A stretch of 64,000 nucleotides of DNA, from positions 620,001-684,000 of the forward strand of contig NZ_JACNMJ010000001.1 in NCBI RefSeq assembly GCF_014526325.1, in the 5' to 3' direction. The stretch is from Psychroserpens algicola. GTDB taxonomy: Bacteria; Bacteroidota; Bacteroidia; Flavobacteriales; Flavobacteriaceae. Positions 1 through 64,000 of this stretch are shown piece by piece; the first letter of the stretch is position 1, and every line of letters starts with the position of its first letter. The notes beneath the pieces are model-generated. The model ran no database searches, was not told where the DNA came from, and saw only the letters and a program-made list of their open reading frames with translations. A program made the translations under genes and the position numbers.

Positions 1-1
1 T

Positions 2-3000
2 CAAGTCACATTAAATTGGTTAAACCCATTACCAACTTCTTGTTTTGACGATATCCTTATTGTTGCCAATGAAGGTCCTGTGGTATTTACGCCTACAGGT
101 GATGGTTCTGCTTATACAGCTAATTCAAATTATACAGGTCCGAATCAAGTGGTGTATAAAGGTTCAGGAAACACCGTTGCAGTAACCGGTCTTACCAATG
201 GAACAAGCTATTGTTTTAGAGCATTTATCGTAAGAGGAACGACCTGGACTGGAGGTGTTGAAGTGTGTGCTGTACCATCTTTAACCTATTGTACTTCTGA
301 AGGTGATGGTGGCGATGGTTATTTTACTTTGATTAACAACGTGAGCTTTAATACTATTGACAACCCTTCACCTATAACTACTGATAATGCGTATTCTGAT
401 TTTACTTCAATTTCAACAGATGTTGTTCTTGGCGAAACTTATAATCTTGAAGTACGCGTAGAAACAGATGGTGCTTTTACAACAACTGCAAGAGCATGGA
501 TAGACTGGAATAATAACGGATCTTTTGAAGCCAGTGAACAATATGAATTAGGGAATGCTTACGACGTTATTGATGGTGCAACCGACGGTAGCCCATTAGC
601 TATTGAAGTTCCAACCAATGCCGTGATTGCAGCAACAAGAATGCGTATTTCAAATAGATATGGGACAAACGCTCCTACATCATGTCTAACTCCTTTTGAT
701 GGTGAAGTTGAAGATTATACGATAAACGTTATTCAACCTGCTACTGCAGAAATGAATATCAAAGGAAATAATATCACTATTCCAAATGGCTTTAATGATG
801 CCGCTAATGGTGGTTTAAATCAAACACTTTTTGCTTCTACAAATGTAGGAGCCAATGGTCCTGTTAAGATTTATACTATTGAAAACATTGGTGCAACAAC
901 GTTAAATTTAACAGGTGCTCCAAGAGTACAACTTGCAGGTGCACATCCTGGAGATTTTACAGTAACCGTACAACCTGGAGCTACAGTAGGATCATTAGCA
1001 ACATCTGAGTTTAGAATTCGATTTGATCCAACTGCAGATGGTGTTCGTACAGCTATTGTAACCATACAAAATTCTGATAGTGACGAAAATCCATACACTT
1101 TTGCTATTCAAGGTACTGCAGTATGTAGTACAACATTAATCAGTTCGATTTGGCCTAATCAAGGTCCGGAAAACACAGAAGTCACGATCACATCAGCAAA
1201 TGATTTAACTGGAGCTACAGCAACCATCAATGGTTTGCCAATGACTACTGTATCGTCTTCAGCTACCGAACTGGTTGTGCTGGTTCCAAGTGGTGCTTCA
1301 TCTGGGAATATTGCCGTACAATTCAGTACAGGCTGTTCGTCTACGAATTCATTTACAGTAATTGATACTGCAATTAGCGGATGCGATACCACAAATGCGA
1401 ATACACTTAGCGAACTTTTTATAAGTGAAATTACCGATGCTGAAACCGGTAGCTCATCTTACGTAGAAATATATAATGGCACACCTAATACTGTAAATCT
1501 TTCTGATTATGCTGTGAATGTGTATAACAACGGGAATACTAGTCCTTCAAGTTCTAATGCTCTTAGTGGTAATTTGGCATCTGGAGGAGTTTACGTCATT
1601 ACAATTGGTACGACATCGTGTTCACCATTAAATAACTTAAGTGTCACTCCAGATCAAACGTTTGGTTCATCAAGTGGTATTAATTTTAATACTGACAGCT
1701 CTGATGCGATTAGTTTGTATAAAATTTCAACCGATACAGACGTTGATATATTTGGCCTATATGAAAGTGACAATTGGGCAAATGGATTAGGAATAGGTGT
1801 TGACGGTGTTAATTTCCGTAGAAGAAATGATACATCGCCGCTTCCAAACCCAACTGAACATCACTTTGATATTAATGAATGGGATATCATCGATTGGACA
1901 AATTGTGGTGATTCTGATTATGTCGATATTGGTCAATTTGATTTTTCAACAGGTGTTCCACCTACAGTATCAGTACTTAATTCACCAACATTTAGCTGTA
2001 CAACCACTGTGCAATTATCTGTTACTGGAACTGAAGGTGTTTCTGGTAATCAAGGATTGACTTATCAGTGGTATTATTTAGTACCAAGTGCAAATGCCTT
2101 TGTCGTTGTTCCTAATACTGCCGATTTTAATAACGTATCAACTAATGCAACATTAGACATCGTTAATCCATTATCCTATGTCGATTATCAATTCTATTGC
2201 CAGGTAAGAGAAGATAATGCTACATGCTATGTTGCTTCTAACGCTGTAAAACTTTCGGCTATTACAACAATTTGGGATGGTAGTGACTGGACCAATTTTA
2301 CAGCTCCTACTGAAGACGATATTGCTATTATCGATGGAACTTACGATACCGCTGTAGATGGAGATATTGATGCTTGTCAGTTAATCGTTAATTCAGGTAC
2401 TGGTCGTATTTTAAATATTGCAAATTCTACTTATGTCAGAGTTGTTAACGATCTGACAGTAAACGGAAATGTTATCGTAAAAACAGATGGTGCATTTGTT
2501 CAAGACAATGATTTAGCAATTGTTGACGGAGACGTACTAACTACAAGAGATAAAATTTCCGTAGAAAAAGAAACAGCACCTTTAGCAACGTATCAAGAGT
2601 ACACCTATTGGAGTGCTCCAGTTGAGGGAGAGCTCATAAGTAATGGGTTAAATGAAGCTGACCCGCTTCGTATCTTTTGGTTTAATGCGGAAAATTATCG
2701 TGATTCGACCCAAGAAACCAATAATGATGATGCCGCAGTTCCTGGTCAAGATGACATAGATGACATGGCACCTTTTGACTGGCAGCCAGCTGCTCAATCT
2801 TCTACCATGCTTCCTGGAGTTGGATACGCTGCAACACATAACAGTATTGGTTTTACTCCTTCGCAATACATATACATTTTTGAAGGGCCTTTTAATAATG
2901 GTATTATTGAAGTTGATTTGTACCGAAATGATGCTGAAATGGCAGATACCAACTGGAATTTTATAGGAAACCCTTATCCTTCAGCTATTGATGCAGATGA

Positions 3001-4066
3001 ATTTTTAAATACGCATACCTATGATGCGACAACCAATCCTACTGGTGTGATTAATGGTGCTATTTTCTTCTGGTCTCATAATACGGCTGCTGATGGAAAT
3101 ACAAATGGTAATGAGGTTCTAAATTACTCACAGAGTGATTATGCTGTTATAAATGGAACTGGTGAAACAGCTGGAGGTGATGGCTTACCAGTAGATCGTT
3201 TTATTCCTTCTGGCCAAGGCTTTTTTGTATCGATGCACAATAGCGCCTCATCAACAGTTTCATCTGGATCTATTAGAACAACACCTATTGCTTTTAATAA
3301 CAGTATGAGAGTTACTGGAAATAATACACAGTTCTTTAGAAACGATAATAGCTCTGGTCCAAACAAAATTCGATTGAATTTAACAACCGAATCTGGTGTA
3401 TTTAATCAAATCTTAATTGGATACGTTAATGGTGCTACAGATGCTGATGATGGTATGTATTTTGATGCTCATAAAAATTTGTCTGCCAATGCAAATTCTA
3501 TCATCTACTCTTTATTAGATACGCCTGAGAGCAAGAAATTTGCAATTCAGGGTAAAGACCCAAATAACTTAGGTTTAGATGAAATTATCCCTCTAGGGTT
3601 CTACACTTCGATTGAAGAAGCAACTTTATACACGATTGAAATCGCTGATTTAGAAGGTGCGTTTATGACTCAAAATACAGTGTACCTAAAAGATAAGTTA
3701 CTTGGCATTGTTCATAATTTATCGGAAAACAACTATACATTCACTTCGGAAACAGGAGAATTTAATGATCGCTTTGATATTGTGTTTCAAGCTGAAGCCC
3801 TTTCGGTTACAGAAAATGAAGCCTCTTCAAATGACTTATCTATAACTGAACTTGGTGATAGTGATGTGGAATTTTCGGTAGGACAAGGTTTTGTTATCAA
3901 GCAGGTAGAAATCATTGATGTTGTTGGACGAACGATTTACAAATTAAAAGGTAATAACAGCACCGAAGTTTTTAACTTATCGCGTTTAAGTCAAGCGGCA
4001 TACATTGCTAAAGTGACACTTTCTAACGGACAGGTTATTACCAAAAAAGCGGTAAAGAGACATTAA
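2..4066 (+). CDS. Multidomain T9SS-sorted adhesin-like protein, 5' end cut by the window
   Basis: The frame is open from base 2 and the residues before the GTG at 80 continue a fibronectin-III-like fold, so the gene begins outside the window. Domains seen in order: the end of an FN3 repeat; a GEVED-type domain (bases about 290-735); an ASPM/Hydin-like choice-of-anchor domain (about 750-1120); an IPT/TIG domain (about 1140-1370); a lamin-tail domain (about 1400-1660); Ig/PKD-like repeats; and a C-terminal type A T9SS sorting domain (about 3790-4066) ending in a basic KKAVKRH tail. Such proteins cross the outer membrane through T9SS and stay on the surface or are released. There is no catalytic motif I recognise. 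It is followed by a strong hairpin terminator shared with the convergent TonB receptor. The ligand is unknown; an adhesive role is inference. Confidence 0.88.
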   Translation, partial: QVTLNWLNPLPTSCFDDILIVANEGPVVFTPTGDGSAYTANSNYTGPNQVVYKGSGNTVAVTGLTNGTSYCFRAFIVRGTTWTGGVEVCAVPSLTYCTSEGDGGDGYFTLINNVSFNTIDNPSPITTDNAYSDFTSISTDVVLGETYNLEVRVETDGAFTTTARAWIDWNNNGSFEASEQYELGNAYDVIDGATDGSPLAIEVPTNAVIAATRMRISNRYGTNAPTSCLTPFDGEVEDYTINVIQPATAEMNIKGNNITIPNGFNDAANGGLNQTLFASTNVGANGPVKIYTIENIGATTLNLTGAPRVQLAGAHPGDFTVTVQPGATVGSLATSEFRIRFDPTADGVRTAIVTIQNSDSDENPYTFAIQGTAVCSTTLISSIWPNQGPENTEVTITSANDLTGATATINGLPMTTVSSSATELVVLVPSGASSGNIAVQFSTGCSSTNSFTVIDTAISGCDTTNANTLSELFISEITDAETGSSSYVEIYNGTPNTVNLSDYAVNVYNNGNTSPSSSNALSGNLASGGVYVITIGTTSCSPLNNLSVTPDQTFGSSSGINFNTDSSDAISLYKISTDTDVDIFGLYESDNWANGLGIGVDGVNFRRRNDTSPLPNPTEHHFDINEWDIIDWTNCGDSDYVDIGQFDFSTGVPPTVSVLNSPTFSCTTTVQLSVTGTEGVSGNQGLTYQWYYLVPSANAFVVVPNTADFNNVSTNATLDIVNPLSYVDYQFYCQVREDNATCYVASNAVKLSAITTIWDGSDWTNFTAPTEDDIAIIDGTYDTAVDGDIDACQLIVNSGTGRILNIANSTYVRVVNDLTVNGNVIVKTDGAFVQDNDLAIVDGDVLTTRDKISVEKETAPLATYQEYTYWSAPVEGELISNGLNEADPLRIFWFNAENYRDSTQETNNDDAAVPGQDDIDDMAPFDWQPAAQSSTMLPGVGYAATHNSIGFTPSQYIYIFEGPFNNGIIEVDLYRNDAEMADTNWNFIGNPYPSAIDADEFLNTHTYDATTNPTGVINGAIFFWSHNTAADGNTNGNEVLNYSQSDYAVINGTGETAGGDGLPVDRFIPSGQGFFVSMHNSASSTVSSGSIRTTPIAFNNSMRVTGNNTQFFRNDNSSGPNKIRLNLTTESGVFNQILIGYVNGATDADDGMYFDAHKNLSANANSIIYSLLDTPESKKFAIQGKDPNNLGLDEIIPLGFYTSIEEATLYTIEIADLEGAFMTQNTVYLKDKLLGIVHNLSENNYTFTSETGEFNDRFDIVFQAEALSVTENEASSNDLSITELGDSDVEFSVGQGFVIKQVEIIDVVGRTIYKLKGNNSTEVFNLSRLSQAAYIAKVTLSNGQVITKKAVKRH

Positions 4067-4084
4067 ACCAAATAATGGTATTGT

Positions 4085-4120
4085 AAAAAAAGAGGCTTCA
4101 GTTTTGAAGCCTCTTTTTTT
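4085..4120. terminator. Bidirectional rho-independent terminator
   Basis: A 16-bp perfect stem (A7-GAGGCTTCA at 4085-4100 with its complement at 4105-4120) and a 4-base loop, with a T run on both strands. It lies between convergent genes and its last bases overlap the stop of the TonB receptor gene. Confidence 0.9.
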
Positions 4121-6530
4121 ATAAACTATAACGTAGTGAAACGATGAAGTTTCTACCTGGAGCTGCAATACCTGAAGAATACGTTTGATAGCGTTGATCT
4201 GTGATGTTTTCTAAAGATGCAACTATTGTAGCTGCATCAGTGATATCATATTGTGTTCTTAGGTTAAGTGTATACCAAGATGGCGCATATGGATTTCCAT
4301 TACGATCTAAAGCGTAGATATAATCTTTGACCTGTTCGGAAGGTGCCAATTGGGTAAACGACAATTCATTGTTGTATTCTGCAAAAGCATCAATTTGAAC
4401 TTTATCATTTTGCCATACAAAATGGGTGTTTCCAAAATTTGGAGCAATATGTCTCACAGGAACCTCAACACCTTCATCTTCTTCAGTTCCTCCAATAATA
4501 TTGTATTGTGAAGTGAGTTTAAACTGTTTGGAAAAATTGAGTTGAATTCCAGCTTCAAATCCGTAAATCCAGTTTTTTGATGCATTTTGAATAGCTTGAA
4601 CGTTACTCAACTCGCCATCATACTCAATTTGAGACTCACCATTTAAGGTAAAGTCTCTTCGGATTAACGCATTATCTAAAAAAGTATAATATGTTGCCAT
4701 ATCTATTATAAAAACCTCATCAAAATTAAGCTTTAAACCCAATTCGCCTCCATAAGCATACTCAGGTTTAAGATGTTGATTAGGCACCACAACCGATCCT
4801 GGTTCAGAATCAAATACTTTACCTATATCATCTATATTAGGCGCTCTAAAAGCCGTTGACGCATTAAATTTCCATTGTATCATATCATTAGGTATCCAGC
4901 GTATTCCAGCTGTTCCTGTTAGTGCTCCAGTATTGAGCTCTGTACCATCAAACGGTAAGTTTAAATATTGATTATTTGCTTTAAAATCTGCATTTGCCAA
5001 TATATGGTTGTATCGTAATCCAGATTGAAACACAAACTTTGCATTTGGTTTATGTTTAAAACTCGCATAAGCTGCTATAGATTGCCAGTTAGAACCATTT
5101 GGATACCTAGACACTGTTGGACTTGTAGTATTAGACACAATATTAAAGGTTTCTCCTGTAGATTTCACGTGATTATATACATATTCTAGTCCGTAAAAAA
5201 GTTTGCTTCTTTCGTTTAAATCTTTTTCTAAATCGACATTTAACGAATACGCATCTACAGCCTCTTCTCTTATATTTCTTTCTTCAGATTGAAAATCTCT
5301 ATCTAATCTACTTTCCTGAAAATTTTGATATGCTAAAGTCGCTTGAACTTTATCGTATAAATTAGAACTACTGCTTAATTTAGTCACTTGAAAGTTTCCC
5401 ATGAACCAGCGTTGCGGACCGTAGTTCCATTCGGCTGACCTTAAATTTTCATCTCTGTATCTTATGAGTCTGTCATATCGCGAGTAGGACGACGTTGTGG
5501 TATAATACAATCCTAAATCAAAACTCAAATCTTCAAAAGGTTCATATTTTACCTTTTGCAAAACATTAATCTGGTCATAACCTGTAGGAGTTTGAATACG
5601 TGGAATGTTGTTTTGAACGATAACATCTTCACCATTAATAGTCTCGACATATTCTGGTCTCAAATAATCCTCTGGACCATGAGCTCCCATTCGTAAATCA
5701 TCAAAATCGGTATAACTTACACTGGTTAAAAACGCCCATTTTTTTAATCCGAAATTGACATCTATATGTCCTGTCTTTTCTTTATTTGCTGTAGCGTACC
5801 GGGTTGCAACGTTGGCATTAAAGTACAAGGAATCCCTATAGGATAATTGAGGTTTTTTTGAATAGAAACTCATCACGCCTCCTATGGCATCACTTCCATA
5901 AACGACCGAGCCTGCGCCTAAGGTAATTTCGGTGTTTTGAACAGAAAACGGATCTACAGAAATCACGTTTTGTAAATTTCCGCCTCTGAAAATAGCATTG
6001 TTCATTCTAACACCATCTACAGTAATTAGTAGTCGGTTGGTAGAAAACCCTCTTATCATTGGGCTACCACCACCTAACTGACTTTTTTGAATGTAAACAT
6101 TACCTGTGCTTTCGAGTAAATCGGCACTGGTTTGTGGATTTTCAAATTGAATATCTCCAGCATTAATATTGACTATCGTTTGAGGAATATCTCGTTTACT
6201 TTGTTCAAACTTAGAAGCAGAGACAACCACCTGATCTAAATTTTCAATACTTGGTGTTAAATAAACGATATAATTGTCCTTTTTAATATCTGACTTTTTC
6301 AATGCTTTTTTGATATACAGTATATTCTGAAAATAAATCATTTCGTCCTCAGAAAACTGGTCTAATGACGCCTCGCCTTCCAGATTGGTAATAGCAGATT
6401 TATTTTTTTTAGTATTGAAAATCGTAACACCAGATATTGGAGTATTAGTTGCATCTTCAACAACTCTAACCGTTTGTGAGTTACATATTGCCAAGGAAAA
6501 GATAAAAAGTACGGAAAGCGTAAATTTCAT
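4119..6530 (-). CDS. TonB-dependent outer-membrane receptor (heme/hemoglobin-receptor-like)
   Basis: 803 residues. A signal peptide (1-18) is followed by a carboxypeptidase-regulatory-like domain (about 20-100), a plug domain (about 105-225) and a 22-strand-type barrel to the C-terminus. The plug carries MIRGFSTNRLLITVDGVRMN and a GSVVYGSDAIGGV segment, as in TonB receptors grouped with hemoglobin/heme receptors. The protein would import a substrate across the outer membrane using TonB energy. It is the last gene of a minus-strand operon, 5 bp after recO. The substrate cannot be read from sequence: iron or heme is a family-level guess, and no heme-binding neighbour is present. Confidence 0.9.
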   Translation of the reverse strand: MKFTLSVLFIFSLAICNSQTVRVVEDATNTPISGVTIFNTKKNKSAITNLEGEASLDQFSEDEMIYFQNILYIKKALKKSDIKKDNYIVYLTPSIENLDQVVVSASKFEQSKRDIPQTIVNINAGDIQFENPQTSADLLESTGNVYIQKSQLGGGSPMIRGFSTNRLLITVDGVRMNNAIFRGGNLQNVISVDPFSVQNTEITLGAGSVVYGSDAIGGVMSFYSKKPQLSYRDSLYFNANVATRYATANKEKTGHIDVNFGLKKWAFLTSVSYTDFDDLRMGAHGPEDYLRPEYVETINGEDVIVQNNIPRIQTPTGYDQINVLQKVKYEPFEDLSFDLGLYYTTTSSYSRYDRLIRYRDENLRSAEWNYGPQRWFMGNFQVTKLSSSSNLYDKVQATLAYQNFQESRLDRDFQSEERNIREEAVDAYSLNVDLEKDLNERSKLFYGLEYVYNHVKSTGETFNIVSNTTSPTVSRYPNGSNWQSIAAYASFKHKPNAKFVFQSGLRYNHILANADFKANNQYLNLPFDGTELNTGALTGTAGIRWIPNDMIQWKFNASTAFRAPNIDDIGKVFDSEPGSVVVPNQHLKPEYAYGGELGLKLNFDEVFIIDMATYYTFLDNALIRRDFTLNGESQIEYDGELSNVQAIQNASKNWIYGFEAGIQLNFSKQFKLTSQYNIIGGTEEDEGVEVPVRHIAPNFGNTHFVWQNDKVQIDAFAEYNNELSFTQLAPSEQVKDYIYALDRNGNPYAPSWYTLNLRTQYDITDAATIVASLENITDQRYQTYSSGIAAPGRNFIVSLRYSL

Positions 6531-6535
6531 AAAGA

Positions 6536-7255
6536 TTATTTAAATACCTGATTGAAAATTTGCAGAGATTTTGGTTTTTTAAAACTGCCCAAATGTAATT
6601 CAAAATATAACAATAGCATCGTTAGAAAGGATAGTCTTTGTTTTGAATTTAGTTTTACATTATCTAATTCATCAAAATTTGTGCCTAACAGCGCTTTTAA
6701 GACTGTTAAATTTTCACCTGAAATACTGTATAAATCTTGCTTTTTAGACTCAAATGACCCACTGTTTAAATTAAAGTACATGTGATTGACATCTGTTGTG
6801 TCAGGGTAAAACCCTAAGTGCTTGGTCAATTTAAGTAAAAATAATAAATGGAAATTTGAAAAATCATCTTTGGTATCAAGCCATCTAAACGTCGTTTCGA
6901 TATAATTATAAAGGCTTAGATTTTCTTCTTCTTCTCGCAATACCGAAGCCAATACTTCTGCTAAAAACATCGTGATGGCACTTTTTAATACATTGGTGTG
7001 CAAACTGGTAAAACTATAATCTAGCCTTAGATCTTTTATGGTTTGCAGAGATTGATTTTCTCTGTAATTTTCTTCGATTTGAAGTTGAGAAAGCAACTGA
7101 AAATAGGCAACCTTAGAATGTCCTTTTTTACGATTTAAAACCCCTCGTAACAAATAGCTCACTACGCCTTTATGGGACGTAAAGCATTTAACAATAAGAT
7201 CATTATCTCTATACCTTAGTTTCGAGAGAACAATAGCTTTGGTTTTAATTAACAT
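6536..7255 (-). CDS. recO: DNA repair protein RecO
   Basis: 239 residues. The N-terminal OB fold (1-80, beginning MLIKTKAIVLSKLRYRDND) and the helical C-terminal half match the RecO family, which loads RecA onto SSB-coated gaps with RecR in the RecFOR pathway. The zinc-binding cysteines of some RecO proteins are missing (only one Cys in the chain), as in other RecO proteins without zinc. It sits between the PorZ-like gene (11 bp upstream) and the TonB receptor (5 bp downstream), so it is probably co-transcribed with them. ATG start at 7255. Confidence 0.93.
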   Translation of the reverse strand: MLIKTKAIVLSKLRYRDNDLIVKCFTSHKGVVSYLLRGVLNRKKGHSKVAYFQLLSQLQIEENYRENQSLQTIKDLRLDYSFTSLHTNVLKSAITMFLAEVLASVLREEEENLSLYNYIETTFRWLDTKDDFSNFHLLFLLKLTKHLGFYPDTTDVNHMYFNLNSGSFESKKQDLYSISGENLTVLKALLGTNFDELDNVKLNSKQRLSFLTMLLLYFELHLGSFKKPKSLQIFNQVFK

Positions 7256-7266
7256 GGAACCTGTTG

Positions 7267-9627
7267 TTATCTAACGATAAGCACTTTTAATACTTTAGTT
7301 TCAAAAGAGTCTAAATCTGATATTAAAAACAAATAAACACCCGAAGCGACAACATTACCTCTGAAGTTTTTACCATTCCATACACCAGTGCCTCCATCGA
7401 TTGCAAAATTGTAGTTTGCTGAAGATGATCTTTGGTTGACTCTGGATTGCGCTTCGGCAACAAGATTGCCTTCAATATCTGTAATCTTAATATTTACATT
7501 TTCGGTCAACCCACTAACTTTTACACCATTATTAATATCATTTAAATCATCAAAACCTAAGATATTATATTCTGGTCTTACTGGGTTTGGATAAATATAG
7601 GCTTCTTCTAATGTTTCTTTGGGTTTAGTTCCGCCAGAAGAAAAAGACACCAAACCTCTGCTTGTTGCAAAATAGACTCTCCCAGATTCAGAATCTATGG
7701 AAATATCACTAATAGAATTTGACGGAAGTGGAGAATTATCGCTCGTAAAATGAAAGATTGTTTCTTGTCCGTCAGGTGAAAAATAAAACACTCCAGAATC
7801 TAAAGTTCCTATCCATTTATTATCAGATCCATCAATTTTTATATCTGTAATAAACTGACTGGAGAGTAATTCGGTAGGTATGCCATTTTCGAGAATCACA
7901 ATTTCGTTTACAGTTGGTGCTGGATTATCGATAAAATTTGTCGTATTAAATAATACCCTTAAACCAGATGAAGTGCCTATCCAAAGTTGATTTCTACTAT
8001 CTAATGCTAAGGCTGTCACTTGAGCTGTTGGCATGTTTTGTTCTTCATTGAAAAGGTTTTTAATCTGATTCGTATCCGTATCATAACCAATAACGCCGTT
8101 GTTATAAGCCGATATCCATTTCATTCCACCAGTTCCAACAACGATGTCACCAAAGCCGCTTTCATCAAATATATAATCTGAAATTAATTCTGAAAAACTA
8201 TAACCTTGCCATTGATCGGTTGAAGGGTCATAAGATTTTAAAGGACGCTCAACTTTTGAGGTCATCGTCCACAATACACCATTACTATCAAATTGAGATG
8301 CTGCTTGTCTAATTTGAGGTACATTAGGTAATGGGATTTCCAATCCGCTATTATTTTCATCATACAAAATTGTAGCTTGCTCATCGTTCATTTCAAGAAT
8401 TCCATCTATAAATGAGCTGATATAGACCTGACTGGGATTAAAAGGATTAATTGCTATATCACATAAGTTTCTGGCATTTAATAAGCTATCAAAAGGAATA
8501 TTGTTCCACGCTTCTTCTCTGTAAACACTAATGCCTCGACTTCTTGCTGGTGATGGATTAAATGATACCGTATAATCTCCATAAGTGGCCCATAAAACCC
8601 CATTTCCTGCTTGAATTTTAAATGCATCATTACGTGAAGGTCCCTCTGGTAAAATGATCTCAAATGGTTCACTACCATCATCAATAGTTTTTAAAACCCC
8701 TGTACTGTTTGTGCCGATGTAAATATGATCTTCCAGAAATGTTGCGCAGGTAAAACTGGTATCAAAATCAGCATTGGTCGTAGCGGTTTGTAGTTGGTTG
8801 AAATTTTCATCATATAAAAAAACATCTTCAATCAATGTGACAACCAAGTGGCTATTGACAGCATTGACATCAACTGGCAAGGTAGGATATGTAATTAGAG
8901 GGTTAAGGTTGTCATTGATGAGTTCATGTAAAACATTATTTAATTGAAGTACATAAAGTTTACTCCCTAAGGTTTGAATCGCAGGGAAATTACCAACAGT
9001 TACAGTTGACCATTGTTGATAGTCAATTAAATTTGGATTATCTAGTGACGCTTTTCTCAGGCCATTTCCGGAGCTACAGGCAGCATATATCGCGTTATTG
9101 AAAATGGCTGTTTGGTTGATGACAATCTGACTTCCTCCGTTACCAATAAAATAGGTATCACCAAATTGTAACTGATTTAAATCGTATATGGAAATTCCGT
9201 AATCTGTTGAAATATAAACAAGGCCATTATCTTCATTGAAATGGTTGATGTGCTTAAGTGTTGGAGAAATTGACTCTTTCTCAAGAATATCAACAACCGA
9301 TAATATTTCAGAATTAGAATCAAAAACAATTTCTATCAATCCAGACTCGTATCCTATCATTAATAATTCGAAATCTTCACTATAAGTAATCGTCGAAATA
9401 TTACCTCCTGACAGACCATTAATTGTGGTTAAAGTTTCTATTTCATTAGAAAACACGTCATAACTAAAAACTGCGTTTTCAGAAGCGGCAAAAATTTTAT
9501 CATTCCCCTGGGTGATATCTTTGATTTCAAAAAATGAAAAATAGCCTTCCCAAAGTGTAGAAAAATCTTGAGAAACACCTTTAAAAGACATAAGGGCTAA
9601 AAGTATAAATACTATTCGCTTCAACAT
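7267..9627 (-). CDS. porZ: Two-propeller T9SS-associated surface protein, PorZ-like
   Basis: 786 residues from the ATG at 9627. An in-frame TTG at 9645 lies inside the -7 promoter region and would spoil the signal peptide MLKRIVFILLALMSFKGVSQ. Two stretches of two-component-regulator-propeller-like blades (about 30-340 and 350-680) are followed by a C-terminal T9SS sorting domain that ends in VLIVR. In Porphyromonas gingivalis, PorZ has this architecture and length and works with PorU, PorV and PorQ in the attachment complex that processes T9SS cargo and links it to anionic LPS. The link to recO fits my recollection of flavobacterial genomes. Other propeller proteins share the fold, so the symbol is tentative. 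Confidence 0.72.
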   Translation of the reverse strand: MLKRIVFILLALMSFKGVSQDFSTLWEGYFSFFEIKDITQGNDKIFAASENAVFSYDVFSNEIETLTTINGLSGGNISTITYSEDFELLMIGYESGLIEIVFDSNSEILSVVDILEKESISPTLKHINHFNEDNGLVYISTDYGISIYDLNQLQFGDTYFIGNGGSQIVINQTAIFNNAIYAACSSGNGLRKASLDNPNLIDYQQWSTVTVGNFPAIQTLGSKLYVLQLNNVLHELINDNLNPLITYPTLPVDVNAVNSHLVVTLIEDVFLYDENFNQLQTATTNADFDTSFTCATFLEDHIYIGTNSTGVLKTIDDGSEPFEIILPEGPSRNDAFKIQAGNGVLWATYGDYTVSFNPSPARSRGISVYREEAWNNIPFDSLLNARNLCDIAINPFNPSQVYISSFIDGILEMNDEQATILYDENNSGLEIPLPNVPQIRQAASQFDSNGVLWTMTSKVERPLKSYDPSTDQWQGYSFSELISDYIFDESGFGDIVVGTGGMKWISAYNNGVIGYDTDTNQIKNLFNEEQNMPTAQVTALALDSRNQLWIGTSSGLRVLFNTTNFIDNPAPTVNEIVILENGIPTELLSSQFITDIKIDGSDNKWIGTLDSGVFYFSPDGQETIFHFTSDNSPLPSNSISDISIDSESGRVYFATSRGLVSFSSGGTKPKETLEEAYIYPNPVRPEYNILGFDDLNDINNGVKVSGLTENVNIKITDIEGNLVAEAQSRVNQRSSSANYNFAIDGGTGVWNGKNFRGNVVASGVYLFLISDLDSFETKVLKVLIVR

Positions 9628-9642
9628 ATTAATTAATTTTGT

Positions 9643-9650
9643 CAAATATA
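9643..9650 (-). promoter_or_regulatory. Candidate -7 box for the porZ-recO-TonB receptor operon
   Basis: TATATTTG on the minus strand matches the Bacteroidetes -7 consensus TAnnTTTG and lies 16 bp before the ATG at 9627. No clear -33 TTG was found. It supports the ATG over the TTG at 9645. Confidence 0.5.
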
Positions 9651-9700
9651 TTTATATCTAACGACATTTTCTTCAATATCATATAAGACCTATTAATAAA

Positions 9701-9729
9701 AAAGCTTTCAGCGGTAAACTGAAAGCTTT
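9701..9729 (-). terminator. Terminator of gdhA
   Basis: An 11-bp perfect stem (AAAGCTTTCAG and its complement) with a 7-base loop; on the minus strand it is followed by TTTTTTATT. It lies 22 bp after the gdhA stop. Confidence 0.85.
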
Positions 9730-9750
9730 TAATTTTATGTTGATACGTTA

Positions 9751-11097
<1,347 letters not shown>

Positions 11098-11133
11098 TTA
11101 AAGTATTATTAATCGATCTTGATTTTTGTACTA

Positions 11134-11141
11134 CAAAGATA
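11134..11141 (-). promoter_or_regulatory. Candidate -7 box of gdhA
   Basis: TATCTTTG on the minus strand is a perfect match to TAnnTTTG, 39 bp upstream of the gdhA ATG. A matching -33 element was not identified. Confidence 0.55.
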
Positions 11142-11316
11142 CATTATCTTTAAAATGTACGTACTTTTTTTTTAATATTCTCAATAGAAGTTTAATACAC
11201 TATTAAATTATCATTATACCGTTGTTCGGATATTTTTACATTTCGTCTAATCATTTGGTAGTTCATCCAGTTTTTATATATTTGTTAGCAAACTAGCCCT
11301 CAGCAAAATATGACCT

Positions 11317-12132
11317 ATGACGCTTAATTTTAAACAATTAACATTTATATTCGTATTCATACTTGGTATAAACGAATGTTATTCGCAGCTTGGTTTTTCA
11401 CACGAAATTGGTGTTATAGCTGGTCCAGTAGCCTTTCAATCAGACTTTGGTGTAAGGCAAGATTTTGAAACTAACTCAGGTAATACTGGTATTGGGATTG
11501 GGATTGTTCATTACATTAATTTTGCTTACAGAGCAGATTGTAACTGCTATTCTACAGATACGTATTTCAACGATCATTTTAAATTAAGAAATGAAATTTC
11601 TTGGAATAAAACCAAACTCAATCACTTTGGAAAATGGGTAGATGCTTCCAGAACTAGTGCAAATGCTGAACGTTTACGTCGTCACTCTGGAGTTGCTCAA
11701 AACTTTGATATTGGTACTCAAATAGAGTACTTTCCTAAAAGTATTAGAGATTTTCAAGGTTTTGCATATTCTTTTGCACCTTTTATTAGTCTAGGTGTAC
11801 ACTTTACATCCTACAATCCTACAGTTGAAACCACATATGGTGATGGTAATATTGAAAACATGAACAATTTCTATCAACCATGGGTTAATGCTGCTAATCC
11901 GGACACTAATGATGATCCTTTTCTATTTAATGGAAGTGGCACTGGATGGTCTGTTGTAGGTAGTGTTGGTACACGTTATAAATTAACGGTTCTCTCTGAT
12001 TTGATGGTCGATTTAAGATGGCAATATTACTTTAATGATGAAATTGATGGTTTAGATCACAATCTGAGTTCTAACAAAGCTAATGACTGGCTTGTTTGGC
12101 TAAACTTTGGATACATCTATTACCTCGATTAA
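11317..12132 (+). CDS. Secreted/outer-membrane protein of the flavobacterial THC0290_0291 type
   Basis: 271 residues. The signal peptide (about 1-23, ending ECYSQ) is followed by a predicted beta-rich, glycine/aromatic-rich chain. The C-terminal strands (VDLRWQYYFND, WLVWLNFGYIYYLD) look like an outer-membrane barrel ending. A two-cysteine CNCYST segment near residue 72 is unusual for a barrel. From memory it resembles a flavobacterial family named THC0290_0291, whose function is unknown. The upstream ATG at 11309 reads only five codons, so 11317 is the start. Convergent with the trans-sulfuration gene across a shared terminator. Confidence 0.75.
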   Translation: MTLNFKQLTFIFVFILGINECYSQLGFSHEIGVIAGPVAFQSDFGVRQDFETNSGNTGIGIGIVHYINFAYRADCNCYSTDTYFNDHFKLRNEISWNKTKLNHFGKWVDASRTSANAERLRRHSGVAQNFDIGTQIEYFPKSIRDFQGFAYSFAPFISLGVHFTSYNPTVETTYGDGNIENMNNFYQPWVNAANPDTNDDPFLFNGSGTGWSVVGSVGTRYKLTVLSDLMVDLRWQYYFNDEIDGLDHNLSSNKANDWLVWLNFGYIYYLD

Positions 12133-12150
12133 AACAACTTATAGACATAA

Positions 12151-12185
12151 AAAAAAGACCAAGCCATCATAGTTTGGTCTTTTTT
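12151..12185. terminator. Bidirectional terminator
   Basis: A 12-bp stem (A6-GACCAA with TTGGTC-T6), 11-base loop, between convergent genes ending at 12132 and 12205; T runs on both strands. Confidence 0.9.
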
Positions 12186-12204
12186 ATTTGAACTTAAAAT
12201 ACTA

Positions 12205-13344
12205 TTATCCTATTGCTTGTTTTAAATCGGCAATTAAATCTTCTTCATCTTCGATACCTACACTCAATCTAATTAAAGAATCTACAACTCCCGTTTTCTC
12301 CCTTTCTTCCTTAGGAATACTTGCATGTGTCATACTCGCTGGATGACCAGCTAATGATTCTACACCACCTAAAGATTCTGCTAAAGTAAAAATCTTAAGA
12401 TTTTCTACAATTTTGATGGCTTCTTCGTAATTGTTGCCTTTAGTCGTAAAAGATACCATTCCTCCAAAATCATTCATTTGAGCTTTAGCGATGTCATGAT
12501 TTGGGTGACTTTCAAATCCTGGCCAGTATACGGCTTCAATTTTAGGATGGTTATTTAAAAATTCGGCAACAGCTCTACCATTTTCACAATGACGTTGCAT
12601 TCTAATGTGTAATGTTTTAATTCCTCTTAAAGCTAAAAAGCTATCCTGAGGACCACAAACAGCTCCACTTGCATTTTGTATAAAATACAATCGGTCAGCC
12701 AGGTCTTTATCTTTTACAATTAGTGCTCCCATAACCAAATCACTATGACCTCCAATATACTTTGTAGCCGAGTGCATGACAATATCAGCGCCTAAATCTA
12801 ATGGACGTTGTAAATATGGCGTAGCGAAAGTATTATCTACAGCTAATAATAACTGATGTTTTTTAGCAATCGCTGCTGTAGCTTTGATGTCAATAATATT
12901 CATCATTGGATTGGTAGGTGTCTCTACCCAAATGAGTTTTGTTTTCTCATTGATATAGCGTTCAATATTTGACACGTTTTCCATTCCTATGAAATGAAAT
13001 TTAATTCCGAATTTCTTAAAAATACTCGTAAACAATCTATAAGTTCCTCCATAAAGGTCATTCGTTGAGACCACTTCATCTCCTGGTTCCAACAGCTTAA
13101 TCACAGCATCAATAGCTGCTAACCCAGATCCAAAAGCTAATCCATGTTTTCCGTTCTCAATACTGGCAAAAGCATTTTCTAATGCATTTCTGGTAGGATT
13201 GTGCGTTCTGGAATACTCGTAACCTTTATGACCTCCAGGTGTAGATTGCGCGTAAGTTGATGTTTGATAAATTGGAGGCATGACACTTCCGTAAGCTGGG
13301 TCGTGTTCTTGTCCTCCATGTATTGTTTTTGTGTTGAATTTCAT
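12205..13344 (-). CDS. Trans-sulfuration PLP enzyme (cystathionine gamma-synthase/lyase family)
   Basis: 379 residues, a typical Cys/Met-metabolism PLP enzyme. It shows the N-terminal [17 protein letters not shown] segment, the phosphate-cup [10 protein letters not shown], the WVETPTNP segment, and the PLP-lysine motif [13 protein letters not shown] near residue 195. It would either join cysteine and an activated homoserine (gamma-synthase, MetB) or cleave cystathionine (gamma-lyase). The two activities cannot be separated by eye and no met or cys gene lies next to it. The N-terminus is most like proteins annotated as cystathionine gamma-synthase. ATG at 13344. Confidence 0.9.
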
Positions 13345-13473
13345 AAGTTATTGTTCTGTTTTTTCTGAAAATCATAAGTCGGAAAATGACTAAAATCATT
13401 TCATTGCCTTATAGCAAACAACAAATTTAAGGTTTAATTCGTTGTATTCAAATCTAAGTAATACCTTTATTGA

Positions 13474-14220
13474 ATGTTTAACAGAATCTTGGATATTTTG
13501 AAAAAAATCAGCCTGCTATTTACCCTATTAGCCTTAGTTATTTCTTGTAATAAAGAGGTGAAAATCGATTTTACTGAAACCCATATAGAAACTTCAGAAG
13601 CTGCTGATATTTCTATCAATTTTCCTAAAGCTGAAGGGACCGAAATTATTGCCAATCGTATTAATAATACGCTTCAGAATTATATCATCAACCAAACTAA
13701 CATTTCAGAAGATTCGTTAGAACATGTATCTATCCATGATGCAATTTCTAGGTTTAATTACGAGTTTAATAGTTTTAAAAACGATTTTCCAGAGTCATCT
13801 CAACAATGGGAAGCGTTTATTGATGGTGAGGTCACCTATAGTTCACCAGAAATTATTTGTATTGCAATAAATTCTTATCTCGATACTGGAGGTGCTCATG
13901 GAAATACCAATGTGAGGTTTTTTAATTTTAATCCCCAAACTGGTACTGTGTTAAATATGAAAGACCTAATAAGCAACCAGGAAGGACTTTCAAAAATTAT
14001 AGAACGTGAGCTATTAAAAAATATTAAGAACGACACTGAAAATCAACCAACTGAAGATGTTTTCTTTGGAAAAGACTTTCAACTACCAGAATCAATAGGC
14101 TTTAGTGATGAAGGCCTAATTGTGTTATATAATCCTTATGAAATTGCCGCATATGCTCAAGGCATTATAGAGTTTACAATTCCGTTTACAGAGGTTAATT
14201 CGTTTTTAAACGTAAATTAA
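13474..14220 (+). CDS. Lipoprotein with DUF4163/DUF3298 (RsiV-like) domains
   Basis: 248 residues. A lipoprotein signal (LLALVISC, Cys about 26) is followed by a DUF4163-like N-terminal half and a DUF3298-like C-terminal half, with the GGAHGNT segment near residue 145 and the ending [11 protein letters not shown]. In Bacillus the same pair of folds forms the lysozyme-binding part of anti-sigma factor RsiV; in Bacteroidetes these are free lipoproteins of unknown role. The gene overlaps the convergent antiporter gene by 4 bp. No sigma factor is next to it, so an RsiV-type role is not supported by context. Confidence 0.8.
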
Positions 14221-15464
14221 TCTGCATTTTGGGATAATCGCTTAATGATTGGTTCAACCGTAAGCCCTTGACCAATAATAGAAAATACGACGATGATGTA
14301 AGTCATGACTAAAAATAATTCGCGATGCATCTCTTCGGTTAAACTAAGTGCTAAAGCAATAGAAATACCACCTCTTAATCCGCCCCAAGTCATAATTAAG
14401 TTGGTATGTTTTACAAACTGTAGTTTTTTATCAAAGAATTTTATTGGTAGCCATAATGACACATATCGACTTAGTAGCACAAGCGGAACAGCAATTAAAC
14501 CTGCCAGTATATAATCTAAACTAAAGGTAAGTACCAGCATTTCCATCCCTATCATAACAAATAAAATGGTATTGAGTAACACATCGATTAATTCCCAGAA
14601 CTTATCAACGTAAGTTTCGGTAATTTTAGACATGGCCGATTGTCTTACGGTATCATTCCCTACAATTAATCCAGCAGTAACCATGGCTAATGGTGCAGAT
14701 AAATGCCACTGGTGAGCTAACAGGCTTCCTCCCATAACTGTCGCAATGGTTATAATTACCTCAACTTCGTAATCATCAATAGACTTTAGTAACTTATAGG
14801 TGATGTATCCTAAAATGAGTCCTAATGCAATACCTCCCAAAACTTCTTGTCCGAATAACTTAGCAATCTCACTAAATTCAATAGCGGCATCTGGCTTGGC
14901 AGCAATAGCAAAAATGGTTAAAAACACAACCACACCAACACCATCATTAAATAAGGATTCACCAACAATTTTAGTTTCGAGTTTTTTAGGTGCACCCGCT
15001 TTTTTTAAAATGCCTAATACAGCTATTGGATCTGTTGGAGATATTAATGCTCCAAACAATAAACAGTATATAAATGACACATTAAGGTTTAAAAGCTGAA
15101 GTAAATAATAGGTTAATATTCCGACCAAAAATGTAGATACCAAAACGCCGAGAGTTGCAAAAACCATCACAGGCCATCGCTGGATCTTCAGCTGGTTAAA
15201 ATTAGTATGTAAAGCGCCTGCGAAAAGCAAAAAACTCAACATGATATCGAGTAAGACTGTTTTAAAGTCAATTTGTGAAATGAGTGCTTTTTCTCGTAAT
15301 AATAAAGTATCATCAAACTGTCCGATAGCCACAACGATAATTGTAAAAACAATGGTGATGAGCATTAACCCAATGGTAATGGGTAGCTTTAAAAACTTAA
15401 CATTGATATACCCAAAAAGTGCTGATAATACAATTAAAACCGATACAATTGCATAATAATCCAT
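14217..15464 (-). CDS. CPA1-family Na+/H+ antiporter
   Basis: 415 residues with about 12 hydrophobic membrane segments. The family hallmarks are present: [18 protein letters not shown] and the [13 protein letters not shown] motif, whose acidic residues bind the cation and proton, plus the late conserved [16 protein letters not shown] segment. It exchanges sodium (or potassium) for protons at the inner membrane. It lacks the long C-terminal regulatory tail of larger NhaP proteins. Its stop overlaps that of the convergent lipoprotein gene by 4 bp, so transcription of the pair can interfere. Confidence 0.92.
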
Positions 15465-15578
15465 AGGTCTCTAAATTTTCGATAAAAGTAACTATTTTTC
15501 TTTTGAAATCTATTTACTTTGCACAATGGAAACTCATAAAATCCCGCATTGAGTTATATCAATATTTGTAATATCACC

Positions 15579-15938
15579 ATGAAAAAAATATACCATCTAA
15601 AAACTTGTAGTACCTGTGTAAGAATTATTAAAACTTTAGACTTACCTGATGACGTTATATTTCAGGATATTAAAACTGAAGAGATTACAGTAAAACAACT
15701 AGAAGAACTTGCAAAATTAGCTGGTAGCTATGAGGCGTTGTTTAGTAAGCGCGCTAAACTCTATAAAGACATGGGGTTAAAAAATCAAAATCTCACTGAA
15801 AAGGATTTTAAGCAGTACATTTTGGAGCATTATACGTTTTTAAGCCGACCAGTTTTGGTTTATAACGATCGAATTTTTATTGGTAATAGTGCAAAAACAG
15901 TAGAAGCCGCAAAGGCTTTTATCCACTCTAATGAATAG
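15579..15938 (+). CDS. ArsC/Spx-family thioredoxin-fold protein
   Basis: 119 residues from the ATG at 15579; an upstream TTG at 15549 would add ten unlikely residues. The N-terminal KKIYHLKTCSTCVRI has the CxxC redox pair (Cys9, Cys12), and the SRPVLVYNDRIFIGN segment is typical of the ArsC/Spx/YffB group. Members are either glutaredoxin/thioredoxin-linked arsenate reductases or redox proteins of other function. No ars gene is nearby and the usual CX5R site is not cleanly present, so arsenate reduction is unproven. It overlaps the downstream exporter gene by 8 bp, implying translational coupling. Confidence 0.82.
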   Translation: MKKIYHLKTCSTCVRIIKTLDLPDDVIFQDIKTEEITVKQLEELAKLAGSYEALFSKRAKLYKDMGLKNQNLTEKDFKQYILEHYTFLSRPVLVYNDRIFIGNSAKTVEAAKAFIHSNE

Positions 15939-16824
15939 CAGGAAGTTTGCAATTATAGCATTATCGTTAGTTCAGCTTTTATATGGTTTGAATTACACCT
16001 TTGCGAAGTTTCTCATCAACGAAGGGTTTATAAAAACTTTTGGATTAACCCTTTGTCGCGTTGGTGGAGCTACGCTCCTATTCTGGATATTTGGCTTCTT
16101 TTTCAAAGCTGAAAAAATTGACAAAAAAGATTACTTTACCTTCTTTCTTGGAGCTGTATTTGGTGTGGCCATAAATATGCTCCTATTTTTAAAGGGCTTA
16201 GAACTTACGTCTCCAATTCACGCCTCAGTGATTGTTACAACAACGCCAATTATCATTTTGGTTTTATCGTCTTTCTTTTTAGCTGAAAAAGTAACAAAAC
16301 TCAAAATTCTGGGAGTTGTTCTCGGGTTTTGTGGTGGAATTCTACTAACCGTTTTAGGGAAATCTACTCGTGTGGGAGATAATGTTCCCTTAGGAAACCT
16401 CTTTATTTTCATCAATGCGATTTCCTATAGTATTTACATCATAATTATTAAGAAATTAACGGCTAAATACCATCCATTTACATTTATTAAATGGCTATTC
16501 TTATTTGGACTACTTATGGTAATTCCTTTTGGATACACCGAAGCTTCTGAAATACAATGGCACACCTTTACACCTTATGTCTGGCTTTCGGTAGCCTTTG
16601 TCGTCATTGGAGCAACATTTGCAACCTATGTTTTAAATCCGTTAGCATTAAGATCGCTTAAAGCGTCCACAGTTGGAGTATTTATTTATCTTCAACCTGT
16701 AATTGCTGGTGTATTTGCGATTCTTATGGGAGTAGACGTTGTAAGTCCAGTAAAAATTATTGCGATGTTACTTATTTTCTCAGGCGTTTATCTGGTGTCT
16801 AAAAAACCAAAAGTATCAGCTTAA
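15931..16824 (+). CDS. EamA/DMT-family transporter
   Basis: 297 residues with ten predicted transmembrane helices arranged as two EamA repeats (about 8-140 and 155-290), each beginning with an amphipathic start and a conserved proline-rich loop. DMT transporters usually export small metabolites or amino acids; the substrate is not deducible. The start overlaps the end of the ArsC-like gene, so the two form an operon. The 3' end overlaps the convergent thioesterase gene by 9 bp. Confidence 0.9.
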   Translation: MNSRKFAIIALSLVQLLYGLNYTFAKFLINEGFIKTFGLTLCRVGGATLLFWIFGFFFKAEKIDKKDYFTFFLGAVFGVAINMLLFLKGLELTSPIHASVIVTTTPIIILVLSSFFLAEKVTKLKILGVVLGFCGGILLTVLGKSTRVGDNVPLGNLFIFINAISYSIYIIIIKKLTAKYHPFTFIKWLFLFGLLMVIPFGYTEASEIQWHTFTPYVWLSVAFVVIGATFATYVLNPLALRSLKASTVGVFIYLQPVIAGVFAILMGVDVVSPVKIIAMLLIFSGVYLVSKKPKVSA

Positions 16825-17292
16825 ATTTTTAGGGACTTTCCCTTCAACTCTGGTATCTTCTTTGGTAAGCGTTTTAAAGTTTTTGGTTCTTGGAAATAAC
16901 TGTGAAAATTTCAATAAGGCTTCTGGCAAGGTTGTTAGTTTTCGGGTTTTTAAATCTATCCAGGCGCCTAACATATCACTTGAGGCTAAATGTTCGCCTT
17001 TATCATTGTAAAAATTATGCTCAAATTTAAAGAACATTCCATCCTCACTTAAGCCAGATAATTCTAGACTTACAGTAACAGGTTTTCCTATAAATGACTC
17101 TTTATAGTAATAAGTATGTTCATAAAATACAACTGGTCCAACACCATGTTTTGAAAGTGTTTCCATAGAAAATCCGTATTCTATAAAAAAGCCCATTCTG
17201 GTATGACTCATAAAGTTGGTGTAAGCCGAATTGGCTAAATGACCATTCGCATCAATATCACTCCAGCGTATTTCAAAATTCTTTTTGTACAT
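16816..17292 (-). CDS. Acyl-CoA thioesterase, hot-dog fold
   Basis: 158 residues from the ATG at 17292. A longer frame to 17382 would add 30 residues that do not fit the family and would run back into the yicC promoter region. FEIRWSDIDANGHLANSAY is the 4-hydroxybenzoyl-CoA-thioesterase-type active-site segment, with the catalytic Asp in WSDIDANGH, and HTYYYKESFIGKPVTVSLEL is the central hot-dog strand. It would hydrolyse an acyl-CoA to free acid and CoA in the cytoplasm. The chain length preferred is unknown. Confidence 0.88.
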   Translation of the reverse strand: MYKKNFEIRWSDIDANGHLANSAYTNFMSHTRMGFFIEYGFSMETLSKHGVGPVVFYEHTYYYKESFIGKPVTVSLELSGLSEDGMFFKFEHNFYNDKGEHLASSDMLGAWIDLKTRKLTTLPEALLKFSQLFPRTKNFKTLTKEDTRVEGKVPKNLS

Positions 17293-17369
17293 CAATATTT
17301 TTTTTAAGGCTGCAAAGTTATAGTTTTTTGATAATGTGAAGCTATGATTTATAACTTTATGATTTTGCT

Positions 17370-17377
17370 TACCTTTG
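17370..17377 (+). promoter_or_regulatory. Candidate -7 box of the yicC-gmk-nadD operon
   Basis: TACCTTTG matches TAnnTTTG and ends 21 bp before the yicC ATG at 17399, the usual distance. A -33 element is not clear. Confidence 0.55.
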
Positions 17378-17398
17378 CTCAACTTTTAAAATTCGTTC

Positions 17399-18256
17399 AT
17401 GATACAATCAATGACTGGTTATGGTAAATCTGTTATACAGCTACCAACCAAAAAAATTTCAATTGAAGTCAAATCACTAAATAGTAAAAACCTTGACCTC
17501 AACACACGTATGCCTTCTATGTATCGTGAAAAAGAATTAAGCATTAGAAAACTAATTGCTTCAAAGTTAGTGAGAGGTAAAGTAGATTTCTCGTTATACA
17601 TGGAAATCACAGGTGAAGAAACCTCAACACAAATCAATAAAACGGTTGTTAAACAGTACATCAAACAATTGAGAGAAGTTGTTGATGGCGATACTACCGA
17701 ATTATTAAAAATGGCGATTCGTTTACCTGACGCAGTAACGACCGAACGTGATGATATTGATGAAAATGAGTGGAAGCAGATTGCTGAAGTTATTGACAAT
17801 AGCTTAGAGAAGATTCAAAAATACCGATTGGATGAAGGCAAAAGTCTCGAAGCCGATTTTATCAATCGTGTTGAAAATATTTCGAAATTGTTAGACGACG
17901 TTATTGCTATGGATCCTGATCGTATTGAAGGTGTTAGAGAACGTTTAAATAAGGGGATTTCAGAAATTAAAGAGAAAGTAGACGAAAACCGTTTTGAACA
18001 AGAACTCGTGTATTACATTGAAAAATTTGACATCACCGAAGAAAAAGTGCGCTTAAAGAATCACTTAGATTACTTTAAAAAAGCTTTAAAATCTGATGAT
18101 TCTAATGGAAAAAAATTAGGATTTATCTCTCAGGAAATGGGACGAGAAATTAATACTATAGGTTCAAAATCTAATTATGCACCAATGCAAAAACTGGTGG
18201 TTCAAATGAAAGATGAACTCGAAAAAATTAAGGAACAGTTATTGAATGTGCTGTAA
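17399..18256 (+). CDS. yicC: YicC/YloC-family endoribonuclease
   Basis: 285 residues. The invariant start MIQSMTGYGK and the C-terminal GFISQEMGREINTIGSKSN motif (DUF1732) identify the family, whose members act as RNA endonucleases with roles in stationary-phase stress and small-RNA turnover. The central part is helical and charged. It is the first gene of a yicC-gmk-nadD run; the pairing with gmk is widely conserved. It ends 25 bp before gmk. Confidence 0.94.
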   Translation: MIQSMTGYGKSVIQLPTKKISIEVKSLNSKNLDLNTRMPSMYREKELSIRKLIASKLVRGKVDFSLYMEITGEETSTQINKTVVKQYIKQLREVVDGDTTELLKMAIRLPDAVTTERDDIDENEWKQIAEVIDNSLEKIQKYRLDEGKSLEADFINRVENISKLLDDVIAMDPDRIEGVRERLNKGISEIKEKVDENRFEQELVYYIEKFDITEEKVRLKNHLDYFKKALKSDDSNGKKLGFISQEMGREINTIGSKSNYAPMQKLVVQMKDELEKIKEQLLNVL

Positions 18257-18281
18257 TATACATGAACTTTAAAACAAACTT

Positions 18282-18872
18282 GTGTCAGAAATAAAAAATA
18301 AAAAAAGAGGAAAACTAATTGTCTTTTCAGCACCATCAGGTTCAGGAAAAACAACCATTGTTAGACATTTACTCAAACAGAAAGAACTTAATTTAGAGTT
18401 TTCAATTTCAGCAACATCCAGAGAAAAACGTGGTAATGAAATTCACGGAAAAGATTATTATTTTCTAGACATCAAAGATTTTAAAAACCGAATTAAAAAT
18501 GATGAGTTTTTAGAATGGGAAGAGGTATATCGCGATAATTTCTATGGCACATTAAAAACGGAGATTGAACGCATCTGGGGAAAAGGCAAACATGTGATTT
18601 TTGATATTGATGTGTCTGGCGGACTCAGAATCAAAAAGAAATTTCCTGAGGAAACCATCGCTATTTTTGTTAAGCCACCAGATCTTAATGAACTTATTAT
18701 AAGGCTTAAAGAACGTGGTGAAGAAAGCGAAGATAAAATTAGCATGCGTGTTGCCAAAGCACCTGCCGAACTCGCTACAGCGCCTTTATTTGATAAAATT
18801 GTGCTCAATAAAGATTTAGATAAGGCACTTGAAAACGCTTATACTTTAGTTTCAGATTTTATTAAACAATAA
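18282..18872 (+). CDS. gmk: Guanylate kinase
   Basis: 196 residues. The P-loop FSAPSGSGKTT (about residues 15-25), the GMP-binding segment SATSREKRGNEIHGKDYYF and the lid region (ERGEESEDKISMR) are all present. It phosphorylates GMP to GDP with ATP. The start is GTG at 18282: the only nearby ATG (18262) is out of frame, and the next in-frame Met is far inside. Operon with yicC and nadD (3 bp gap to nadD). Confidence 0.96.
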   Translation: MSEIKNKKRGKLIVFSAPSGSGKTTIVRHLLKQKELNLEFSISATSREKRGNEIHGKDYYFLDIKDFKNRIKNDEFLEWEEVYRDNFYGTLKTEIERIWGKGKHVIFDIDVSGGLRIKKKFPEETIAIFVKPPDLNELIIRLKERGEESEDKISMRVAKAPAELATAPLFDKIVLNKDLDKALENAYTLVSDFIKQ

Positions 18873-18875
18873 ACT

Positions 18876-19454
18876 ATGAAAATCGGACTCTATTTTGGGA
18901 CGTTTAATCCCATTCATGTTGGTCATTTAACGATTGCAAATCACTTAGCCGAATTTAGTGATCTCGATAAAATATGGTTTGTAGTCACTCCACACAGCCC
19001 TTTTAAAAAGAAAAGTTCTTTGCTGGATAATCGTCAGCGTTATGAAATGGTGTATCGTGCCACCAAAGAATATACGAAACTCGAGCCTAGTGATATTGAG
19101 TTTAATTTACCTCAGCCTAATTATACCATAAATACACTCACTTATCTTCAGGAGAAATATGCTGAGCATGAATTTGCATTGATTATGGGTGAAGACAATC
19201 TGAAGAGTTTTCACAAGTGGAAAAACTACGAACTCATTTTAGAACATCATGACATTTATGTCTATCCCAGAATTTCTGAAGGAACTGTAGAAACTGAGTT
19301 TGACAATCATAAAAAGATTCATAACATCGATGCTCCAATTATGGAGTTATCATCAACATTTATTCGTAAATCTATAAAAGAGGGAAAGAATGTTAGACCA
19401 ATGCTACCCGAACATGTATGGGAATATTTAGACGAAATGAATTTTTATAAATAA
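18876..19454 (+). CDS. nadD: Nicotinate-nucleotide adenylyltransferase
   Basis: 192 residues. GTFNPIHVGHL (residues 8-18) is the nucleotidyltransferase HxGH motif, and LSSTFIRKSIKEGK is the ISSTxIR motif that contacts ATP. It makes deamido-NAD from nicotinate mononucleotide in NAD biosynthesis. It is the last gene of the yicC-gmk-nadD run, 3 bp after gmk. Confidence 0.95.
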   Translation: MKIGLYFGTFNPIHVGHLTIANHLAEFSDLDKIWFVVTPHSPFKKKSSLLDNRQRYEMVYRATKEYTKLEPSDIEFNLPQPNYTINTLTYLQEKYAEHEFALIMGEDNLKSFHKWKNYELILEHHDIYVYPRISEGTVETEFDNHKKIHNIDAPIMELSSTFIRKSIKEGKNVRPMLPEHVWEYLDEMNFYK

Positions 19455-19482
19455 CATACAATATTTCACCGTAAACTTACGT

Positions 19483-19498
19483 TTAACATTAATGTTAA
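19483..19498. repeat. 16-bp perfect palindrome after nadD
   Basis: TTAACATTAATGTTAA reads the same on both strands, and a second short hairpin (TAAAC-TTAC-GTTTA, 19472-19485) lies just before it. Possible operator or weak attenuator for the small membrane-protein gene at 19581; no protein can be assigned. Confidence 0.4.
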
Positions 19499-19502
19499 TG
19501 TT

Positions 19503-19533
19503 AAAAACTAATTTTAATAATAGTTTTTTTTTT
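19503..19533 (+). terminator. Possible weak terminator of the nadD operon
   Basis: An 8-bp AT-rich stem (AAAAACTA/TAGTTTTT) with a 10-base loop, running into ten T residues. The low GC content of the stem makes it uncertain. Confidence 0.4.
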
Positions 19534-19580
19534 GATGAAAAAACCATTATTTTTATAGTCTTAAAAAGTTTAAATCCCAC

Positions 19581-19919
19581 ATGAATTACACTCTTATCAT
19601 AGGTCTTTTTTTCTTAGCGATATTATTGTATAAGGTTTTTGAATGTGTGCGCAGGAATCGTCTCAGTACGCTTGGAAAAATTAAGTTTGCGATTTCTGCA
19701 GTTTTAATTCTATCCTTCTTAACAACTGGCTATTTCCTTACCTATCCCGATTCATTGTACTGGTTTATTTTCTCAGCTGTGATTATATTATCTCTTAGCT
19801 TATCCTCTTCTTTAGTTAGAAACGAGTTAAAACGCTATATGGAACTTAGCAGAAAAGATAAAATCATCAATGCTTGTTACTACACACTAATATTAGTGTC
19901 TATTACTATTATTTTTTAA
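19581..19919 (+). CDS. Small membrane protein of unknown function
   Basis: 112 residues with four hydrophobic segments (about 4-20, 36-52, 58-77 and 95-112) separated by short basic loops (RRNRLSTLGK, RNELKRYMELSRKDK). It is not recognised. The last helix runs to the final residue. Its stop overlaps the convergent yraN stop by 4 bp (TTAA read on both strands). Probably an inner-membrane protein. Confidence 0.7.
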   Translation: MNYTLIIGLFFLAILLYKVFECVRRNRLSTLGKIKFAISAVLILSFLTTGYFLTYPDSLYWFIFSAVIILSLSLSSSLVRNELKRYMELSRKDKIINACYYTLILVSITIIF

Positions 19920-20275
19920 AAGTGATAAAAAGCATTTTTTAAATGCTCTAAGGACATTTCCTTTTTATTCAGAACGATAGCAATTATATCAAAACGAACT
20001 TCAACATCCAGTTGATTGGTATTTACAAATGCATCGATAGCTTTAATAATTCGTTGTATTTGTTTGGGTTTTAAAAAATCCTGAGGATTACCAAAACCTC
20101 GACTAGCACGTGTTTTAACCTCAACTACAGCTAGTATATTTGATTTTTGGGCAATGATATCGACTTCGGCTTTTTGATAGACATAATTACGAGCTATAAT
20201 TTCATACCCATCTTTTAACAGAAAATCAACTGCTAAGTCCTCACCTTTTTTTCCTAATTCATTATGATTAGCCAT
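19916..20275 (-). CDS. YraN/UPF0102 family nuclease-fold protein
   Basis: 119 residues. ANHNELGKKGEDLAVDFL and KAEVDIIAQKSNILAVVEVK carry the restriction-endonuclease-like core (E...D...ExK) of the UPF0102 family, related in fold to archaeal Holliday-junction resolvases. A nuclease role is inferred from the fold and has little direct evidence. The start lies directly against the stop of the HEAT-repeat gene, so it is translationally coupled at the end of a three-gene unit. Confidence 0.9.
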   Translation of the reverse strand: MANHNELGKKGEDLAVDFLLKDGYEIIARNYVYQKAEVDIIAQKSNILAVVEVKTRASRGFGNPQDFLKPKQIQRIIKAIDAFVNTNQLDVEVRFDIIAIVLNKKEMSLEHLKNAFYHF

Positions 20276-21037
20276 TTATCTTTTATAATTAGCATCAATA
20301 TAGCGTATCGCTTCATCCTGACTTAAAACTGCAAATTTTTTATAACGATGGTGAACATCGACAATTTCATCTAAAGCCTTTTCTATTAGCGCTTTGTTTT
20401 TCCATGTATTGAGATGTGCAACTACTGTGTTTAAACAACCATTTTTATAAGCTATTTGTCCGAGTACATGAACTAAAGTGTCTGAAACACGTTTGGTATC
20501 ATCAAACTCCAGCGTTTTAAGAAGCGGCAATATATCTTGCGGATGCGTACGACCGCGAAGTTCAATACCATGACAAATTTCTCGTCTAATTTCTTTATCA
20601 GGATGCTTGAGATAGGTTTTACACCATGCTAAAACAGGAACAGGGTTCTTCTCTCCCATTTTTTTAATAGAACCTATAACGGCATTTCTAACACGATGGT
20701 GTTGGTCAAATAACCCTTTATCCATATAGTGCTGAACCTTATCGAAATGAAATTTACCAATTTCGCCAGCTGCATTTATAACCGTCTGGCGAATCAATTC
20801 ATCTTCAGATTGCATCAATGTATCTAACACTGAAAAAATCGCAGATTGTAAATCTGGATGTTTATAGAAAATTTTGCCAATAGCCAGATAGGCTGATTTC
20901 CGAATATAAGTATCCTCATCTGAAAAATAACTGATACTGTTTTGTGATTGACCATGTTTTAAATCAGATGTAATAACGTCGTTGATCTGTTTTACCAGCT
21001 CATCCCGTTCTGATTTTTTTAGATCGTAAAACCCCAT
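20276..21037 (-). CDS. HEAT-repeat protein
   Basis: 253 residues forming about six helical HEAT/ARM-like repeats (for example AYLAIGKIFYKHP, INAAGEIGKFHFD, VRNAVIGSIKKMGEKNP, IRREICHGIELRGR), similar to DNA-alkylation-repair-type HEAT proteins. The repeats suggest a binding scaffold. It lies 2 bp after the S66 peptidase gene and abuts yraN, making a tight operon. The partner is unknown. Confidence 0.82.
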   Translation of the reverse strand: MGFYDLKKSERDELVKQINDVITSDLKHGQSQNSISYFSDEDTYIRKSAYLAIGKIFYKHPDLQSAIFSVLDTLMQSEDELIRQTVINAAGEIGKFHFDKVQHYMDKGLFDQHHRVRNAVIGSIKKMGEKNPVPVLAWCKTYLKHPDKEIRREICHGIELRGRTHPQDILPLLKTLEFDDTKRVSDTLVHVLGQIAYKNGCLNTVVAHLNTWKNKALIEKALDEIVDVHHRYKKFAVLSQDEAIRYIDANYKR

Positions 21038-21039
21038 AA

Positions 21040-22053
21040 TTAATCATCAAATGTAAGTATCGTTTTATCCTTACTAACCTTTAGAGTAATCTGATGTCCT
21101 AAAACCATGGCTCTATTGTCAGGTTCGTGGCCTGCAGGCATATTGAAAGCAATTGGAAAATCATAATCTGAAAGCGCATCTAAAATTAATTGCTCAACAG
21201 ATGTTCCCCAGAGTGTAGTGTTCTTTCGCAATTTTGTCATATCGCCAACCAGAACACCATTACAATTATCAAAATAACCAGCACGCTTCATACTTTGTAG
21301 CATGCGATCAATATGGTATTTGTATTCTCCAATTTCTTCTATAAAAAGGATTTTGCCTGATGTATCGATACTTGTTTTAGAACCTAACATGGTATGAAGC
21401 ATTGTTAAGTTTCCGCCAACTAATGGTCCGCTTGCTTCTCCTGTTCTATTATACTCAGATCCGTTTAATGTATAATTAACTGGCTTACCGAAAATCGTAG
21501 ATTTAAAGGTTGCAACGGTTTCTTTGATATCTTCTAAATCTTTAGTTAAACTCACACCCATTAAAGCATGAATAGATTGAAATCCTTCATTATGTATTTG
21601 ATTATGTAATGCCGTTATATCACTATAACCAATTAACCATTTTGGATGCTTTTTAAATTTTGTATAATCTAATTTGTCTAAAATTCTAACTGCTCCATAA
21701 CCACCTCTGGCACACCAAATAGCTTTTATACTTGGGTCGTCTAATGCATTCTGAAAATCCTCACATCGTTCGTCATCGGTACCTGCAAAATGATCGGCCT
21801 GCTTAAATACGTGCTTTCCAACAACAGTCTTTAAGCCAAAACTATGTAATAGCTTTACAGCACGTTCCACTTCTTCATCTCTATTTTTTAGTATTCCTGA
21901 TGGCGCAACTATTGCTACAGTATCTCCTGCTTTTAAGTAAGGTGGTTGTATCAAAACAGCTTGGTTTTTTAGAACAGATTTATCCTGAGCAGTTACATTT
22001 CCGAAGAAAAAACAGAGTAAAATCAGGAATAAAAAGTAACGGATTTTTGACAT
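21040..22053 (-). CDS. LD-carboxypeptidase family (S66) peptidase, exported
   Basis: 337 residues from the ATG at 22053; the ATG at 22068 would add MYIYN before the signal peptide MSKIRYFLFLILLCFF. PPYLKAGDTVAIVAPSGI and WCARGGYGAVRILD show the S66 fold with the nucleophile region of the N-terminal half; the IEEIGEYKYHIDRML segment carries the catalytic Glu and the C-terminal His lies in AGHEPDNRAM. The enzyme trims the terminal D-Ala from murein tetrapeptides in E. coli. The signal peptide places this one in the periplasm. First gene of a three-gene unit. Confidence 0.9.
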   Translation of the reverse strand: MSKIRYFLFLILLCFFFGNVTAQDKSVLKNQAVLIQPPYLKAGDTVAIVAPSGILKNRDEEVERAVKLLHSFGLKTVVGKHVFKQADHFAGTDDERCEDFQNALDDPSIKAIWCARGGYGAVRILDKLDYTKFKKHPKWLIGYSDITALHNQIHNEGFQSIHALMGVSLTKDLEDIKETVATFKSTIFGKPVNYTLNGSEYNRTGEASGPLVGGNLTMLHTMLGSKTSIDTSGKILFIEEIGEYKYHIDRMLQSMKRAGYFDNCNGVLVGDMTKLRKNTTLWGTSVEQLILDALSDYDFPIAFNMPAGHEPDNRAMVLGHQITLKVSKDKTILTFDD

Positions 22054-22233
22054 ATTGTAAATGTACATTTTTTTTTAGATGTTTAAATTTAATAATTCTT
22101 AAAGCATCAATTATTTACAAAATTAGGAACGTAGATCATCATTGAATTATTAGATTGAGAATGTTAAGTATTTAATTATAGAAATCCTGTCTAAAATTTA
22201 TAATACTCACTTCAAAATCCTTTGTAAAATGTG

Positions 22234-22241
22234 TACTTTTG
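22234..22241 (+). promoter_or_regulatory. Candidate -7 box of metG
   Basis: TACTTTTG matches TAnnTTTG and ends 23 bp before the metG ATG at 22265. Confidence 0.55.
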
Positions 22242-22264
22242 TGGCTTGCTAAAACACATTCAAA

Positions 22265-24310
22265 ATGTCTAAACGATATACTATTACCGCAGCTTTACCT
22301 TACACTAACGGCCCAATTCATATTGGTCATTTAGCTGGTGTGTATGTACCTGCAGATATTTATGCTCGCTATAAGCGTTTAACGGGAAACGATGTCGCTT
22401 TTATTTGCGGAAGTGATGAACACGGTGTACCTATTACAATTAAAGCAAAAAAAGAGGGGGTTTCTCCTCAGGATATCGTTGACAAATATCACGCTATTAT
22501 AAAAAAATCTTTTGAAGATTTCGGAATTACCTTTGACAATTACTCTCGTACTTCTGCAAAAATTCATCATGATACAGCATCAGAATTTTTTAAAACACTC
22601 TATGATAAACATGAGTTTGTTGAAGAAATTACGGAGCAACTTTACGACGAAGAAGCGAATCAGTTTTTAGCCGATCGTTTTGTGACAGGCACTTGCCCAA
22701 AATGCGGAAATGAAGAGGCTTATGGTGATCAATGCGAAAACTGTGGTTCGAGTTTAAACGCCACAGATCTTATTAATCCGAAATCGGCCATCACTGGTAA
22801 TGTTCCAACACTTAAAGAAACCAAACACTGGTTTTTACCTTTAAATAAGCATGAAGATTTTTTAAGAGAATGGATTTTAAAAGGTCATAAAAAAGACTGG
22901 AAACCTAATGTTTACGGACAAGTAAAGTCGTGGATAGATGACGGTTTACGTCCAAGAGCAGTAACACGTGATTTAGATTGGGGAATACCTGTTCCTGTTC
23001 CTGGAGGCGAAGGCAAAGTACTTTACGTATGGTTTGATGCACCTATTGGTTACATTTCTGCCACTAAAGAATGGGCGGCAAAAGAAGGTAAAGACTGGGA
23101 ACCTTACTGGAAAGATAAAGACACCAAATTGGTTCACTTTATCGGTAAGGACAATATTGTATTTCACTGTATTATTTTCCCTTCAATGCTAAAGGCTGAA
23201 GGCTCTTATATCTTACCAGACAATGTTCCTGCAAATGAGTTTTTAAATTTAGAAGGCAACAAATTATCAACCTCTAAAAACTGGGCGGTTTGGTTACCAG
23301 ATTATTTAGAAGATTTTCCTAACCAACAAGATGTTTTACGTTATGCTTTAACTGCCAATGCTCCAGAAAGTAAGGATAATGACTTTACCTGGAAGGATTT
23401 TCAGGCGAGAAATAATAATGAGCTGGTAGCCATCTTCGGAAATTTTATTAATCGTGTTGTTGTTCTAACCAATAAATATTACGACGGTATTGTACCAGAA
23501 GCTTCAGAGTTTACAGATATAGACACCGAAACATTAGCTGCAGTAAAAGCGTATCCTGCAGTCATTGAAAGTTCTATTGAGCGTTACCGTTTTAGAGAAG
23601 CGAGTCAGGAATTGATGAATTTAGCACGCTTAGGTAATAAATACCTTGCTGACGAGGAACCTTGGAAATTGGTAAAAACTGATGAAAAGCGCACCAAAAC
23701 AATAATGTTTGTGGCTCTTCAAATCGCCAGTGCTCTAGCAACATTAAGTGAGCCTTTTTTACCATTCACTTCCACAAAACTGAAAGGGGTTTTAAATACT
23801 GATGCTAATTCCTGGGAGGACATTTCAACAAAAGATATACTTCTCGCATCTGGTCATCACATTGGAAAAGGTGAGTTGTTATTCTCAAAAATTGAAGATA
23901 AAACCATTCAAGAACAGCTCGATAAATTAGAAGCCAGTAAAAAAGCTAACGAGGCGGCAAATAAAGTTATCGAACCGCAAAAAGACCTCATTACTTTTGA
24001 TGATTTTACCAAATTGGATATACGCGTCGGGACTATTCTTGAAGCTGAAAAAATGCCTAAAACAAAAAAGCTACTTGTCTTAAAAGTAGATACAGGAATC
24101 GATACAAGAACCATTGTTTCTGGTATTGCAGAAACTTTTACACCCGAAGAAGTTATAGGAAAGCAAGTTACGGTTTTAGTTAATCTAGCTCCTAGAAAAT
24201 TACGAGGTATCGAAAGTGAAGGTATGATTTTAATGACCGAAACTCCTGAAGGACAATTGGTATTTGTAAATCCGGATACAGCGGTAGATAGTGGTTTACA
24301 AATAAGTTAG
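22265..24310 (+). CDS. metG: Methionyl-tRNA synthetase
   Basis: 681 residues. The class I signature is [14 protein letters not shown] (HIGH, residues 12-25). A zinc knuckle CPKCG...CENCG lies near 145-162, and the KMSKS motif appears as KLSTS in [14 protein letters not shown]-terminal EMAP/Trbp111 domain (from about 575, [20 protein letters not shown]) aids tRNA binding and dimerisation. The enzyme charges tRNA-Met in the cytoplasm. Full length and monocistronic, with its own -7 box. Confidence 0.97.
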
Positions 24311-24377
24311 GAGTCTAATTATTAATGGTCTGCTTTTTGCAAACCTATTTAGTATTAATCATAAATACTCAAAAAGA

Positions 24378-24833
24378 ATGAAATTAATAATGCTAAACCT
24401 TTTTGCGATACTTGTTTTGTTAACTGGTTGCAATTCGAAAAACAAACAAAATAATACTAGTACAGACGCTGAATCTAAAGTCGAAACCTCAAAAGTGCCT
24501 ATATCTATTGAAAATACCACATGGAAACTAGTAACTCTTATGGGACAAGATGTAAGTCATAAAAATGCTTATATCATTTTTTCAAAAGATCAGAAAGTAT
24601 CAGGACATGGTGGTTGTAATAATTTTAGTGGGACTTACAGTATCACAGCTAATTCAAAATTATCAATTTCTCAGGTTGCTAACACATTAAGAGCTTGCGA
24701 ACATATGGATGTAGAGAACACATTTATGTCTGTATTAGAAAAAATTGACAACTACTCGCTTAAAGACAAAACATTGAGTCTCAATAAAGCAAAAATGGCA
24801 CCATTAGCTGTTTTTGAAGCCGTCGCAAAATAA
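24378..24833 (+). CDS. META-domain lipoprotein
   Basis: 151 residues. A lipoprotein signal (LVLLTGC, Cys 18) is followed by a META/HslJ-like domain, whose hallmark GHGGCNNFSGTYSI is near residue 75; the two later cysteines may pair. HslJ and META proteins are linked to envelope stress or motility in some bacteria, but no function is known here. It stands alone, 67 bp after metG. Confidence 0.85.
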   Translation: MKLIMLNLFAILVLLTGCNSKNKQNNTSTDAESKVETSKVPISIENTTWKLVTLMGQDVSHKNAYIIFSKDQKVSGHGGCNNFSGTYSITANSKLSISQVANTLRACEHMDVENTFMSVLEKIDNYSLKDKTLSLNKAKMAPLAVFEAVAK

Positions 24834-25058
24834 GATCTATTTTCATACTACAACAGGAAATACGCTAAGGTTGTTTTGTAATTAGATAGACACGTGTTAG
24901 ATTAAAGCCTTAAAAACAAGGGCTTTGCATGTTTAAATTATCAATAAAATACTGTTGTTTTTGATAATATGGCAAAAATTTACAGATAACACAGCAGATA
25001 ATTTATCAAAAAGATAAAAATTGTATATTAACATCTTCTAACCAAATTTTTATTTTTT

Positions 25059-25910
25059 ATGAAAAAAACTACGTCTTCTAAATTATCAAAGCAACTTACC
25101 AAATATGGAGCTTTAACAGCTGCTATTGCTGGTGTTGCTGATGCCAGTGGGCAAATAGGATATACCGATATCGGTCCTCCTGATTTTGTTGGTGGAGCCA
25201 ATCTTGAGTATATGCTGGATTTAAATAATGATGGTACCAATGATTTTAGAATCTTTAATGTAAATTCTTCTTATACATCTTCTTATGGAGGTATATACAT
25301 TTCTAATCAATTATTTATTAGTCCTTTAGCTGCTGGGAACGAGGTATTAGGTTCTGGTGGTGGTACTTTCGCATATCCATTTGCTTTAAGTGCAGGTGAG
25401 GCTATTTCTAGTGGAGGTTCTTCTTGGAATGATAATGGATTCACTTCTGGATTTCAATCACTAAATTATAGCTCTTGCAGTTATGGAAACTGGTGTGATA
25501 TTACTGATGGCTTTTTAGGTCTTCGTTTTGATGCAGGTGGAGGAAACATTCATTATGGCTGGGTTCGTTTAGATGTAGGAACCGCTAGTGATGTATTTAC
25601 TATTAAAGATTATGCTTGGAATTTAACTGTTGGTGAATCAATATTAGCTGGACAGCAAACTCTGGGTGTAAATGAAAGTATTTTAAATGATGTTAGAATT
25701 GTTGCCTTAAACAAAAGCATAGGATTATACAATCTACCTGAAGCGACTAGCTACAGTTTAGTTAATATGACTGGAAAGCGTATCTTAGAAGGAACAACTT
25801 CTGGTGATAGTTTTGTAGTCGAGGCAAATACTTTAGCGAGTGGAGTTTACATCATTGAATTAACTGATGCAAATTCAAAAGCTGTACTAAGAAAGAAACT
25901 GGTGCTTTAA
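25059..25910 (+). CDS. T9SS-sorted secreted protein with an unusual N-terminal signal
   Basis: 283 residues. The N-terminus (KKTTSSKLSKQLTKYGALTA) has a long Lys/Ser-rich n-region and only a short Ala/Gly hydrophobic stretch before ASGQ, where cleavage is likely. The middle is beta-rich, with FRIFNVNSSY and a HYGWVRLDVG strand, and resembles secreted flavobacterial proteins without known activity. The C-terminal ~75 residues (from GVNESILND) are a type A T9SS sorting domain ending KKLVL. A long hairpin terminator follows, shared with the convergent fusion gene. Confidence 0.8.
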   Translation: MKKTTSSKLSKQLTKYGALTAAIAGVADASGQIGYTDIGPPDFVGGANLEYMLDLNNDGTNDFRIFNVNSSYTSSYGGIYISNQLFISPLAAGNEVLGSGGGTFAYPFALSAGEAISSGGSSWNDNGFTSGFQSLNYSSCSYGNWCDITDGFLGLRFDAGGGNIHYGWVRLDVGTASDVFTIKDYAWNLTVGESILAGQQTLGVNESILNDVRIVALNKSIGLYNLPEATSYSLVNMTGKRILEGTTSGDSFVVEANTLASGVYIIELTDANSKAVLRKKLVL

Positions 25911-25931
25911 ATTACCTTTCTAAAATAATCA

Positions 25932-25964
25932 AAAAGCGTTTTTCTTGATAAGAAAAACGCTTTT
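25932..25964. terminator. Bidirectional terminator with 15-bp stem
   Basis: A 15-bp perfect stem (AAAAGCGTTTTTCTT and its complement) with a 3-base loop, between the T9SS gene ending at 25910 and the fusion gene ending at 25968. Confidence 0.88.
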
Positions 25965-25967
25965 CTT

Positions 25968-28502
25968 TTAAGCCTTATTTCTATATAATGTTTTATCTAC
26001 ACAGCCTAACATGGCTTCTTCATTCATCGCTTTTCCGATAAATAAGGATACTTTTTCAGCTACACTTTGCGTCTCATTCAATGCATCCTTGTAGTCTATA
26101 TAAATTAACTCTACACCAGGTTCTTTAGACTTCCACGATTCTACTTGTTTTAAATGATTCTCATAGGTTTGAAATAGTTTTACTGGTAATGTTTCAGTAT
26201 CTCGACCTATCATTTTTTGTTGAGATTTTACGACTTCATTTAAATCTCTGGTCATAAAAATCACTTTATAACGATATTTTGTATCTAAAAACTTAAGCAG
26301 TGGTGCAACTACTTTGAGCGCTTTATTTTGCGCTTTTCCTAACCAGCTATTATCCTTATGAAGTGCCATTACGGGATTATATTCTAAATAGCCTTTAGGA
26401 TTAGAAATATCGGCTTTTCTATTAGAATCTGTTAAGATATCAAGTCCGCCACTCTGAAGCATTTGCATCATTAGAGAGGTTCCAGATCTAGGCAAACCAG
26501 AGACAATAACAATCTGATCTTCAAAATATTTGTTATTCGTTTTATCGTTAAACTCTAAAGCATGATCTGTTTTCTCTTTAATATTTTCAATCGCCTTTTC
26601 AGCACGATAATGGGTTTTTGGTTTAAGTGCCGCAGCCGTTTCATAAGCTTTTTTAGCGTTGTCTAAATCTCCTAGTTTCTCTAAAGCTTCACCAAGCGTA
26701 TAATGTGCTTCAGGAAAATATTTAATAAGTTCAATAGCAGTTAAGGCATGTTCGGCAGCTTCTTCGTAATCATCAATTCTAATTAAAACATAAGCTAAAG
26801 CCTGATGATACCTTGCATTATCAATTTCATACTTCAATGCATGTTCAAAAGCATCTTTGGCATCCTGAAAACGATTTAAGCGTGTGTATATTTTTCCTAT
26901 TTGAAACCATACCTCTCCATTGGGCTTATTGTTTTTTGCCTTTACTAAAAGCGCCAATGCTTCTTTGACTTTATTTTTACTTAATAGAATTTTAGCTTCA
27001 GAAAAGTAGGTCTTGATTTCAAATTTTTTGTCTCTGGTTCGTAATTCATTAAGATAGATTTCAGCTTTATCATATTCTTCTAAAGCCAGACTTATGGTTA
27101 ACAAGTCCATATAATAAGGAATGATATCAATAGGATCTTTTTCTTTTATTAATTCTAATAAAATAGACTTAGACATCTCGTAATCTTTTTTGCCCATATA
27201 TACTTTGGCCAAGTTGTGCTTAAGATCACATTTTGTTTTTAAAATTGCGGTTTCTATATTCTCATCTGGTCGATCTATATAACCCAGTTCTATAAGTTGC
27301 TCAAGAGCCTCTTGGTCATTTAGAGTACTATTCTCATTATTACCAGCATTTGAGTGCTCACCAAAATCACCTTCTACACTTTCCCAGCTTTCAATATACT
27401 TTGGAGGTTTGGGCGTTTTAAAAATGTCTAGAGCTACTTTTCCATCCATATCTCTACCAACAGGCAAATCAAACATGTGCAATAGTGTTGGCGCCACATC
27501 AATAAGTCCAAGACCAAAGGTTTTTTCATTCTGCTTAATGTTTGGTCCAGCAGCTACAAATATGCCAAACTGCCTATGTTCTAAAGCTGGTGCTGCCTGA
27601 TATTTTGGCATTTCCAAAATACGTTTGTTTCCCGATTCATAACCATGATCAGACATGACAATAATGGTAGTATCCTCTCCTGCCAAATCGATCATTCGCT
27701 CTAGCATCATATCTTGAAAACGATAAGCACCTGAGATAACATCTTTATATATTTCAAATAATTCTGTAGGTATAGGTTTCAGTTTTGGTGGGTAAAACTT
27801 CATAAAGGCATGGCAGAAATGATCAATAGCATCATAATAGACTGCCATAAAATCCCATTCTGAATGTTGCATAGCATGTGTTGCTGCACAATGAACAGAG
27901 ACATTTTCAGCTAAAATTTTACAAAAGGTAATAAGGCTCTTACTTTCTTCCGTATTAATTTTATCAGCTTTAGGAATAAAAGGCAGAATATGTGCCTCAG
28001 TAACCTCTTGAGGAAACATTCTTAAATCTTGTATCTCTTTTAAATAATCGGCAGGATTTACACTTCCCTTTGGAATAGGACTTTTTTTCCTAATATCTTT
28101 ATTAACCTTTTGAAATTTATCTGAAACAACTATACCATTTATAGGTTCGGCAGGAAAACTTGGCCACCAACCTATCAGGTTACTCTTTAAACCTTGATTG
28201 TGAAAAATATTCCACAAGGCTCTGGATTTTCTAGAATGAACCGTAACTGGCTGAATTCCTTTTAAATCTGGCATAATTTCTAAAAACCCTAAAACACCGT
28301 GTTTGTCTGGCGTTTTTCCTGTAGCAACTGTTGACCATAACATGGGAGAATATGGAGGATTCATTGTTGCCATATTACCATATACACCTCTATCGATAAG
28401 TTTTTTTAGAGCTGGCATTTGACCTTTGGCCAGTAAAGGCCCTATGATTTTCCAATCGGCAGCATCCCAGCCAATAAGTAATACTTTATTTTTTTTCTTC
28501 AT
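25968..28502 (-). CDS. Phosphodiesterase-TPR-sulfotransferase fusion protein
   Basis: 844 residues in three parts. Residues 1-370 are an alkaline-phosphatase/type I phosphodiesterase fold: metal ligands in GWDAADW (D13), the nucleophile region PMLWSTVATGKTP (S57/T58), YYDAIDHFCHAF and MSDHGYESGNK. Residues about 400-640 are TPR repeats. Residues about 655-844 are a PAPS-dependent sulfotransferase, with the phosphate loop VSGLPRSGTSLMMQML (about 664-679) and IDYKDALNE near the end. No signal peptide is seen, so it is probably cytoplasmic. The domain order suggests coupling of sulfate-ester or phosphodiester chemistry, but substrates are unknown. A 48-residue gene overlaps its start by 17 bp. 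Confidence 0.88.
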   Translation of the reverse strand: MKKKNKVLLIGWDAADWKIIGPLLAKGQMPALKKLIDRGVYGNMATMNPPYSPMLWSTVATGKTPDKHGVLGFLEIMPDLKGIQPVTVHSRKSRALWNIFHNQGLKSNLIGWWPSFPAEPINGIVVSDKFQKVNKDIRKKSPIPKGSVNPADYLKEIQDLRMFPQEVTEAHILPFIPKADKINTEESKSLITFCKILAENVSVHCAATHAMQHSEWDFMAVYYDAIDHFCHAFMKFYPPKLKPIPTELFEIYKDVISGAYRFQDMMLERMIDLAGEDTTIIVMSDHGYESGNKRILEMPKYQAAPALEHRQFGIFVAAGPNIKQNEKTFGLGLIDVAPTLLHMFDLPVGRDMDGKVALDIFKTPKPPKYIESWESVEGDFGEHSNAGNNENSTLNDQEALEQLIELGYIDRPDENIETAILKTKCDLKHNLAKVYMGKKDYEMSKSILLELIKEKDPIDIIPYYMDLLTISLALEEYDKAEIYLNELRTRDKKFEIKTYFSEAKILLSKNKVKEALALLVKAKNNKPNGEVWFQIGKIYTRLNRFQDAKDAFEHALKYEIDNARYHQALAYVLIRIDDYEEAAEHALTAIELIKYFPEAHYTLGEALEKLGDLDNAKKAYETAAALKPKTHYRAEKAIENIKEKTDHALEFNDKTNNKYFEDQIVIVSGLPRSGTSLMMQMLQSGGLDILTDSNRKADISNPKGYLEYNPVMALHKDNSWLGKAQNKALKVVAPLLKFLDTKYRYKVIFMTRDLNEVVKSQQKMIGRDTETLPVKLFQTYENHLKQVESWKSKEPGVELIYIDYKDALNETQSVAEKVSLFIGKAMNEEAMLGCVDKTLYRNKA

Positions 28503-28632
28503 CGTTTTGCTTCAATTGCGCTTCTTTTTTTACTGCCCTCCATGCTCTTATACCTACATCACCTAAAGCTAATAATCCGAGTGATCCTTTTTCGGTGATT
28601 TCAATAGAATGTTTTTGTGGTTTTTTATCCAT
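28486..28632 (-). CDS. 48-residue protein overlapping the fusion gene
   Basis: ATG at 28632 (cat on the plus strand, 28630-28632) and TAA at 28486. The product is small and basic, with the core GSLGLLALGDVGIRAWRAVK flanked by Lys/Glu-rich ends. Its last codons overlap the first 17 bp of the fusion gene in another frame, the arrangement of translational coupling. A -7 box (28648-28655) sits upstream, so this ORF is the first gene of the unit. Not recognised; a Gly/Leu-rich amphipathic peptide that may bind the partner is only a guess. Confidence 0.65.
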   Translation of the reverse strand: MDKKPQKHSIEITEKGSLGLLALGDVGIRAWRAVKKEAQLKQNDEEKK

Positions 28633-28647
28633 AATTATATGTCTTGT

Positions 28648-28655
28648 CAAACATA
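28648..28655 (-). promoter_or_regulatory. Candidate -7 box for the 48-residue gene and fusion gene
   Basis: TATGTTTG on the minus strand matches TAnnTTTG and lies 16 bp before the ATG at 28632. Confidence 0.5.
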
Positions 28656-28951
28656 AAAATAGAATAATTATGCGATGTATATTTACATTTTTCCAATTTT
28701 AAATATTGAACTATAATTTTTGTGATATTAATATCTAGCAGCTATAAATACTAAGAATTATTCATGATTAATCACTCTCAAAAATCTCAATATTTATAGT
28801 AAAGTTAATCTGTTACAGTTGAGTTCTAGTTGAATATGTTTGTTAAAAAAGCTACATAGGAATAAGGCCTAGAATAAAATTGATGATAAATAAGCCTTAT
28901 GAAAATGAACAATTTAAATGTTAAATTTTATTTAGATTTAATTTAAATAAC
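28656..28951. other. AT-rich intergenic stretch
   Basis: No ORF with a plausible start, RNA gene or repeat was seen between the divergent promoters of the fusion-gene unit and the broken small gene at 28981. Confidence 0.6.
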
Positions 28952-28959
28952 TATTTTTG
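28952..28959 (+). promoter_or_regulatory. Candidate -7 box for the small Cys/Lys-rich gene
   Basis: TATTTTTG matches TAnnTTTG, 21 bp before the ATG at 28981. It suggests the downstream gene is, or recently was, transcribed. Confidence 0.5.
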
Positions 28960-28980
28960 CATTGTTTTTCAGCAAAAGTA

Positions 28981-29156
28981 ATGGGTAAAAAAAAAAAAAT
29001 AAGAAACTGAAAAAAGAGCGTGTTAAAGTTCTTCAAGATTCTGGCATTGACAGTTTAGGTAAAGTAAAATCTAAATGCTGTAAAAAATTCAAAAAATCTG
29101 AATTTAAGCGCTGTAAAAAATGTCCTTGTTTTGATTTAATCAAAAAAGTGGCTTAA
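28981..29156 (+). pseudogene. Small Cys/Lys-rich protein gene, frameshifted at an A13 tract
   Basis: From the ATG at 28981 the frame ends after nine codons, because thirteen A residues (28987-28999) are followed by a TGA at 29008. If the tract had fourteen A, the frame would run to the TAA at 29154 and give about 58 residues: a Lys-rich start, then VLQDSGIDSLGKVKSKCCKK and a KRCKKCPCFD segment, with five cysteines in CC, C and CxxC arrangement and C-terminal LIKKVA. The continuing frame has no start of its own and is bounded by a TAA at 28986. This may be a real null, a phase-variable or slippage-decoded gene, or a sequencing error. The product is not recognised; it may bind metal. Confidence 0.6.
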
Positions 29157-29205
29157 ATCTTTTAAGCTTTTGTAATGTTTTATTCACTAATCAGACTTAG
29201 TGAAT

Positions 29206-30069
29206 ATGACACACACTTTTAAAGAATTTTCTACCAATGCCATTTTCAATATTGGAAACGAAACCGATTTAAAATCATTTCAGACTCCAAAACAAGCTGA
29301 GTTTTATACCTTTATCTGGGCTCAAACCGAACCTATAGACATCATTATTGATAGCCTTCCAATAAGCTTAGCTCCTCATAGTATTTTAGCATTAACTCCT
29401 ATACAATATTTACAATATGTAGATGGACAAAACGCAATTGTGTATCAGTTTAACAGGGAGTTCTATTGCATAAAAGATCATGATCAAGAAGTGAGTTGTG
29501 TAGGTGTTTTGTTTTTTGGAAACGTTAATATTCCGATAATTCATCTGGATGAAAGCGAACAGCGAAAGTTTAATATACTTCATGAGGTTTTTATTGATGA
29601 ATTAGACACTAAAGACACTATTCAAGCCGAAATGTTACGTATGCTTATGGCTCGATTTATTATTAAGAGCACGCGATTACTTAAAGCAAAAGAAGGCATA
29701 GTTGAAACTGCTAAAAGTTCGAAAGTTAGTCTATTAAGATCATTTAATTATTTGGTAGAGCAACATTACAAAACCGAGCATAGTGTTTCTTTTTATGCTG
29801 CCCAACTGTTTAAATCTCCAAAAACATTATCTAATAATTTTGCCAAGTTTAATCAAAGTCCGTTACAAATTATACACGAACGCATCGTACTTGAAACCAA
29901 ACGGCTTTTAATTTATACCGATAAAACTGCAAAAGAAATTGCTTACGACGTAGGTTTTGAAGACGCCTCACATCTAAGTAGATTATTTAAAAAATATACT
30001 TCTCTATCGCCTTCAGACTTCAAAAAACAGCTAAACACTTCAAGTCAGGAAAAATTGACAAGCCAATAG
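29206..30069 (+). CDS. AraC-family transcriptional regulator
   Basis: 287 residues from the ATG at 29206; a GTG at 29200 would add two residues. The N-terminal ~170 residues form a cupin-like sensor of unknown ligand. The last ~100 residues hold two HTH motifs of the AraC/XylS type, with KTAKEIAYDVGFEDASHLSR and FKKYTSLSPSDFKK near the end. The end of the coding region carries the first of two copies of a putative operator-promoter module (30048-30112), so the regulator probably controls the genes just downstream. A redox-related signal would fit the AhpD-like target; that is inference. Confidence 0.92.
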   Translation: MTHTFKEFSTNAIFNIGNETDLKSFQTPKQAEFYTFIWAQTEPIDIIIDSLPISLAPHSILALTPIQYLQYVDGQNAIVYQFNREFYCIKDHDQEVSCVGVLFFGNVNIPIIHLDESEQRKFNILHEVFIDELDTKDTIQAEMLRMLMARFIIKSTRLLKAKEGIVETAKSSKVSLLRSFNYLVEQHYKTEHSVSFYAAQLFKSPKTLSNNFAKFNQSPLQIIHERIVLETKRLLIYTDKTAKEIAYDVGFEDASHLSRLFKKYTSLSPSDFKKQLNTSSQEKLTSQ

Positions 30070-30112
30070 GCAAATTGTTCATTCTTTAACATGAGTTAGC
30101 ATTGCATCTTTG
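30048..30112 (+). promoter_or_regulatory. Activator-type promoter module, copy 1
   Basis: GGAAAAATTGACA at 30048-30060 and CATTGCATCTTTG at 30100-30112, whose last 8 bases are a CATCTTTG -7-like box. The same two blocks occur at exactly the same spacing (52 bp start to start) in copy 2. Between them, CA (30064-65), AGG (30068-70), AAA (30072-74) and ATTCT (30081-85) are also shared in position. It overlaps the end of the araC-type gene and lies before the 57-codon ORF. Confidence 0.75.
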
Positions 30113-30138
30113 TATCGTTAAATCAAAACAGTATAAAG

Positions 30139-30312
30139 ATGAATTTAAAACACATATCTATTTTCAATTTAATTGAAATATTCACAAAAAATCACTCTAA
30201 AATCGCACATACTATCAGTCCGAAAACTCATTGTGAACAAAAACATATTCACGATTTTTATTGTGATGCCGAAAAACCCTTTATCAGTCACATTTCCGAA
30301 GCAAAAGTTTAG
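30139..30312 (+). CDS. 57-residue His/Cys-containing hypothetical protein
   Basis: ATG at 30139, TAG at 30310. The sequence begins MNLKHISIFNLIEIFTKNHS and continues with THCEQKHIHDFYCDAEKP, with eight His and two Cys in 57 residues. It starts 26 bp after the -7-like box of promoter module 1, so it is placed to be expressed under the same control as the AhpD-like gene. It ends 5 bp before promoter module 2. Not recognised. It could be a regulatory leader, a small metal-binding protein or the remnant of a lost gene. Confidence 0.5.
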   Translation: MNLKHISIFNLIEIFTKNHSKIAHTISPKTHCEQKHIHDFYCDAEKPFISHISEAKV

Positions 30313-30317
30313 AAAAG

Positions 30318-30382
30318 GGAAAAATTGACATCTCACAAGGAAAAAATTCTATTCTAAACCCTTTAACAACATTGCATCTTTG
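30318..30382 (+). promoter_or_regulatory. Activator-type promoter module, copy 2
   Basis: GGAAAAATTGACA at 30318-30330 and CATTGCATCTTTG at 30370-30382, in the same register as copy 1, with shared CA, AGG, AAA and ATTCT elements between. The position before the AhpD-like gene (ATG at 30420) suggests class II activation by the neighbouring AraC regulator. Confidence 0.75.
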
Positions 30383-30419
30383 CAGTGTAAATAATTAATA
30401 AACATTTAAAATACATATT

Positions 30420-30968
30420 ATGAACACATTTAATGTACCCACAAAAGAAAACGTAAGCCCAAACAATCAGGCTATTTTTGACAACCTAAATAATGCTTTA
30501 GGATTTGTACCAAACCTATATGCAACATATGCTCATAGTGATACAGCCCTTGAAAACTACTTGACATTTGCTAATGCAAAAACCTCGTTAACCGCTAAAG
30601 AAAAAGAAGTTGTAAACCTTGCTGTAAGTCAGGTAAATGAATGTCTCTATTGCTTATCTGCTCATACAGCTATTGGAAAAATGAACGGATTTACAGAAGA
30701 TCAGATTTTAGAATTAAGAGCTGGTTTTTCTACAACCGATTCAAAATTTGATGCATTGGCAAAATTAGCCAAAAACATCACTGAAAACAGAGGAAGAACA
30801 ACGCCATCCGTTTTAGAAGACTTCTTTAATGCAGGCTATACAAAAGGTAATTTAATTGATGTTATTTCTTTGGTAGGTGAAAAAACCATTTCGAACTACA
30901 CACATAACACAACTCAGGTTCCTGTTGACTTTCCTGAAGCTCAACCTTTAACATTACAAACTATATAA
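30420..30968 (+). CDS. Carboxymuconolactone decarboxylase/AhpD-like protein
   Basis: 182 residues. The AhpD-type redox motif is NECLYCLSAHT: Cys75, Cys78 and His82. The helical context LTAKEKEVVNLAVSQVN matches the peroxidase-associated CMD family. Such proteins reduce peroxides or disulfides, or pass electrons in AhpC systems. No ahpC is next to it. It is driven by promoter module 2 and ends 32 bp before a cupredoxin-like gene, so the two probably form an operon. Confidence 0.9.
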   Translation: MNTFNVPTKENVSPNNQAIFDNLNNALGFVPNLYATYAHSDTALENYLTFANAKTSLTAKEKEVVNLAVSQVNECLYCLSAHTAIGKMNGFTEDQILELRAGFSTTDSKFDALAKLAKNITENRGRTTPSVLEDFFNAGYTKGNLIDVISLVGEKTISNYTHNTTQVPVDFPEAQPLTLQTI

Positions 30969-31000
30969 TCATAAAAAACAGAAACAAAACACATAAAATC

Positions 31001-31375
31001 ATGAAAAAAATCATTTCAATTCTCGTCATTGCCTTTGCATTTACATTAACTACAAATGCTCAAAATCATATGAGTAAAGACAAAGCGACCGTAGTTGCTT
31101 TAGAACAAACAAAAGGAGAATTTACCCAAAAGGAAATTACCTTAAAAGCTGGTGCTTATATCTTTGAAATCACTAACAGTAATGTTGGCCATGACGTAGG
31201 CTTCGTTCTAGCTCCAAAATCAAATCCTGATGCTCATATCAAAACGGCTTATGTAACAAAAGCGGTTCAAAACAATTCAAAAGAGACATCAAATATTACA
31301 ACCTTGGAAAAAGGAGAGTATGTTTACTTTTGTCCGTTAAATCCAACACCTCAATACACATTGATTGTGAAGTAG
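31001..31375 (+). CDS. Exported cupredoxin-fold protein with an incomplete copper site
   Basis: 124 residues. A signal peptide (1-20, ending TTNAQ) precedes a cupredoxin beta-barrel. The plausible copper ligands His64 (NVGHDVGF) and Cys111 (YVYFCPLNPTPQY) are present, but the second His and the axial Met that normally follow Cys are absent, the loop reading CPLNPTPQYT. It may bind copper weakly, bind another ligand, or be a structural homologue. Operon with the AhpD-like gene, 32 bp away. Terminated by a strong hairpin. Confidence 0.8.
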   Translation: MKKIISILVIAFAFTLTTNAQNHMSKDKATVVALEQTKGEFTQKEITLKAGAYIFEITNSNVGHDVGFVLAPKSNPDAHIKTAYVTKAVQNNSKETSNITTLEKGEYVYFCPLNPTPQYTLIVK

Positions 31376-31399
31376 TGTACATCACTAAACAGGGATTAT

Positions 31400-31440
31400 A
31401 AAAAAGGAGTGTTTTTAGTTTTAAAAAACACTCCTTTTTT
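31400..31440. terminator. Bidirectional terminator
   Basis: A 17-bp stem (A6-GGAGTG-T5 and its complement), 7-base loop, between the cupredoxin gene and ppc; its T run reaches the ppc stop. Confidence 0.9.
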
Positions 31441-34022
31441 TATGCTGAATTTCTACTAGCATTAATATTTCCGAAGAGTGAGCGTGTCACAATTTTCTCA
31501 AAAACAGCTATCTGCTCTTCATCCCTAACCTCAGCTTTTTCTAGCTCCTGAATTTTCTTAAGAGCATATTGCTGAATGGTTAAAAGCGGTAAAACGATAG
31601 ACTCTCTCATGTCAATAGACGCTTTACCTGCAGGTTCTTCTTCCATGAGTTCCTTTGATCCCGTAAGTTTTAATAAGAGACGTTTTGAGGTTTCGTACTC
31701 GGTGTAAATGATGGTCCAAAATGCACCAAATTCTTCGTTATCTGCCATATATTTTGTCAGATCAAAAAATGATTTTGATAAAGACATCATACTGTTTTCT
31801 ACTAGAGTTTTAAAGAAGCTCGAGCTTGAATACAGCTTTTTTACACGATCAAATTGACCTTTTTCCTCATAGTACTTAAGGGCTGTACCAACTCCAAAAA
31901 AGCCAGGTACATTTTGTTTTAACTGACTCCAACTGCCAACAAATGGAATTGCTCTCAAGTCTTCAAAAATTAACTTATCAGATGTTCCTCGTTTAGATGG
32001 TCGACTACCAATATTAGTTTTCGCATAGTATTTTAAAGTACTCATACGCTCTAAATAAGGCACAAACATTGGGTGGTTCTTAAATTCTGAATAGGCTTTG
32101 TAGCTCAAGCTTGCTAAATCATCCATGACTTTGATGTTTTCCTTAAGCATCGCAGCATTGGTATCATTTAATCGATTTAAAATACCAGAACTTATTAATT
32201 GTTCTAAGTTATATTGAGAAGACTCTAAAGTTCCAAAATTAGAACTAATGGTCTGACCTTGAATAGTTAACTGCACTTCTTTATCTTCGATTGTTGGTCC
32301 TAAAGACGCATAAAACTGATGTGTTTTCCCACCTCCTCTAGCTGGTGGTCCTCCTCTACCATCAAAGAAAATAACCGTTACATCGTATTTTCTTGACACT
32401 TGAGTAAGACGTTCTTTAGCCTTAAAAATAGCCCAGTTTGCCATTAGGTATCCACCATCTTTTGTACCATCACTAAAGCCTAACATGATAGTTTGCCTAT
32501 TTCCACGTTTTTTCAAATGCTTCGCATAGTCTGGATTAGTATATAATTCTTCCATAACAGCAGGTGCATTTTCTAAATCGGTAATGGTCTCAAATAAAGG
32601 TCCTATATCTACGGTTAATTCCTCTTGAAATGCAACAAGCTTCAGCATGGCGTAAAGCTGCATTACATTAAGTGTGGTTTGGTTATTACTGATAATGTAT
32701 CGACTTGCAGCTTTCTCACCATTGGTTTCCTGAATGGTTTTTATCGCCTTCATCGTATTTAATGTCTTTAAAACGTCTTCTTCATCAAATAAAGATACAT
32801 CGACAGAACCCTTAATTTTTGAAAGCACTTTAACTTGTTCTTTTTCAGTTAAATCATGATAGTTTTTTGGGAAAATAGAACTTCCAGAAGCAATAACTTT
32901 ATCGACCATTGCATTAAAAACTGCTGCATGAGCTCTACTGTCTTGACGAATATCTAATATTCCGAAGTGAAAGCCAAACAACTGTGTTTTATTGAGCAAA
33001 CTGTTCACTTCGTCAATATATAAGGATTGATGATCTTTTTTAACAATTGCTTTAATGTCGTTTAGTTCTGAAACTAAATGCGCTAAAGTAATTGGGTTTT
33101 TCTGAGATGTGGTAAATGCTTTATATAATTGAATTTCAATTTTAGATATACGATCTTCAACACCGTTAAAAGTCAGTTTACGCTTTAAGCGTCTGATATC
33201 TCTATAATAATTTTTAAGTATGGTTTCTCGTAACCTAGCTGCAACTTTAAGTGTAATTTCTGGGGTTACAAAAGGGTTCCCATCACGATCACCTCCTGGC
33301 CAGAATCCTATATTGATGATGTCGTTTTCAATGTGTTTCCCTTCAAATATATTTTGCTGTATATAGTCGTAAATTTGTCCGAAAGAATAATAAAAAACAT
33401 GCTCTAAATACCAAATTAAACTCACAGCTTCGTCATAAGGTGTGGGCTTTTTATGCTTAAAAAAAGGCGTTTTTCCTAGTTGAGCAAGAAGGTCATTTAT
33501 TCTTAACAGATCATTTTCTTTAATCGCCTCGGTTAAATCTGTAATAATTCCCAACACACTACCAGGATAAAACTGGGTTGGATGTGCTGTTAAAACAATT
33601 CTGACTTTAAATTCTTCCAGATAGCGCTGTAAATCTTCAAGCTTGTTTTCAGAAATGGCTGATTCTTTTAAGCTTCTCAGCGTTCCGATACCATCCATAT
33701 TATTTACTATTGGAAATGCTGCATCCTCAATAGCATCAAATAAAACCACCTGTCTTTCGATGTATTGAATAAACCTGAATAACAAATTTAACTGACTTTC
33801 TTTTGAACGTCTTGCCTGATATTTTTTGAAAAATGTTTCAACAATAATTGTTGGATCATCACCTGCCTTAAACCCTTTTTGACAGGTTTCATGAAACAAA
33901 GGCAATAACGCACCTGTTTTAGTTATTGAATCGAAAGGTAAGGTCATGAAAATACTGTTGTATATCTGGTATTTTGACTTTACATTTTGCTTAAACCTTG
34001 TTAGTTTGGGTTGTGTAGACAT
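31440..34022 (-). CDS. ppc: Phosphoenolpyruvate carboxylase
   Basis: 860 residues. The catalytic His segment (RIVLTAHPTQF) lies near residue 140, and the PEP/bicarbonate-site segments are FGFHFGILDIRQDSRAH, MLGFSDGTKDGGYLMANW and FFDGRGGPPARGGGKTHQF. It carboxylates PEP to oxaloacetate, replenishing the TCA cycle. The C-terminus differs from the QNTG ending of classical enzymes: here it ends RNSA, as I recall in other Bacteroidetes members. Monocistronic. Confidence 0.95.
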   Translation of the reverse strand: MSTQPKLTRFKQNVKSKYQIYNSIFMTLPFDSITKTGALLPLFHETCQKGFKAGDDPTIIVETFFKKYQARRSKESQLNLLFRFIQYIERQVVLFDAIEDAAFPIVNNMDGIGTLRSLKESAISENKLEDLQRYLEEFKVRIVLTAHPTQFYPGSVLGIITDLTEAIKENDLLRINDLLAQLGKTPFFKHKKPTPYDEAVSLIWYLEHVFYYSFGQIYDYIQQNIFEGKHIENDIINIGFWPGGDRDGNPFVTPEITLKVAARLRETILKNYYRDIRRLKRKLTFNGVEDRISKIEIQLYKAFTTSQKNPITLAHLVSELNDIKAIVKKDHQSLYIDEVNSLLNKTQLFGFHFGILDIRQDSRAHAAVFNAMVDKVIASGSSIFPKNYHDLTEKEQVKVLSKIKGSVDVSLFDEEDVLKTLNTMKAIKTIQETNGEKAASRYIISNNQTTLNVMQLYAMLKLVAFQEELTVDIGPLFETITDLENAPAVMEELYTNPDYAKHLKKRGNRQTIMLGFSDGTKDGGYLMANWAIFKAKERLTQVSRKYDVTVIFFDGRGGPPARGGGKTHQFYASLGPTIEDKEVQLTIQGQTISSNFGTLESSQYNLEQLISSGILNRLNDTNAAMLKENIKVMDDLASLSYKAYSEFKNHPMFVPYLERMSTLKYYAKTNIGSRPSKRGTSDKLIFEDLRAIPFVGSWSQLKQNVPGFFGVGTALKYYEEKGQFDRVKKLYSSSSFFKTLVENSMMSLSKSFFDLTKYMADNEEFGAFWTIIYTEYETSKRLLLKLTGSKELMEEEPAGKASIDMRESIVLPLLTIQQYALKKIQELEKAEVRDEEQIAVFEKIVTRSLFGNINASRNSA

Positions 34023-34265
34023 CTTAAAACTTTTTATAAAGGTAGTGAAGCTTCATTATTTTTATAAATAATTCAGCGTTTTTGCGAAATTCCCAAAATA
34101 AAGACAATCAATTGATAATGATTTATTTATTTACGTGTTTTATTGCTAATACAATTATGCTTTTAAGTCATAAAAAAAACCAAAATAGGTTTTGATTTAA
34201 ATATAATTATTTTAGATTTGATCTTATCAATATAGTATTTTTTCTACACTTTTAAATCGCTCTAA

Positions 34266-36638
34266 ATGAAACCATCATTTTCTATTATTTGCCTCAGAAT
34301 CAGTTTACTTTTTTTATGTATTTTCTCCTTCCTTACTGGGTTCTCTCAAGAAAACACGAATGTAATTGAGTCATATGCGACATATTCAAAATTACCTAGA
34401 GAAATAGCTTACGTTCATTTGAATAAATCAATATATATCAAAGGTGAATGTATTGGCTTTAGTGCATATATACTAGATAAAAACACTAAAAAACCCTCTA
34501 GTATAACGACCAATCTGTACTGTACGGTTTCTAATAAAGACCGCTCAATTGTAAAAAGTCAAATGATAAAAGTTAACAACGGTTATGCCGTTGGAACTTT
34601 TGATGTTAATGAAGATTTTACATCTGGTGACTACACATTTATGGCCTATACCAACTGGATGAAAAATTTTGATGAACAGAATATTTTTGTAGAGTCTATA
34701 AAAATTATTGATCCGGAAACGGATAATATTATTAAATCGGAAACTATTGAAAATAATTTAGACGCTCAATTTTTACCAGAAGGCGGACATCTTGTTGCTG
34801 ATATTCAAAACACTATAGGTATTGTTGTAAAAAACACAGAAGGGTTTGGTGTGCCTCAGATAACAGGCGAAATTTTAGACAATACCAACACTGCTGTAAG
34901 TTCGTTTAAAACTAATGACTTAGGCATTGGGCGCGTATTACTCACTCCAATAATTGGGCAATCTTATACGGCTAAAATTGAGCATTTAGGTAAAACATTC
35001 AACTTCAACATTAGTGATATTAAACCAAGAGGCATAGCCTTATCTTTAACAGATCTGGGTAAAAATGTAGCCATCAAACTCAGCACCAATACATCTACCT
35101 TATCAGATATCAAAAATAACACCTACAAACTTGCCATACATAATGGAAATGAAATGAAAGTGATTGATTTTGGTTTTGAAAACCTAGACGTGTTGAAACT
35201 CATAAAAAAGCAAGATTTAAATCCAGGTATCAATATTTTTACGGTCTTCGATAAAACTAACAAACCTTTATTAGAGCGTCTTTATTTTAATCATGATAAA
35301 GTTAATATCCGTTCCGTTAATAATCCTAAAGTCACAAAAGATTTTGATTCTTTAAAAGTTAGTTTTTCAGTAAATAAGCTTAGTGCTAACACAAAACACA
35401 ATATGAGTGTTTCCGTTTTACACTCAGACACCAAGTCATATGGTAGCCACCAAAACATTGCATCATACACTTTATTGCAACCCTATGTGAATGGCTACAT
35501 AGAAAATGGCGCCTATTATTTTCAAAATATTGACCGAAAAAAGAAATATGAACTTGATAATCTTTTAATCACTCAAGGATGGAGCAGTTATGATTGGAAT
35601 ACGATTTTTAATAAACCACCTACAAATACATTTGTATTTGAGAATGGCATCGGTTTTCAGGCCAATATCAATTCAAAAAAATCTAATCAATTTTTAATGT
35701 TTGCGCTAAGAGAAAGCAAAGGTGACGTATTTGTCGTTGGAGATTCTGAAAAAAGCTTTATTAAAACCGGACTTTTTCCTAGTGATAATGAAAAATTAAA
35801 CATCGGTGAAATTAACAGTAAAGGTAAAATGGATGAGCCTAATCTTTATATTCAATTTTCACCTTCAAAGATTCCAGAATATATCAATTCATACAAGGTT
35901 TTAAAACCAAACTCAATTCCGTACACTGTAGCCACTCAAATACAACCGTTTGCATCATCAATTTTAGATGGCACTCAAGAACTCGATGAAGTTCTTATCG
36001 AAGCTAAAAGGGAAGAAACCAGAATGGAACAACTAGAACGGCGAGCTGCTGGAACGCTCGATTTTTTTGATGACAGAAAGCGACGATCTAACAGAACTTT
36101 AGCACAGTATTTAAGCAGAAAAGGCTTTGTAACTTCAGATTATGGAGGCATATTAACTATTACAGTTAGAAATCCTTTAACACCAAACAACACAACTCCA
36201 GTTGTGTATTTAAATGGTAGTTTACTCTCCGATTTCGGATTTCTAGCAACGTTTGATATGAATAGTGTTGATTATATTGAAATTAACAAATCTGGTGTTG
36301 GAGAAGGTATGCGAGGAGGTGCTGGTGTTATTAAATTATGGACTGATCCCAACATTCAATTTAGATCGCAGTATGGAGAAAACTATAAGGATTATGAGTT
36401 TCCGTTAACCTTCTCAAAAGCAAAAACATTTTACACACCTAAATATAATTTTTACAAAAGTCAGTTTTTTAAAGAATATGGTGTGGTTGGTTGGAAACCA
36501 AAAGTTGTATTGGATACCGATGGAATTGCTAGATTTCAAGTCTTTGACACCTCTAATGATTATATTAAAATTTTTGTTGAGGGAATTGATAATGATGGAA
36601 ATTTTATAATAGATGAAAAAATTATAACAGTCAATTAA
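34266..36638 (+). CDS. Secreted MG2-like protein with a TonB-plug-like C-terminal part and no barrel
   Basis: 790 residues. A signal peptide (about 1-27, ending GFSQ) is followed by a macroglobulin MG2-like domain (about 45-140, EIAYVHLNKSIYIKGECIGF), more beta-sandwich repeats, and then, from about residue 580, a plug-like region with DEVLIEAKREE, GSLLSDFGF and MRGGAGVIKLW resembling TonB-receptor plug hallmarks. The chain ends about 100 residues after the plug, so no 22-strand barrel can form. Families of this build occur across Bacteroidetes; function is unknown, and the plug may dock to the envelope or bind a partner. Confidence 0.78.
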   Translation: MKPSFSIICLRISLLFLCIFSFLTGFSQENTNVIESYATYSKLPREIAYVHLNKSIYIKGECIGFSAYILDKNTKKPSSITTNLYCTVSNKDRSIVKSQMIKVNNGYAVGTFDVNEDFTSGDYTFMAYTNWMKNFDEQNIFVESIKIIDPETDNIIKSETIENNLDAQFLPEGGHLVADIQNTIGIVVKNTEGFGVPQITGEILDNTNTAVSSFKTNDLGIGRVLLTPIIGQSYTAKIEHLGKTFNFNISDIKPRGIALSLTDLGKNVAIKLSTNTSTLSDIKNNTYKLAIHNGNEMKVIDFGFENLDVLKLIKKQDLNPGINIFTVFDKTNKPLLERLYFNHDKVNIRSVNNPKVTKDFDSLKVSFSVNKLSANTKHNMSVSVLHSDTKSYGSHQNIASYTLLQPYVNGYIENGAYYFQNIDRKKKYELDNLLITQGWSSYDWNTIFNKPPTNTFVFENGIGFQANINSKKSNQFLMFALRESKGDVFVVGDSEKSFIKTGLFPSDNEKLNIGEINSKGKMDEPNLYIQFSPSKIPEYINSYKVLKPNSIPYTVATQIQPFASSILDGTQELDEVLIEAKREETRMEQLERRAAGTLDFFDDRKRRSNRTLAQYLSRKGFVTSDYGGILTITVRNPLTPNNTTPVVYLNGSLLSDFGFLATFDMNSVDYIEINKSGVGEGMRGGAGVIKLWTDPNIQFRSQYGENYKDYEFPLTFSKAKTFYTPKYNFYKSQFFKEYGVVGWKPKVVLDTDGIARFQVFDTSNDYIKIFVEGIDNDGNFIIDEKIITVN

Positions 36639-36865
36639 TGGTTTACTATCACATAAGAATGTGAATTAATTGATGCTTAAAAACTTAGTTAAAAGCCATT
36701 TCAATTTTATATGATTAAATGAGACTTTTCAATAAAAAAAGAATAACTCAATCTATAATAGCTTACTTAACGGATTTATAAGAGTAAAATCTTTTGGATT
36801 GACTTAGGTCTATAATAGAGTTATTTTGTAACTTTAGACCTTAAAAATCTTTAAAAGAAAAATTA

Positions 36866-38185
36866 ATGAAAAACAAAACTACTTACATTAGAAATTTTTA
36901 TTTAAAAGCTATAGATAAGCGTTTCGTACTTACCCTTATTCTTGCTTTAACATATTCAACGTTTTCGTTTTCACAAGTTCAAGTTGTTGGAGGTCCTTAC
37001 TATATGGATGGTCCTGCATGTGAATACCCGGAAGTTTTTGACATAAATAATGAGGCCATTTCAATTCCTAGTGCTGTTACAGTTTCTTCTGGAGAGGCAA
37101 GAGGAACAGCAACATGTTCTGTAATTAATGTGACCTATAATGGTTTTTCTGGACCAGCTCAAACGGCTTTCCAATACGCTGTTGATATTTGGGCTAATAC
37201 CATAGAATCTACTGTGCCTATTACGATCAATGCGAACTATGTAGAACTTAATCCTGGTGTTTTAGGAAGTGCAGGTGCTACGGGATTTTATCAATTAACT
37301 GGAGGAGATATATTACCTAATACTATTTACCCAGCTGCTTTAGCAGAAAAATTAGTTGGTACCGAATTAGGTGGAGCTAACTCTATTGATATCCAAGCTA
37401 ACTTTAGTAATCAAATCAACTGGTATTTTGGATTAGATGCTAGTCCTAGTTTTAACCAGTTTGACTTTGTATCTGTTGTATTACATGAACTTGGTCATGG
37501 CTTAGGTTTTCTTGGTTTCGGAAGAACAAATGCAAATGGTACAGAAGGTCTTTTAAGAAACTCTGGGTTTTTAAGCCCTTATGATAATTATGTAGAAAAT
37601 GGAGCAGGGATTGATATCGATCAATTTGCCGATCCTTCTTTCGCACTACTCACTCAGTACACAAGTGGAGATTTATTTAGCAATAGTCCTTTAGCAACTG
37701 CTGCAAATAATGGAGTTCGTCCTGAGATTTGGGCGCCAAGTAATTTTAATCCTGGATCTAGTTATAGCCATTGGGATGATAATGTATTCCCAAACAATAA
37801 TGAAAACTCATTAATGACTCCATCTATTGGAAACGGTCAAGCTAATCACAATACAGGACCAATTACACGTGCGCTTTTCGAAGAAATGGGATGGACTATT
37901 TGTGATGCACTTAGCGTTGATGAATTCACATTAGAAAGTCTGCAAGTTTCTCCTAATCCATTTAATGAGGATATAAGAATCGTACTTCCAGGAAATTATA
38001 ACGATAGTGATTTTAACATTTCAGTATTTGATATCAATGGAAGAGTTGTTTTTGAAAAAGAAACATCAAGCATTAATAGAATTATTGATCTTAATTTATC
38101 TGAACTACAAACTTCAGTATATTTTATGAAAATCAATGATACCAATAGTGGTTTATCTGTAACTAAAAAAATTGTAAGACAATAA
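36866..38185 (+). CDS. T9SS-sorted zinc metalloprotease
   Basis: 439 residues. A signal region (about 15-35, before SFSQVQVVG) is followed by a catalytic domain with HELGHGLGF (His207, Glu208, His211) and a Met-turn-like SLMTP segment near 320. A type A T9SS sorting domain takes the last ~80 residues (from DEFTLESLQVSPNPF, ending KKIVRQ). A canonical third metzincin ligand at HxxGxxH is not present, because the motif continues GLGFLGF, so the third ligand must come from elsewhere. An intact sorting domain predicts surface or secreted localisation. Upstream 36767-36842 is AT-rich with two CTATAATAG copies. Confidence 0.85.
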   Translation: MKNKTTYIRNFYLKAIDKRFVLTLILALTYSTFSFSQVQVVGGPYYMDGPACEYPEVFDINNEAISIPSAVTVSSGEARGTATCSVINVTYNGFSGPAQTAFQYAVDIWANTIESTVPITINANYVELNPGVLGSAGATGFYQLTGGDILPNTIYPAALAEKLVGTELGGANSIDIQANFSNQINWYFGLDASPSFNQFDFVSVVLHELGHGLGFLGFGRTNANGTEGLLRNSGFLSPYDNYVENGAGIDIDQFADPSFALLTQYTSGDLFSNSPLATAANNGVRPEIWAPSNFNPGSSYSHWDDNVFPNNNENSLMTPSIGNGQANHNTGPITRALFEEMGWTICDALSVDEFTLESLQVSPNPFNEDIRIVLPGNYNDSDFNISVFDINGRVVFEKETSSINRIIDLNLSELQTSVYFMKINDTNSGLSVTKKIVRQ

Positions 38186-38207
38186 GCTAAGCTTAAGGTC
38201 ACATATA

Positions 38208-38240
38208 AAAAAACCCACAACGTTTTGTTGTGGGTTTTTT
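38208..38240. terminator. Bidirectional terminator
   Basis: A 14-bp stem (A6-CCCACAAC and its complement), 5-base loop, T run on both strands; between the metalloprotease gene and ssb. Confidence 0.9.
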
Positions 38241-38263
38241 ATTTTCAATATATAATAATATCA

Positions 38264-38596
38264 TTATTTACTTAACATCAACAATTCGTTGCAGATGATT
38301 TCAGTTGTATAGCGTTTTACACCATCTTTATCTTCCCATGAACGGTTGGTTAATTTACCTTCAACAGCAATTTCTTTGCCTTTTGTAACATAATCTTCAA
38401 CCACTTTTACAAGTCCGCCACGAACGACAATATTATGCCAATGTGCGCGCTCTACCTTGTTTCCTTCTTTGTCTTTGTAGCTGTCATCTGTAGCTAAAGA
38501 GAATTTAGCCATTTTGTTTCCGTCTTCGAAGTTGATAATTTCTGGATCTTGTCCTAATCTTCCAATCAACTGTACTTTGTTTCTAAGTGCATTCAT
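38264..38596 (-). CDS. ssb: Single-stranded DNA-binding protein, short form
   Basis: 110 residues from the ATG at 38596; the track of open frame to 38629 would add an unlikely leader. The OB-fold core is clear: NKVQLIGRLGQDPE, MAKFSLATDDSY and WHNIVVRGGLV. It lacks the Gly/Pro-rich linker and acidic tail (DDIPF) by which SSB recruits partners, ending instead NELLMLSK. Short tail-less SSBs are common as second copies in flavobacteria. It binds ssDNA during replication, repair or transformation. The IS1595-type element at 38725 lies 128 bp upstream. Confidence 0.92.
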   Translation of the reverse strand: MNALRNKVQLIGRLGQDPEIINFEDGNKMAKFSLATDDSYKDKEGNKVERAHWHNIVVRGGLVKVVEDYVTKGKEIAVEGKLTNRSWEDKDGVKRYTTEIICNELLMLSK

Positions 38597-38716
38597 AATT
38601 TTTAAATTTATGCTTACCAGTAAAGGCAAGCGTGTTAAACAGTTAATACTATTGAACCTTCATTGATTCAACAGTGCAAATATGATATGGTTTGCAAATC
38701 AAAGTCGGTTGTTACT

Positions 38717-38724
38717 TATTTAAA
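38717..38724. repeat. Left 8-bp target-site duplication
   Basis: TATTTAAA directly before the left end of the element; an identical copy follows the right end at 42461-42468. 8-bp duplications are typical of the IS1595 family. Confidence 0.9.
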
Positions 38725-38749
38725 GGGAACTATATACAACAATACACTA
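38725..38749 (+). repeat. Left terminal inverted repeat of the IS1595-type element
   Basis: 25 bp beginning GGGAACTATATACAAC and ending TACACTA. It pairs with 42436-42460 with three mismatches (positions 9, 17 and 18). Confidence 0.9.
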
Positions 38750-38753
38750 AAAA

Positions 38754-38924
38754 ATGAAAAAAACAAACACAGATTACGTAATTGAGGAACTTAAGAGAAT
38801 AACATTTCCATTACCTAGAAAACGAATGACATCGTCTCAGTTAAAAGAAATTGAGAATCAAATTGAAGAAATAGAGGAATCTATATTAGTTTTTAAAGAA
38901 CATATGAAACGTTTTAAAACTTAA
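38754..38924 (+). CDS. Cargo gene: 56-residue coiled-coil peptide
   Basis: ATG at 38754, just inside the left terminal repeat; TAA at 38922-38924. The chain is charged and helical: a basic stretch (FPLPRKRMTSSQ) and then a heptad-like LKEIENQIEEIEESILVFKE. No domain is recognised. The first base of its stop overlaps the stop of the convergent 67-residue gene. The role in the element is unknown; a short coiled coil could be a DNA-binding or transposase-partner peptide. Confidence 0.6.
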   Translation: MKKTNTDYVIEELKRITFPLPRKRMTSSQLKEIENQIEEIEESILVFKEHMKRFKT

Positions 38925-39124
38925 TCCCATTCAACAGTTAACTCATCATAACCTAAAGTGTCGGGGGTTACTTTTAATGTGATTAAATTTTCGTGGTGCA
39001 TTATTTTTAGAATTACATAAACTTCATTACCATGTTTTAAATAATCACCCTTTCTAGGTACTGATTGAAGATTAAGTACTGCAATTTCATTACCATTTGA
39101 TTGATTTACTATTCTGAATTTCAT
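38921..39124 (-). CDS. Cargo gene: 67-residue SH3-like hypothetical protein
   Basis: 67 residues. The beta-rich sequence (FRIVNQSNGNEIAVLNL, RKGDYLKHGNEVYVILKIM, LITLKVTP) with alternating hydrophobics suggests a small SH3-like barrel. No catalytic residues are evident. The stop codons of this gene and the convergent 56-codon gene overlap in the palindrome TTAA. Not recognised. Confidence 0.6.
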   Translation of the reverse strand: MKFRIVNQSNGNEIAVLNLQSVPRKGDYLKHGNEVYVILKIMHHENLITLKVTPDTLGYDELTVEWD

Positions 39125-39238
39125 TTGGTTGGTTTTTAAAAGTTAAACATCTAATATACAATAAAATGAAAAATATATTTAACAACAATACACCAAGAGG
39201 TGCGAAAAAAATTAGGCTATGAGTGATAAACTAATTTT

Positions 39239-39760
39239 TCAATTATTTGACATGATTTGTTTTATAATAAACTCATATATAAGTATTAGACCTAATATTA
39301 TTCCTATTATCCAACTTAATTTCTCAATCCAAGAATTTTTACTAGCGGTATTCTCGGTCTTGTGGACTATATTTTGTTTTATTGGTTTATTAAATTCTAT
39401 TTTTCGTGATGACTGAGCAATACTACCTATGGTAGAATTTGAAAAATCATTGTTAGTAACATTTGCTAACGGCTTGGTTGGTTTGGAGTAATCACGACCT
39501 TTGTCAGTTAGGTATATTTTATTTGAGCCTTGAAATTCAGCGTAATTATTTAAAACTAAGTGTTTTCTAATATCAAAACTTAATTCTTGATATTGTTTTA
39601 TTTCTAAATCTGACAATTCAAGTTCTTTTGCTAAAGAGTAGACATTAAATTTATCATATCTAGGCGCTCTTGTAAGAGTTAAATCTATGAAATCTTGTAA
39701 CGCCTTATCTTTACCTTGTGGGTATTCAACTGGAAGACCGAAGTTATTTGCTTTAGCCAT
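39239..39760 (-). CDS. Cargo gene: winged-helix-like protein with a C-terminal membrane anchor
   Basis: 173 residues. The N-terminal ~100 residues are helical, with a short beta wing near GSNKIYLTDKGRDYSKP, like a winged-helix domain. A low-complexity Asn/Ser linker follows, and then a single transmembrane segment (WIIGIILGLILIYEFII, about 152-168) near the C-terminus. This could be a membrane-tethered regulator or sensor. The gene is divergent from the transposase across the palindromic control region at 39823-39868. Not recognised by name. Confidence 0.65.
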   Translation of the reverse strand: MAKANNFGLPVEYPQGKDKALQDFIDLTLTRAPRYDKFNVYSLAKELELSDLEIKQYQELSFDIRKHLVLNNYAEFQGSNKIYLTDKGRDYSKPTKPLANVTNNDFSNSTIGSIAQSSRKIEFNKPIKQNIVHKTENTASKNSWIEKLSWIIGIILGLILIYEFIIKQIMSNN

Positions 39761-39822
39761 AAGTTTATATATTGGTTTAGTTCACTAATCTACAAATAAT
39801 TAAAACACAATTATTAGAATTA

Positions 39823-39868
39823 AATTACACTAAATATTTGTTTTAGTGTAATTAACTTCTTATATTTG
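39823..39868 (+). promoter_or_regulatory. Transposase promoter embedded in a 12-bp perfect inverted repeat
   Basis: The inverted repeat AATTACACTAAA (39823-39834) and its complement (39842-39853) has a 7-base spacer containing a -33 TTTG (39837-39840). Twenty bp on is a perfect -7 box TATATTTG (39861-39868), 21 bp before the transposase ATG at 39890. The arms contain TACACTA, the inner end of both terminal repeats, so the transposase may bind here and repress its own promoter. Confidence 0.75.
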
Positions 39869-39889
39869 ATATATCAAAAACCAACAGCC

Positions 39890-40819
39890 ATGTTTAACAA
39901 AGAAGTAAAATCAATCCTAGACTTAATACAAGCATTTCCAAATGAACAAGCTTGCATCGAACACTTAGAGGTTTTACGTTGGAGTAATGGCGTTGTGAGT
40001 CCTTTTGAGCCTACTTCTAAAGTATATAACTGCAAAGGAAACCGTTATAAGTGCAAAGAGTCTGGTAAGTACTTTAATGTAAAGACTGACACTATATTTG
40101 ATAATACAAAAATGCCATTACAAAAATGGTTTATTGCTATATGGTTGGTTACTTCACACAAAAAAGGTATTTCATCTTTACAATTAGGTCGTGATTTAGG
40201 CATAACTCAAAAAAGCGCTTGGTTCATGTTACAGCGTATTAGAAACTGTTTTGGACTTAATGATGATAATCAAGATAAACTACAAGGTGAAGTTGAAATA
40301 GACGAAACTTACGTAGGTGGTAAAGCGGGAAACAGAAGCGCAAAAATAAGAGCGGACAAATCAGAAGCTACAAAAGAACACTATAAAAAGTCAACTGTAT
40401 TAGGTATGGTTGAGCGTGGTGGTGATGTTAGAGCAATGCATGTACAAAATGCTACTGAAATATCGTTGTTACCTCCTATCGTTAATAATATCGCTTTTAA
40501 TAGTTCTATTTACACAGACGAGTTAACGTCTTACAATAAGTTAGAGCGTGTTTACGACCACCAAACAGTAAAACATGGACGTGGTGAGTATGTAAGAGGT
40601 CGTGTATCTACAAACTCAATAGAGAGTTTTTGGGCGTTGTTAAAGCGTGGTATTTACGGAATATATCACTTCACGTCTAAAAAGCACTTACAGTTATACG
40701 TTGACGAGTTTGTATTTAGATATAACACTCGTAAAAACACTACTGAAAGTGAAAGATTTAATTTACTTTTGAGTAATATTGAGAATAGAATTACTTATAA
40801 AGACTTAATTAATGGCTAA
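39890..40819 (+). CDS. IS1595-family (ISXO2-like) transposase
   Basis: 309 residues from the ATG at 39890. An in-frame TTG at 39866 lies inside the -7 box and is rejected. A helical N-terminal domain with a zinc-ribbon-like region (about 25-60; YNCKGNRYKCKES) precedes the DDE core: Asp138 in EIDETYVGG, Asp210 in IYTDELTSY and the N242-E245 third site in TNSIESFWALLKRG, with Lys after it. It cuts and joins the element's ends. Overlaps the next gene by 8 bp. Confidence 0.95.
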   Translation: MFNKEVKSILDLIQAFPNEQACIEHLEVLRWSNGVVSPFEPTSKVYNCKGNRYKCKESGKYFNVKTDTIFDNTKMPLQKWFIAIWLVTSHKKGISSLQLGRDLGITQKSAWFMLQRIRNCFGLNDDNQDKLQGEVEIDETYVGGKAGNRSAKIRADKSEATKEHYKKSTVLGMVERGGDVRAMHVQNATEISLLPPIVNNIAFNSSIYTDELTSYNKLERVYDHQTVKHGRGEYVRGRVSTNSIESFWALLKRGIYGIYHFTSKKHLQLYVDEFVFRYNTRKNTTESERFNLLLSNIENRITYKDLING

Positions 40820-41045
40820 TATTAAGAAAATACGAATAGATGACGAGTGGTATTGCTCAATTAATGATGTTTTAAAGCTAATGAAAGACACTAACGATAT
40901 AGACGATTCAATAAGAGAACTTAAAAAGCTAAATACTATTGTAGTTAAAGCTAGAGGTTCTAAAAAAGAAGATGAACCAGAGTTATCAGATTTTAATAAA
41001 AAGCTAAAAAAAGGGCTGGATTGGAATCCTAAGAAAGAGGGTTAG
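40812..41045 (+). CDS. Cargo gene: truncated BRO-N-like protein
   Basis: 77 residues. IRIDDEWYCSINDVLKLMKD resembles the start of the BRO-N domain seen in phage antirepressors and DinD/RhuM-like proteins (consensus-like EWYxSVxDVxxxL). The C-terminal half of a BRO domain is absent, the chain ending in a basic KKLKKGLDWNPKKEG tail. Its first 8 bp overlap the transposase, implying coupled expression. Its role is unknown; a DNA-binding helper is possible. Confidence 0.65.
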   Translation: MANIKKIRIDDEWYCSINDVLKLMKDTNDIDDSIRELKKLNTIVVKARGSKKEDEPELSDFNKKLKKGLDWNPKKEG

Positions 41046-41046
41046 A

Positions 41047-41598
41047 CTAAAATTGAATATTTAATAAATCTGGATAAGTAGAACAAACCATGCTTTTTAT
41101 TGATTTCTCTAATTTTTTTAAATCGCTATTATTTCTATTTATTAGTACATAAGAACTTGCATTTGGATATGATTTATGCATAAATGTTTTATCACCTATT
41201 AATTGCGGTATATGATAAGTATATAATCTAAACCTTTGGTTTTTCTTATAACCCTCTACTTTTTCTGATTCAACATCAATTGTCCTAGCTCCAATAAATC
41301 CAAAAGACGCATTAGGATGCTTTATTAAAAGTTCTGGTATCGCTTTTGCACAGGTAATCAATATATTGGCTACGTCACCACGATTGACGACTATTGAATA
41401 TTTTCTAGGACTTGCTTTATGTATTTTTGCGTAGAACTTAACAGCAATAAAATCATATGCATGTAAATCACAATATATTATATAATGTAATTTTGTTACG
41501 GATGAAAAAAATTTGTAAACGTATCTATATTCGTGAGCAGAACACTTTGGGTGAGTTTGAATAAATCTTATATTATACCCTTTGTGTGTTAATTGCAT
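41047..41598 (-). CDS. Cargo gene: 183-residue hypothetical protein
   Basis: 183 residues. Mixed alpha/beta with conserved-looking segments YDFIAVKFYAKIHKASPRKY, ELLIKHPNASFGFIGARTID and NASSYVLINRNNSDLKKLEK. It faintly recalls N-acetyltransferase or short unknown proteins found in Bacteroidetes mobile regions, but I cannot assign a family. The start at 41598 abuts the next gene upstream (41599). No signal peptide or membrane segment. It ends 1 bp before the stop of the BRO-N-like gene. Confidence 0.7.
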   Translation of the reverse strand: MQLTHKGYNIRFIQTHPKCSAHEYRYVYKFFSSVTKLHYIIYCDLHAYDFIAVKFYAKIHKASPRKYSIVVNRGDVANILITCAKAIPELLIKHPNASFGFIGARTIDVESEKVEGYKKNQRFRLYTYHIPQLIGDKTFMHKSYPNASSYVLINRNNSDLKKLEKSIKSMVCSTYPDLLNIQF

Positions 41599-41796
41599 TT
41601 AAGGCACTAGCATAGGTCGTACAGCCCCATTAAGTCTAACAACTTTTCCATTAGTCAAGACTTGTCTTAACTCAACAGCCTCCACATCTTCTAAAGATAC
41701 CCAACCTAGACGGTCTCCTTTAGTTTTTAAGGATTTTTTATAAGTAACTTTATTAGAGTGTACATGCTTTTTTATATGTCTCTTAACTGTTCCCAT
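41599..41796 (-). CDS. Cargo gene: small basic protein
   Basis: 65 residues from the ATG at 41796 (MGTVKRHIKKHVHS); an upstream ATG at 41841 would add 15 residues. The N-terminal third is His/Lys/Arg-rich, and a beta-like WVSLEDVEAVELRQVLTNG follows. A possible nucleic-acid-binding peptide. It abuts the 183-residue gene with no gap, so the two are probably co-translated. Not recognised. Confidence 0.6.
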   Translation of the reverse strand: MGTVKRHIKKHVHSNKVTYKKSLKTKGDRLGWVSLEDVEAVELRQVLTNGKVVRLNGAVRPMLVP

Positions 41797-42092
41797 TGGT
41801 TTATGATGTATACTATTATATATTATAACACTATTAATCAATACAATATTACAATATGTATGCCATATTTTGTATGTTACAACACAACTAAATATCTATC
41901 GTGTGTGTGTCTTACTATAGACAAAAACTATAGCTAGTCTAGACTAAAAAAGCTATAACCATAGATTTTATCTATACTTATAAGACGTAATTTACTTATA
42001 TAAGTTACACTTTAACTATCAGATTTACAAAGACTTTAACACTTAATTTTGTATATTTCATACCTTAGTTATACTTAAATACATTGTAAATA
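41797..42092. other. Non-coding control region inside the element
   Basis: AT-rich. Holds a GT repeat (41901-41910), two CTATAG hexamers and a perfect 12-bp palindrome TAGTCTAGACTA at 41935-41946. No ORF with a clear start was seen. Confidence 0.45.
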
Positions 42093-42230
42093 ATGAGTAA
42101 ACAAAAGGCAGTTGAAGTACTAGAAATGATTTATAAGCACTCAAAAGAGGGCAAAGACGTTCGTTACGTAGATAATCTTGATGTTAAAGGGTTTGTTGTA
42201 GAATTATTTAGTAAATTTGATATTAGATAG
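42093..42230 (+). CDS. Cargo gene: 45-residue helical peptide
   Basis: ATG at 42093, TAG at 42228. Sequence MSKQKAVEVLEMIYKHSKEG followed by DVRYVDNLDVKGFVVELFSK. Amphipathic and possibly a small helix-turn-helix or toxin/antitoxin-type peptide, but no family is recognised. It is the last ORF before the right end of the element. Confidence 0.55.
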   Translation: MSKQKAVEVLEMIYKHSKEGKDVRYVDNLDVKGFVVELFSKFDIR

Positions 42231-42435
42231 CAATTCGTTTTCGGACGTGTTTCTGGGTGGTCTGTTTGGAATCAATAACAGAGTATAGAATAGTTGCTGT
42301 TAGTTCTTTTCATAAAAAGGTTTGTTTCGACGTTAAACGTCTCGCAAGATGCATATAGATAACTAGTAAGTCTATGGAACAAATTCTTTAATAGATAATA
42401 CCCTAATTCTTGTTGGGTTTGTCAATAGTGAATTC
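42231..42435. other. Right-end non-coding part of the element
   Basis: No ORF was seen. It contains a near-perfect palindrome GACGTT-A-AACGTC at 42329-42341 and then the right terminal repeat from 42436. Confidence 0.45.
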
Positions 42436-42460
42436 TAGTGTAAAGTTGTATGTAGTTCCC
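42436..42460 (-). repeat. Right terminal inverted repeat of the IS1595-type element
   Basis: 25 bp that on the minus strand begins GGGAACTACATACAAC and ends TACACTA; 22 of 25 positions match the left repeat. Confidence 0.9.
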
Positions 42461-42468
42461 TATTTAAA
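42461..42468. repeat. Right 8-bp target-site duplication
   Basis: TATTTAAA, identical to 38717-38724. Confidence 0.9.
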
Positions 42469-42470
42469 AT

Positions 42471-42500
42471 CGTTTGTAAACGTTTGTAGTCGTTTGTAAA
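42471..42500. repeat. Three tandem decamers next to the insertion site
   Basis: CGTTTGTAAA, CGTTTGTAGT and CGTTTGTAAA in perfect 10-bp register, directly after the target duplication and upstream of the lipoprotein gene at 42584. A 10-bp period puts the repeats on one face of the helix, as for regulator sites. Confidence 0.6.
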
Positions 42501-42583
42501 TGTTTTAAAATATTGATATATAGGCATCTATATATATTTTAACTCTTGATTCAAATAAATAACTTATCTTTAAATAAAAAACA

Positions 42584-43708
42584 TTGAAGTTCATAAAGTC
42601 AGTCCTAATTTGTATTGTTATTTGCTTAATTATAGCCTGTTCTAAACCCGAAACTGGCCATTCTATTTCAAATACTGTAGAAACTATTGACTATGATGAT
42701 GGTGATGGAAATACAGGAGATGGGTCTGAAGCATTGTCTATTAATGAACAATTACAACCGTATTACGATAGATTTATAGATGAAATGTTAGCAAGAGGTG
42801 AAGACTTAAGAGATATACCTATTAGCATTTTACTGGTAAGTCCAACCGAACAGTCTAATAATTTAGGATATTGCGGACTCGGATACTACAACTATGATGG
42901 TACAGGTAATTCTAGAGTGGAGATAGTTTACAATTCACGCTGCTGGATTAATTTAACCGATATTGAAAAGGAAAATTTAATGTTCCACGAGTTTGGTCAC
43001 GCCTTATTAAACCGTCCACATATTTCTAGCCCTCATACGTTTCCTAATGGTTCGGCTAGATCAATTATGTGCAGTTCTGGGTATTGCTCAGGATTTGGGA
43101 TTTATAGTGTTCACCAAGATACGCAGCGCAGTTTTTATCTGGACGAATTATTAGATGTAAATATAGACGCGCCCTATTGGTCGGCTTCAAAAAGTTCAAG
43201 TACAACCTTAGAGGAGGATGACATCACAGCAAGTGCAAGTGGATGGGTTTCTGAATCTATACTTCAAGATAATAATACCTCTAACCCTTATAGTTATTCG
43301 GTTTCTAGTGCTGATTACTTATCCTCGTCATATGCTTTGGCGATTACTGCTACAGCAAATTCGCAAAGCAATTCTTATGGCAATTGGTATAAGGATTTTG
43401 TGATTTCAGATTTTGACGACTGTTCGAATATTGTTGCTGAAATCAATTTTAAAACAACAGCATACCTTTCAAATGGATATCTCAATGTATTAATTGATTT
43501 ATTTGATGATGTAAATTCTGAAACTGAATTTCATCGCTATTATACCGAACCTGGTACAACTGAAGTTGGTTCAGGATATTACAGAATACAAACCAAAGCT
43601 ATTTGCATTCCTAATGAAACCGCAAAAATTAGAGTGCGATTGTATATGAAAAGTGAATCAAATGCCACAGCATATTTTGATAATCTTAGAATTATCTTAT
43701 TCGAATAA
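42584..43708 (+). CDS. Lipoprotein zinc-metallopeptidase-like protein
   Basis: 374 residues starting at TTG (42584). There is no in-frame ATG near, and the lipobox (LIIAC, Cys 20) sits exactly where this start requires it. The N-terminal half is a metallopeptidase-like domain with MFHEFGHALLN (His135, Glu136, His139) and a Met-turn-like IMCSSGYC. The C-terminal half (from about 215) is beta-sandwich-like, resembling a carbohydrate-binding or choice-of-anchor domain. It would be tethered to the outer membrane. It lies next to the insertion site of the element, with a TATCTTTA box 13 bp before its start. Confidence 0.75.
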   Translation: MKFIKSVLICIVICLIIACSKPETGHSISNTVETIDYDDGDGNTGDGSEALSINEQLQPYYDRFIDEMLARGEDLRDIPISILLVSPTEQSNNLGYCGLGYYNYDGTGNSRVEIVYNSRCWINLTDIEKENLMFHEFGHALLNRPHISSPHTFPNGSARSIMCSSGYCSGFGIYSVHQDTQRSFYLDELLDVNIDAPYWSASKSSSTTLEEDDITASASGWVSESILQDNNTSNPYSYSVSSADYLSSSYALAITATANSQSNSYGNWYKDFVISDFDDCSNIVAEINFKTTAYLSNGYLNVLIDLFDDVNSETEFHRYYTEPGTTEVGSGYYRIQTKAICIPNETAKIRVRLYMKSESNATAYFDNLRIILFE

Positions 43709-43719
43709 TTAAACATACT

Positions 43720-44070
43720 ATGTCAAAACAATGTCCAGAATGCGGCGATAAAATAGTTGGCAGAATTGATAAAAAATTCTGTAGTGATGCCTGTCGTAAT
43801 GCCTATAATAATGCGATTAATAAAGACAGTAAAAACCTCATTAGAAATACCAACAACAGACTTCGAAAAAACTATCGCATATTAGAAGAATTAAATCCAG
43901 ATCAAAAAAAGAAAATTTCCAGAGCACGACTAATAGAAAAAGGATTCGATTTTAATTATTTCACAAGCATCTATACCACAAAAGCAGGAACAATCTACTA
44001 TTTTGTATACGATCAAGGCTACCTCCCTTTAGAAGATGAGTATTATGCCTTAGTAAAGCGCGAACGTTAA
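43720..44070 (+). CDS. Zinc-ribbon protein, flavobacterial unknown family
   Basis: 116 residues. A zinc ribbon at the N-terminus (Cys5, Cys8, Cys21, Cys25: CPECG...FCSDAC) is followed by NAYNNAINKDSK and a helical, basic C-terminal part. The ribbon resembles those of nucleic-acid-binding or hydrogenase-accessory-like small proteins, but the rest is not recognised. It begins 11 bp after the lipoprotein gene and may share its transcript. Confidence 0.75.
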   Translation: MSKQCPECGDKIVGRIDKKFCSDACRNAYNNAINKDSKNLIRNTNNRLRKNYRILEELNPDQKKKISRARLIEKGFDFNYFTSIYTTKAGTIYYFVYDQGYLPLEDEYYALVKRER

Positions 44071-44128
44071 AAAACTGTAACAACAGAGCAAAGTTGTATA
44101 CTAATACTATACAACCAAACCAACTAAA

Positions 44129-44818
44129 ATGGCTACTCCATTCATTATTTTTCTTATTATTTGTGCTTTTGCCATAATTGGCTACTTAGCGTATTACTTT
44201 AACGGAAAACAAGTAATTATCAGAACGCTTTCTAATATTCCGCATAAGCCAGCTTCAAGTTTAAAAACCAACGAACTTTCAAAAGTTACCGGAAAAGCAC
44301 TTCATGTTGAAGAACCACTTATAGCACCTTATTCAGGAAGAAAATGTGTCTTTTATCAAATAAAGATTCAGCAAAAAGTAAGTTCTGGTAAAAGTTCTCA
44401 TTGGAAAACTTTAGTTAAAGAAGAACGGTTTCAAGATTTTTTTGTTGATACCAATGGTGATTTTGTTATTGTTAAACCTCAGGAACATCCTCGAAATTAC
44501 ATCTGTCATTTGGTAAAAGATGAAAAGCAATCCTCAGGAACATTTAATGACCCAACGGCAAAATTTGTTGCCTTGTTAAAAAGATATGATATCGATGCTG
44601 AGACCTATTTTGGATTTAATAAACGCCTACGTTACTACGAAGGTATCATAGAAATTGGAGAACGTATAACCGTTGCAGGAATTGCTAAATGGAAATCGCT
44701 AAGCGAACCATTACCCGAATATCCATATTCTAAAATAGCAACTTTGGAAAGTGAAGGCAAACAAAAGTTGATTATTACAGACTTACCTGAAGTACAACCA
44801 AATCACAGAAAGAGGTAA
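44129..44818 (+). CDS. Membrane protein with a GIDE-like domain
   Basis: 229 residues. One N-terminal transmembrane segment (about 4-23) is followed by a cytoplasmic beta-rich domain with the segment KVTGKALHVEEPLIAPYSGR and KCVFYQIKIQQKV, similar to the GIDE domain of mitochondrial E3 ligase MUL1, which also occurs in bacteria without the RING part. No ligase activity is implied. The role is unknown. It is convergent with the CBS-protein gene 4 bp away. Confidence 0.7.
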   Translation: MATPFIIFLIICAFAIIGYLAYYFNGKQVIIRTLSNIPHKPASSLKTNELSKVTGKALHVEEPLIAPYSGRKCVFYQIKIQQKVSSGKSSHWKTLVKEERFQDFFVDTNGDFVIVKPQEHPRNYICHLVKDEKQSSGTFNDPTAKFVALLKRYDIDAETYFGFNKRLRYYEGIIEIGERITVAGIAKWKSLSEPLPEYPYSKIATLESEGKQKLIITDLPEVQPNHRKR

Positions 44819-44822
44819 ACGA

Positions 44823-45287
44823 CTACTTCCAGTTTTGTCCTTTTAACTCGATAGCTGCAATTAAGATATCTTTCTGGCTGATTTGCCCTACCAGTTTGCC
44901 ATTTTCTACAATAGGAAAACGTCTTATTTTAGACTCAAGAAACTTGTTAGCCGCATCAAAAACATTCATGTTTCCATCTATGGTTTCGACATTTTTTGCC
45001 ATTCGGTTTTCAACAGTATGTTGCTCCATTGGCATATTGTAATAACGACTTTCACTAATTTGCTTGAGACAATCCCCTTCAGAAATAATGCCAACAAGTT
45101 CATTGTTATTATTGACTACTGGTCCTCCAGAAATTTTGTTTTTTATTAGTGTTTGAATGACTTCCTCTACTGTTTGTTCTGGTTTAAAAGTGATTAAATC
45201 ACGAGTCATAAAATCACTAACCTTTATTGCTGTCGCTGTTGCAGAATTCTGCTGCTTCCTTGCGCCTTGAAAACTTTTAATGCCCAT
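44823..45287 (-). CDS. CBS-pair domain protein
   Basis: 154 residues from the ATG at 45287; the open frame reaches a TTG at 45293. Two CBS domains: the first with VSDFMTRDLITFKPEQTVEE and GGPVVNNNNELVGIISEGD, the second with MAKNVETIDGNMNVFDAANK and RRFPIVENGKLVGQISQKD. CBS pairs bind adenine nucleotides and sense energy or ionic state. No fused enzyme is present, so it probably regulates a partner. It is monocistronic. Confidence 0.9.
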   Translation of the reverse strand: MGIKSFQGARKQQNSATATAIKVSDFMTRDLITFKPEQTVEEVIQTLIKNKISGGPVVNNNNELVGIISEGDCLKQISESRYYNMPMEQHTVENRMAKNVETIDGNMNVFDAANKFLESKIRRFPIVENGKLVGQISQKDILIAAIELKGQNWK

Positions 45288-45398
45288 AACCAATTATTTT
45301 TTTGTGTTGAATTTAAAGTTACTGAAAATAAGTGAATTATACCACATTCAAAATCAGCTTAATAATTTGTACATTTCAAGACACTTAAAAAATGACTA

Positions 45399-46205
45399 TT
45401 GAATCCTAAAATTTGTATTATTGGTTGTGGATGGCTTGGATTTCCTTTGGCTAAAAAATTAATAGAATCAGGCTATAATATTCATGGTACAACGACTTCA
45501 GAAAATAAAATTGAACATTTAAAAAATGCTGATATAAGCCCATTTCTAATTCGTTTTTCACCTGAAGGTATTTCGGGAAATCTCAAAGCATGTCTTTCAA
45601 ACTGCCAAATACTCATTATTAATATTCCGCCTGGATTACGACAAAATAAGGAGTTAGATTATGTTCAAAAAATGAAACATCTTTTATTTGAGGTTGAAAC
45701 ATCTTCAATTGAAAATGTGTTATTTATAGGATCTACATCGGTATATGATGATGATATAACATGTCCGGTTATCACTGAAGATTCACCAACGTCCAAATCT
45801 AAAATTGCGTCAAAATTACTCGACGTTGAAGCCCAATTTCAGAAAAGCAAACACTTTAAAACGACTATTTTGAGATTTAGCGGACTTTTTGCAGAAGATA
45901 GGCATCCTGCGACATACTTGTCTGGGAAAACACAACTTAAAAATGGAAAAGCTCCTGTTAATCTTATTCATCGGGATGATTGTATTTTAATTATTCTGAA
46001 ACTGATAGAAAATCAGGTTTGGAACCACATATTCAATGCTTCAACAACACCTCATCCATGTAAAAAAGACTATTATACTTCGGTTTGCAGAAGGCTTGAA
46101 ATTCCAATTCCTGAATTTGATAATTCTAGTATAAGTAAAGGAAAAGTTATAGATTCTACAAAGTTGGTACAGCTTTTGAATTATAATTTCAAAGTAAAAC
46201 TTTAA
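45399..46205 (+). CDS. SDR/NAD(P)-epimerase family protein (YeeZ-like)
   Basis: 268 residues from TTG at 45399. The ATG at 45392 is out of frame and makes only MTIES. IGCGWLGFPLAKKLIESG is the GxGxxG nucleotide-binding motif, with NIPPG and FIGSTSVYDD segments as in YeeZ-like SDRs; the canonical YxxxK is not obvious. It may act on a nucleotide-sugar or related substrate, but none is known. Confidence 0.82.
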   Translation: MNPKICIIGCGWLGFPLAKKLIESGYNIHGTTTSENKIEHLKNADISPFLIRFSPEGISGNLKACLSNCQILIINIPPGLRQNKELDYVQKMKHLLFEVETSSIENVLFIGSTSVYDDDITCPVITEDSPTSKSKIASKLLDVEAQFQKSKHFKTTILRFSGLFAEDRHPATYLSGKTQLKNGKAPVNLIHRDDCILIILKLIENQVWNHIFNASTTPHPCKKDYYTSVCRRLEIPIPEFDNSSISKGKVIDSTKLVQLLNYNFKVKL

Positions 46206-46274
46206 CAATTAGCAGACTTTTAAGAATTTATGCCAGATATTTTTTTAGTTTTGGCGCAATTAATCACGAATACA

Positions 46275-46976
46275 ATGAAAAAACTTATACTTCTTTTAGC
46301 AGTAATTACAACATTTGGTGCCACAGCACAAAATCAATCAGAACTTTTAAAACATTTTGAAGGCTATTACAAGCAAATGAAAGGTCAAGGTGATGTTCAA
46401 GGTGTAATCAATGCCATGACACATTTAAATGTCATACAACCGAGTCAGCAACGCTTAGACACTCTAGCTTATATTTATGTATCTGAAGGTAGAAACTTAG
46501 AAGCATTGAACACTATTGGTATTGATAAAAATGCTACAGATTCTGACTTAAATACCGAAGTAAAAGCCATAGCATTAAAAGGTGTGAACCAACCAGAACG
46601 TGCTTTAGTGTTTTACGAAGAGTTATTTAAAAGAAATGCTAATTCTTACCTGGCTTACGAAATTGCAGATTTAAAAATTCAAACTCAAGACTTAGCTGGT
46701 GCTAAGGCAAGTATTGATTACGGTTTAACGAATGTAAAACCTGAAATGAAACGTGCATTCTACGAGTCTCAAAGACCTTATGAAGTATCTCTCAAAGGTG
46801 CATTAACTTATTTAAAAGCACTTATTTTATTTAATATGAATCAAACCGATAATCTTGACACCGCTATAAATTTACTCAACGAAGCCATGACTATGGATTC
46901 TAATTTCAATTTAGCAAAATTGAGTAAGGATGCTCTTGTTGCAAGAAAAACAGAGAAGGCAGAAAAGAAAGATTAA
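46275..46976 (+). CDS. Exported TPR protein
   Basis: 233 residues from the ATG at 46275; the longer frame from 46230 would put 15 extra residues before the signal peptide MKKLILLLAVITTFGATAQ. The rest is TPR-like helical repeats (for example LDTLAYIYVSEGRNLEAL, YEELFKRNANSYLAYEIADL). It would act as a periplasmic scaffold. Followed by a strong bidirectional terminator. Confidence 0.8.
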   Translation: MKKLILLLAVITTFGATAQNQSELLKHFEGYYKQMKGQGDVQGVINAMTHLNVIQPSQQRLDTLAYIYVSEGRNLEALNTIGIDKNATDSDLNTEVKAIALKGVNQPERALVFYEELFKRNANSYLAYEIADLKIQTQDLAGAKASIDYGLTNVKPEMKRAFYESQRPYEVSLKGALTYLKALILFNMNQTDNLDTAINLLNEAMTMDSNFNLAKLSKDALVARKTEKAEKKD

Positions 46977-47000
46977 TCAATATTACGGTTTCAATCAATA

Positions 47001-47030
47001 AAAAAAGCACCCAAAATTGGGTGCTTTTTT
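47001..47030. terminator. Bidirectional terminator
   Basis: GCACCCA/TGGGTGC stem with a 4-base loop, flanked by A6 and T6; between the TPR gene and the M13 peptidase gene. Confidence 0.92.
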
Positions 47031-47049
47031 ATTTATAATTAATGTATTA

Positions 47050-49116
47050 TTACCAGATTCTAACTCGCTTTTCAGGAGCTAACCACATCGCATCACCTTC
47101 TTGTATACCAAATGCCTCATAGAATGCATCGATATTTTTTAAAGGTTGAATAGCACGTACCATACCTGGAGAATGCGGATCTGTTTTAACCTGACTTTCT
47201 AATCCGTCTGGTCTGCTTAAAGTTCTCCAAACGGTTGCCCATGACATGAAGAAACGTTGTTCGGCAGTAAACCCATCGATATCCTCTGGTCTGCCATTTT
47301 CTTCAAAGTATAGTTGTAAGCCATCATAAGCACCAAGCACTCCTCCAAGATCACCAATATTTTCTCCTAAAGTGAACCTACCATTGATAAAGACGCTGTC
47401 AGCGACTTCAATAGCAGAATATTGCTCTACAAGAGCATCTCCTCTTTTCTTAAATTCAGATAAGTCTTCTGGTGTCCACCAGTTAATTAAGTTTCCATTG
47501 CTATCAAATTGAGACCCTTGATCATCAAAAGCATGAGAGATTTCATGACCAATTACGGCTCCAATTCCACCATAATTTACAGCTTCGTCAGCCGTATAGT
47601 TGTAGAAAGGTGGTTGTAAAATAGCTGCAGGGAAAACAATTTCATTATTTAAAGGGTTAAAGTAAGCATTTACCATTTGAGGTGGCATTCCCCATTCTGT
47701 TTTATCTACTTTTTGACCTAAATCAGCCAAAGACTCTTTTAAACTCCAATCTGAAAAAGCCATCATATTTTCAGCATAGCCATTCCCTTCTTTAATCATC
47801 AACTCAGAGTAATCTCTCCACTCATCTGGATATGCAATCTTCACTGTAAATTTATCTAGCTTTTCAATCGCTTTTACTTTAGTTTCTTCGCCCATCCAAT
47901 CCAGTTTATTGATTCTGGCTTTAAAGGCTGTTATGACATTAGCAATCATTTTTTCAGCCTTTTCCTTTGCTTCAGGTGGAAATTTAGCATCTACATATAA
48001 CTTTCCGATAGCTTCTCCAACACGTCCGGTAACATGATCCATAGCACGATCTTCGGCAGGTCGTTGCGATTCGGTTCCACTTAAAGTTTTACTGTAAAAT
48101 TCCCAGTTTGCTTTTTCAATTTCGGTCGTTAAATATCCTGTTGCTCCATTTAAAGTACTCCATTTCATCATAGTTTTGATGTCGTCTATACTTGTAGAAG
48201 TCAATATGTTTTGAAGCGCTTTCATGTACTTTAGTTCAATCACATAAACAGTATCTAGTTTTTGTTCTATACCCATATCAGCTATAAATTTATTCCAGTC
48301 AACTGCAGGAGTTAATTTTGATAGCTGTTCAATACTTCTTGGGTTATTTAAATTACTAAAGTCACGACTTTGTGTTTTATCCAGTTGTGGCTCAGCTAAC
48401 TTCGTTTCTAGTTCCAAAATCATTTCAGCAGCTTTTCTGGCTTCATCTTCACTGTAATCGACATATTGCATCATTCTAGTAACATGATCTACGTATTGCT
48501 GGCGACGCTCTTTAGATTTTTCATCTTGTAAAACGTAATAATCACGATCTGGTAATCCTAATCCTCCTTGGGTAATATAAGGTGCGTATGTGCTACTGTC
48601 ATTAATATCTGGAAACACAGCAAGGTTATAAAACGGAGCACCTACACCGCTTGTTTTAGCATAAACTGTTTGTACATCAGATAAGTTTTGTATACCATCA
48701 ATTGCTTTCATTAATGGCTCTAACGGTTTTGTACCTAATTCGTTTCTGGCAGTTGTATCGAGTTCAGATTCAAAAAACAATAATGCTTTCTTCTGATCGC
48801 TACCTTCTTCGTAAGCGTTTAATTCTTTTGCTGTTTTTACAATTTCTAAGACATCATTTCGAGTAGATTTACGCAGTACTCCAAATCCGCCCCAACTCAC
48901 TTCTTCTTCTGGAATTTTAGTTGTTTTCATCCAGTTTCCGTTAACATAATTGTAAAAATCATCTTTAGGATTTACTGAAGTGTCCATGTTCTCGAGATTA
49001 ATTCCTGGAATTTTCTCAACCATAGCAGTCTCCGTTTTTGGCTCTTCTTTACATCCTAAAAATGCAAAAAGTCCAAACACAGAAACCACCAAAATACTTT
49101 TGATATTGGCTTTCAT
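47050..49116 (-). CDS. M13-family (neprilysin-like) zinc endopeptidase, lipoprotein
   Basis: 688 residues. The lipoprotein signal is MKANIKSILVVSVFGLFAFL with the lipid Cys at 22 (FLGC). The catalytic segment GAVIGHEISHAFDDQGSQF supplies HExxH, and GENIGDLGG supplies the third ligand (ExxxD). The C-terminal region (WRTLSRPDGLESQVKTDPHS) is typical. It degrades peptides in the periplasm or at the outer membrane. Length matches the family. Monocistronic, with its own terminator shared with the convergent TPR gene. Confidence 0.94.
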   Translation of the reverse strand: MKANIKSILVVSVFGLFAFLGCKEEPKTETAMVEKIPGINLENMDTSVNPKDDFYNYVNGNWMKTTKIPEEEVSWGGFGVLRKSTRNDVLEIVKTAKELNAYEEGSDQKKALLFFESELDTTARNELGTKPLEPLMKAIDGIQNLSDVQTVYAKTSGVGAPFYNLAVFPDINDSSTYAPYITQGGLGLPDRDYYVLQDEKSKERRQQYVDHVTRMMQYVDYSEDEARKAAEMILELETKLAEPQLDKTQSRDFSNLNNPRSIEQLSKLTPAVDWNKFIADMGIEQKLDTVYVIELKYMKALQNILTSTSIDDIKTMMKWSTLNGATGYLTTEIEKANWEFYSKTLSGTESQRPAEDRAMDHVTGRVGEAIGKLYVDAKFPPEAKEKAEKMIANVITAFKARINKLDWMGEETKVKAIEKLDKFTVKIAYPDEWRDYSELMIKEGNGYAENMMAFSDWSLKESLADLGQKVDKTEWGMPPQMVNAYFNPLNNEIVFPAAILQPPFYNYTADEAVNYGGIGAVIGHEISHAFDDQGSQFDSNGNLINWWTPEDLSEFKKRGDALVEQYSAIEVADSVFINGRFTLGENIGDLGGVLGAYDGLQLYFEENGRPEDIDGFTAEQRFFMSWATVWRTLSRPDGLESQVKTDPHSPGMVRAIQPLKNIDAFYEAFGIQEGDAMWLAPEKRVRIW

Positions 49117-49229
49117 AATGTTTGTTATAGTTATTTTGATTAAAATTAGTTATTAGTTAGAAGCCTGAAGATTTGATTTGTTACATATTAACAAAATATT
49201 AAGATAAATAAATAACTCATTTGGGCTTC

Positions 49230-49757
49230 TTATTCAGGTTTTAGAACATTATTTTTATCAAACTCAAACTTTTTATTGATTTGTAAATTGAGGTTTGAAA
49301 CACTTATTAAAAGTTCCTTAACAGCTTGAAGCTGTTCTTTTTTTTCAATGTTGCTAATCCTTAAAAGGCTATTCAACTTTTGAGTTTTAGTTTCAAAAGC
49401 GGTGGTCCTAGCTAAAATTTCATTGGTTTTGAGTTCTTCTGGCATTTCATTTCTAAATTCTAGCAAGAAGGTTTTTAATAGTATACTTTCGCCTCTAAAA
49501 AAGTTAAGATCTCCTTTGTTAAGTAACTCGATTTGTGCATTTAACTCTCTAAATTTTTGCCAATCTGCTACAGCTTTTTCAGAATCTGCACTTAATCCGT
49601 AATCGGGATATCGCAATGCTTCAATGTCTTTTTGAGAAATGGTTCTGGCATCTATTTGCTCTTGAGTTTCTTTGATAACTCCAGAAACATTATCGTCATT
49701 ACAATTGGTCATTAACAGCAAAAAACTAAAACAAAAAACCGCTATAAAACGCATCAT
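49230..49757 (-). CDS. Small lipoprotein of unknown function
   Basis: 175 residues. Lipoprotein signal with the lipobox LLMTNC (Cys 19); ATG at 49757 or the adjacent one at 49754. The mature chain is helical and charged (QKDIEALRYPDYGLSADSEK, ELLNKGDLNFFRGESILL), with no recognised domain. It lies 113 bp upstream of the M13 peptidase gene, on the same strand. Confidence 0.75.
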   Translation of the reverse strand: MMRFIAVFCFSFLLLMTNCNDDNVSGVIKETQEQIDARTISQKDIEALRYPDYGLSADSEKAVADWQKFRELNAQIELLNKGDLNFFRGESILLKTFLLEFRNEMPEELKTNEILARTTAFETKTQKLNSLLRISNIEKKEQLQAVKELLISVSNLNLQINKKFEFDKNNVLKPE

Positions 49758-49876
49758 GAGGTGTGTACAATTTGTCGTAAATATAGGTAAAGCGAATAAA
49801 TCTCATAAGCAATTAAGAAAAAATTAATGTGATGTTAATTTTGTAGTTTTATGTTTTATCTACTCCTAATTCTTGT

Positions 49877-49884
49877 TACTTTTG
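49877..49884 (+). promoter_or_regulatory. Candidate -7 box of the threonine dehydrogenase gene
   Basis: TACTTTTG matches TAnnTTTG and ends 21 bp before the ATG at 49906. It overlaps the upstream TTG start (49873), which argues against that start. Confidence 0.6.
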
Positions 49885-49905
49885 CTAGGATTTAACTTCT
49901 TATTT

Positions 49906-50871
49906 ATGCCTAGAGTTTTAATTATTGGTGCTGGCGGACAAATTGGGTCTGAGCTTACGTTTAAACTAAAAGATATTTACGGATCAGAAAACGTCGTCGC
50001 TACTGATATTAACTTTAATAATCTGGATGTGGTTAACTCTGGCTTATTCGAAATTGTAGATGCGCAAGATTACAACTCCATTAGAACTTGTGTAGAAAAG
50101 CATCAAATAGATACTATTTATCTCATGGCTGCAATGCTTAGTGCAACCGGAGAAAAGTATCCTATGAAAGCCTGGGATTTAAATATGGATTCATTGTTTC
50201 ATGTCTTAAATCTGGCTAAAGAAGGATTTATTAAACATATATTCTGGCCTTCAAGCATAGCAGTTTTTGGCCCTACAACACCTCAGGTACAGACACCTCA
50301 ACATACAACCATGGAACCTACAACGGTTTATGGTATTACAAAACAGGTTGGTGAACGCTGGTGTGAATATTATCATACCAAGTATGGTGTAGATGTAAGA
50401 AGTTTACGTTATCCAGGAATTATTAGCTGGAAAACCATGCCAGGAGGTGGCACTACAGATTATGCTGTAGAGATTTATCATAAAGCCATTTTAGAAGGTG
50501 AATACACTTGTTTTTTATCAGAAAACACCGAGCTACCTATGATGTTTATGGACGATGCAATTAATGCAACTGTACAATTAATGCAAGCTAATCCTGAAGA
50601 CGTTAAGATTCGCTCATCTTATAATTTAGCAGCCATAAACTTTACACCCAAGCAAATTTCCGAAGCTATACAAAAGCATATTCCCGAATTTAAAATCTCT
50701 TACGAACCAGACTTCAGACAGCAAATCGCAGATAGCTGGCCAAAATCTATCAATGATACTTCGGCGCGAACAGATTGGAACTGGAAGCATGAATTTGACT
50801 TAGAAAAAATGACTTCAGAAATGATTACCCAGTTGCGTAAGACTTATAAATCTTCTGAAAAAATCTCCTAA
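49906..50871 (+). CDS. SDR-type L-threonine 3-dehydrogenase
   Basis: 321 residues from the ATG at 49906. The Rossmann motif IIGAGGQIGSEL begins at residue 5; the catalytic Tyr/Lys are in TTVYGITKQVGERW, with WPSSIAVFG and RYPGIISWKTMPGGGT, typical of the short-chain L-threonine dehydrogenase that turns threonine into 2-amino-3-ketobutyrate using NAD. Its CoA-ligase partner (kbl) is not in the window. It might instead be a nucleotide-sugar epimerase, but the FGPTTP segment and the length favour threonine dehydrogenase. Confidence 0.85.
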   Translation: MPRVLIIGAGGQIGSELTFKLKDIYGSENVVATDINFNNLDVVNSGLFEIVDAQDYNSIRTCVEKHQIDTIYLMAAMLSATGEKYPMKAWDLNMDSLFHVLNLAKEGFIKHIFWPSSIAVFGPTTPQVQTPQHTTMEPTTVYGITKQVGERWCEYYHTKYGVDVRSLRYPGIISWKTMPGGGTTDYAVEIYHKAILEGEYTCFLSENTELPMMFMDDAINATVQLMQANPEDVKIRSSYNLAAINFTPKQISEAIQKHIPEFKISYEPDFRQQIADSWPKSINDTSARTDWNWKHEFDLEKMTSEMITQLRKTYKSSEKIS

Positions 50872-50938
50872 TACGTGATGACATTTTAAAAGTTTAAAGA
50901 TGTACCTGTAAAGAGGTATTAATCTTAAACATATTAAA

Positions 50939-52561
50939 ATGAACTCAAAACTAATTCCTTTAGCCATTACTTTAATTGGAGCACTATGCTTTGGTGGAAG
51001 TTTCTTTATGTCTAACTCTACTTCTGGAGATTTAGACGTCAGTATAGATAAAACGGCTTTTATCATGCCAGCAGCGCATCGTGTGTATGCAAATCCTGAT
51101 GCTCTAAATGGGAAATACTATTTATTTAAAGCTAAAATCACAAATAATAGCAACACAACCTTAGAGGATGTCACTGTAAAATACCGAGTTCCAGATTATA
51201 TAGATTGGACTGAACTTACGGTTTCTGGAGAAATGTTTCCGGGACAAACGATTGTTATTCCTTGTTATCCTAAATTTAAAGATAATATCACTGAAAAAAC
51301 TACTGAATCTGTAGAAAAAGCTGAAATAGAAATTACTTGGGATGGTGCTGAAGAAGATGACATCATTGAAGAAGAGTTTACATTTAAATTAACCAATAGA
51401 AATGAATATGTGTATACAGGTATCAAAAAGGAAGAAATAAGTACTTGGTCTGATGTATATGATAATGACGCACTCATAGCTTGTTTTGTAACACCTAATG
51501 ATCCTGTGGTGAAATATTACACGCAAAATCTTCAGGAAAAACTAATGAAAGGTGAAGCTGCATCAGTAACAAAAAAACCAGAAGATGGTGTAAAATTCTT
51601 AGCTGGAATATACGAAGCTACTAGAAAATCTCACATGGTTTATAGTGGCACTAAAGGTATTCCACAATCTACTGATGATGTCGCTTCGATGATACAACAA
51701 GTGAGATTACCTCGTGAAGTAATTACCGGAAACACTGGATTATGCATAGAATTGAGCTGCTTATACGCAAGTGTGTTATCTGCTGCTGGAATAGATCCTG
51801 TTATCTACATGGTTCCTGGTCATGCCTATCCTGGATTTAGAATGAATGGTCAATATTATGCCATCGAGGCTACAGGGATTGGAGGCGAAGGGCTAGGTAA
51901 TATCATGTCTGCAGAAGATGCATTTAAGCAAGGACAAAAACAACTTCAGGAGTTTATTCAACGATCACAAAGTGGTGATCCGCGTTACACTATTGTTGAC
52001 ATTCATGCCGTAAACCAACAAGGCGCAACAGCAATGGACTTAAAGGACAACGATTTTATGCGAAATAAAGTGGATGATATTGTTGCATCCTGGTCTAATG
52101 GACAGCCTGTAAATCAAACGAATAATCCTAAAAGACCAAGCAATAATACAATTAACGTTCCTGATAATCGTGTAAGAACAACCAGTGCACTTTCATTTTC
52201 AATTCCAAATGGATGGCAAACCATGATGAGACCTGTTCAGGATATGCCAATTCTAACAGCACAAGTTGTTGCTCCAGACCAAATGACAACAGTAAGTATA
52301 TTTGATATTCCGGTCTCAAATACACAACAGGCATTAGCAACCATAAATCAATATTTCTACAATTATGGCATGGAAATGCAATACCAATCCAACGGAAATA
52401 GTATTACGGGTCAAACCTATTCTCAAAACGGAACCTTTAATTGGGTAGGCAAAACATTACGTACCAGCAATGGAATTCGATTTGTAGCCGTTGGAGCTCC
52501 AGACTATCTCTACAATCAAAATTCAGGAATTATAAACCAAGTTTATAACAGCATTAGATAA
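50939..52561 (+). CDS. Transglutaminase-domain protein
   Basis: 540 residues. The N-terminal signal/anchor (about 4-25) is followed by a beta domain and a transglutaminase/protease core: Cys269 in NTGLCIELSCLYAS, His295 in VPGHAYPGFRM and an acidic residue in YYAIEATG complete the triad. The C-terminal half (from about 395) contains FSIPNGWQTMM and is beta-rich. It would crosslink or cleave proteins in the envelope. It is followed 17 bp later by a small membrane-anchored partner gene, suggesting an operon. Confidence 0.85.
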   Translation: MNSKLIPLAITLIGALCFGGSFFMSNSTSGDLDVSIDKTAFIMPAAHRVYANPDALNGKYYLFKAKITNNSNTTLEDVTVKYRVPDYIDWTELTVSGEMFPGQTIVIPCYPKFKDNITEKTTESVEKAEIEITWDGAEEDDIIEEEFTFKLTNRNEYVYTGIKKEEISTWSDVYDNDALIACFVTPNDPVVKYYTQNLQEKLMKGEAASVTKKPEDGVKFLAGIYEATRKSHMVYSGTKGIPQSTDDVASMIQQVRLPREVITGNTGLCIELSCLYASVLSAAGIDPVIYMVPGHAYPGFRMNGQYYAIEATGIGGEGLGNIMSAEDAFKQGQKQLQEFIQRSQSGDPRYTIVDIHAVNQQGATAMDLKDNDFMRNKVDDIVASWSNGQPVNQTNNPKRPSNNTINVPDNRVRTTSALSFSIPNGWQTMMRPVQDMPILTAQVVAPDQMTTVSIFDIPVSNTQQALATINQYFYNYGMEMQYQSNGNSITGQTYSQNGTFNWVGKTLRTSNGIRFVAVGAPDYLYNQNSGIINQVYNSIR

Positions 52562-52578
52562 ACCTAAAATATATACAC

Positions 52579-53199
52579 ATGAAAACACTTAAAACACATA
52601 CAACTGCTATTTTACTTATACTGTCATTGGTTTGTTATTCGCAACAATCCAATCAAAAAATAGAAATGAGAATTGATAATATTGGTAATGCTAAAATTAA
52701 TATTTCCATGACCATGAATGCTGCGCAATGGCAACAGTGGAACGGTACTTATGGTGCTAATCCTTCGGCATTGAAACGTGATATTGAACGTAGCATGCCT
52801 GCTTTTATCGTAGACGATTTTAAACTCGATAAAGATGACATGAATAGATCATTTAACTTAAGTCTAAATGCTTATGGTGTTTGCAAAATTGATAAACGAG
52901 GACGATGGGTTATGGATACCGATCAAAAAGATGCTCAACTTACAAAACTTACCGATTACAAATACATGCTTGTTAGTAGTCCTATGGAATTTGGTGGTGC
53001 AATTCAGCAAACCTACATTATTGAATTTCCTGAAACAGCTCAAGATATTAAAGTTGATACAGATTCGTTTGGAAAATCAGTTTTTGAATTTGAAATGGAT
53101 AATCCTTCATCAAATTTTAATGTTTTACGCTGGTCTGGATTATTATTAATTATTGTTGGTGGAGGCTGGTTTGGAAAAAACGCCATATCAAAACAGTAA
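52579..53199 (+). CDS. Exported single-pass membrane protein next to the transglutaminase
   Basis: 206 residues. A signal peptide (about 1-21, ending CYSQ) precedes an extracytoplasmic beta-rich domain (about 28-175). A transmembrane segment (VLRWSGLLLIIVGGGWFG, about 183-200) ends in a short basic tail. The topology puts most of the chain in the periplasm. Not recognised; its position 17 bp behind the transglutaminase suggests a partner or substrate. Confidence 0.72.
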   Translation: MKTLKTHTTAILLILSLVCYSQQSNQKIEMRIDNIGNAKINISMTMNAAQWQQWNGTYGANPSALKRDIERSMPAFIVDDFKLDKDDMNRSFNLSLNAYGVCKIDKRGRWVMDTDQKDAQLTKLTDYKYMLVSSPMEFGGAIQQTYIIEFPETAQDIKVDTDSFGKSVFEFEMDNPSSNFNVLRWSGLLLIIVGGGWFGKNAISKQ

Positions 53200-53343
53200 T
53201 GATGACATTATACTATTATTTCGATGTATAGTCAATATATAAAAAAATAAAACGAGTCGTTTAACGTGGAAAATTAGATTTGGCAGTATAGTATTTGTTG
53301 AACAATGAAATAATTGTATCTTTCTCATGCTTAGCTATTAAAG

Positions 53344-53919
53344 ATGAGGGAGGCTTACAAAATTGATCACCAACTACAACTAATTACCGCTATTAAAGAC
53401 AATAATTCTATTGCCTTAAAAGAATTCTACACGTCAAATTACCCAAAAATTGAAGCATTAATTTTAAAAAATAGCGGATCACAAGAACATGCAAAAGATG
53501 TATATCAAGAAGCGTTTATCAGCATGTGGAATAACGTAAGAAACGAGTTATTTACACCGCAAAATGATTCAGCTTTACAAGGATATTTATATCAAATTGC
53601 TAAAAACAAATGGATGGATATTCTACGATCAAAGCGTTTTAGGACAACACAAGCATTAACCGAAGAACGCATGGTGTATTTAAAACAAGATGATACAGTT
53701 GATGACCACAATGCATACGATGAAAAATTAAATACAACCATGACTGCTTTCAAGGACTTAGGTCAGCCTTGTAAAGATTTATTAAAGACCTTTTATTTTG
53801 AAAAAAAATCTTTGCGCGAAATCGCTTTAGATTTAAATATTGAAGAGACCTCTGTACGTAATAAGAAATACAGATGTATGGAAAAATTACGTGCCATAGT
53901 TTTAGCCTCTAAATCATAA
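53344..53919 (+). CDS. ECF RNA polymerase sigma factor
   Basis: 191 residues. Region 2 (about 25-90) has DVYQEAFISMWNNV. Region 4 (about 130-185) has SLREIALDLNIEETSVRNKK, a helix-turn-helix for the -35 element. There is no sigma-1.1 or region 3. It directs RNA polymerase to a small regulon. The next gene, 4 bp on, is a membrane-anchored TPR protein in the anti-sigma position, and the two CHAT genes follow in one run. A TATCTTTC sequence lies just before the start. Confidence 0.93.
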   Translation: MREAYKIDHQLQLITAIKDNNSIALKEFYTSNYPKIEALILKNSGSQEHAKDVYQEAFISMWNNVRNELFTPQNDSALQGYLYQIAKNKWMDILRSKRFRTTQALTEERMVYLKQDDTVDDHNAYDEKLNTTMTAFKDLGQPCKDLLKTFYFEKKSLREIALDLNIEETSVRNKKYRCMEKLRAIVLASKS

Positions 53920-53923
53920 ACAA

Positions 53924-54640
53924 TTGAAAGATAATAGCAACATATCACAAGAATTATTAGAAACCATTGAGCGTTATTACAACGACACAATGTCTAAGCA
54001 AGAACGCATAGACTTTGAATTACGCTTAGATGAAAGCTCTGAGTTTAGAACTCAGGTTGAAGACATCAAAACTTTAATTTTAGGCATTGAAAACCAATCG
54101 TTAAAAGAGCAATTGGATGTTTTTCATAAAGACATTCCAACGCACTCTGAAACGCCATCGGCATCAGGCATTTTCACCTTTCGGAAATTGGCTGCGGCTG
54201 TCATCATACTCTTGGCTGTCACAGGTTTTTGGTGGTTTAACACGCCTCAAAATGACAAATTATATAGTAAGTATTTTACTCCAGATCCAGGTCTGCCAAC
54301 AACCATGAGTAGCAATTCAAACTATGATTTTTATGATGCTATGGTCAATTATAAACAAGGTGATTACCAAACAGCCATAGCTAAATGGGACGCCATACAA
54401 CCTAAAAATGACACCTTGAATTATTTTTTGGGTGTTGCTTATTTAGCAAATAAAAATGAAGCAAAAGCCATTGGGTTTTTAAATAAAGCTACTCAAAACA
54501 CAGATTTTCCGTTACTAAATGATGCACATTATTATTTAGGTTTAGCGTATTTAAAAGATGGTGATATTGACTTCGCAAAAAAGAACTTACAGAAGAGTTC
54601 GAATGAAAACAGTAAAAAATTACTCGAAAAATTAGATTGA
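53924..54640 (+). CDS. Membrane-anchored TPR protein, candidate anti-sigma factor
   Basis: 238 residues starting at TTG (53924), 4 bp after the sigma gene. An N-terminal cytoplasmic segment (SQELLETIERYYNDTMSKQE) resembles anti-sigma starts, and the first in-frame ATG (residue 23) would delete it. One transmembrane helix (about 89-106, LAAAVIILLAVTGFWWF) is followed by periplasmic TPR repeats (about 130-230). This fits a sensor that holds the sigma factor in the cytoplasm and reads a periplasmic cue through the TPRs. No zinc-binding anti-sigma motif (HxxxCxxC) is present. Confidence 0.75.
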   Translation: MKDNSNISQELLETIERYYNDTMSKQERIDFELRLDESSEFRTQVEDIKTLILGIENQSLKEQLDVFHKDIPTHSETPSASGIFTFRKLAAAVIILLAVTGFWWFNTPQNDKLYSKYFTPDPGLPTTMSSNSNYDFYDAMVNYKQGDYQTAIAKWDAIQPKNDTLNYFLGVAYLANKNEAKAIGFLNKATQNTDFPLLNDAHYYLGLAYLKDGDIDFAKKNLQKSSNENSKKLLEKLD

Positions 54641-54644
54641 GCTC

Positions 54645-57600
54645 ATGGAATCATTCAAGAAATCACTTATTGCGCTATGTTTCTTGACGGCTTCCCTTGC
54701 TTCTGCTCAATACGCAAATTCTGAAAGTTTAAAACAGCTAGATAAACTTATAAGTGAAAAAAAACACAATGAAGCTAAGCGTTATCTTAAGGAGAGTATC
54801 GACATATTTAAAGCAAAAAAAGACTATTATCTTCTAACCGATTATATTTATTATACAGGTAAAATTAACCTTCAGCTTTATGATAAAAAGCGAGCCAACA
54901 CCTCTGTACAAGACTATGTAGAATCATTAACCTCAGCAACAGATTCTGCAAAAGTATTACGACAAATTAAGCTAGAGCTTGCCACATATTATGAACTTCT
55001 TGGAGAGACTCAAAAAGCGTATAATTCAAACTTAGAGGCGCTCCAGATCACTAAAAACTGGAATGAGGCAACTCCAGAGCATTTGGGACTGATTGAAAAT
55101 AATCTTTGTGTGCTCTTAACAAGAAAAGGAGATATTGCAAACGCTATAAAACATGGCAACAATGCACTAAAACACTACGAATCGTACCCTAAAACAAATA
55201 AAACTAATCTTTATGTACTTTACAGCACCATGGGTGGCTCAATGTGGTATGAAGCCAAAATTGATAGTGCATTATATTTTTATCAAAAAGCTGAAAAGAC
55301 CTTAAAATTGATGGAACCAAATCCTACAAATTCATTTTATAGGCCAGCTATCTTAAATAATAATATTTCAGCAATCTACTCTACTCAAGGTAATTTGGAA
55401 AAAGCTTTAGATGCCATGAAATTCACGGTTAATAATCTTAATCAATATATCGCTTCAGATGTTGCTGATTCTAAAAAGGAAAACGGTTATGAGTTCCTAT
55501 TTATGTCTATTGAAAACTTTGCTGGAATTTATAAGGATATCGGTAATTTAGAAAAAGCAAAAGAACTGTTAGAGTATTCATATAACGCGAAGAAAAAACA
55601 CTTTGACTCGGAAAGCCCTGAATTATACAAAGCGAAAATTTTACTAGGACAAATCCATTTAGCATTAAAAGATTACAATCAAGCTAAAACTTTTTTAGAC
55701 GATGGTCTGTCACATATTGAGAGAACTGAAAGCGGTAATAATTTTTGGGCTGCTGATGGACATTCCTATAAAGCAAGACTTCATGAGGAGTTAGGTGACA
55801 TTAGCCTTGCAAAACAGCATTATGAAAATGCCGAAAATCTATACCAAGCTGCACTTCAGGGTGCTTATGACAATATTTATTTAGATTTCATCATAAATGC
55901 GAGTCATTTTTACGCCAAAAACGATGATGAAGAAAAAGCATTGGCCATGGCACAAAAAGCCTATGAATATATTAAGGAAAATCAAGGTTCAACGACTGCC
56001 TTTGAAATTCAACAAGCGTTAAATCTTGGTGAAATACATTATGAATTAGGAAATTATAACGCTGCATTAAACAACGCTGAGACGACTGAAGAATTGCTCA
56101 AAAAAATGCTTCCTACACAAACCAATCCTTTAGATTCCACAAAAATTATTCTATACAAACCACAAACTATTTTACTTAAATCGCGCTCAGAATACAAACT
56201 AAACGGAAAAAATAATTCTATTGCTGACTTAAAAATGCAATTTAAGACCTTAAAAGAAGCCATTTCTATTGTAGAAAAACAAAAAACATACCTTGGAGAT
56301 GATACAAGTGTTTCACTTTTAATTGAAAGAAATTCTGATCTTTTTGAGTTTACAAAACAGCTGGCTTTAGATTTATATAAAACAACCAAAGACAAGGCTT
56401 ACCTCTTAGAAGTGATAAGTATGCACGAATCTATTTTATACAATAAGATTAGAGCTCAATTAAACTCAAGAACTTCGATGACTTATGCCAATATTCCTAG
56501 CAACATCCTTGAGCAAGAAAAGATAATTAAAAATGCCATTCAAGAATCTTTAGGAAAAAGTGACAATTTAGAAGCTTACATAAAAGCCAATTCGCAATGG
56601 AAAACGCATTTGGAAACGTTAAAAAAAGATTATCCAAAATATTATAATCTGCGATTTGCTTCTATAGCTAAATCTTTAAAAGACATTGAAACCAAACTCC
56701 CAGAAAACACAACAATAGTTCGATATATCTATGTCGATGAAGAACTATACGCCAATCTAATTTCAAAAAGCGGAATAGAAATTTTCAAACTCCATCCAGA
56801 AGGGTTAAACTCAAAAATTACCAGTTTACAGGATGAAAATGCCTTATTTCAAAACAGTTTCAATCTCTCCTACGAGTTGTATCAACAATTATGGAAACCC
56901 TTTGAACAATACATTAAAACGAAAAAGGTCGTTATCATTCCTGATAGGGATTTATTCAACCTCAATTTTGAAATGCTTACTAATAAGGAGCTTTCCGATC
57001 CTAAGGAATTAGCAACACAAAGTTTGCTTTCACAATACACAATCTCGTATAATTACAGTCTTTTTTTAATTGACAACGGAAGTCATAGTGTTTCGTATAA
57101 TAACAATTTTGTTGCCTTTGTTCCCGAGTTTAATGATCAAATGAAATCTGATTATCTATTATCTATTAAAGACTCCCTAAACATCGACAAAACCTACCTC
57201 ACCTTGTTACCGCAACCCTTTACAAAAGATTTGGCAAACCTTTCTACGCGATTATTTAAAGGCACCTCTTTTTTAAACGAAAATTCAACAGAGCATATTT
57301 TTAAAAATAGCGCCAAAGAGCACAAAATAATTCATATTGGTACACATGCCGAATCGAACAATATTTCACCTGAACTATCACGATTGGTATTTGCCAAGTC
57401 TATGGATTCTACAAATACCGACGATAATTATTTATATACTTATGAAATATATAACACCAATCTCTCTTCAAATTTGGCGATTTTAACTGCTTGCGAAACC
57501 GGGAAACCCACCTACCAAGCTGGAGAAGGCATGATATCGTTGGCACACGCCTTTAATTATGCTGGTAGTGAAAGTATGTTAACCAGTTTATGGAAAATAG

Positions 57601-57884
57601 ACGAACAATCCAGTGCTCAAATCATTCAAAGCTTTTACAGATATATCAAAAAAGGATTACCAAAAGATGAAGCCTTACAAAAGGCAAAGTTAGATTATAT
57701 CACAACCGCAAAAGGAAGAACTACAGCTCCGCAGTATTGGGCTGGATTGGTTCTCATTGGAGACACGTCACCAATTGCTTTAAAAAGCACTCCAAATCTG
57801 GCCTTTTGGTTAAGTATCATTACTGTATTTCTAATATTAATTATGGTAATTTTTAAGAAAAAATTCAAAAAAACTAACTCATGA
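54645..57884 (+). CDS. Exported TPR-CHAT protease-like protein 1
   Basis: 1,079 residues. A signal peptide (about 1-21, LTASLASAQ) is followed by TPR repeats (about 30-500), a linker helix region, and a C-terminal CHAT domain (about 770-1040). The cysteine-protease dyad is intact: His901 in IIHIGTHAESN and Cys950 in ILTACETGKPTYQ, with LTSLWKIDEQSSA after it. A transmembrane segment (about 1053-1072) ends in a Lys-rich tail (KKKFKKTNS). Topology from the signal and basic tail puts the TPR and CHAT parts outside the inner membrane. CHAT domains are caspase-like; substrate unknown. Next gene 32 bp away. Confidence 0.88.
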   Translation: MESFKKSLIALCFLTASLASAQYANSESLKQLDKLISEKKHNEAKRYLKESIDIFKAKKDYYLLTDYIYYTGKINLQLYDKKRANTSVQDYVESLTSATDSAKVLRQIKLELATYYELLGETQKAYNSNLEALQITKNWNEATPEHLGLIENNLCVLLTRKGDIANAIKHGNNALKHYESYPKTNKTNLYVLYSTMGGSMWYEAKIDSALYFYQKAEKTLKLMEPNPTNSFYRPAILNNNISAIYSTQGNLEKALDAMKFTVNNLNQYIASDVADSKKENGYEFLFMSIENFAGIYKDIGNLEKAKELLEYSYNAKKKHFDSESPELYKAKILLGQIHLALKDYNQAKTFLDDGLSHIERTESGNNFWAADGHSYKARLHEELGDISLAKQHYENAENLYQAALQGAYDNIYLDFIINASHFYAKNDDEEKALAMAQKAYEYIKENQGSTTAFEIQQALNLGEIHYELGNYNAALNNAETTEELLKKMLPTQTNPLDSTKIILYKPQTILLKSRSEYKLNGKNNSIADLKMQFKTLKEAISIVEKQKTYLGDDTSVSLLIERNSDLFEFTKQLALDLYKTTKDKAYLLEVISMHESILYNKIRAQLNSRTSMTYANIPSNILEQEKIIKNAIQESLGKSDNLEAYIKANSQWKTHLETLKKDYPKYYNLRFASIAKSLKDIETKLPENTTIVRYIYVDEELYANLISKSGIEIFKLHPEGLNSKITSLQDENALFQNSFNLSYELYQQLWKPFEQYIKTKKVVIIPDRDLFNLNFEMLTNKELSDPKELATQSLLSQYTISYNYSLFLIDNGSHSVSYNNNFVAFVPEFNDQMKSDYLLSIKDSLNIDKTYLTLLPQPFTKDLANLSTRLFKGTSFLNENSTEHIFKNSAKEHKIIHIGTHAESNNISPELSRLVFAKSMDSTNTDDNYLYTYEIYNTNLSSNLAILTACETGKPTYQAGEGMISLAHAFNYAGSESMLTSLWKIDEQSSAQIIQSFYRYIKKGLPKDEALQKAKLDYITTAKGRTTAPQYWAGLVLIGDTSPIALKSTPNLAFWLSIITVFLILIMVIFKKKFKKTNS

Positions 57885-57916
57885 CAACCTCATAATTTTT
57901 TTTATCTCAATTAAAG

Positions 57917-60900
57917 ATGAAATCGTATAACATTAAAGGAAATAGGAATCGAAAATGTAATGGGTATCCACTACTTATCATGATTATTTTGGTCCTTATC
58001 TGTCCATTTTTATCCTATTCGCAATCTGAGAGCGATTATTCAAAAGAACGTATTCAACATTTAATTGATAATGACTCATTAGATCAAGCCGAAACGGAAC
58101 TTCGTATCCAGAACGACTATTTCACGTCCATAAAACAATATGATTCCTTATCAAACTTAGTTTATTTTCATGGGAAAATTGCCCTTCTAAAAGATGATCC
58201 TGATTTTTTATCAAAAAGTGAAAGTGCTCTTGAGCAATTAAAACGTATGACGAATAACCCAGAAGCGCTATACAATGCTTATTCTGATATGGCATCGCTC
58301 ACTGTCGAAAACGGAATGAATCAAAAATCGTATGATTACAATGCCTTAGGTTTTATTGAAGCTGAAAAAACAAGTCAGGATCGATTGAATAAAATGTCGA
58401 AACGAGCTTATGGAATGTCAAGTACGTCTTATTTTATGAGACAATATGATGCTGTTAAAAAGCATGGTAAACAAGCCTTCAAAATAAACCAGCAAAACCC
58501 TAATGCAAGTGCTGTAAATATCTACAATGCTTGTAATATTGTTGGTGTAATGATGCAAAGTGAGAACAAACTAGACAGTGCGCTCTATTACTATGAAAAA
58601 GGCGTAAAAGCTCTGAAAAAAGCAGATGGTAACGATATAAATGAGCGCTATTATTATCCAGCCATACTTTCAGGAAACATGGCGATTATATACATGAATC
58701 AAGGGAAGTTTAATCAATCCTTAAAACTCCAGCAAGACGCGATTAGGAACTATAAAATTACTATCGATTCGTCACAAAACAACCCAAGATTAAGCAATAT
58801 TAAATACAATTATCTGTCTACCATAAACGATATGGGGAGCAATTATGTAAAGTTAGGTCAAATTGAACGTGCGCAGCAACTCTTTGAATATAATTACAAC
58901 AAAGCTAAAGTCTATTTTCCTGAGAATAGCATTCAGCAAATTGTATATATTAATCAATACGCACAAGCCAAATGGGTCATAAATGATCGTGAAGCCGCCT
59001 TACAACTCATCAATGAAGCAGAGGCTAAATTTAAAAATGTATCAGAAAACTATGCTGGTTACATGACCTTTTCCATGGCAGCAAAAGCGAATATTCTTGA
59101 AAACTTTAACCGCATCGAAGAGGCTTATGAGGCTTATAAATATAGTGACGAGCTTTATGACATTGTCAATCCAGGAAATTATAGCCATGACCGACTTACA
59201 ACACTTCGTGAAGCGACCTTATTTTACTCAAGAAATGGATATACAAATGAAGCCAATAACAATGCGAATCGAATTTTAAATATCATAAAAGAATCGGTTG
59301 AAGAAGATGATCTCGAAATGATAAAGACTTATAATTTTATGTCTGAAATTCAATTTAACCTTAGAAACTACGAAACATGCCTAAGTTGGTCTGACAAAGC
59401 TATCGCTGTTATTGAGAAAAATGAAGCCCTAAAAAGTGCTGATTCGGTATTTTGGAAAGGGCTGAAAATTCCGTCCACTCTCTATAAAAACAAAGCCAAA
59501 TACGAGCTTATTGATACCACTAATGTTGCTGCACTTAGCAAGATACACCAAACTCTAAAAAAGCTTATTGATATTCACAATGTGAATACTGCAAAATATG
59601 CTTCAGATGGTGATAAAAGTCACTATTTAGAAAACACCAAACCACTCTTTAAGTTTTCAATGAAAATTGGACTCAAGCTTTATCAGTTGACTAACGATCC
59701 TATCTATTTAGATTATGTCATTTCAATTCACGAATCGACCATTTACAATCGTATTCGCTCTAAAATCGGACTAAGAGATGATATGAAATTTAAGAATGTT
59801 CCGAAGGCAATTCTGGAAAAAGAAACTGCAATAAAAGATAGCTTGGCAACCTTAAGATCGCAAATCGATATTGGTGATGAGACCATTCAGAAATTCATGG
59901 CTAAAAATGAAGAATGGTACCACTTTTTGGAAAATTTAAAACAAAAGCACCCAAAGTATTACCATATGCGTTATGAGATGGTAAAACAATCCTTAGGAAC
60001 GGTTCGGGAGAACATCCCATCGAACACAACAGTCGTTCGCTATTTTTTTACAGGTGATGAACTTTATGCCTTTGTAGCCAACGCTAACACCAATACACTG
60101 TATCAATTGGATACCACAAATTTGACCAATCAAATTGAGTTGATTTCTACAACCATGTATGATTTGGAAGATGAGCACATGTTTAGAACACTACATCAAT
60201 TATATAAACAACTCTGGCAACCACTCGAAAAGTCTATCACAACAACAAAGGTTATAGTTATTCCTGATCGCGAACTGTTTAATCTGAGTTTTGAAACCTT
60301 AACGACACAACCCATTAATCATTTAAAAACCTTAGCAGATTCAAGTTTACTTTCAAAACATATTATGTCTTATAATTATAGTTTGTATTTATTAGACAAA
60401 AACAAAACAATAGGCCAATATGACGACGATTTCATTGCATTTGCTCCTGGCTTTAACAAAATGATGAAAGAGCAATACAGAATCAATATCACTGATTCTT
60501 TATCTGTAGACAAAACCTATCTCACACTTTTACCACAGCCATTTACTGAAGACCTGGTCATTGAATATTCACGATTGTTTAATGGTCATTCTTTCATTAA
60601 TGAAAAGGCCTCCAAACAAGTGTTTACAAAAGAAGCCAAAGAACACAAAATCATTCATATTGGCACACATGCCGAATCTAATAATAATGCGCCAGAGCTG
60701 TCTCGATTGATATTTGCAAAGACTATAAATGACACTATTATTTCAGAAGATAATTCGCTATACACTTACGAAATTTACAATCAAAACCTAGCTTCAAATC
60801 TGGCTATATTAACAGCTTGCGAAACGGGTAAACCTACTTACCAAGCAGGTGAAGGTATGATTTCATTAGCGCATGCGTTTAATTATGCTGGTAGCGAAAG

Positions 60901-61201
60901 TATCCTAACAAGCCTATGGAAGATCGATGAACAATCTAGTGCCCAAATCATAGAGTACTTTTACGGTTATCTTAAAGAGGGCTTACCAAAAGATGAAGCA
61001 CTTCAAAAAGCAAAGTTAGAGTATATTACAAATGCTAATGGAAGAACTATGGCTCCGCAATATTGGGCCGGATTAGTATTAATTGGAGATACGAATCCCA
61101 TTGAACTTAACAACTCTTCAAACCTCGTGTTTTGGTTAGGTATTGCAGTTATAATTCTAATTTTAATTGCAGTTATTATGCGTAAAAAACGTAAGGCATA
61201 A
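57917..61201 (+). CDS. Exported TPR-CHAT protease-like protein 2
   Basis: 1,094 residues, a diverged paralogue of the preceding gene with the same plan: N-terminal export signal (about 18-36, ending SYSQ), TPR repeats (about 45-520), CHAT domain (about 790-1055) and a C-terminal transmembrane helix (about 1069-1088) with a basic KKRKA tail. The dyad is His918 (HIGTHAESNNNAP) and Cys968 (ILTACETGKPTYQ). Regions such as YNYSLYLLD and VIVIPDRELFNLSFETL match the first protein in position. Two active-looking copies suggest division of labour or hetero-oligomers; neither shows decay. Confidence 0.88.
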   Translation: MKSYNIKGNRNRKCNGYPLLIMIILVLICPFLSYSQSESDYSKERIQHLIDNDSLDQAETELRIQNDYFTSIKQYDSLSNLVYFHGKIALLKDDPDFLSKSESALEQLKRMTNNPEALYNAYSDMASLTVENGMNQKSYDYNALGFIEAEKTSQDRLNKMSKRAYGMSSTSYFMRQYDAVKKHGKQAFKINQQNPNASAVNIYNACNIVGVMMQSENKLDSALYYYEKGVKALKKADGNDINERYYYPAILSGNMAIIYMNQGKFNQSLKLQQDAIRNYKITIDSSQNNPRLSNIKYNYLSTINDMGSNYVKLGQIERAQQLFEYNYNKAKVYFPENSIQQIVYINQYAQAKWVINDREAALQLINEAEAKFKNVSENYAGYMTFSMAAKANILENFNRIEEAYEAYKYSDELYDIVNPGNYSHDRLTTLREATLFYSRNGYTNEANNNANRILNIIKESVEEDDLEMIKTYNFMSEIQFNLRNYETCLSWSDKAIAVIEKNEALKSADSVFWKGLKIPSTLYKNKAKYELIDTTNVAALSKIHQTLKKLIDIHNVNTAKYASDGDKSHYLENTKPLFKFSMKIGLKLYQLTNDPIYLDYVISIHESTIYNRIRSKIGLRDDMKFKNVPKAILEKETAIKDSLATLRSQIDIGDETIQKFMAKNEEWYHFLENLKQKHPKYYHMRYEMVKQSLGTVRENIPSNTTVVRYFFTGDELYAFVANANTNTLYQLDTTNLTNQIELISTTMYDLEDEHMFRTLHQLYKQLWQPLEKSITTTKVIVIPDRELFNLSFETLTTQPINHLKTLADSSLLSKHIMSYNYSLYLLDKNKTIGQYDDDFIAFAPGFNKMMKEQYRINITDSLSVDKTYLTLLPQPFTEDLVIEYSRLFNGHSFINEKASKQVFTKEAKEHKIIHIGTHAESNNNAPELSRLIFAKTINDTIISEDNSLYTYEIYNQNLASNLAILTACETGKPTYQAGEGMISLAHAFNYAGSESILTSLWKIDEQSSAQIIEYFYGYLKEGLPKDEALQKAKLEYITNANGRTMAPQYWAGLVLIGDTNPIELNNSSNLVFWLGIAVIILILIAVIMRKKRKA

Positions 61202-61202
61202 A

Positions 61203-61232
61203 AAAGAGTTTCCATATTACTGAAAACTCTTT
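61203..61232 (+). terminator. Possible terminator of the CHAT operon
   Basis: A 9-bp stem (AAAGAGTTT/AAACTCTTT) right after the second CHAT gene stop; only a short T run follows. Confidence 0.55.
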
Positions 61233-61325
61233 ACTTAAATAATAAACCCTAAAAATAATTCCCCTATGAATAGCATTAAGTTTATTAATTAGACATCGCA
61301 ATTCTCATAAAATGTGAGCATGAAA

Positions 61326-61354
61326 AAGTCATCAACACGATGTATTGATGACTT
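61326..61354 (-). terminator. Terminator of the T9SS-sorted protein gene
   Basis: A 10-bp stem (AAGTCATCAA and its complement), 9-base loop, followed on the minus strand by a T run; 21 bp after the stop at 61375. Confidence 0.75.
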
Positions 61355-61374
61355 GCATTATTAATTACTCTTGT

Positions 61375-63255
61375 TTAATTGGATATCATCACTCTCTTAA
61401 TAACGATTTGATTTGTTGATTTATCATTAATGTTTAAAAAGTAAAGACCAGATGTTAATTGACGAATATCTATCATCGTTCTGGTAGATGTAAAGTCTCC
61501 CTTATTTACAATTTGTCCCAATTGATTAATTAAGTGCCAATCTCCGTTAATTAATGTTTCAGATTTGATATTTAAAACATCTTTTGCTGGATTTGGATAC
61601 ACACTTAAAATTTCCGCAATAGTAAGTTCATCAACATCTAATGTGGCATCAGGACCTAATAAATAAATTGAACCATCTTTAACTTCTACTGAAAAAATCA
61701 CAAAATTACCACCATAATCGGCTTCGATAGTCTCTGGAATATCAGTTACTGTAAGTGAAGATGAAGTCACTATTTCAAAAATTGCATCACTAGACGGCAA
61801 ATAACCTAAAACAACATTAAAATCACCACTGATGTCAGCATTATTTTGAACCACAAGTCGGTCATATTCGGTGCCAACGGTTGGTCCATCTATTTCAATA
61901 TTAAAAGTTGTATTTGTTCCTGTGGTAAGATTACCTGCAATGGTTAAAACACCTGGTGAACTTCCTGGAGATATTTCAGAATTTAATTCAAAACCAGAAG
62001 GAAATCGAATGGTTCCACTTCCACCAAAATTAGAAAATTGACCTTCAGTAAACGCTTCTTCTATGACTAAGGTTCCTTCATCACTAATAATATCTGAACC
62101 ATTATACAAATCTGTCAAGTTTATAGTTGAAATTCCTGAACCTGCTGTTTTTTTAATTCCTCCAATACCTTGAATTTGAAAGGAATGATTTGTTCCGCTA
62201 TCATAACCAATAGTAATATTATCGGCATTAATATTATAATTAACCAAATTAAAAATTCTAATTCTTCCATTATTAATATTTAAATCTCCTTGATTATGTT
62301 CAATATCTGTTTCAAAAGCCCAGATTTCAAAATCATCTTCTATTTCTTTTAAACCAGGACCATCTATAATTAAACTTCCGTAATTAATTAAAAGCGATTG
62401 AACATTGACATCTTGTTTTGAAATTTCACCAGCATTCCAAATAATTGTACCTCCAACATTATTATTAATTAATGAATACATCGACAAGTTTCCATTAATG
62501 ACAAGCGTATTATTTCTTCCAACGATAATCTCTTTAGCACTTGTAGTACCTGCGCCATCTGTATACGCTATATCACCTACACCAGGTTGGTTAAAATACA
62601 CAATGTCGTCTGCGGTTGGGAGACCATTTGGGTCCCAATTGGCAGGATTGTTCCACAGGCCGTCTCCGCCTTCACCATCCCAGGCTATCGCAGAGGCATA
62701 ATTTATATCGGTTACTGTATAGTAGATTCCATCAGACTCGCACTCAACACCAAAAGTAACTTCAATACCAGAGGTTTGATTTTCAGGAACAAAAAGAGTT
62801 GTTGCTGTACCACATGAACCTTGAGCTCCTTCAATAATTTGAAAAGAATCTCCAATTTGAGGCCCAAATCCAGGCATATAAACTACCATAGAACCGTTAA
62901 AAAAGTAATTTCCCTCACAACTTATTTGTGTGAAAATATCAACTTCATTGACATATAATTCTACTGAACTTGTTACATCAACAATAAAGTCACCTAATAA
63001 CACAATATCGCTTTGGGTAAATAGGGACGATCCATTTCTAAGCTCAAGAGTTCCATAAGGTTCAAACGTAAAGCCTTCGTAGTAAACAAAACCATTATCA
63101 ATTAAAATATCATCACCATACTGAGGCACATCAAAATAAGACCAGTTAAAGGGGTCACTCCAACTATAACCATCTCCTTCTCCAGTAAATTCGTTTTGAG
63201 CTAAAGCACTCATTGAGACACAAAGAAGTGTCATAAAAAATAAAATTCGTTTCAT
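61375..63255 (-). CDS. T9SS-sorted secreted protein with beta-helix-like repeats
   Basis: 626 residues from the ATG at 63255 (MKRILFFMTLLCVSMSALAQ); an ATG at 63267 would add four residues. Repeated segments with WDGEGGDGLWNNPANWDPNG and GDGYSWSDPFNWSYFDVPQY resemble the 'G-x-x-W' repeats of secreted polysaccharide- or protein-binding proteins. A type A T9SS sorting domain forms the last ~80 residues (from ILSVYPNPAKDVL, ending KRVMISN). No enzyme motif was seen. It is terminated by its own hairpin. Confidence 0.85.
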   Translation of the reverse strand: MKRILFFMTLLCVSMSALAQNEFTGEGDGYSWSDPFNWSYFDVPQYGDDILIDNGFVYYEGFTFEPYGTLELRNGSSLFTQSDIVLLGDFIVDVTSSVELYVNEVDIFTQISCEGNYFFNGSMVVYMPGFGPQIGDSFQIIEGAQGSCGTATTLFVPENQTSGIEVTFGVECESDGIYYTVTDINYASAIAWDGEGGDGLWNNPANWDPNGLPTADDIVYFNQPGVGDIAYTDGAGTTSAKEIIVGRNNTLVINGNLSMYSLINNNVGGTIIWNAGEISKQDVNVQSLLINYGSLIIDGPGLKEIEDDFEIWAFETDIEHNQGDLNINNGRIRIFNLVNYNINADNITIGYDSGTNHSFQIQGIGGIKKTAGSGISTINLTDLYNGSDIISDEGTLVIEEAFTEGQFSNFGGSGTIRFPSGFELNSEISPGSSPGVLTIAGNLTTGTNTTFNIEIDGPTVGTEYDRLVVQNNADISGDFNVVLGYLPSSDAIFEIVTSSSLTVTDIPETIEADYGGNFVIFSVEVKDGSIYLLGPDATLDVDELTIAEILSVYPNPAKDVLNIKSETLINGDWHLINQLGQIVNKGDFTSTRTMIDIRQLTSGLYFLNINDKSTNQIVIKRVMISN

Positions 63256-63376
63256 AATTAATAGCATTTATATGTTTATATATGGATACATCGAAACACT
63301 ATTTAAATGTGAGCACAAAAAACCAACCTAAATTTTTTACATTTAATTAAGACAAACTTTTTATATTGCAGTAATC

Positions 63377-64000
63377 ATGAAATTCAAACTTCTTTTTATT
63401 CTTGTCTATAGCTTATTGATTTCTTGTAATCAAGAAAACAAGCAGCAACCTATTGATGCCTTTGATACTGAAAACTTAAACTATGCCAACAAAGTTTTAT
63501 TAGAAAGTGTCATGGAAGACGCGTTCACTCCTCCTGTTGCCAGTAGAATTTACGCCTATGCACATCTTGCACATTATATTACATTACAAAGTGTTGAAAA
63601 CGACAGTTTATCTGAAATAACCTCTAAAATAAATGGTTTAGATCAGTTTACCATCCCTGAAACTTCAAATATAGATGCTAAACTTTCGGCCTTATTAGCT
63701 TTTTCTAGAATTGGAAAAAAACTGATTTACTCCGAGCAATATTTTGATGAATTAACAAATACCTTAAAAGCCAAAGCAAAAGAGAAAGGGCTTTCAGAAG
63801 CACATATTAATCGTTCAGAAGATTATGCAGTGTATATTACAAAACAACTTAGTGATTGGATTGATAAAGATATGTATATCGAAACCAGAACATATCCGCG
63901 TTTTACCAGTACCAAAAAACCTGAAAATTGGAGAGAAACGCCTCCAGATTATACCAGTGCCTTAGAGCCTTATTGGGACAACATTAGAACACTCGTTATA
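63377..64000 (+). CDS. Lipoprotein resembling vanadium haloperoxidase/PAP2 proteins, 3' end beyond the window
   Basis: ATG at 63377; the frame is open for 208 codons to the window edge. The lipoprotein signal is MKFKLLFILVYSLLISC with the lipid Cys at 17. The following helical region (ANKVLLESVMEDAFTPPVAS, RIYAYAHLAHYITLQ) and the segment RTYPRFTSTKKPENWRETPP match N-terminal parts of bacterial vanadium-dependent haloperoxidase or PAP2-type phosphatases, whose active-site residues lie further on and outside the window. The assignment is therefore provisional. Confidence 0.68.
   Translation, partial: MKFKLLFILVYSLLISCNQENKQQPIDAFDTENLNYANKVLLESVMEDAFTPPVASRIYAYAHLAHYITLQSVENDSLSEITSKINGLDQFTIPETSNIDAKLSALLAFSRIGKKLIYSEQYFDELTNTLKAKAKEKGLSEAHINRSEDYAVYITKQLSDWIDKDMYIETRTYPRFTSTKKPENWRETPPDYTSALEPYWDNIRTLVI

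Follow-up and report, generated by a model that had tools for sequence, protein, structure and literature searches.

A passenger-carrying IS1595-family transposon beside ssb in Psychroserpens algicola, from a lineage that appears site-specific and encodes a tagged partner protein

The DNA analysed was a 64,000-nt stretch of the Psychroserpens algicola genome (GCF_014526325.1, contig NZ_JACNMJ010000001.1, positions 620,001-684,000), hereafter the window, to which all coordinates refer. An intact 3,736-bp IS1595-family element with real ends and passenger genes lies at 38725-42460, in agreement with a preliminary description of this DNA that had called a complete element. The terminal inverted repeats that it had reported, at 38725-38749 (plus strand) and 42436-42460 (minus strand), are identical at 22 of 25 positions; at up to three mismatches there was no third match in the window and none in 100 shuffles. 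The 8-bp target duplication was likewise confirmed, TATTTAAA being present exactly at 38717-38724 and 42461-42468, and congeners carry a single copy. When inverted repeats accompanied by an 8-bp duplication were searched for without bias, exactly these ends ranked first, with TATTTAAA on each side; the element therefore has both the terminal repeats and the duplication of its family. At 3,736 bp, with a partner gene and cargo, it is not a single-gene IS of about 1 kb, but this does not exclude membership, since the IS1595 family also includes passenger-carrying transporter IS (tIS) such as ISNha5, according to a section of PMC11891212. The 64 elements delimited in this analysis ranged from 2.0 to 5.8 kb, and 3.7 kb is a normal length for its branch. 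The possibility that the right end (42231-42430) encodes a non-coding RNA was rejected, the region giving one chance-level Rfam match and folding z-scores of -0.62 and +0.34.

A search of the host genome found one copy of the transposase only, and a search of 22 congeners for the element gave short partial matches only. At all 21 congener loci fetched, both flanks were contiguous and one copy of the 8-bp target was present, as expected of empty sites; the junction was aligned over at least 20 nt on each side at 19 loci and extended 18 and 17 nt past the junction at the other two (L240 and L241). The 22nd congener (G022), which gave weak matches only, is omitted from this set. Recent movement is compatible with the intact ends and the empty sites.

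The transposase gene (39890-40819, plus strand) encodes a 309-aa protein that is intact, as had been claimed, and that matched Pfam DDE_Tnp_IS1595 (4e-42, 144.3 bits; cut-off 27) and the NCBIfam IS1595 family transposase (2.5e-59, 200.7 bits; cut-off 75). Its predicted fold is of the DDE type. Residues D138, D210, E245 and K252, which by family we take to be the catalytic D, D and E and the following K, were invariant across 46 aligned rows; an alignment that mixed tail fragments with whole transposases was discarded because the fragments were misplaced. The match to Zn_ribbon_IS1595 was weak (E 0.0014, 19 bits, below the cut-off of 25.4); an N-terminal zinc-ribbon domain is ascribed to the family in a passage of PMC8101967.

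Seven further ORFs are present, as the preliminary description had stated in counting seven cargo genes, but the one at 40812-41045 encodes a transposase-coupled partner and is not free cargo. No function was assigned to three ORFs at the left: one of 56 aa (38754-38924, plus strand), one of 67 aa (38921-39124, minus strand) and one of 173 aa (39239-39760, minus strand). The first two have relatives in L015, an ssb-inserted element (50% over 44 aa, E 4e-8, and, weakly, 28% over 46 aa, E 6e-4, respectively), and the third gave a weak PHROG match (0.0028) and nothing in Pfam, NCBIfam or PADLOC. An 80-aa ORF (41599-41841, minus strand, TTG start as listed) and a 183-aa ORF (41047-41598, minus strand) are the first and second genes of a coupled pair, which was found again in L004/G041, in G072 and, weakly, in G601. 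Two small coupled genes conserved together are what is looked for in toxin-antitoxin systems, and the pair may be called toxin-antitoxin-like. The 183-aa protein had weak similarity to DUF6934 (0.005, below the cut-off), a predicted model with a pLDDT of 50 (from a four-row alignment) and no relatives found in viral contigs. The 45-aa ORF at 42093-42230 (plus strand), taken from the ORF list, is a doubtful gene, with no relatives at E 0.01 in the fetched loci.

The partner, gene B (40812-41045, plus strand, 77 aa), shares its first 8 nt with the end of the transposase gene, and its relatives are the Bro-N-type partner of L019 and a sequence in L011. It terminates in a tag, LSDFNxKLKKGLxYNPK (LSDFNKKLKKGLDWNPKKEG, 40983-41042, plus strand), identified by motif and profile comparison. 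Relatives bear this tag on P63C, RhuM, KilA-N and Bro-N proteins, phage-type proteins that form the N-terminal parts of many partners, and the window partner appears to be reduced to a short Bro-N-like piece and the tag. RhuM and KilA-N partner copies matched the PADLOC candidate families PDC-S05 and PDC-S22; in contrast to partner RhuM, RhuM genes found at other places in genomes of the family had no tag match. Such a tagged partner is often the product of the gene that runs across the transposase stop: the motif, whose expression and classes were composed after the sequences had been seen, was found in 78 of 111 position-defined ORFs versus 55 of 4807 controls. A phage microprotein class was less exclusive, 53 of 80 adjoining a transposase. 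In 149 genomes the tag profile matched eight places at E≤2.2e-8, each with an IS1595 transposase no more than 2 kb away, and the next-best match had an E of 0.014; as several of the matched genomes look conspecific with the loci from which the profile was built, this test measures specificity more than reach. On the transposase tree the tag class changed three times and the attached domain 24 times over the same rows, a comparison suggesting that a transposase lineage keeps its tag but exchanges the domain attached to it. Within the tag, codons for the same residue differed in 2857 of 5689 pairs; the peptide is thus the conserved thing, and a role of the tag as a DNA signal was ruled out. Among 14 loci whose C-termini were examined, none showed a natural transposase-tag fusion.

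The reading of the locus as an IS plus cargo had omitted its site: this lineage has a specific target adjacent to ssb. The host ssb gene lies beside the target at 38264-38596 (minus strand, from a conserved ATG), and a conserved 31-bp repeat block lies upstream of it at 42470-42500 (minus strand); the block occurs once in the genome, allowing up to three mismatches. In the clade of the window transposase, 18 of 23 rows were at ssb, four members (L003, L009, L039 and L082) were elsewhere, and L012 was on a contig too short to be placed. The ssb label changed six times on the transposase tree, compared to 20.5 times when shuffled. The block score was bimodal over 68 delimited elements, 18 of which abutted the block, and in 16 of these 18 the gap from duplication to block was 13 or 14 bp. 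The duplicated letters varied among these 16 elements, one of which was reversed. Fixed distance from one landmark was therefore found for the lineage but not for the window copy, an exception that lies on the ssb side of the block, 1 bp away; L016, at 11 bp, is on the same side as the window copy. In a survey of the neighbours of 66 elements, ssb was the sole widely common one (15/66). Taken together, these sequence comparisons indicate a lineage of IS1595-family transposons that is apparently site-specific, inserting upstream of ssb beside the repeat block. Mimicry of the block by the terminal repeats found no clear support, since only the window right end, among eight repeats tested, fell below 0.05 (0.037). 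The variable domain was rejected as the chooser of the target because the elements at ssb include ones with KilA-N, RhuM, P63C, Bro-N and other partners, and no candidate targeting gene was recognised among the window ORFs in Pfam or NCBIfam.

A second IS1595 lineage, with a transposase 40-44% identical, occupies the same place. A pattern search of 397 genomes gave four matches, and none in the backwards control; the spacings were 21-22 nt, with 16-28 permitted, and two of the four were complete elements with exact duplications. No tag was found in four inspected elements of this lineage, and in other clades the tagged elements are located away from ssb; tag and targeting are therefore separable. 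The sequence GGCATCTATATATAT (42523-42537, plus strand) lies across the block from the window copy, at the canonical spacing, and is probably the leftover end of a second-lineage element.

We consider it probable that the window element is an IS1595-family transposon of the passenger-carrying (transporter) kind, from a site-specific lineage with a tagged, swappable partner. The transposase complex would be held at the ssb block, directly or through a block-bound host protein, and would join the element ends at a fixed distance from it. Through the tag, the co-translated partner would dock on the transposase; its variable domain (P63C, RhuM, KilA-N, Bro-N or others) may be a regulatory or host-benefit module that is carried along.

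There is a real, if less than even, chance that the element proteins do not read the block at all and that a host protein bound to it, for example an ssb regulator, recruits the transposase. The block is kept upstream of ssb in congeners that lack the element, it is used by two lineages as diverged as those described above, and it shows no clear match to the terminal repeats; against this, no candidate protein was found, and the site goes unused by the family's other clades within the same host family. Somewhat less likely is the view that gene B is a brake, in which the tag or microprotein would bind the transposase and reduce transposition so that copies remain few, with a secondary role for the attached domains. 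The single copy in the window genome, versus 19 matches in one genome and 13 in another for IS1595 transposases with no good tag match nearby, points this way, although the contrast is across lineages and not within one, as do the stop/start overlap and the occurrence of the motif alone in 37-52 aa ORFs of other lineages; against it, most delimited Bacteroidota elements retain a large domain on the tag. An ordinary IS that inserts loosely into AT-rich DNA, with a merely tolerant ssb region and seven unrelated passengers, would fit the many AT-rich duplications, the lack of a common neighbour for most other-clade elements and the passenger-carrying members already known (in part of PMC11891212), but is improbable and already disfavoured by the 13/14-bp spacing despite differing duplications, GCCCGGGC included, by the diverged lineage at the same place and by the tag evidence.

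Tn7 uses one conserved site by a housekeeping gene, and the sequence it recognises is separate from the duplicated letters. The lineage proposed here as site-specific resembles it in having a single housekeeping-gene site and a landmark apart from the duplicated letters, and differs in that there is a single 309-aa transposase, that Pfam revealed no Tn7-type targeting proteins among the window ORFs and that the orientation is not fixed. With IS1595 tIS such as ISNha5 it has in common a DDE_Tnp_IS1595 transposase, terminal repeats, an 8-bp duplication and passenger genes, but it occupies a single host locus at a fixed spacing, and its coupled ORF bears a swappable tag. The TnGBS/ISLre2/ISKra4 group likewise comprises DDE elements that insert at a fixed short distance, given as 15-17 bp in an excerpt of PMC3942029, from a region recognised upstream of genes; those elements belong to a Mutator-type superfamily with many sigma-A promoter targets, whereas here there is one ssb-upstream block. 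Searches of the open-licence literature found no paper describing the tag, and none describing IS1595 elements that target ssb.

More tentatively, and with less than even confidence, IS1595-type DDE transposons may have evolved Tn7-like single-site homing to the ssb block, where they would stack and assemble, via the tag, with a co-translated partner bearing swapped phage-type or defence-candidate domains; the ssb promoter region would then serve as a port at which small, exchangeable defence modules dock. Insertion by simple IS elements is usually regarded as loose. If the proposal is true, a lineage with a 309-aa DDE transposase would be a very small system for dissecting DDE target choice, and its fixed-distance landing at one unique landmark could provide a safe-site insertion tool. 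A swappable tag would be unusual, as a short peptide that labels a protein as transposon machinery, and it would allow partner genes with no assigned function to be spotted from sequence alone.

The preliminary description had proposed an IS1595-family element with exact ends and an intact transposase, and both features were confirmed. The element occupies positions 38725-42460 (3,736 bp), is flanked on both sides by the 8-bp duplication TATTTAAA and has terminal repeats that match at 22 of 25 positions; shuffled sequence gave zero matches. The 309-aa transposase was full-length and IS1595-typical in Pfam and NCBIfam searches, and residues D138, D210, E245 and K252 were invariant across 46 aligned transposase rows. 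Its structure was modelled with confidence (pLDDT 89), the top PDB matches of the predicted fold being Rous sarcoma virus integrase and Mos1 transposase. The element was present in a single copy in its own genome. The empty-site comparison suggested earlier revealed an uninterrupted site, with one 8-bp target, at all 21 loci fetched from the 22 congeners. The element is a passenger-carrying member of the IS1595 family.

Directly upstream of the transposase gene lies an inverted repeat (39808-39868; 27-nt arms, 85% identity, 7-nt loop), the arms of which contain TTACACTAAA...TTTAGTGTAA, a sequence resembling the inner portion of the terminal repeats; it is perhaps an operator. At 39182-39209, ACAACAATACAC represents a 79% internal copy of the inner terminal-repeat sequence.

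The cargo of the window copy gave nothing above the curated cut-offs of Pfam and NCBIfam and zero matches in PADLOC. Two of its ORFs (80 and 183 aa) have abutting stop and start codons (TAAATG), a layout that suggests a putative toxin-antitoxin pair. The pair was also found in a relative (L004/G041), where it lies in the adjoining stretch at the ssb site, and in genomes G072, where it was broken, and G601, where the small ORF matched weakly. At another relative locus (L073:2071-4060) a different IS1595 transposase was followed by a 60-aa ORF and then a distant 177-aa relative of the 183-aa ORF. A cargo scan of relatives, covering 76 of 105 ORFs, identified restriction-modification, SocA/Panacea, Fic, KAP, Schlafen, PemK and NYN families; because these families appear in the scanned cargo, the element group often has defence- or toxin-antitoxin-type genes.

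Relatives were collected by transposase scans of genomes (80 loci kept of 435) and of viral contigs (80 kept of 121); their hosts included Bacteroidota, Streptococcus, Gastranaerophilales and Methylocystis. An unbiased end search of 89 kept loci and the window, in which the final pair was picked by hand among the candidate pairs listed, delimited 64 elements, window included (2.0-5.8 kb, median 3.2 kb). Among viral-contig loci, a further 24 of 41 were delimited (1.5-2.7 kb).

Downstream of the transposase gene there was a partner ORF of variable size and domain content, the start codon of which mostly overlapped the transposase stop. An LSDFNxKLKKGLxYNPK-like C-terminal tag was detected in the partner ORF of 37 of the 64 elements by the first pattern and in seven more by a slightly looser one. 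Pfam identified P63C, RhuM, KilA-N and Bro-N domains in tagged partner ORFs; at three loci (L013, L023 and L039) the tag was on an unclassified protein adjoining an HTH/ImmA-IrrE ORF, which in L023 matched PADLOC PD-Lambda-2_B. Other lineages had a motif of the same spacing, [FL]-x3-[LA]-x3-[LFA]-x-[YFVT]-x-P, located close to the N-terminus, as the sole feature of a 37-52 aa ORF, or before P63C, RhuM or a C5 methylase; in L095:5906-7180 a single ORF comprised the motif and then a C5 cytosine methylase. Partner ORFs were also defined by position only, using 153 of 160 loci (seven partial matches were left out), with the loss of seven short or broken transposases and 35 without an overlapping ORF. 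The relaxed motif, which was composed after the sequences had been inspected, was near a terminus in 78 of the resultant 111 ORFs (1.25 expected by length) and in 55 of 4807 control ORFs.

A 35-row tag profile matched eight places in seven of 149 family genomes (E≤2.2e-8), and each place had a DDE_Tnp_IS1595 match no more than 2 kb away; 27 of these 149 genomes contained such transposase matches. The tag hit ranking after these eight had an E value of 0.014. Upstream of ssb, the sequences of G041, G111 and G141 were identical to those of L004, L019 and L023, respectively. Since some hit genomes appear to be conspecific with loci in the profile, this test shows specificity, not reach. Among 296 genomes drawn, the sole match (E≤1e-6) was the own genome. 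RhuM (35 matches in 29 of the 149 genomes) coincided with tag hits only in G041 and G109; P63C was found in two of the 149, namely G106, with the tag, and G122, 1.4 kb from a transposase and with no tag hit. On a tree of 121 transposases, using the same rows, fused-domain labels (from Pfam, BLAST clustering and inspection by eye) required 24 changes versus three for regex-defined motif classes. Tag codons differed in 2857 of 5689 same-residue pairs. These results provide good support for the conclusion that in Bacteroidota the tag belongs with the transposase, on which it presumably docks. The association was less exclusive in viral contigs: of 80 relatives kept from 97 in the viral microprotein scan, 53 directly followed a transposase, 24 did not and three had too little flank, with transposase sequence elsewhere in the 1.5-kb flanks of 10 of the 24. 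Genomes with tag hits had one or two IS1595 transposase matches each, compared to 19 in G093 and 13 in G146, neither of which had a good tag hit.

The sole widely shared neighbour was ssb, which adjoined 15 of 66 delimited elements, always with the element upstream of the gene. The interval contained the repeat block TTTACAAACGACTACAAACATTTACAAACGA (42470-42500 in the window), which occurred once in the own genome (up to 3 mismatches) and was strongly conserved across the genus, including element-free congeners (L226-L246). Of the 31 letters of the block, 22-31 were matched in 18 of the 68 delimited elements and no more than 19 in the other 50, and the duplication was 13 or 14 bp from the block in 16 of the 18. 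Four of the 18 were picked by site (L247 and L248 for nearness to ssb, L253 and L254 from a pattern search); among the 14 picked without regard to site, 12 had this spacing (L025 and L028 have a common duplication and may represent one event). L011 was in the opposite orientation to the others. These sequence comparisons strongly support site-specific placement of the lineage. In L002, L004 and L005 further IS1595-type ends directly adjoin the element, an apparent tandem stacking at the ssb site. Promoter-directed insertion by the TnGBS/ISLre2 group, as described in PMC3942029, was the closest printed analogue seen for this site geometry.

A second IS1595 lineage inserts at the same site. A search of 397 genomes for an end plus the block, with 16-28 nt permitted between them, gave four matches and none in the backwards control. 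All four were spaced 21-22 nt (8 + 13 or 14); two were complete elements with exact duplications, one was on too short a contig and one was the window. Four second-lineage transposases had 40-44% identity to that of the window. Ends of the second-lineage type were at this 21-22 nt spacing in three of 21 congeners (G008, G013 and G019), with the transposase not found in G019. The second-lineage elements L247, L253 and L254 have in common a small set of accessory ORFs, comprising one of 68 aa that runs divergently to the transposase gene and, in some, ORFs of 73-115 and 170-174 aa; the tag was not seen in these three elements.

The window copy is an exception to the canonical placement, being 1 bp from the block on the side facing ssb; L016 likewise lies on that side, 11 bp away. 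Across the block from the window copy, at the canonical spacing, is a second-lineage-type end, GGCATCTATATATAT (42523-42537). Since no second opposite-strand end to pair with it was among the matches listed, this end is probably a leftover. The likely ssb promoter, judged by comparing the sequence with the promoter consensus, lies between the block and ssb. Canonical insertions keep the block and this likely promoter together; the window copy separates them.
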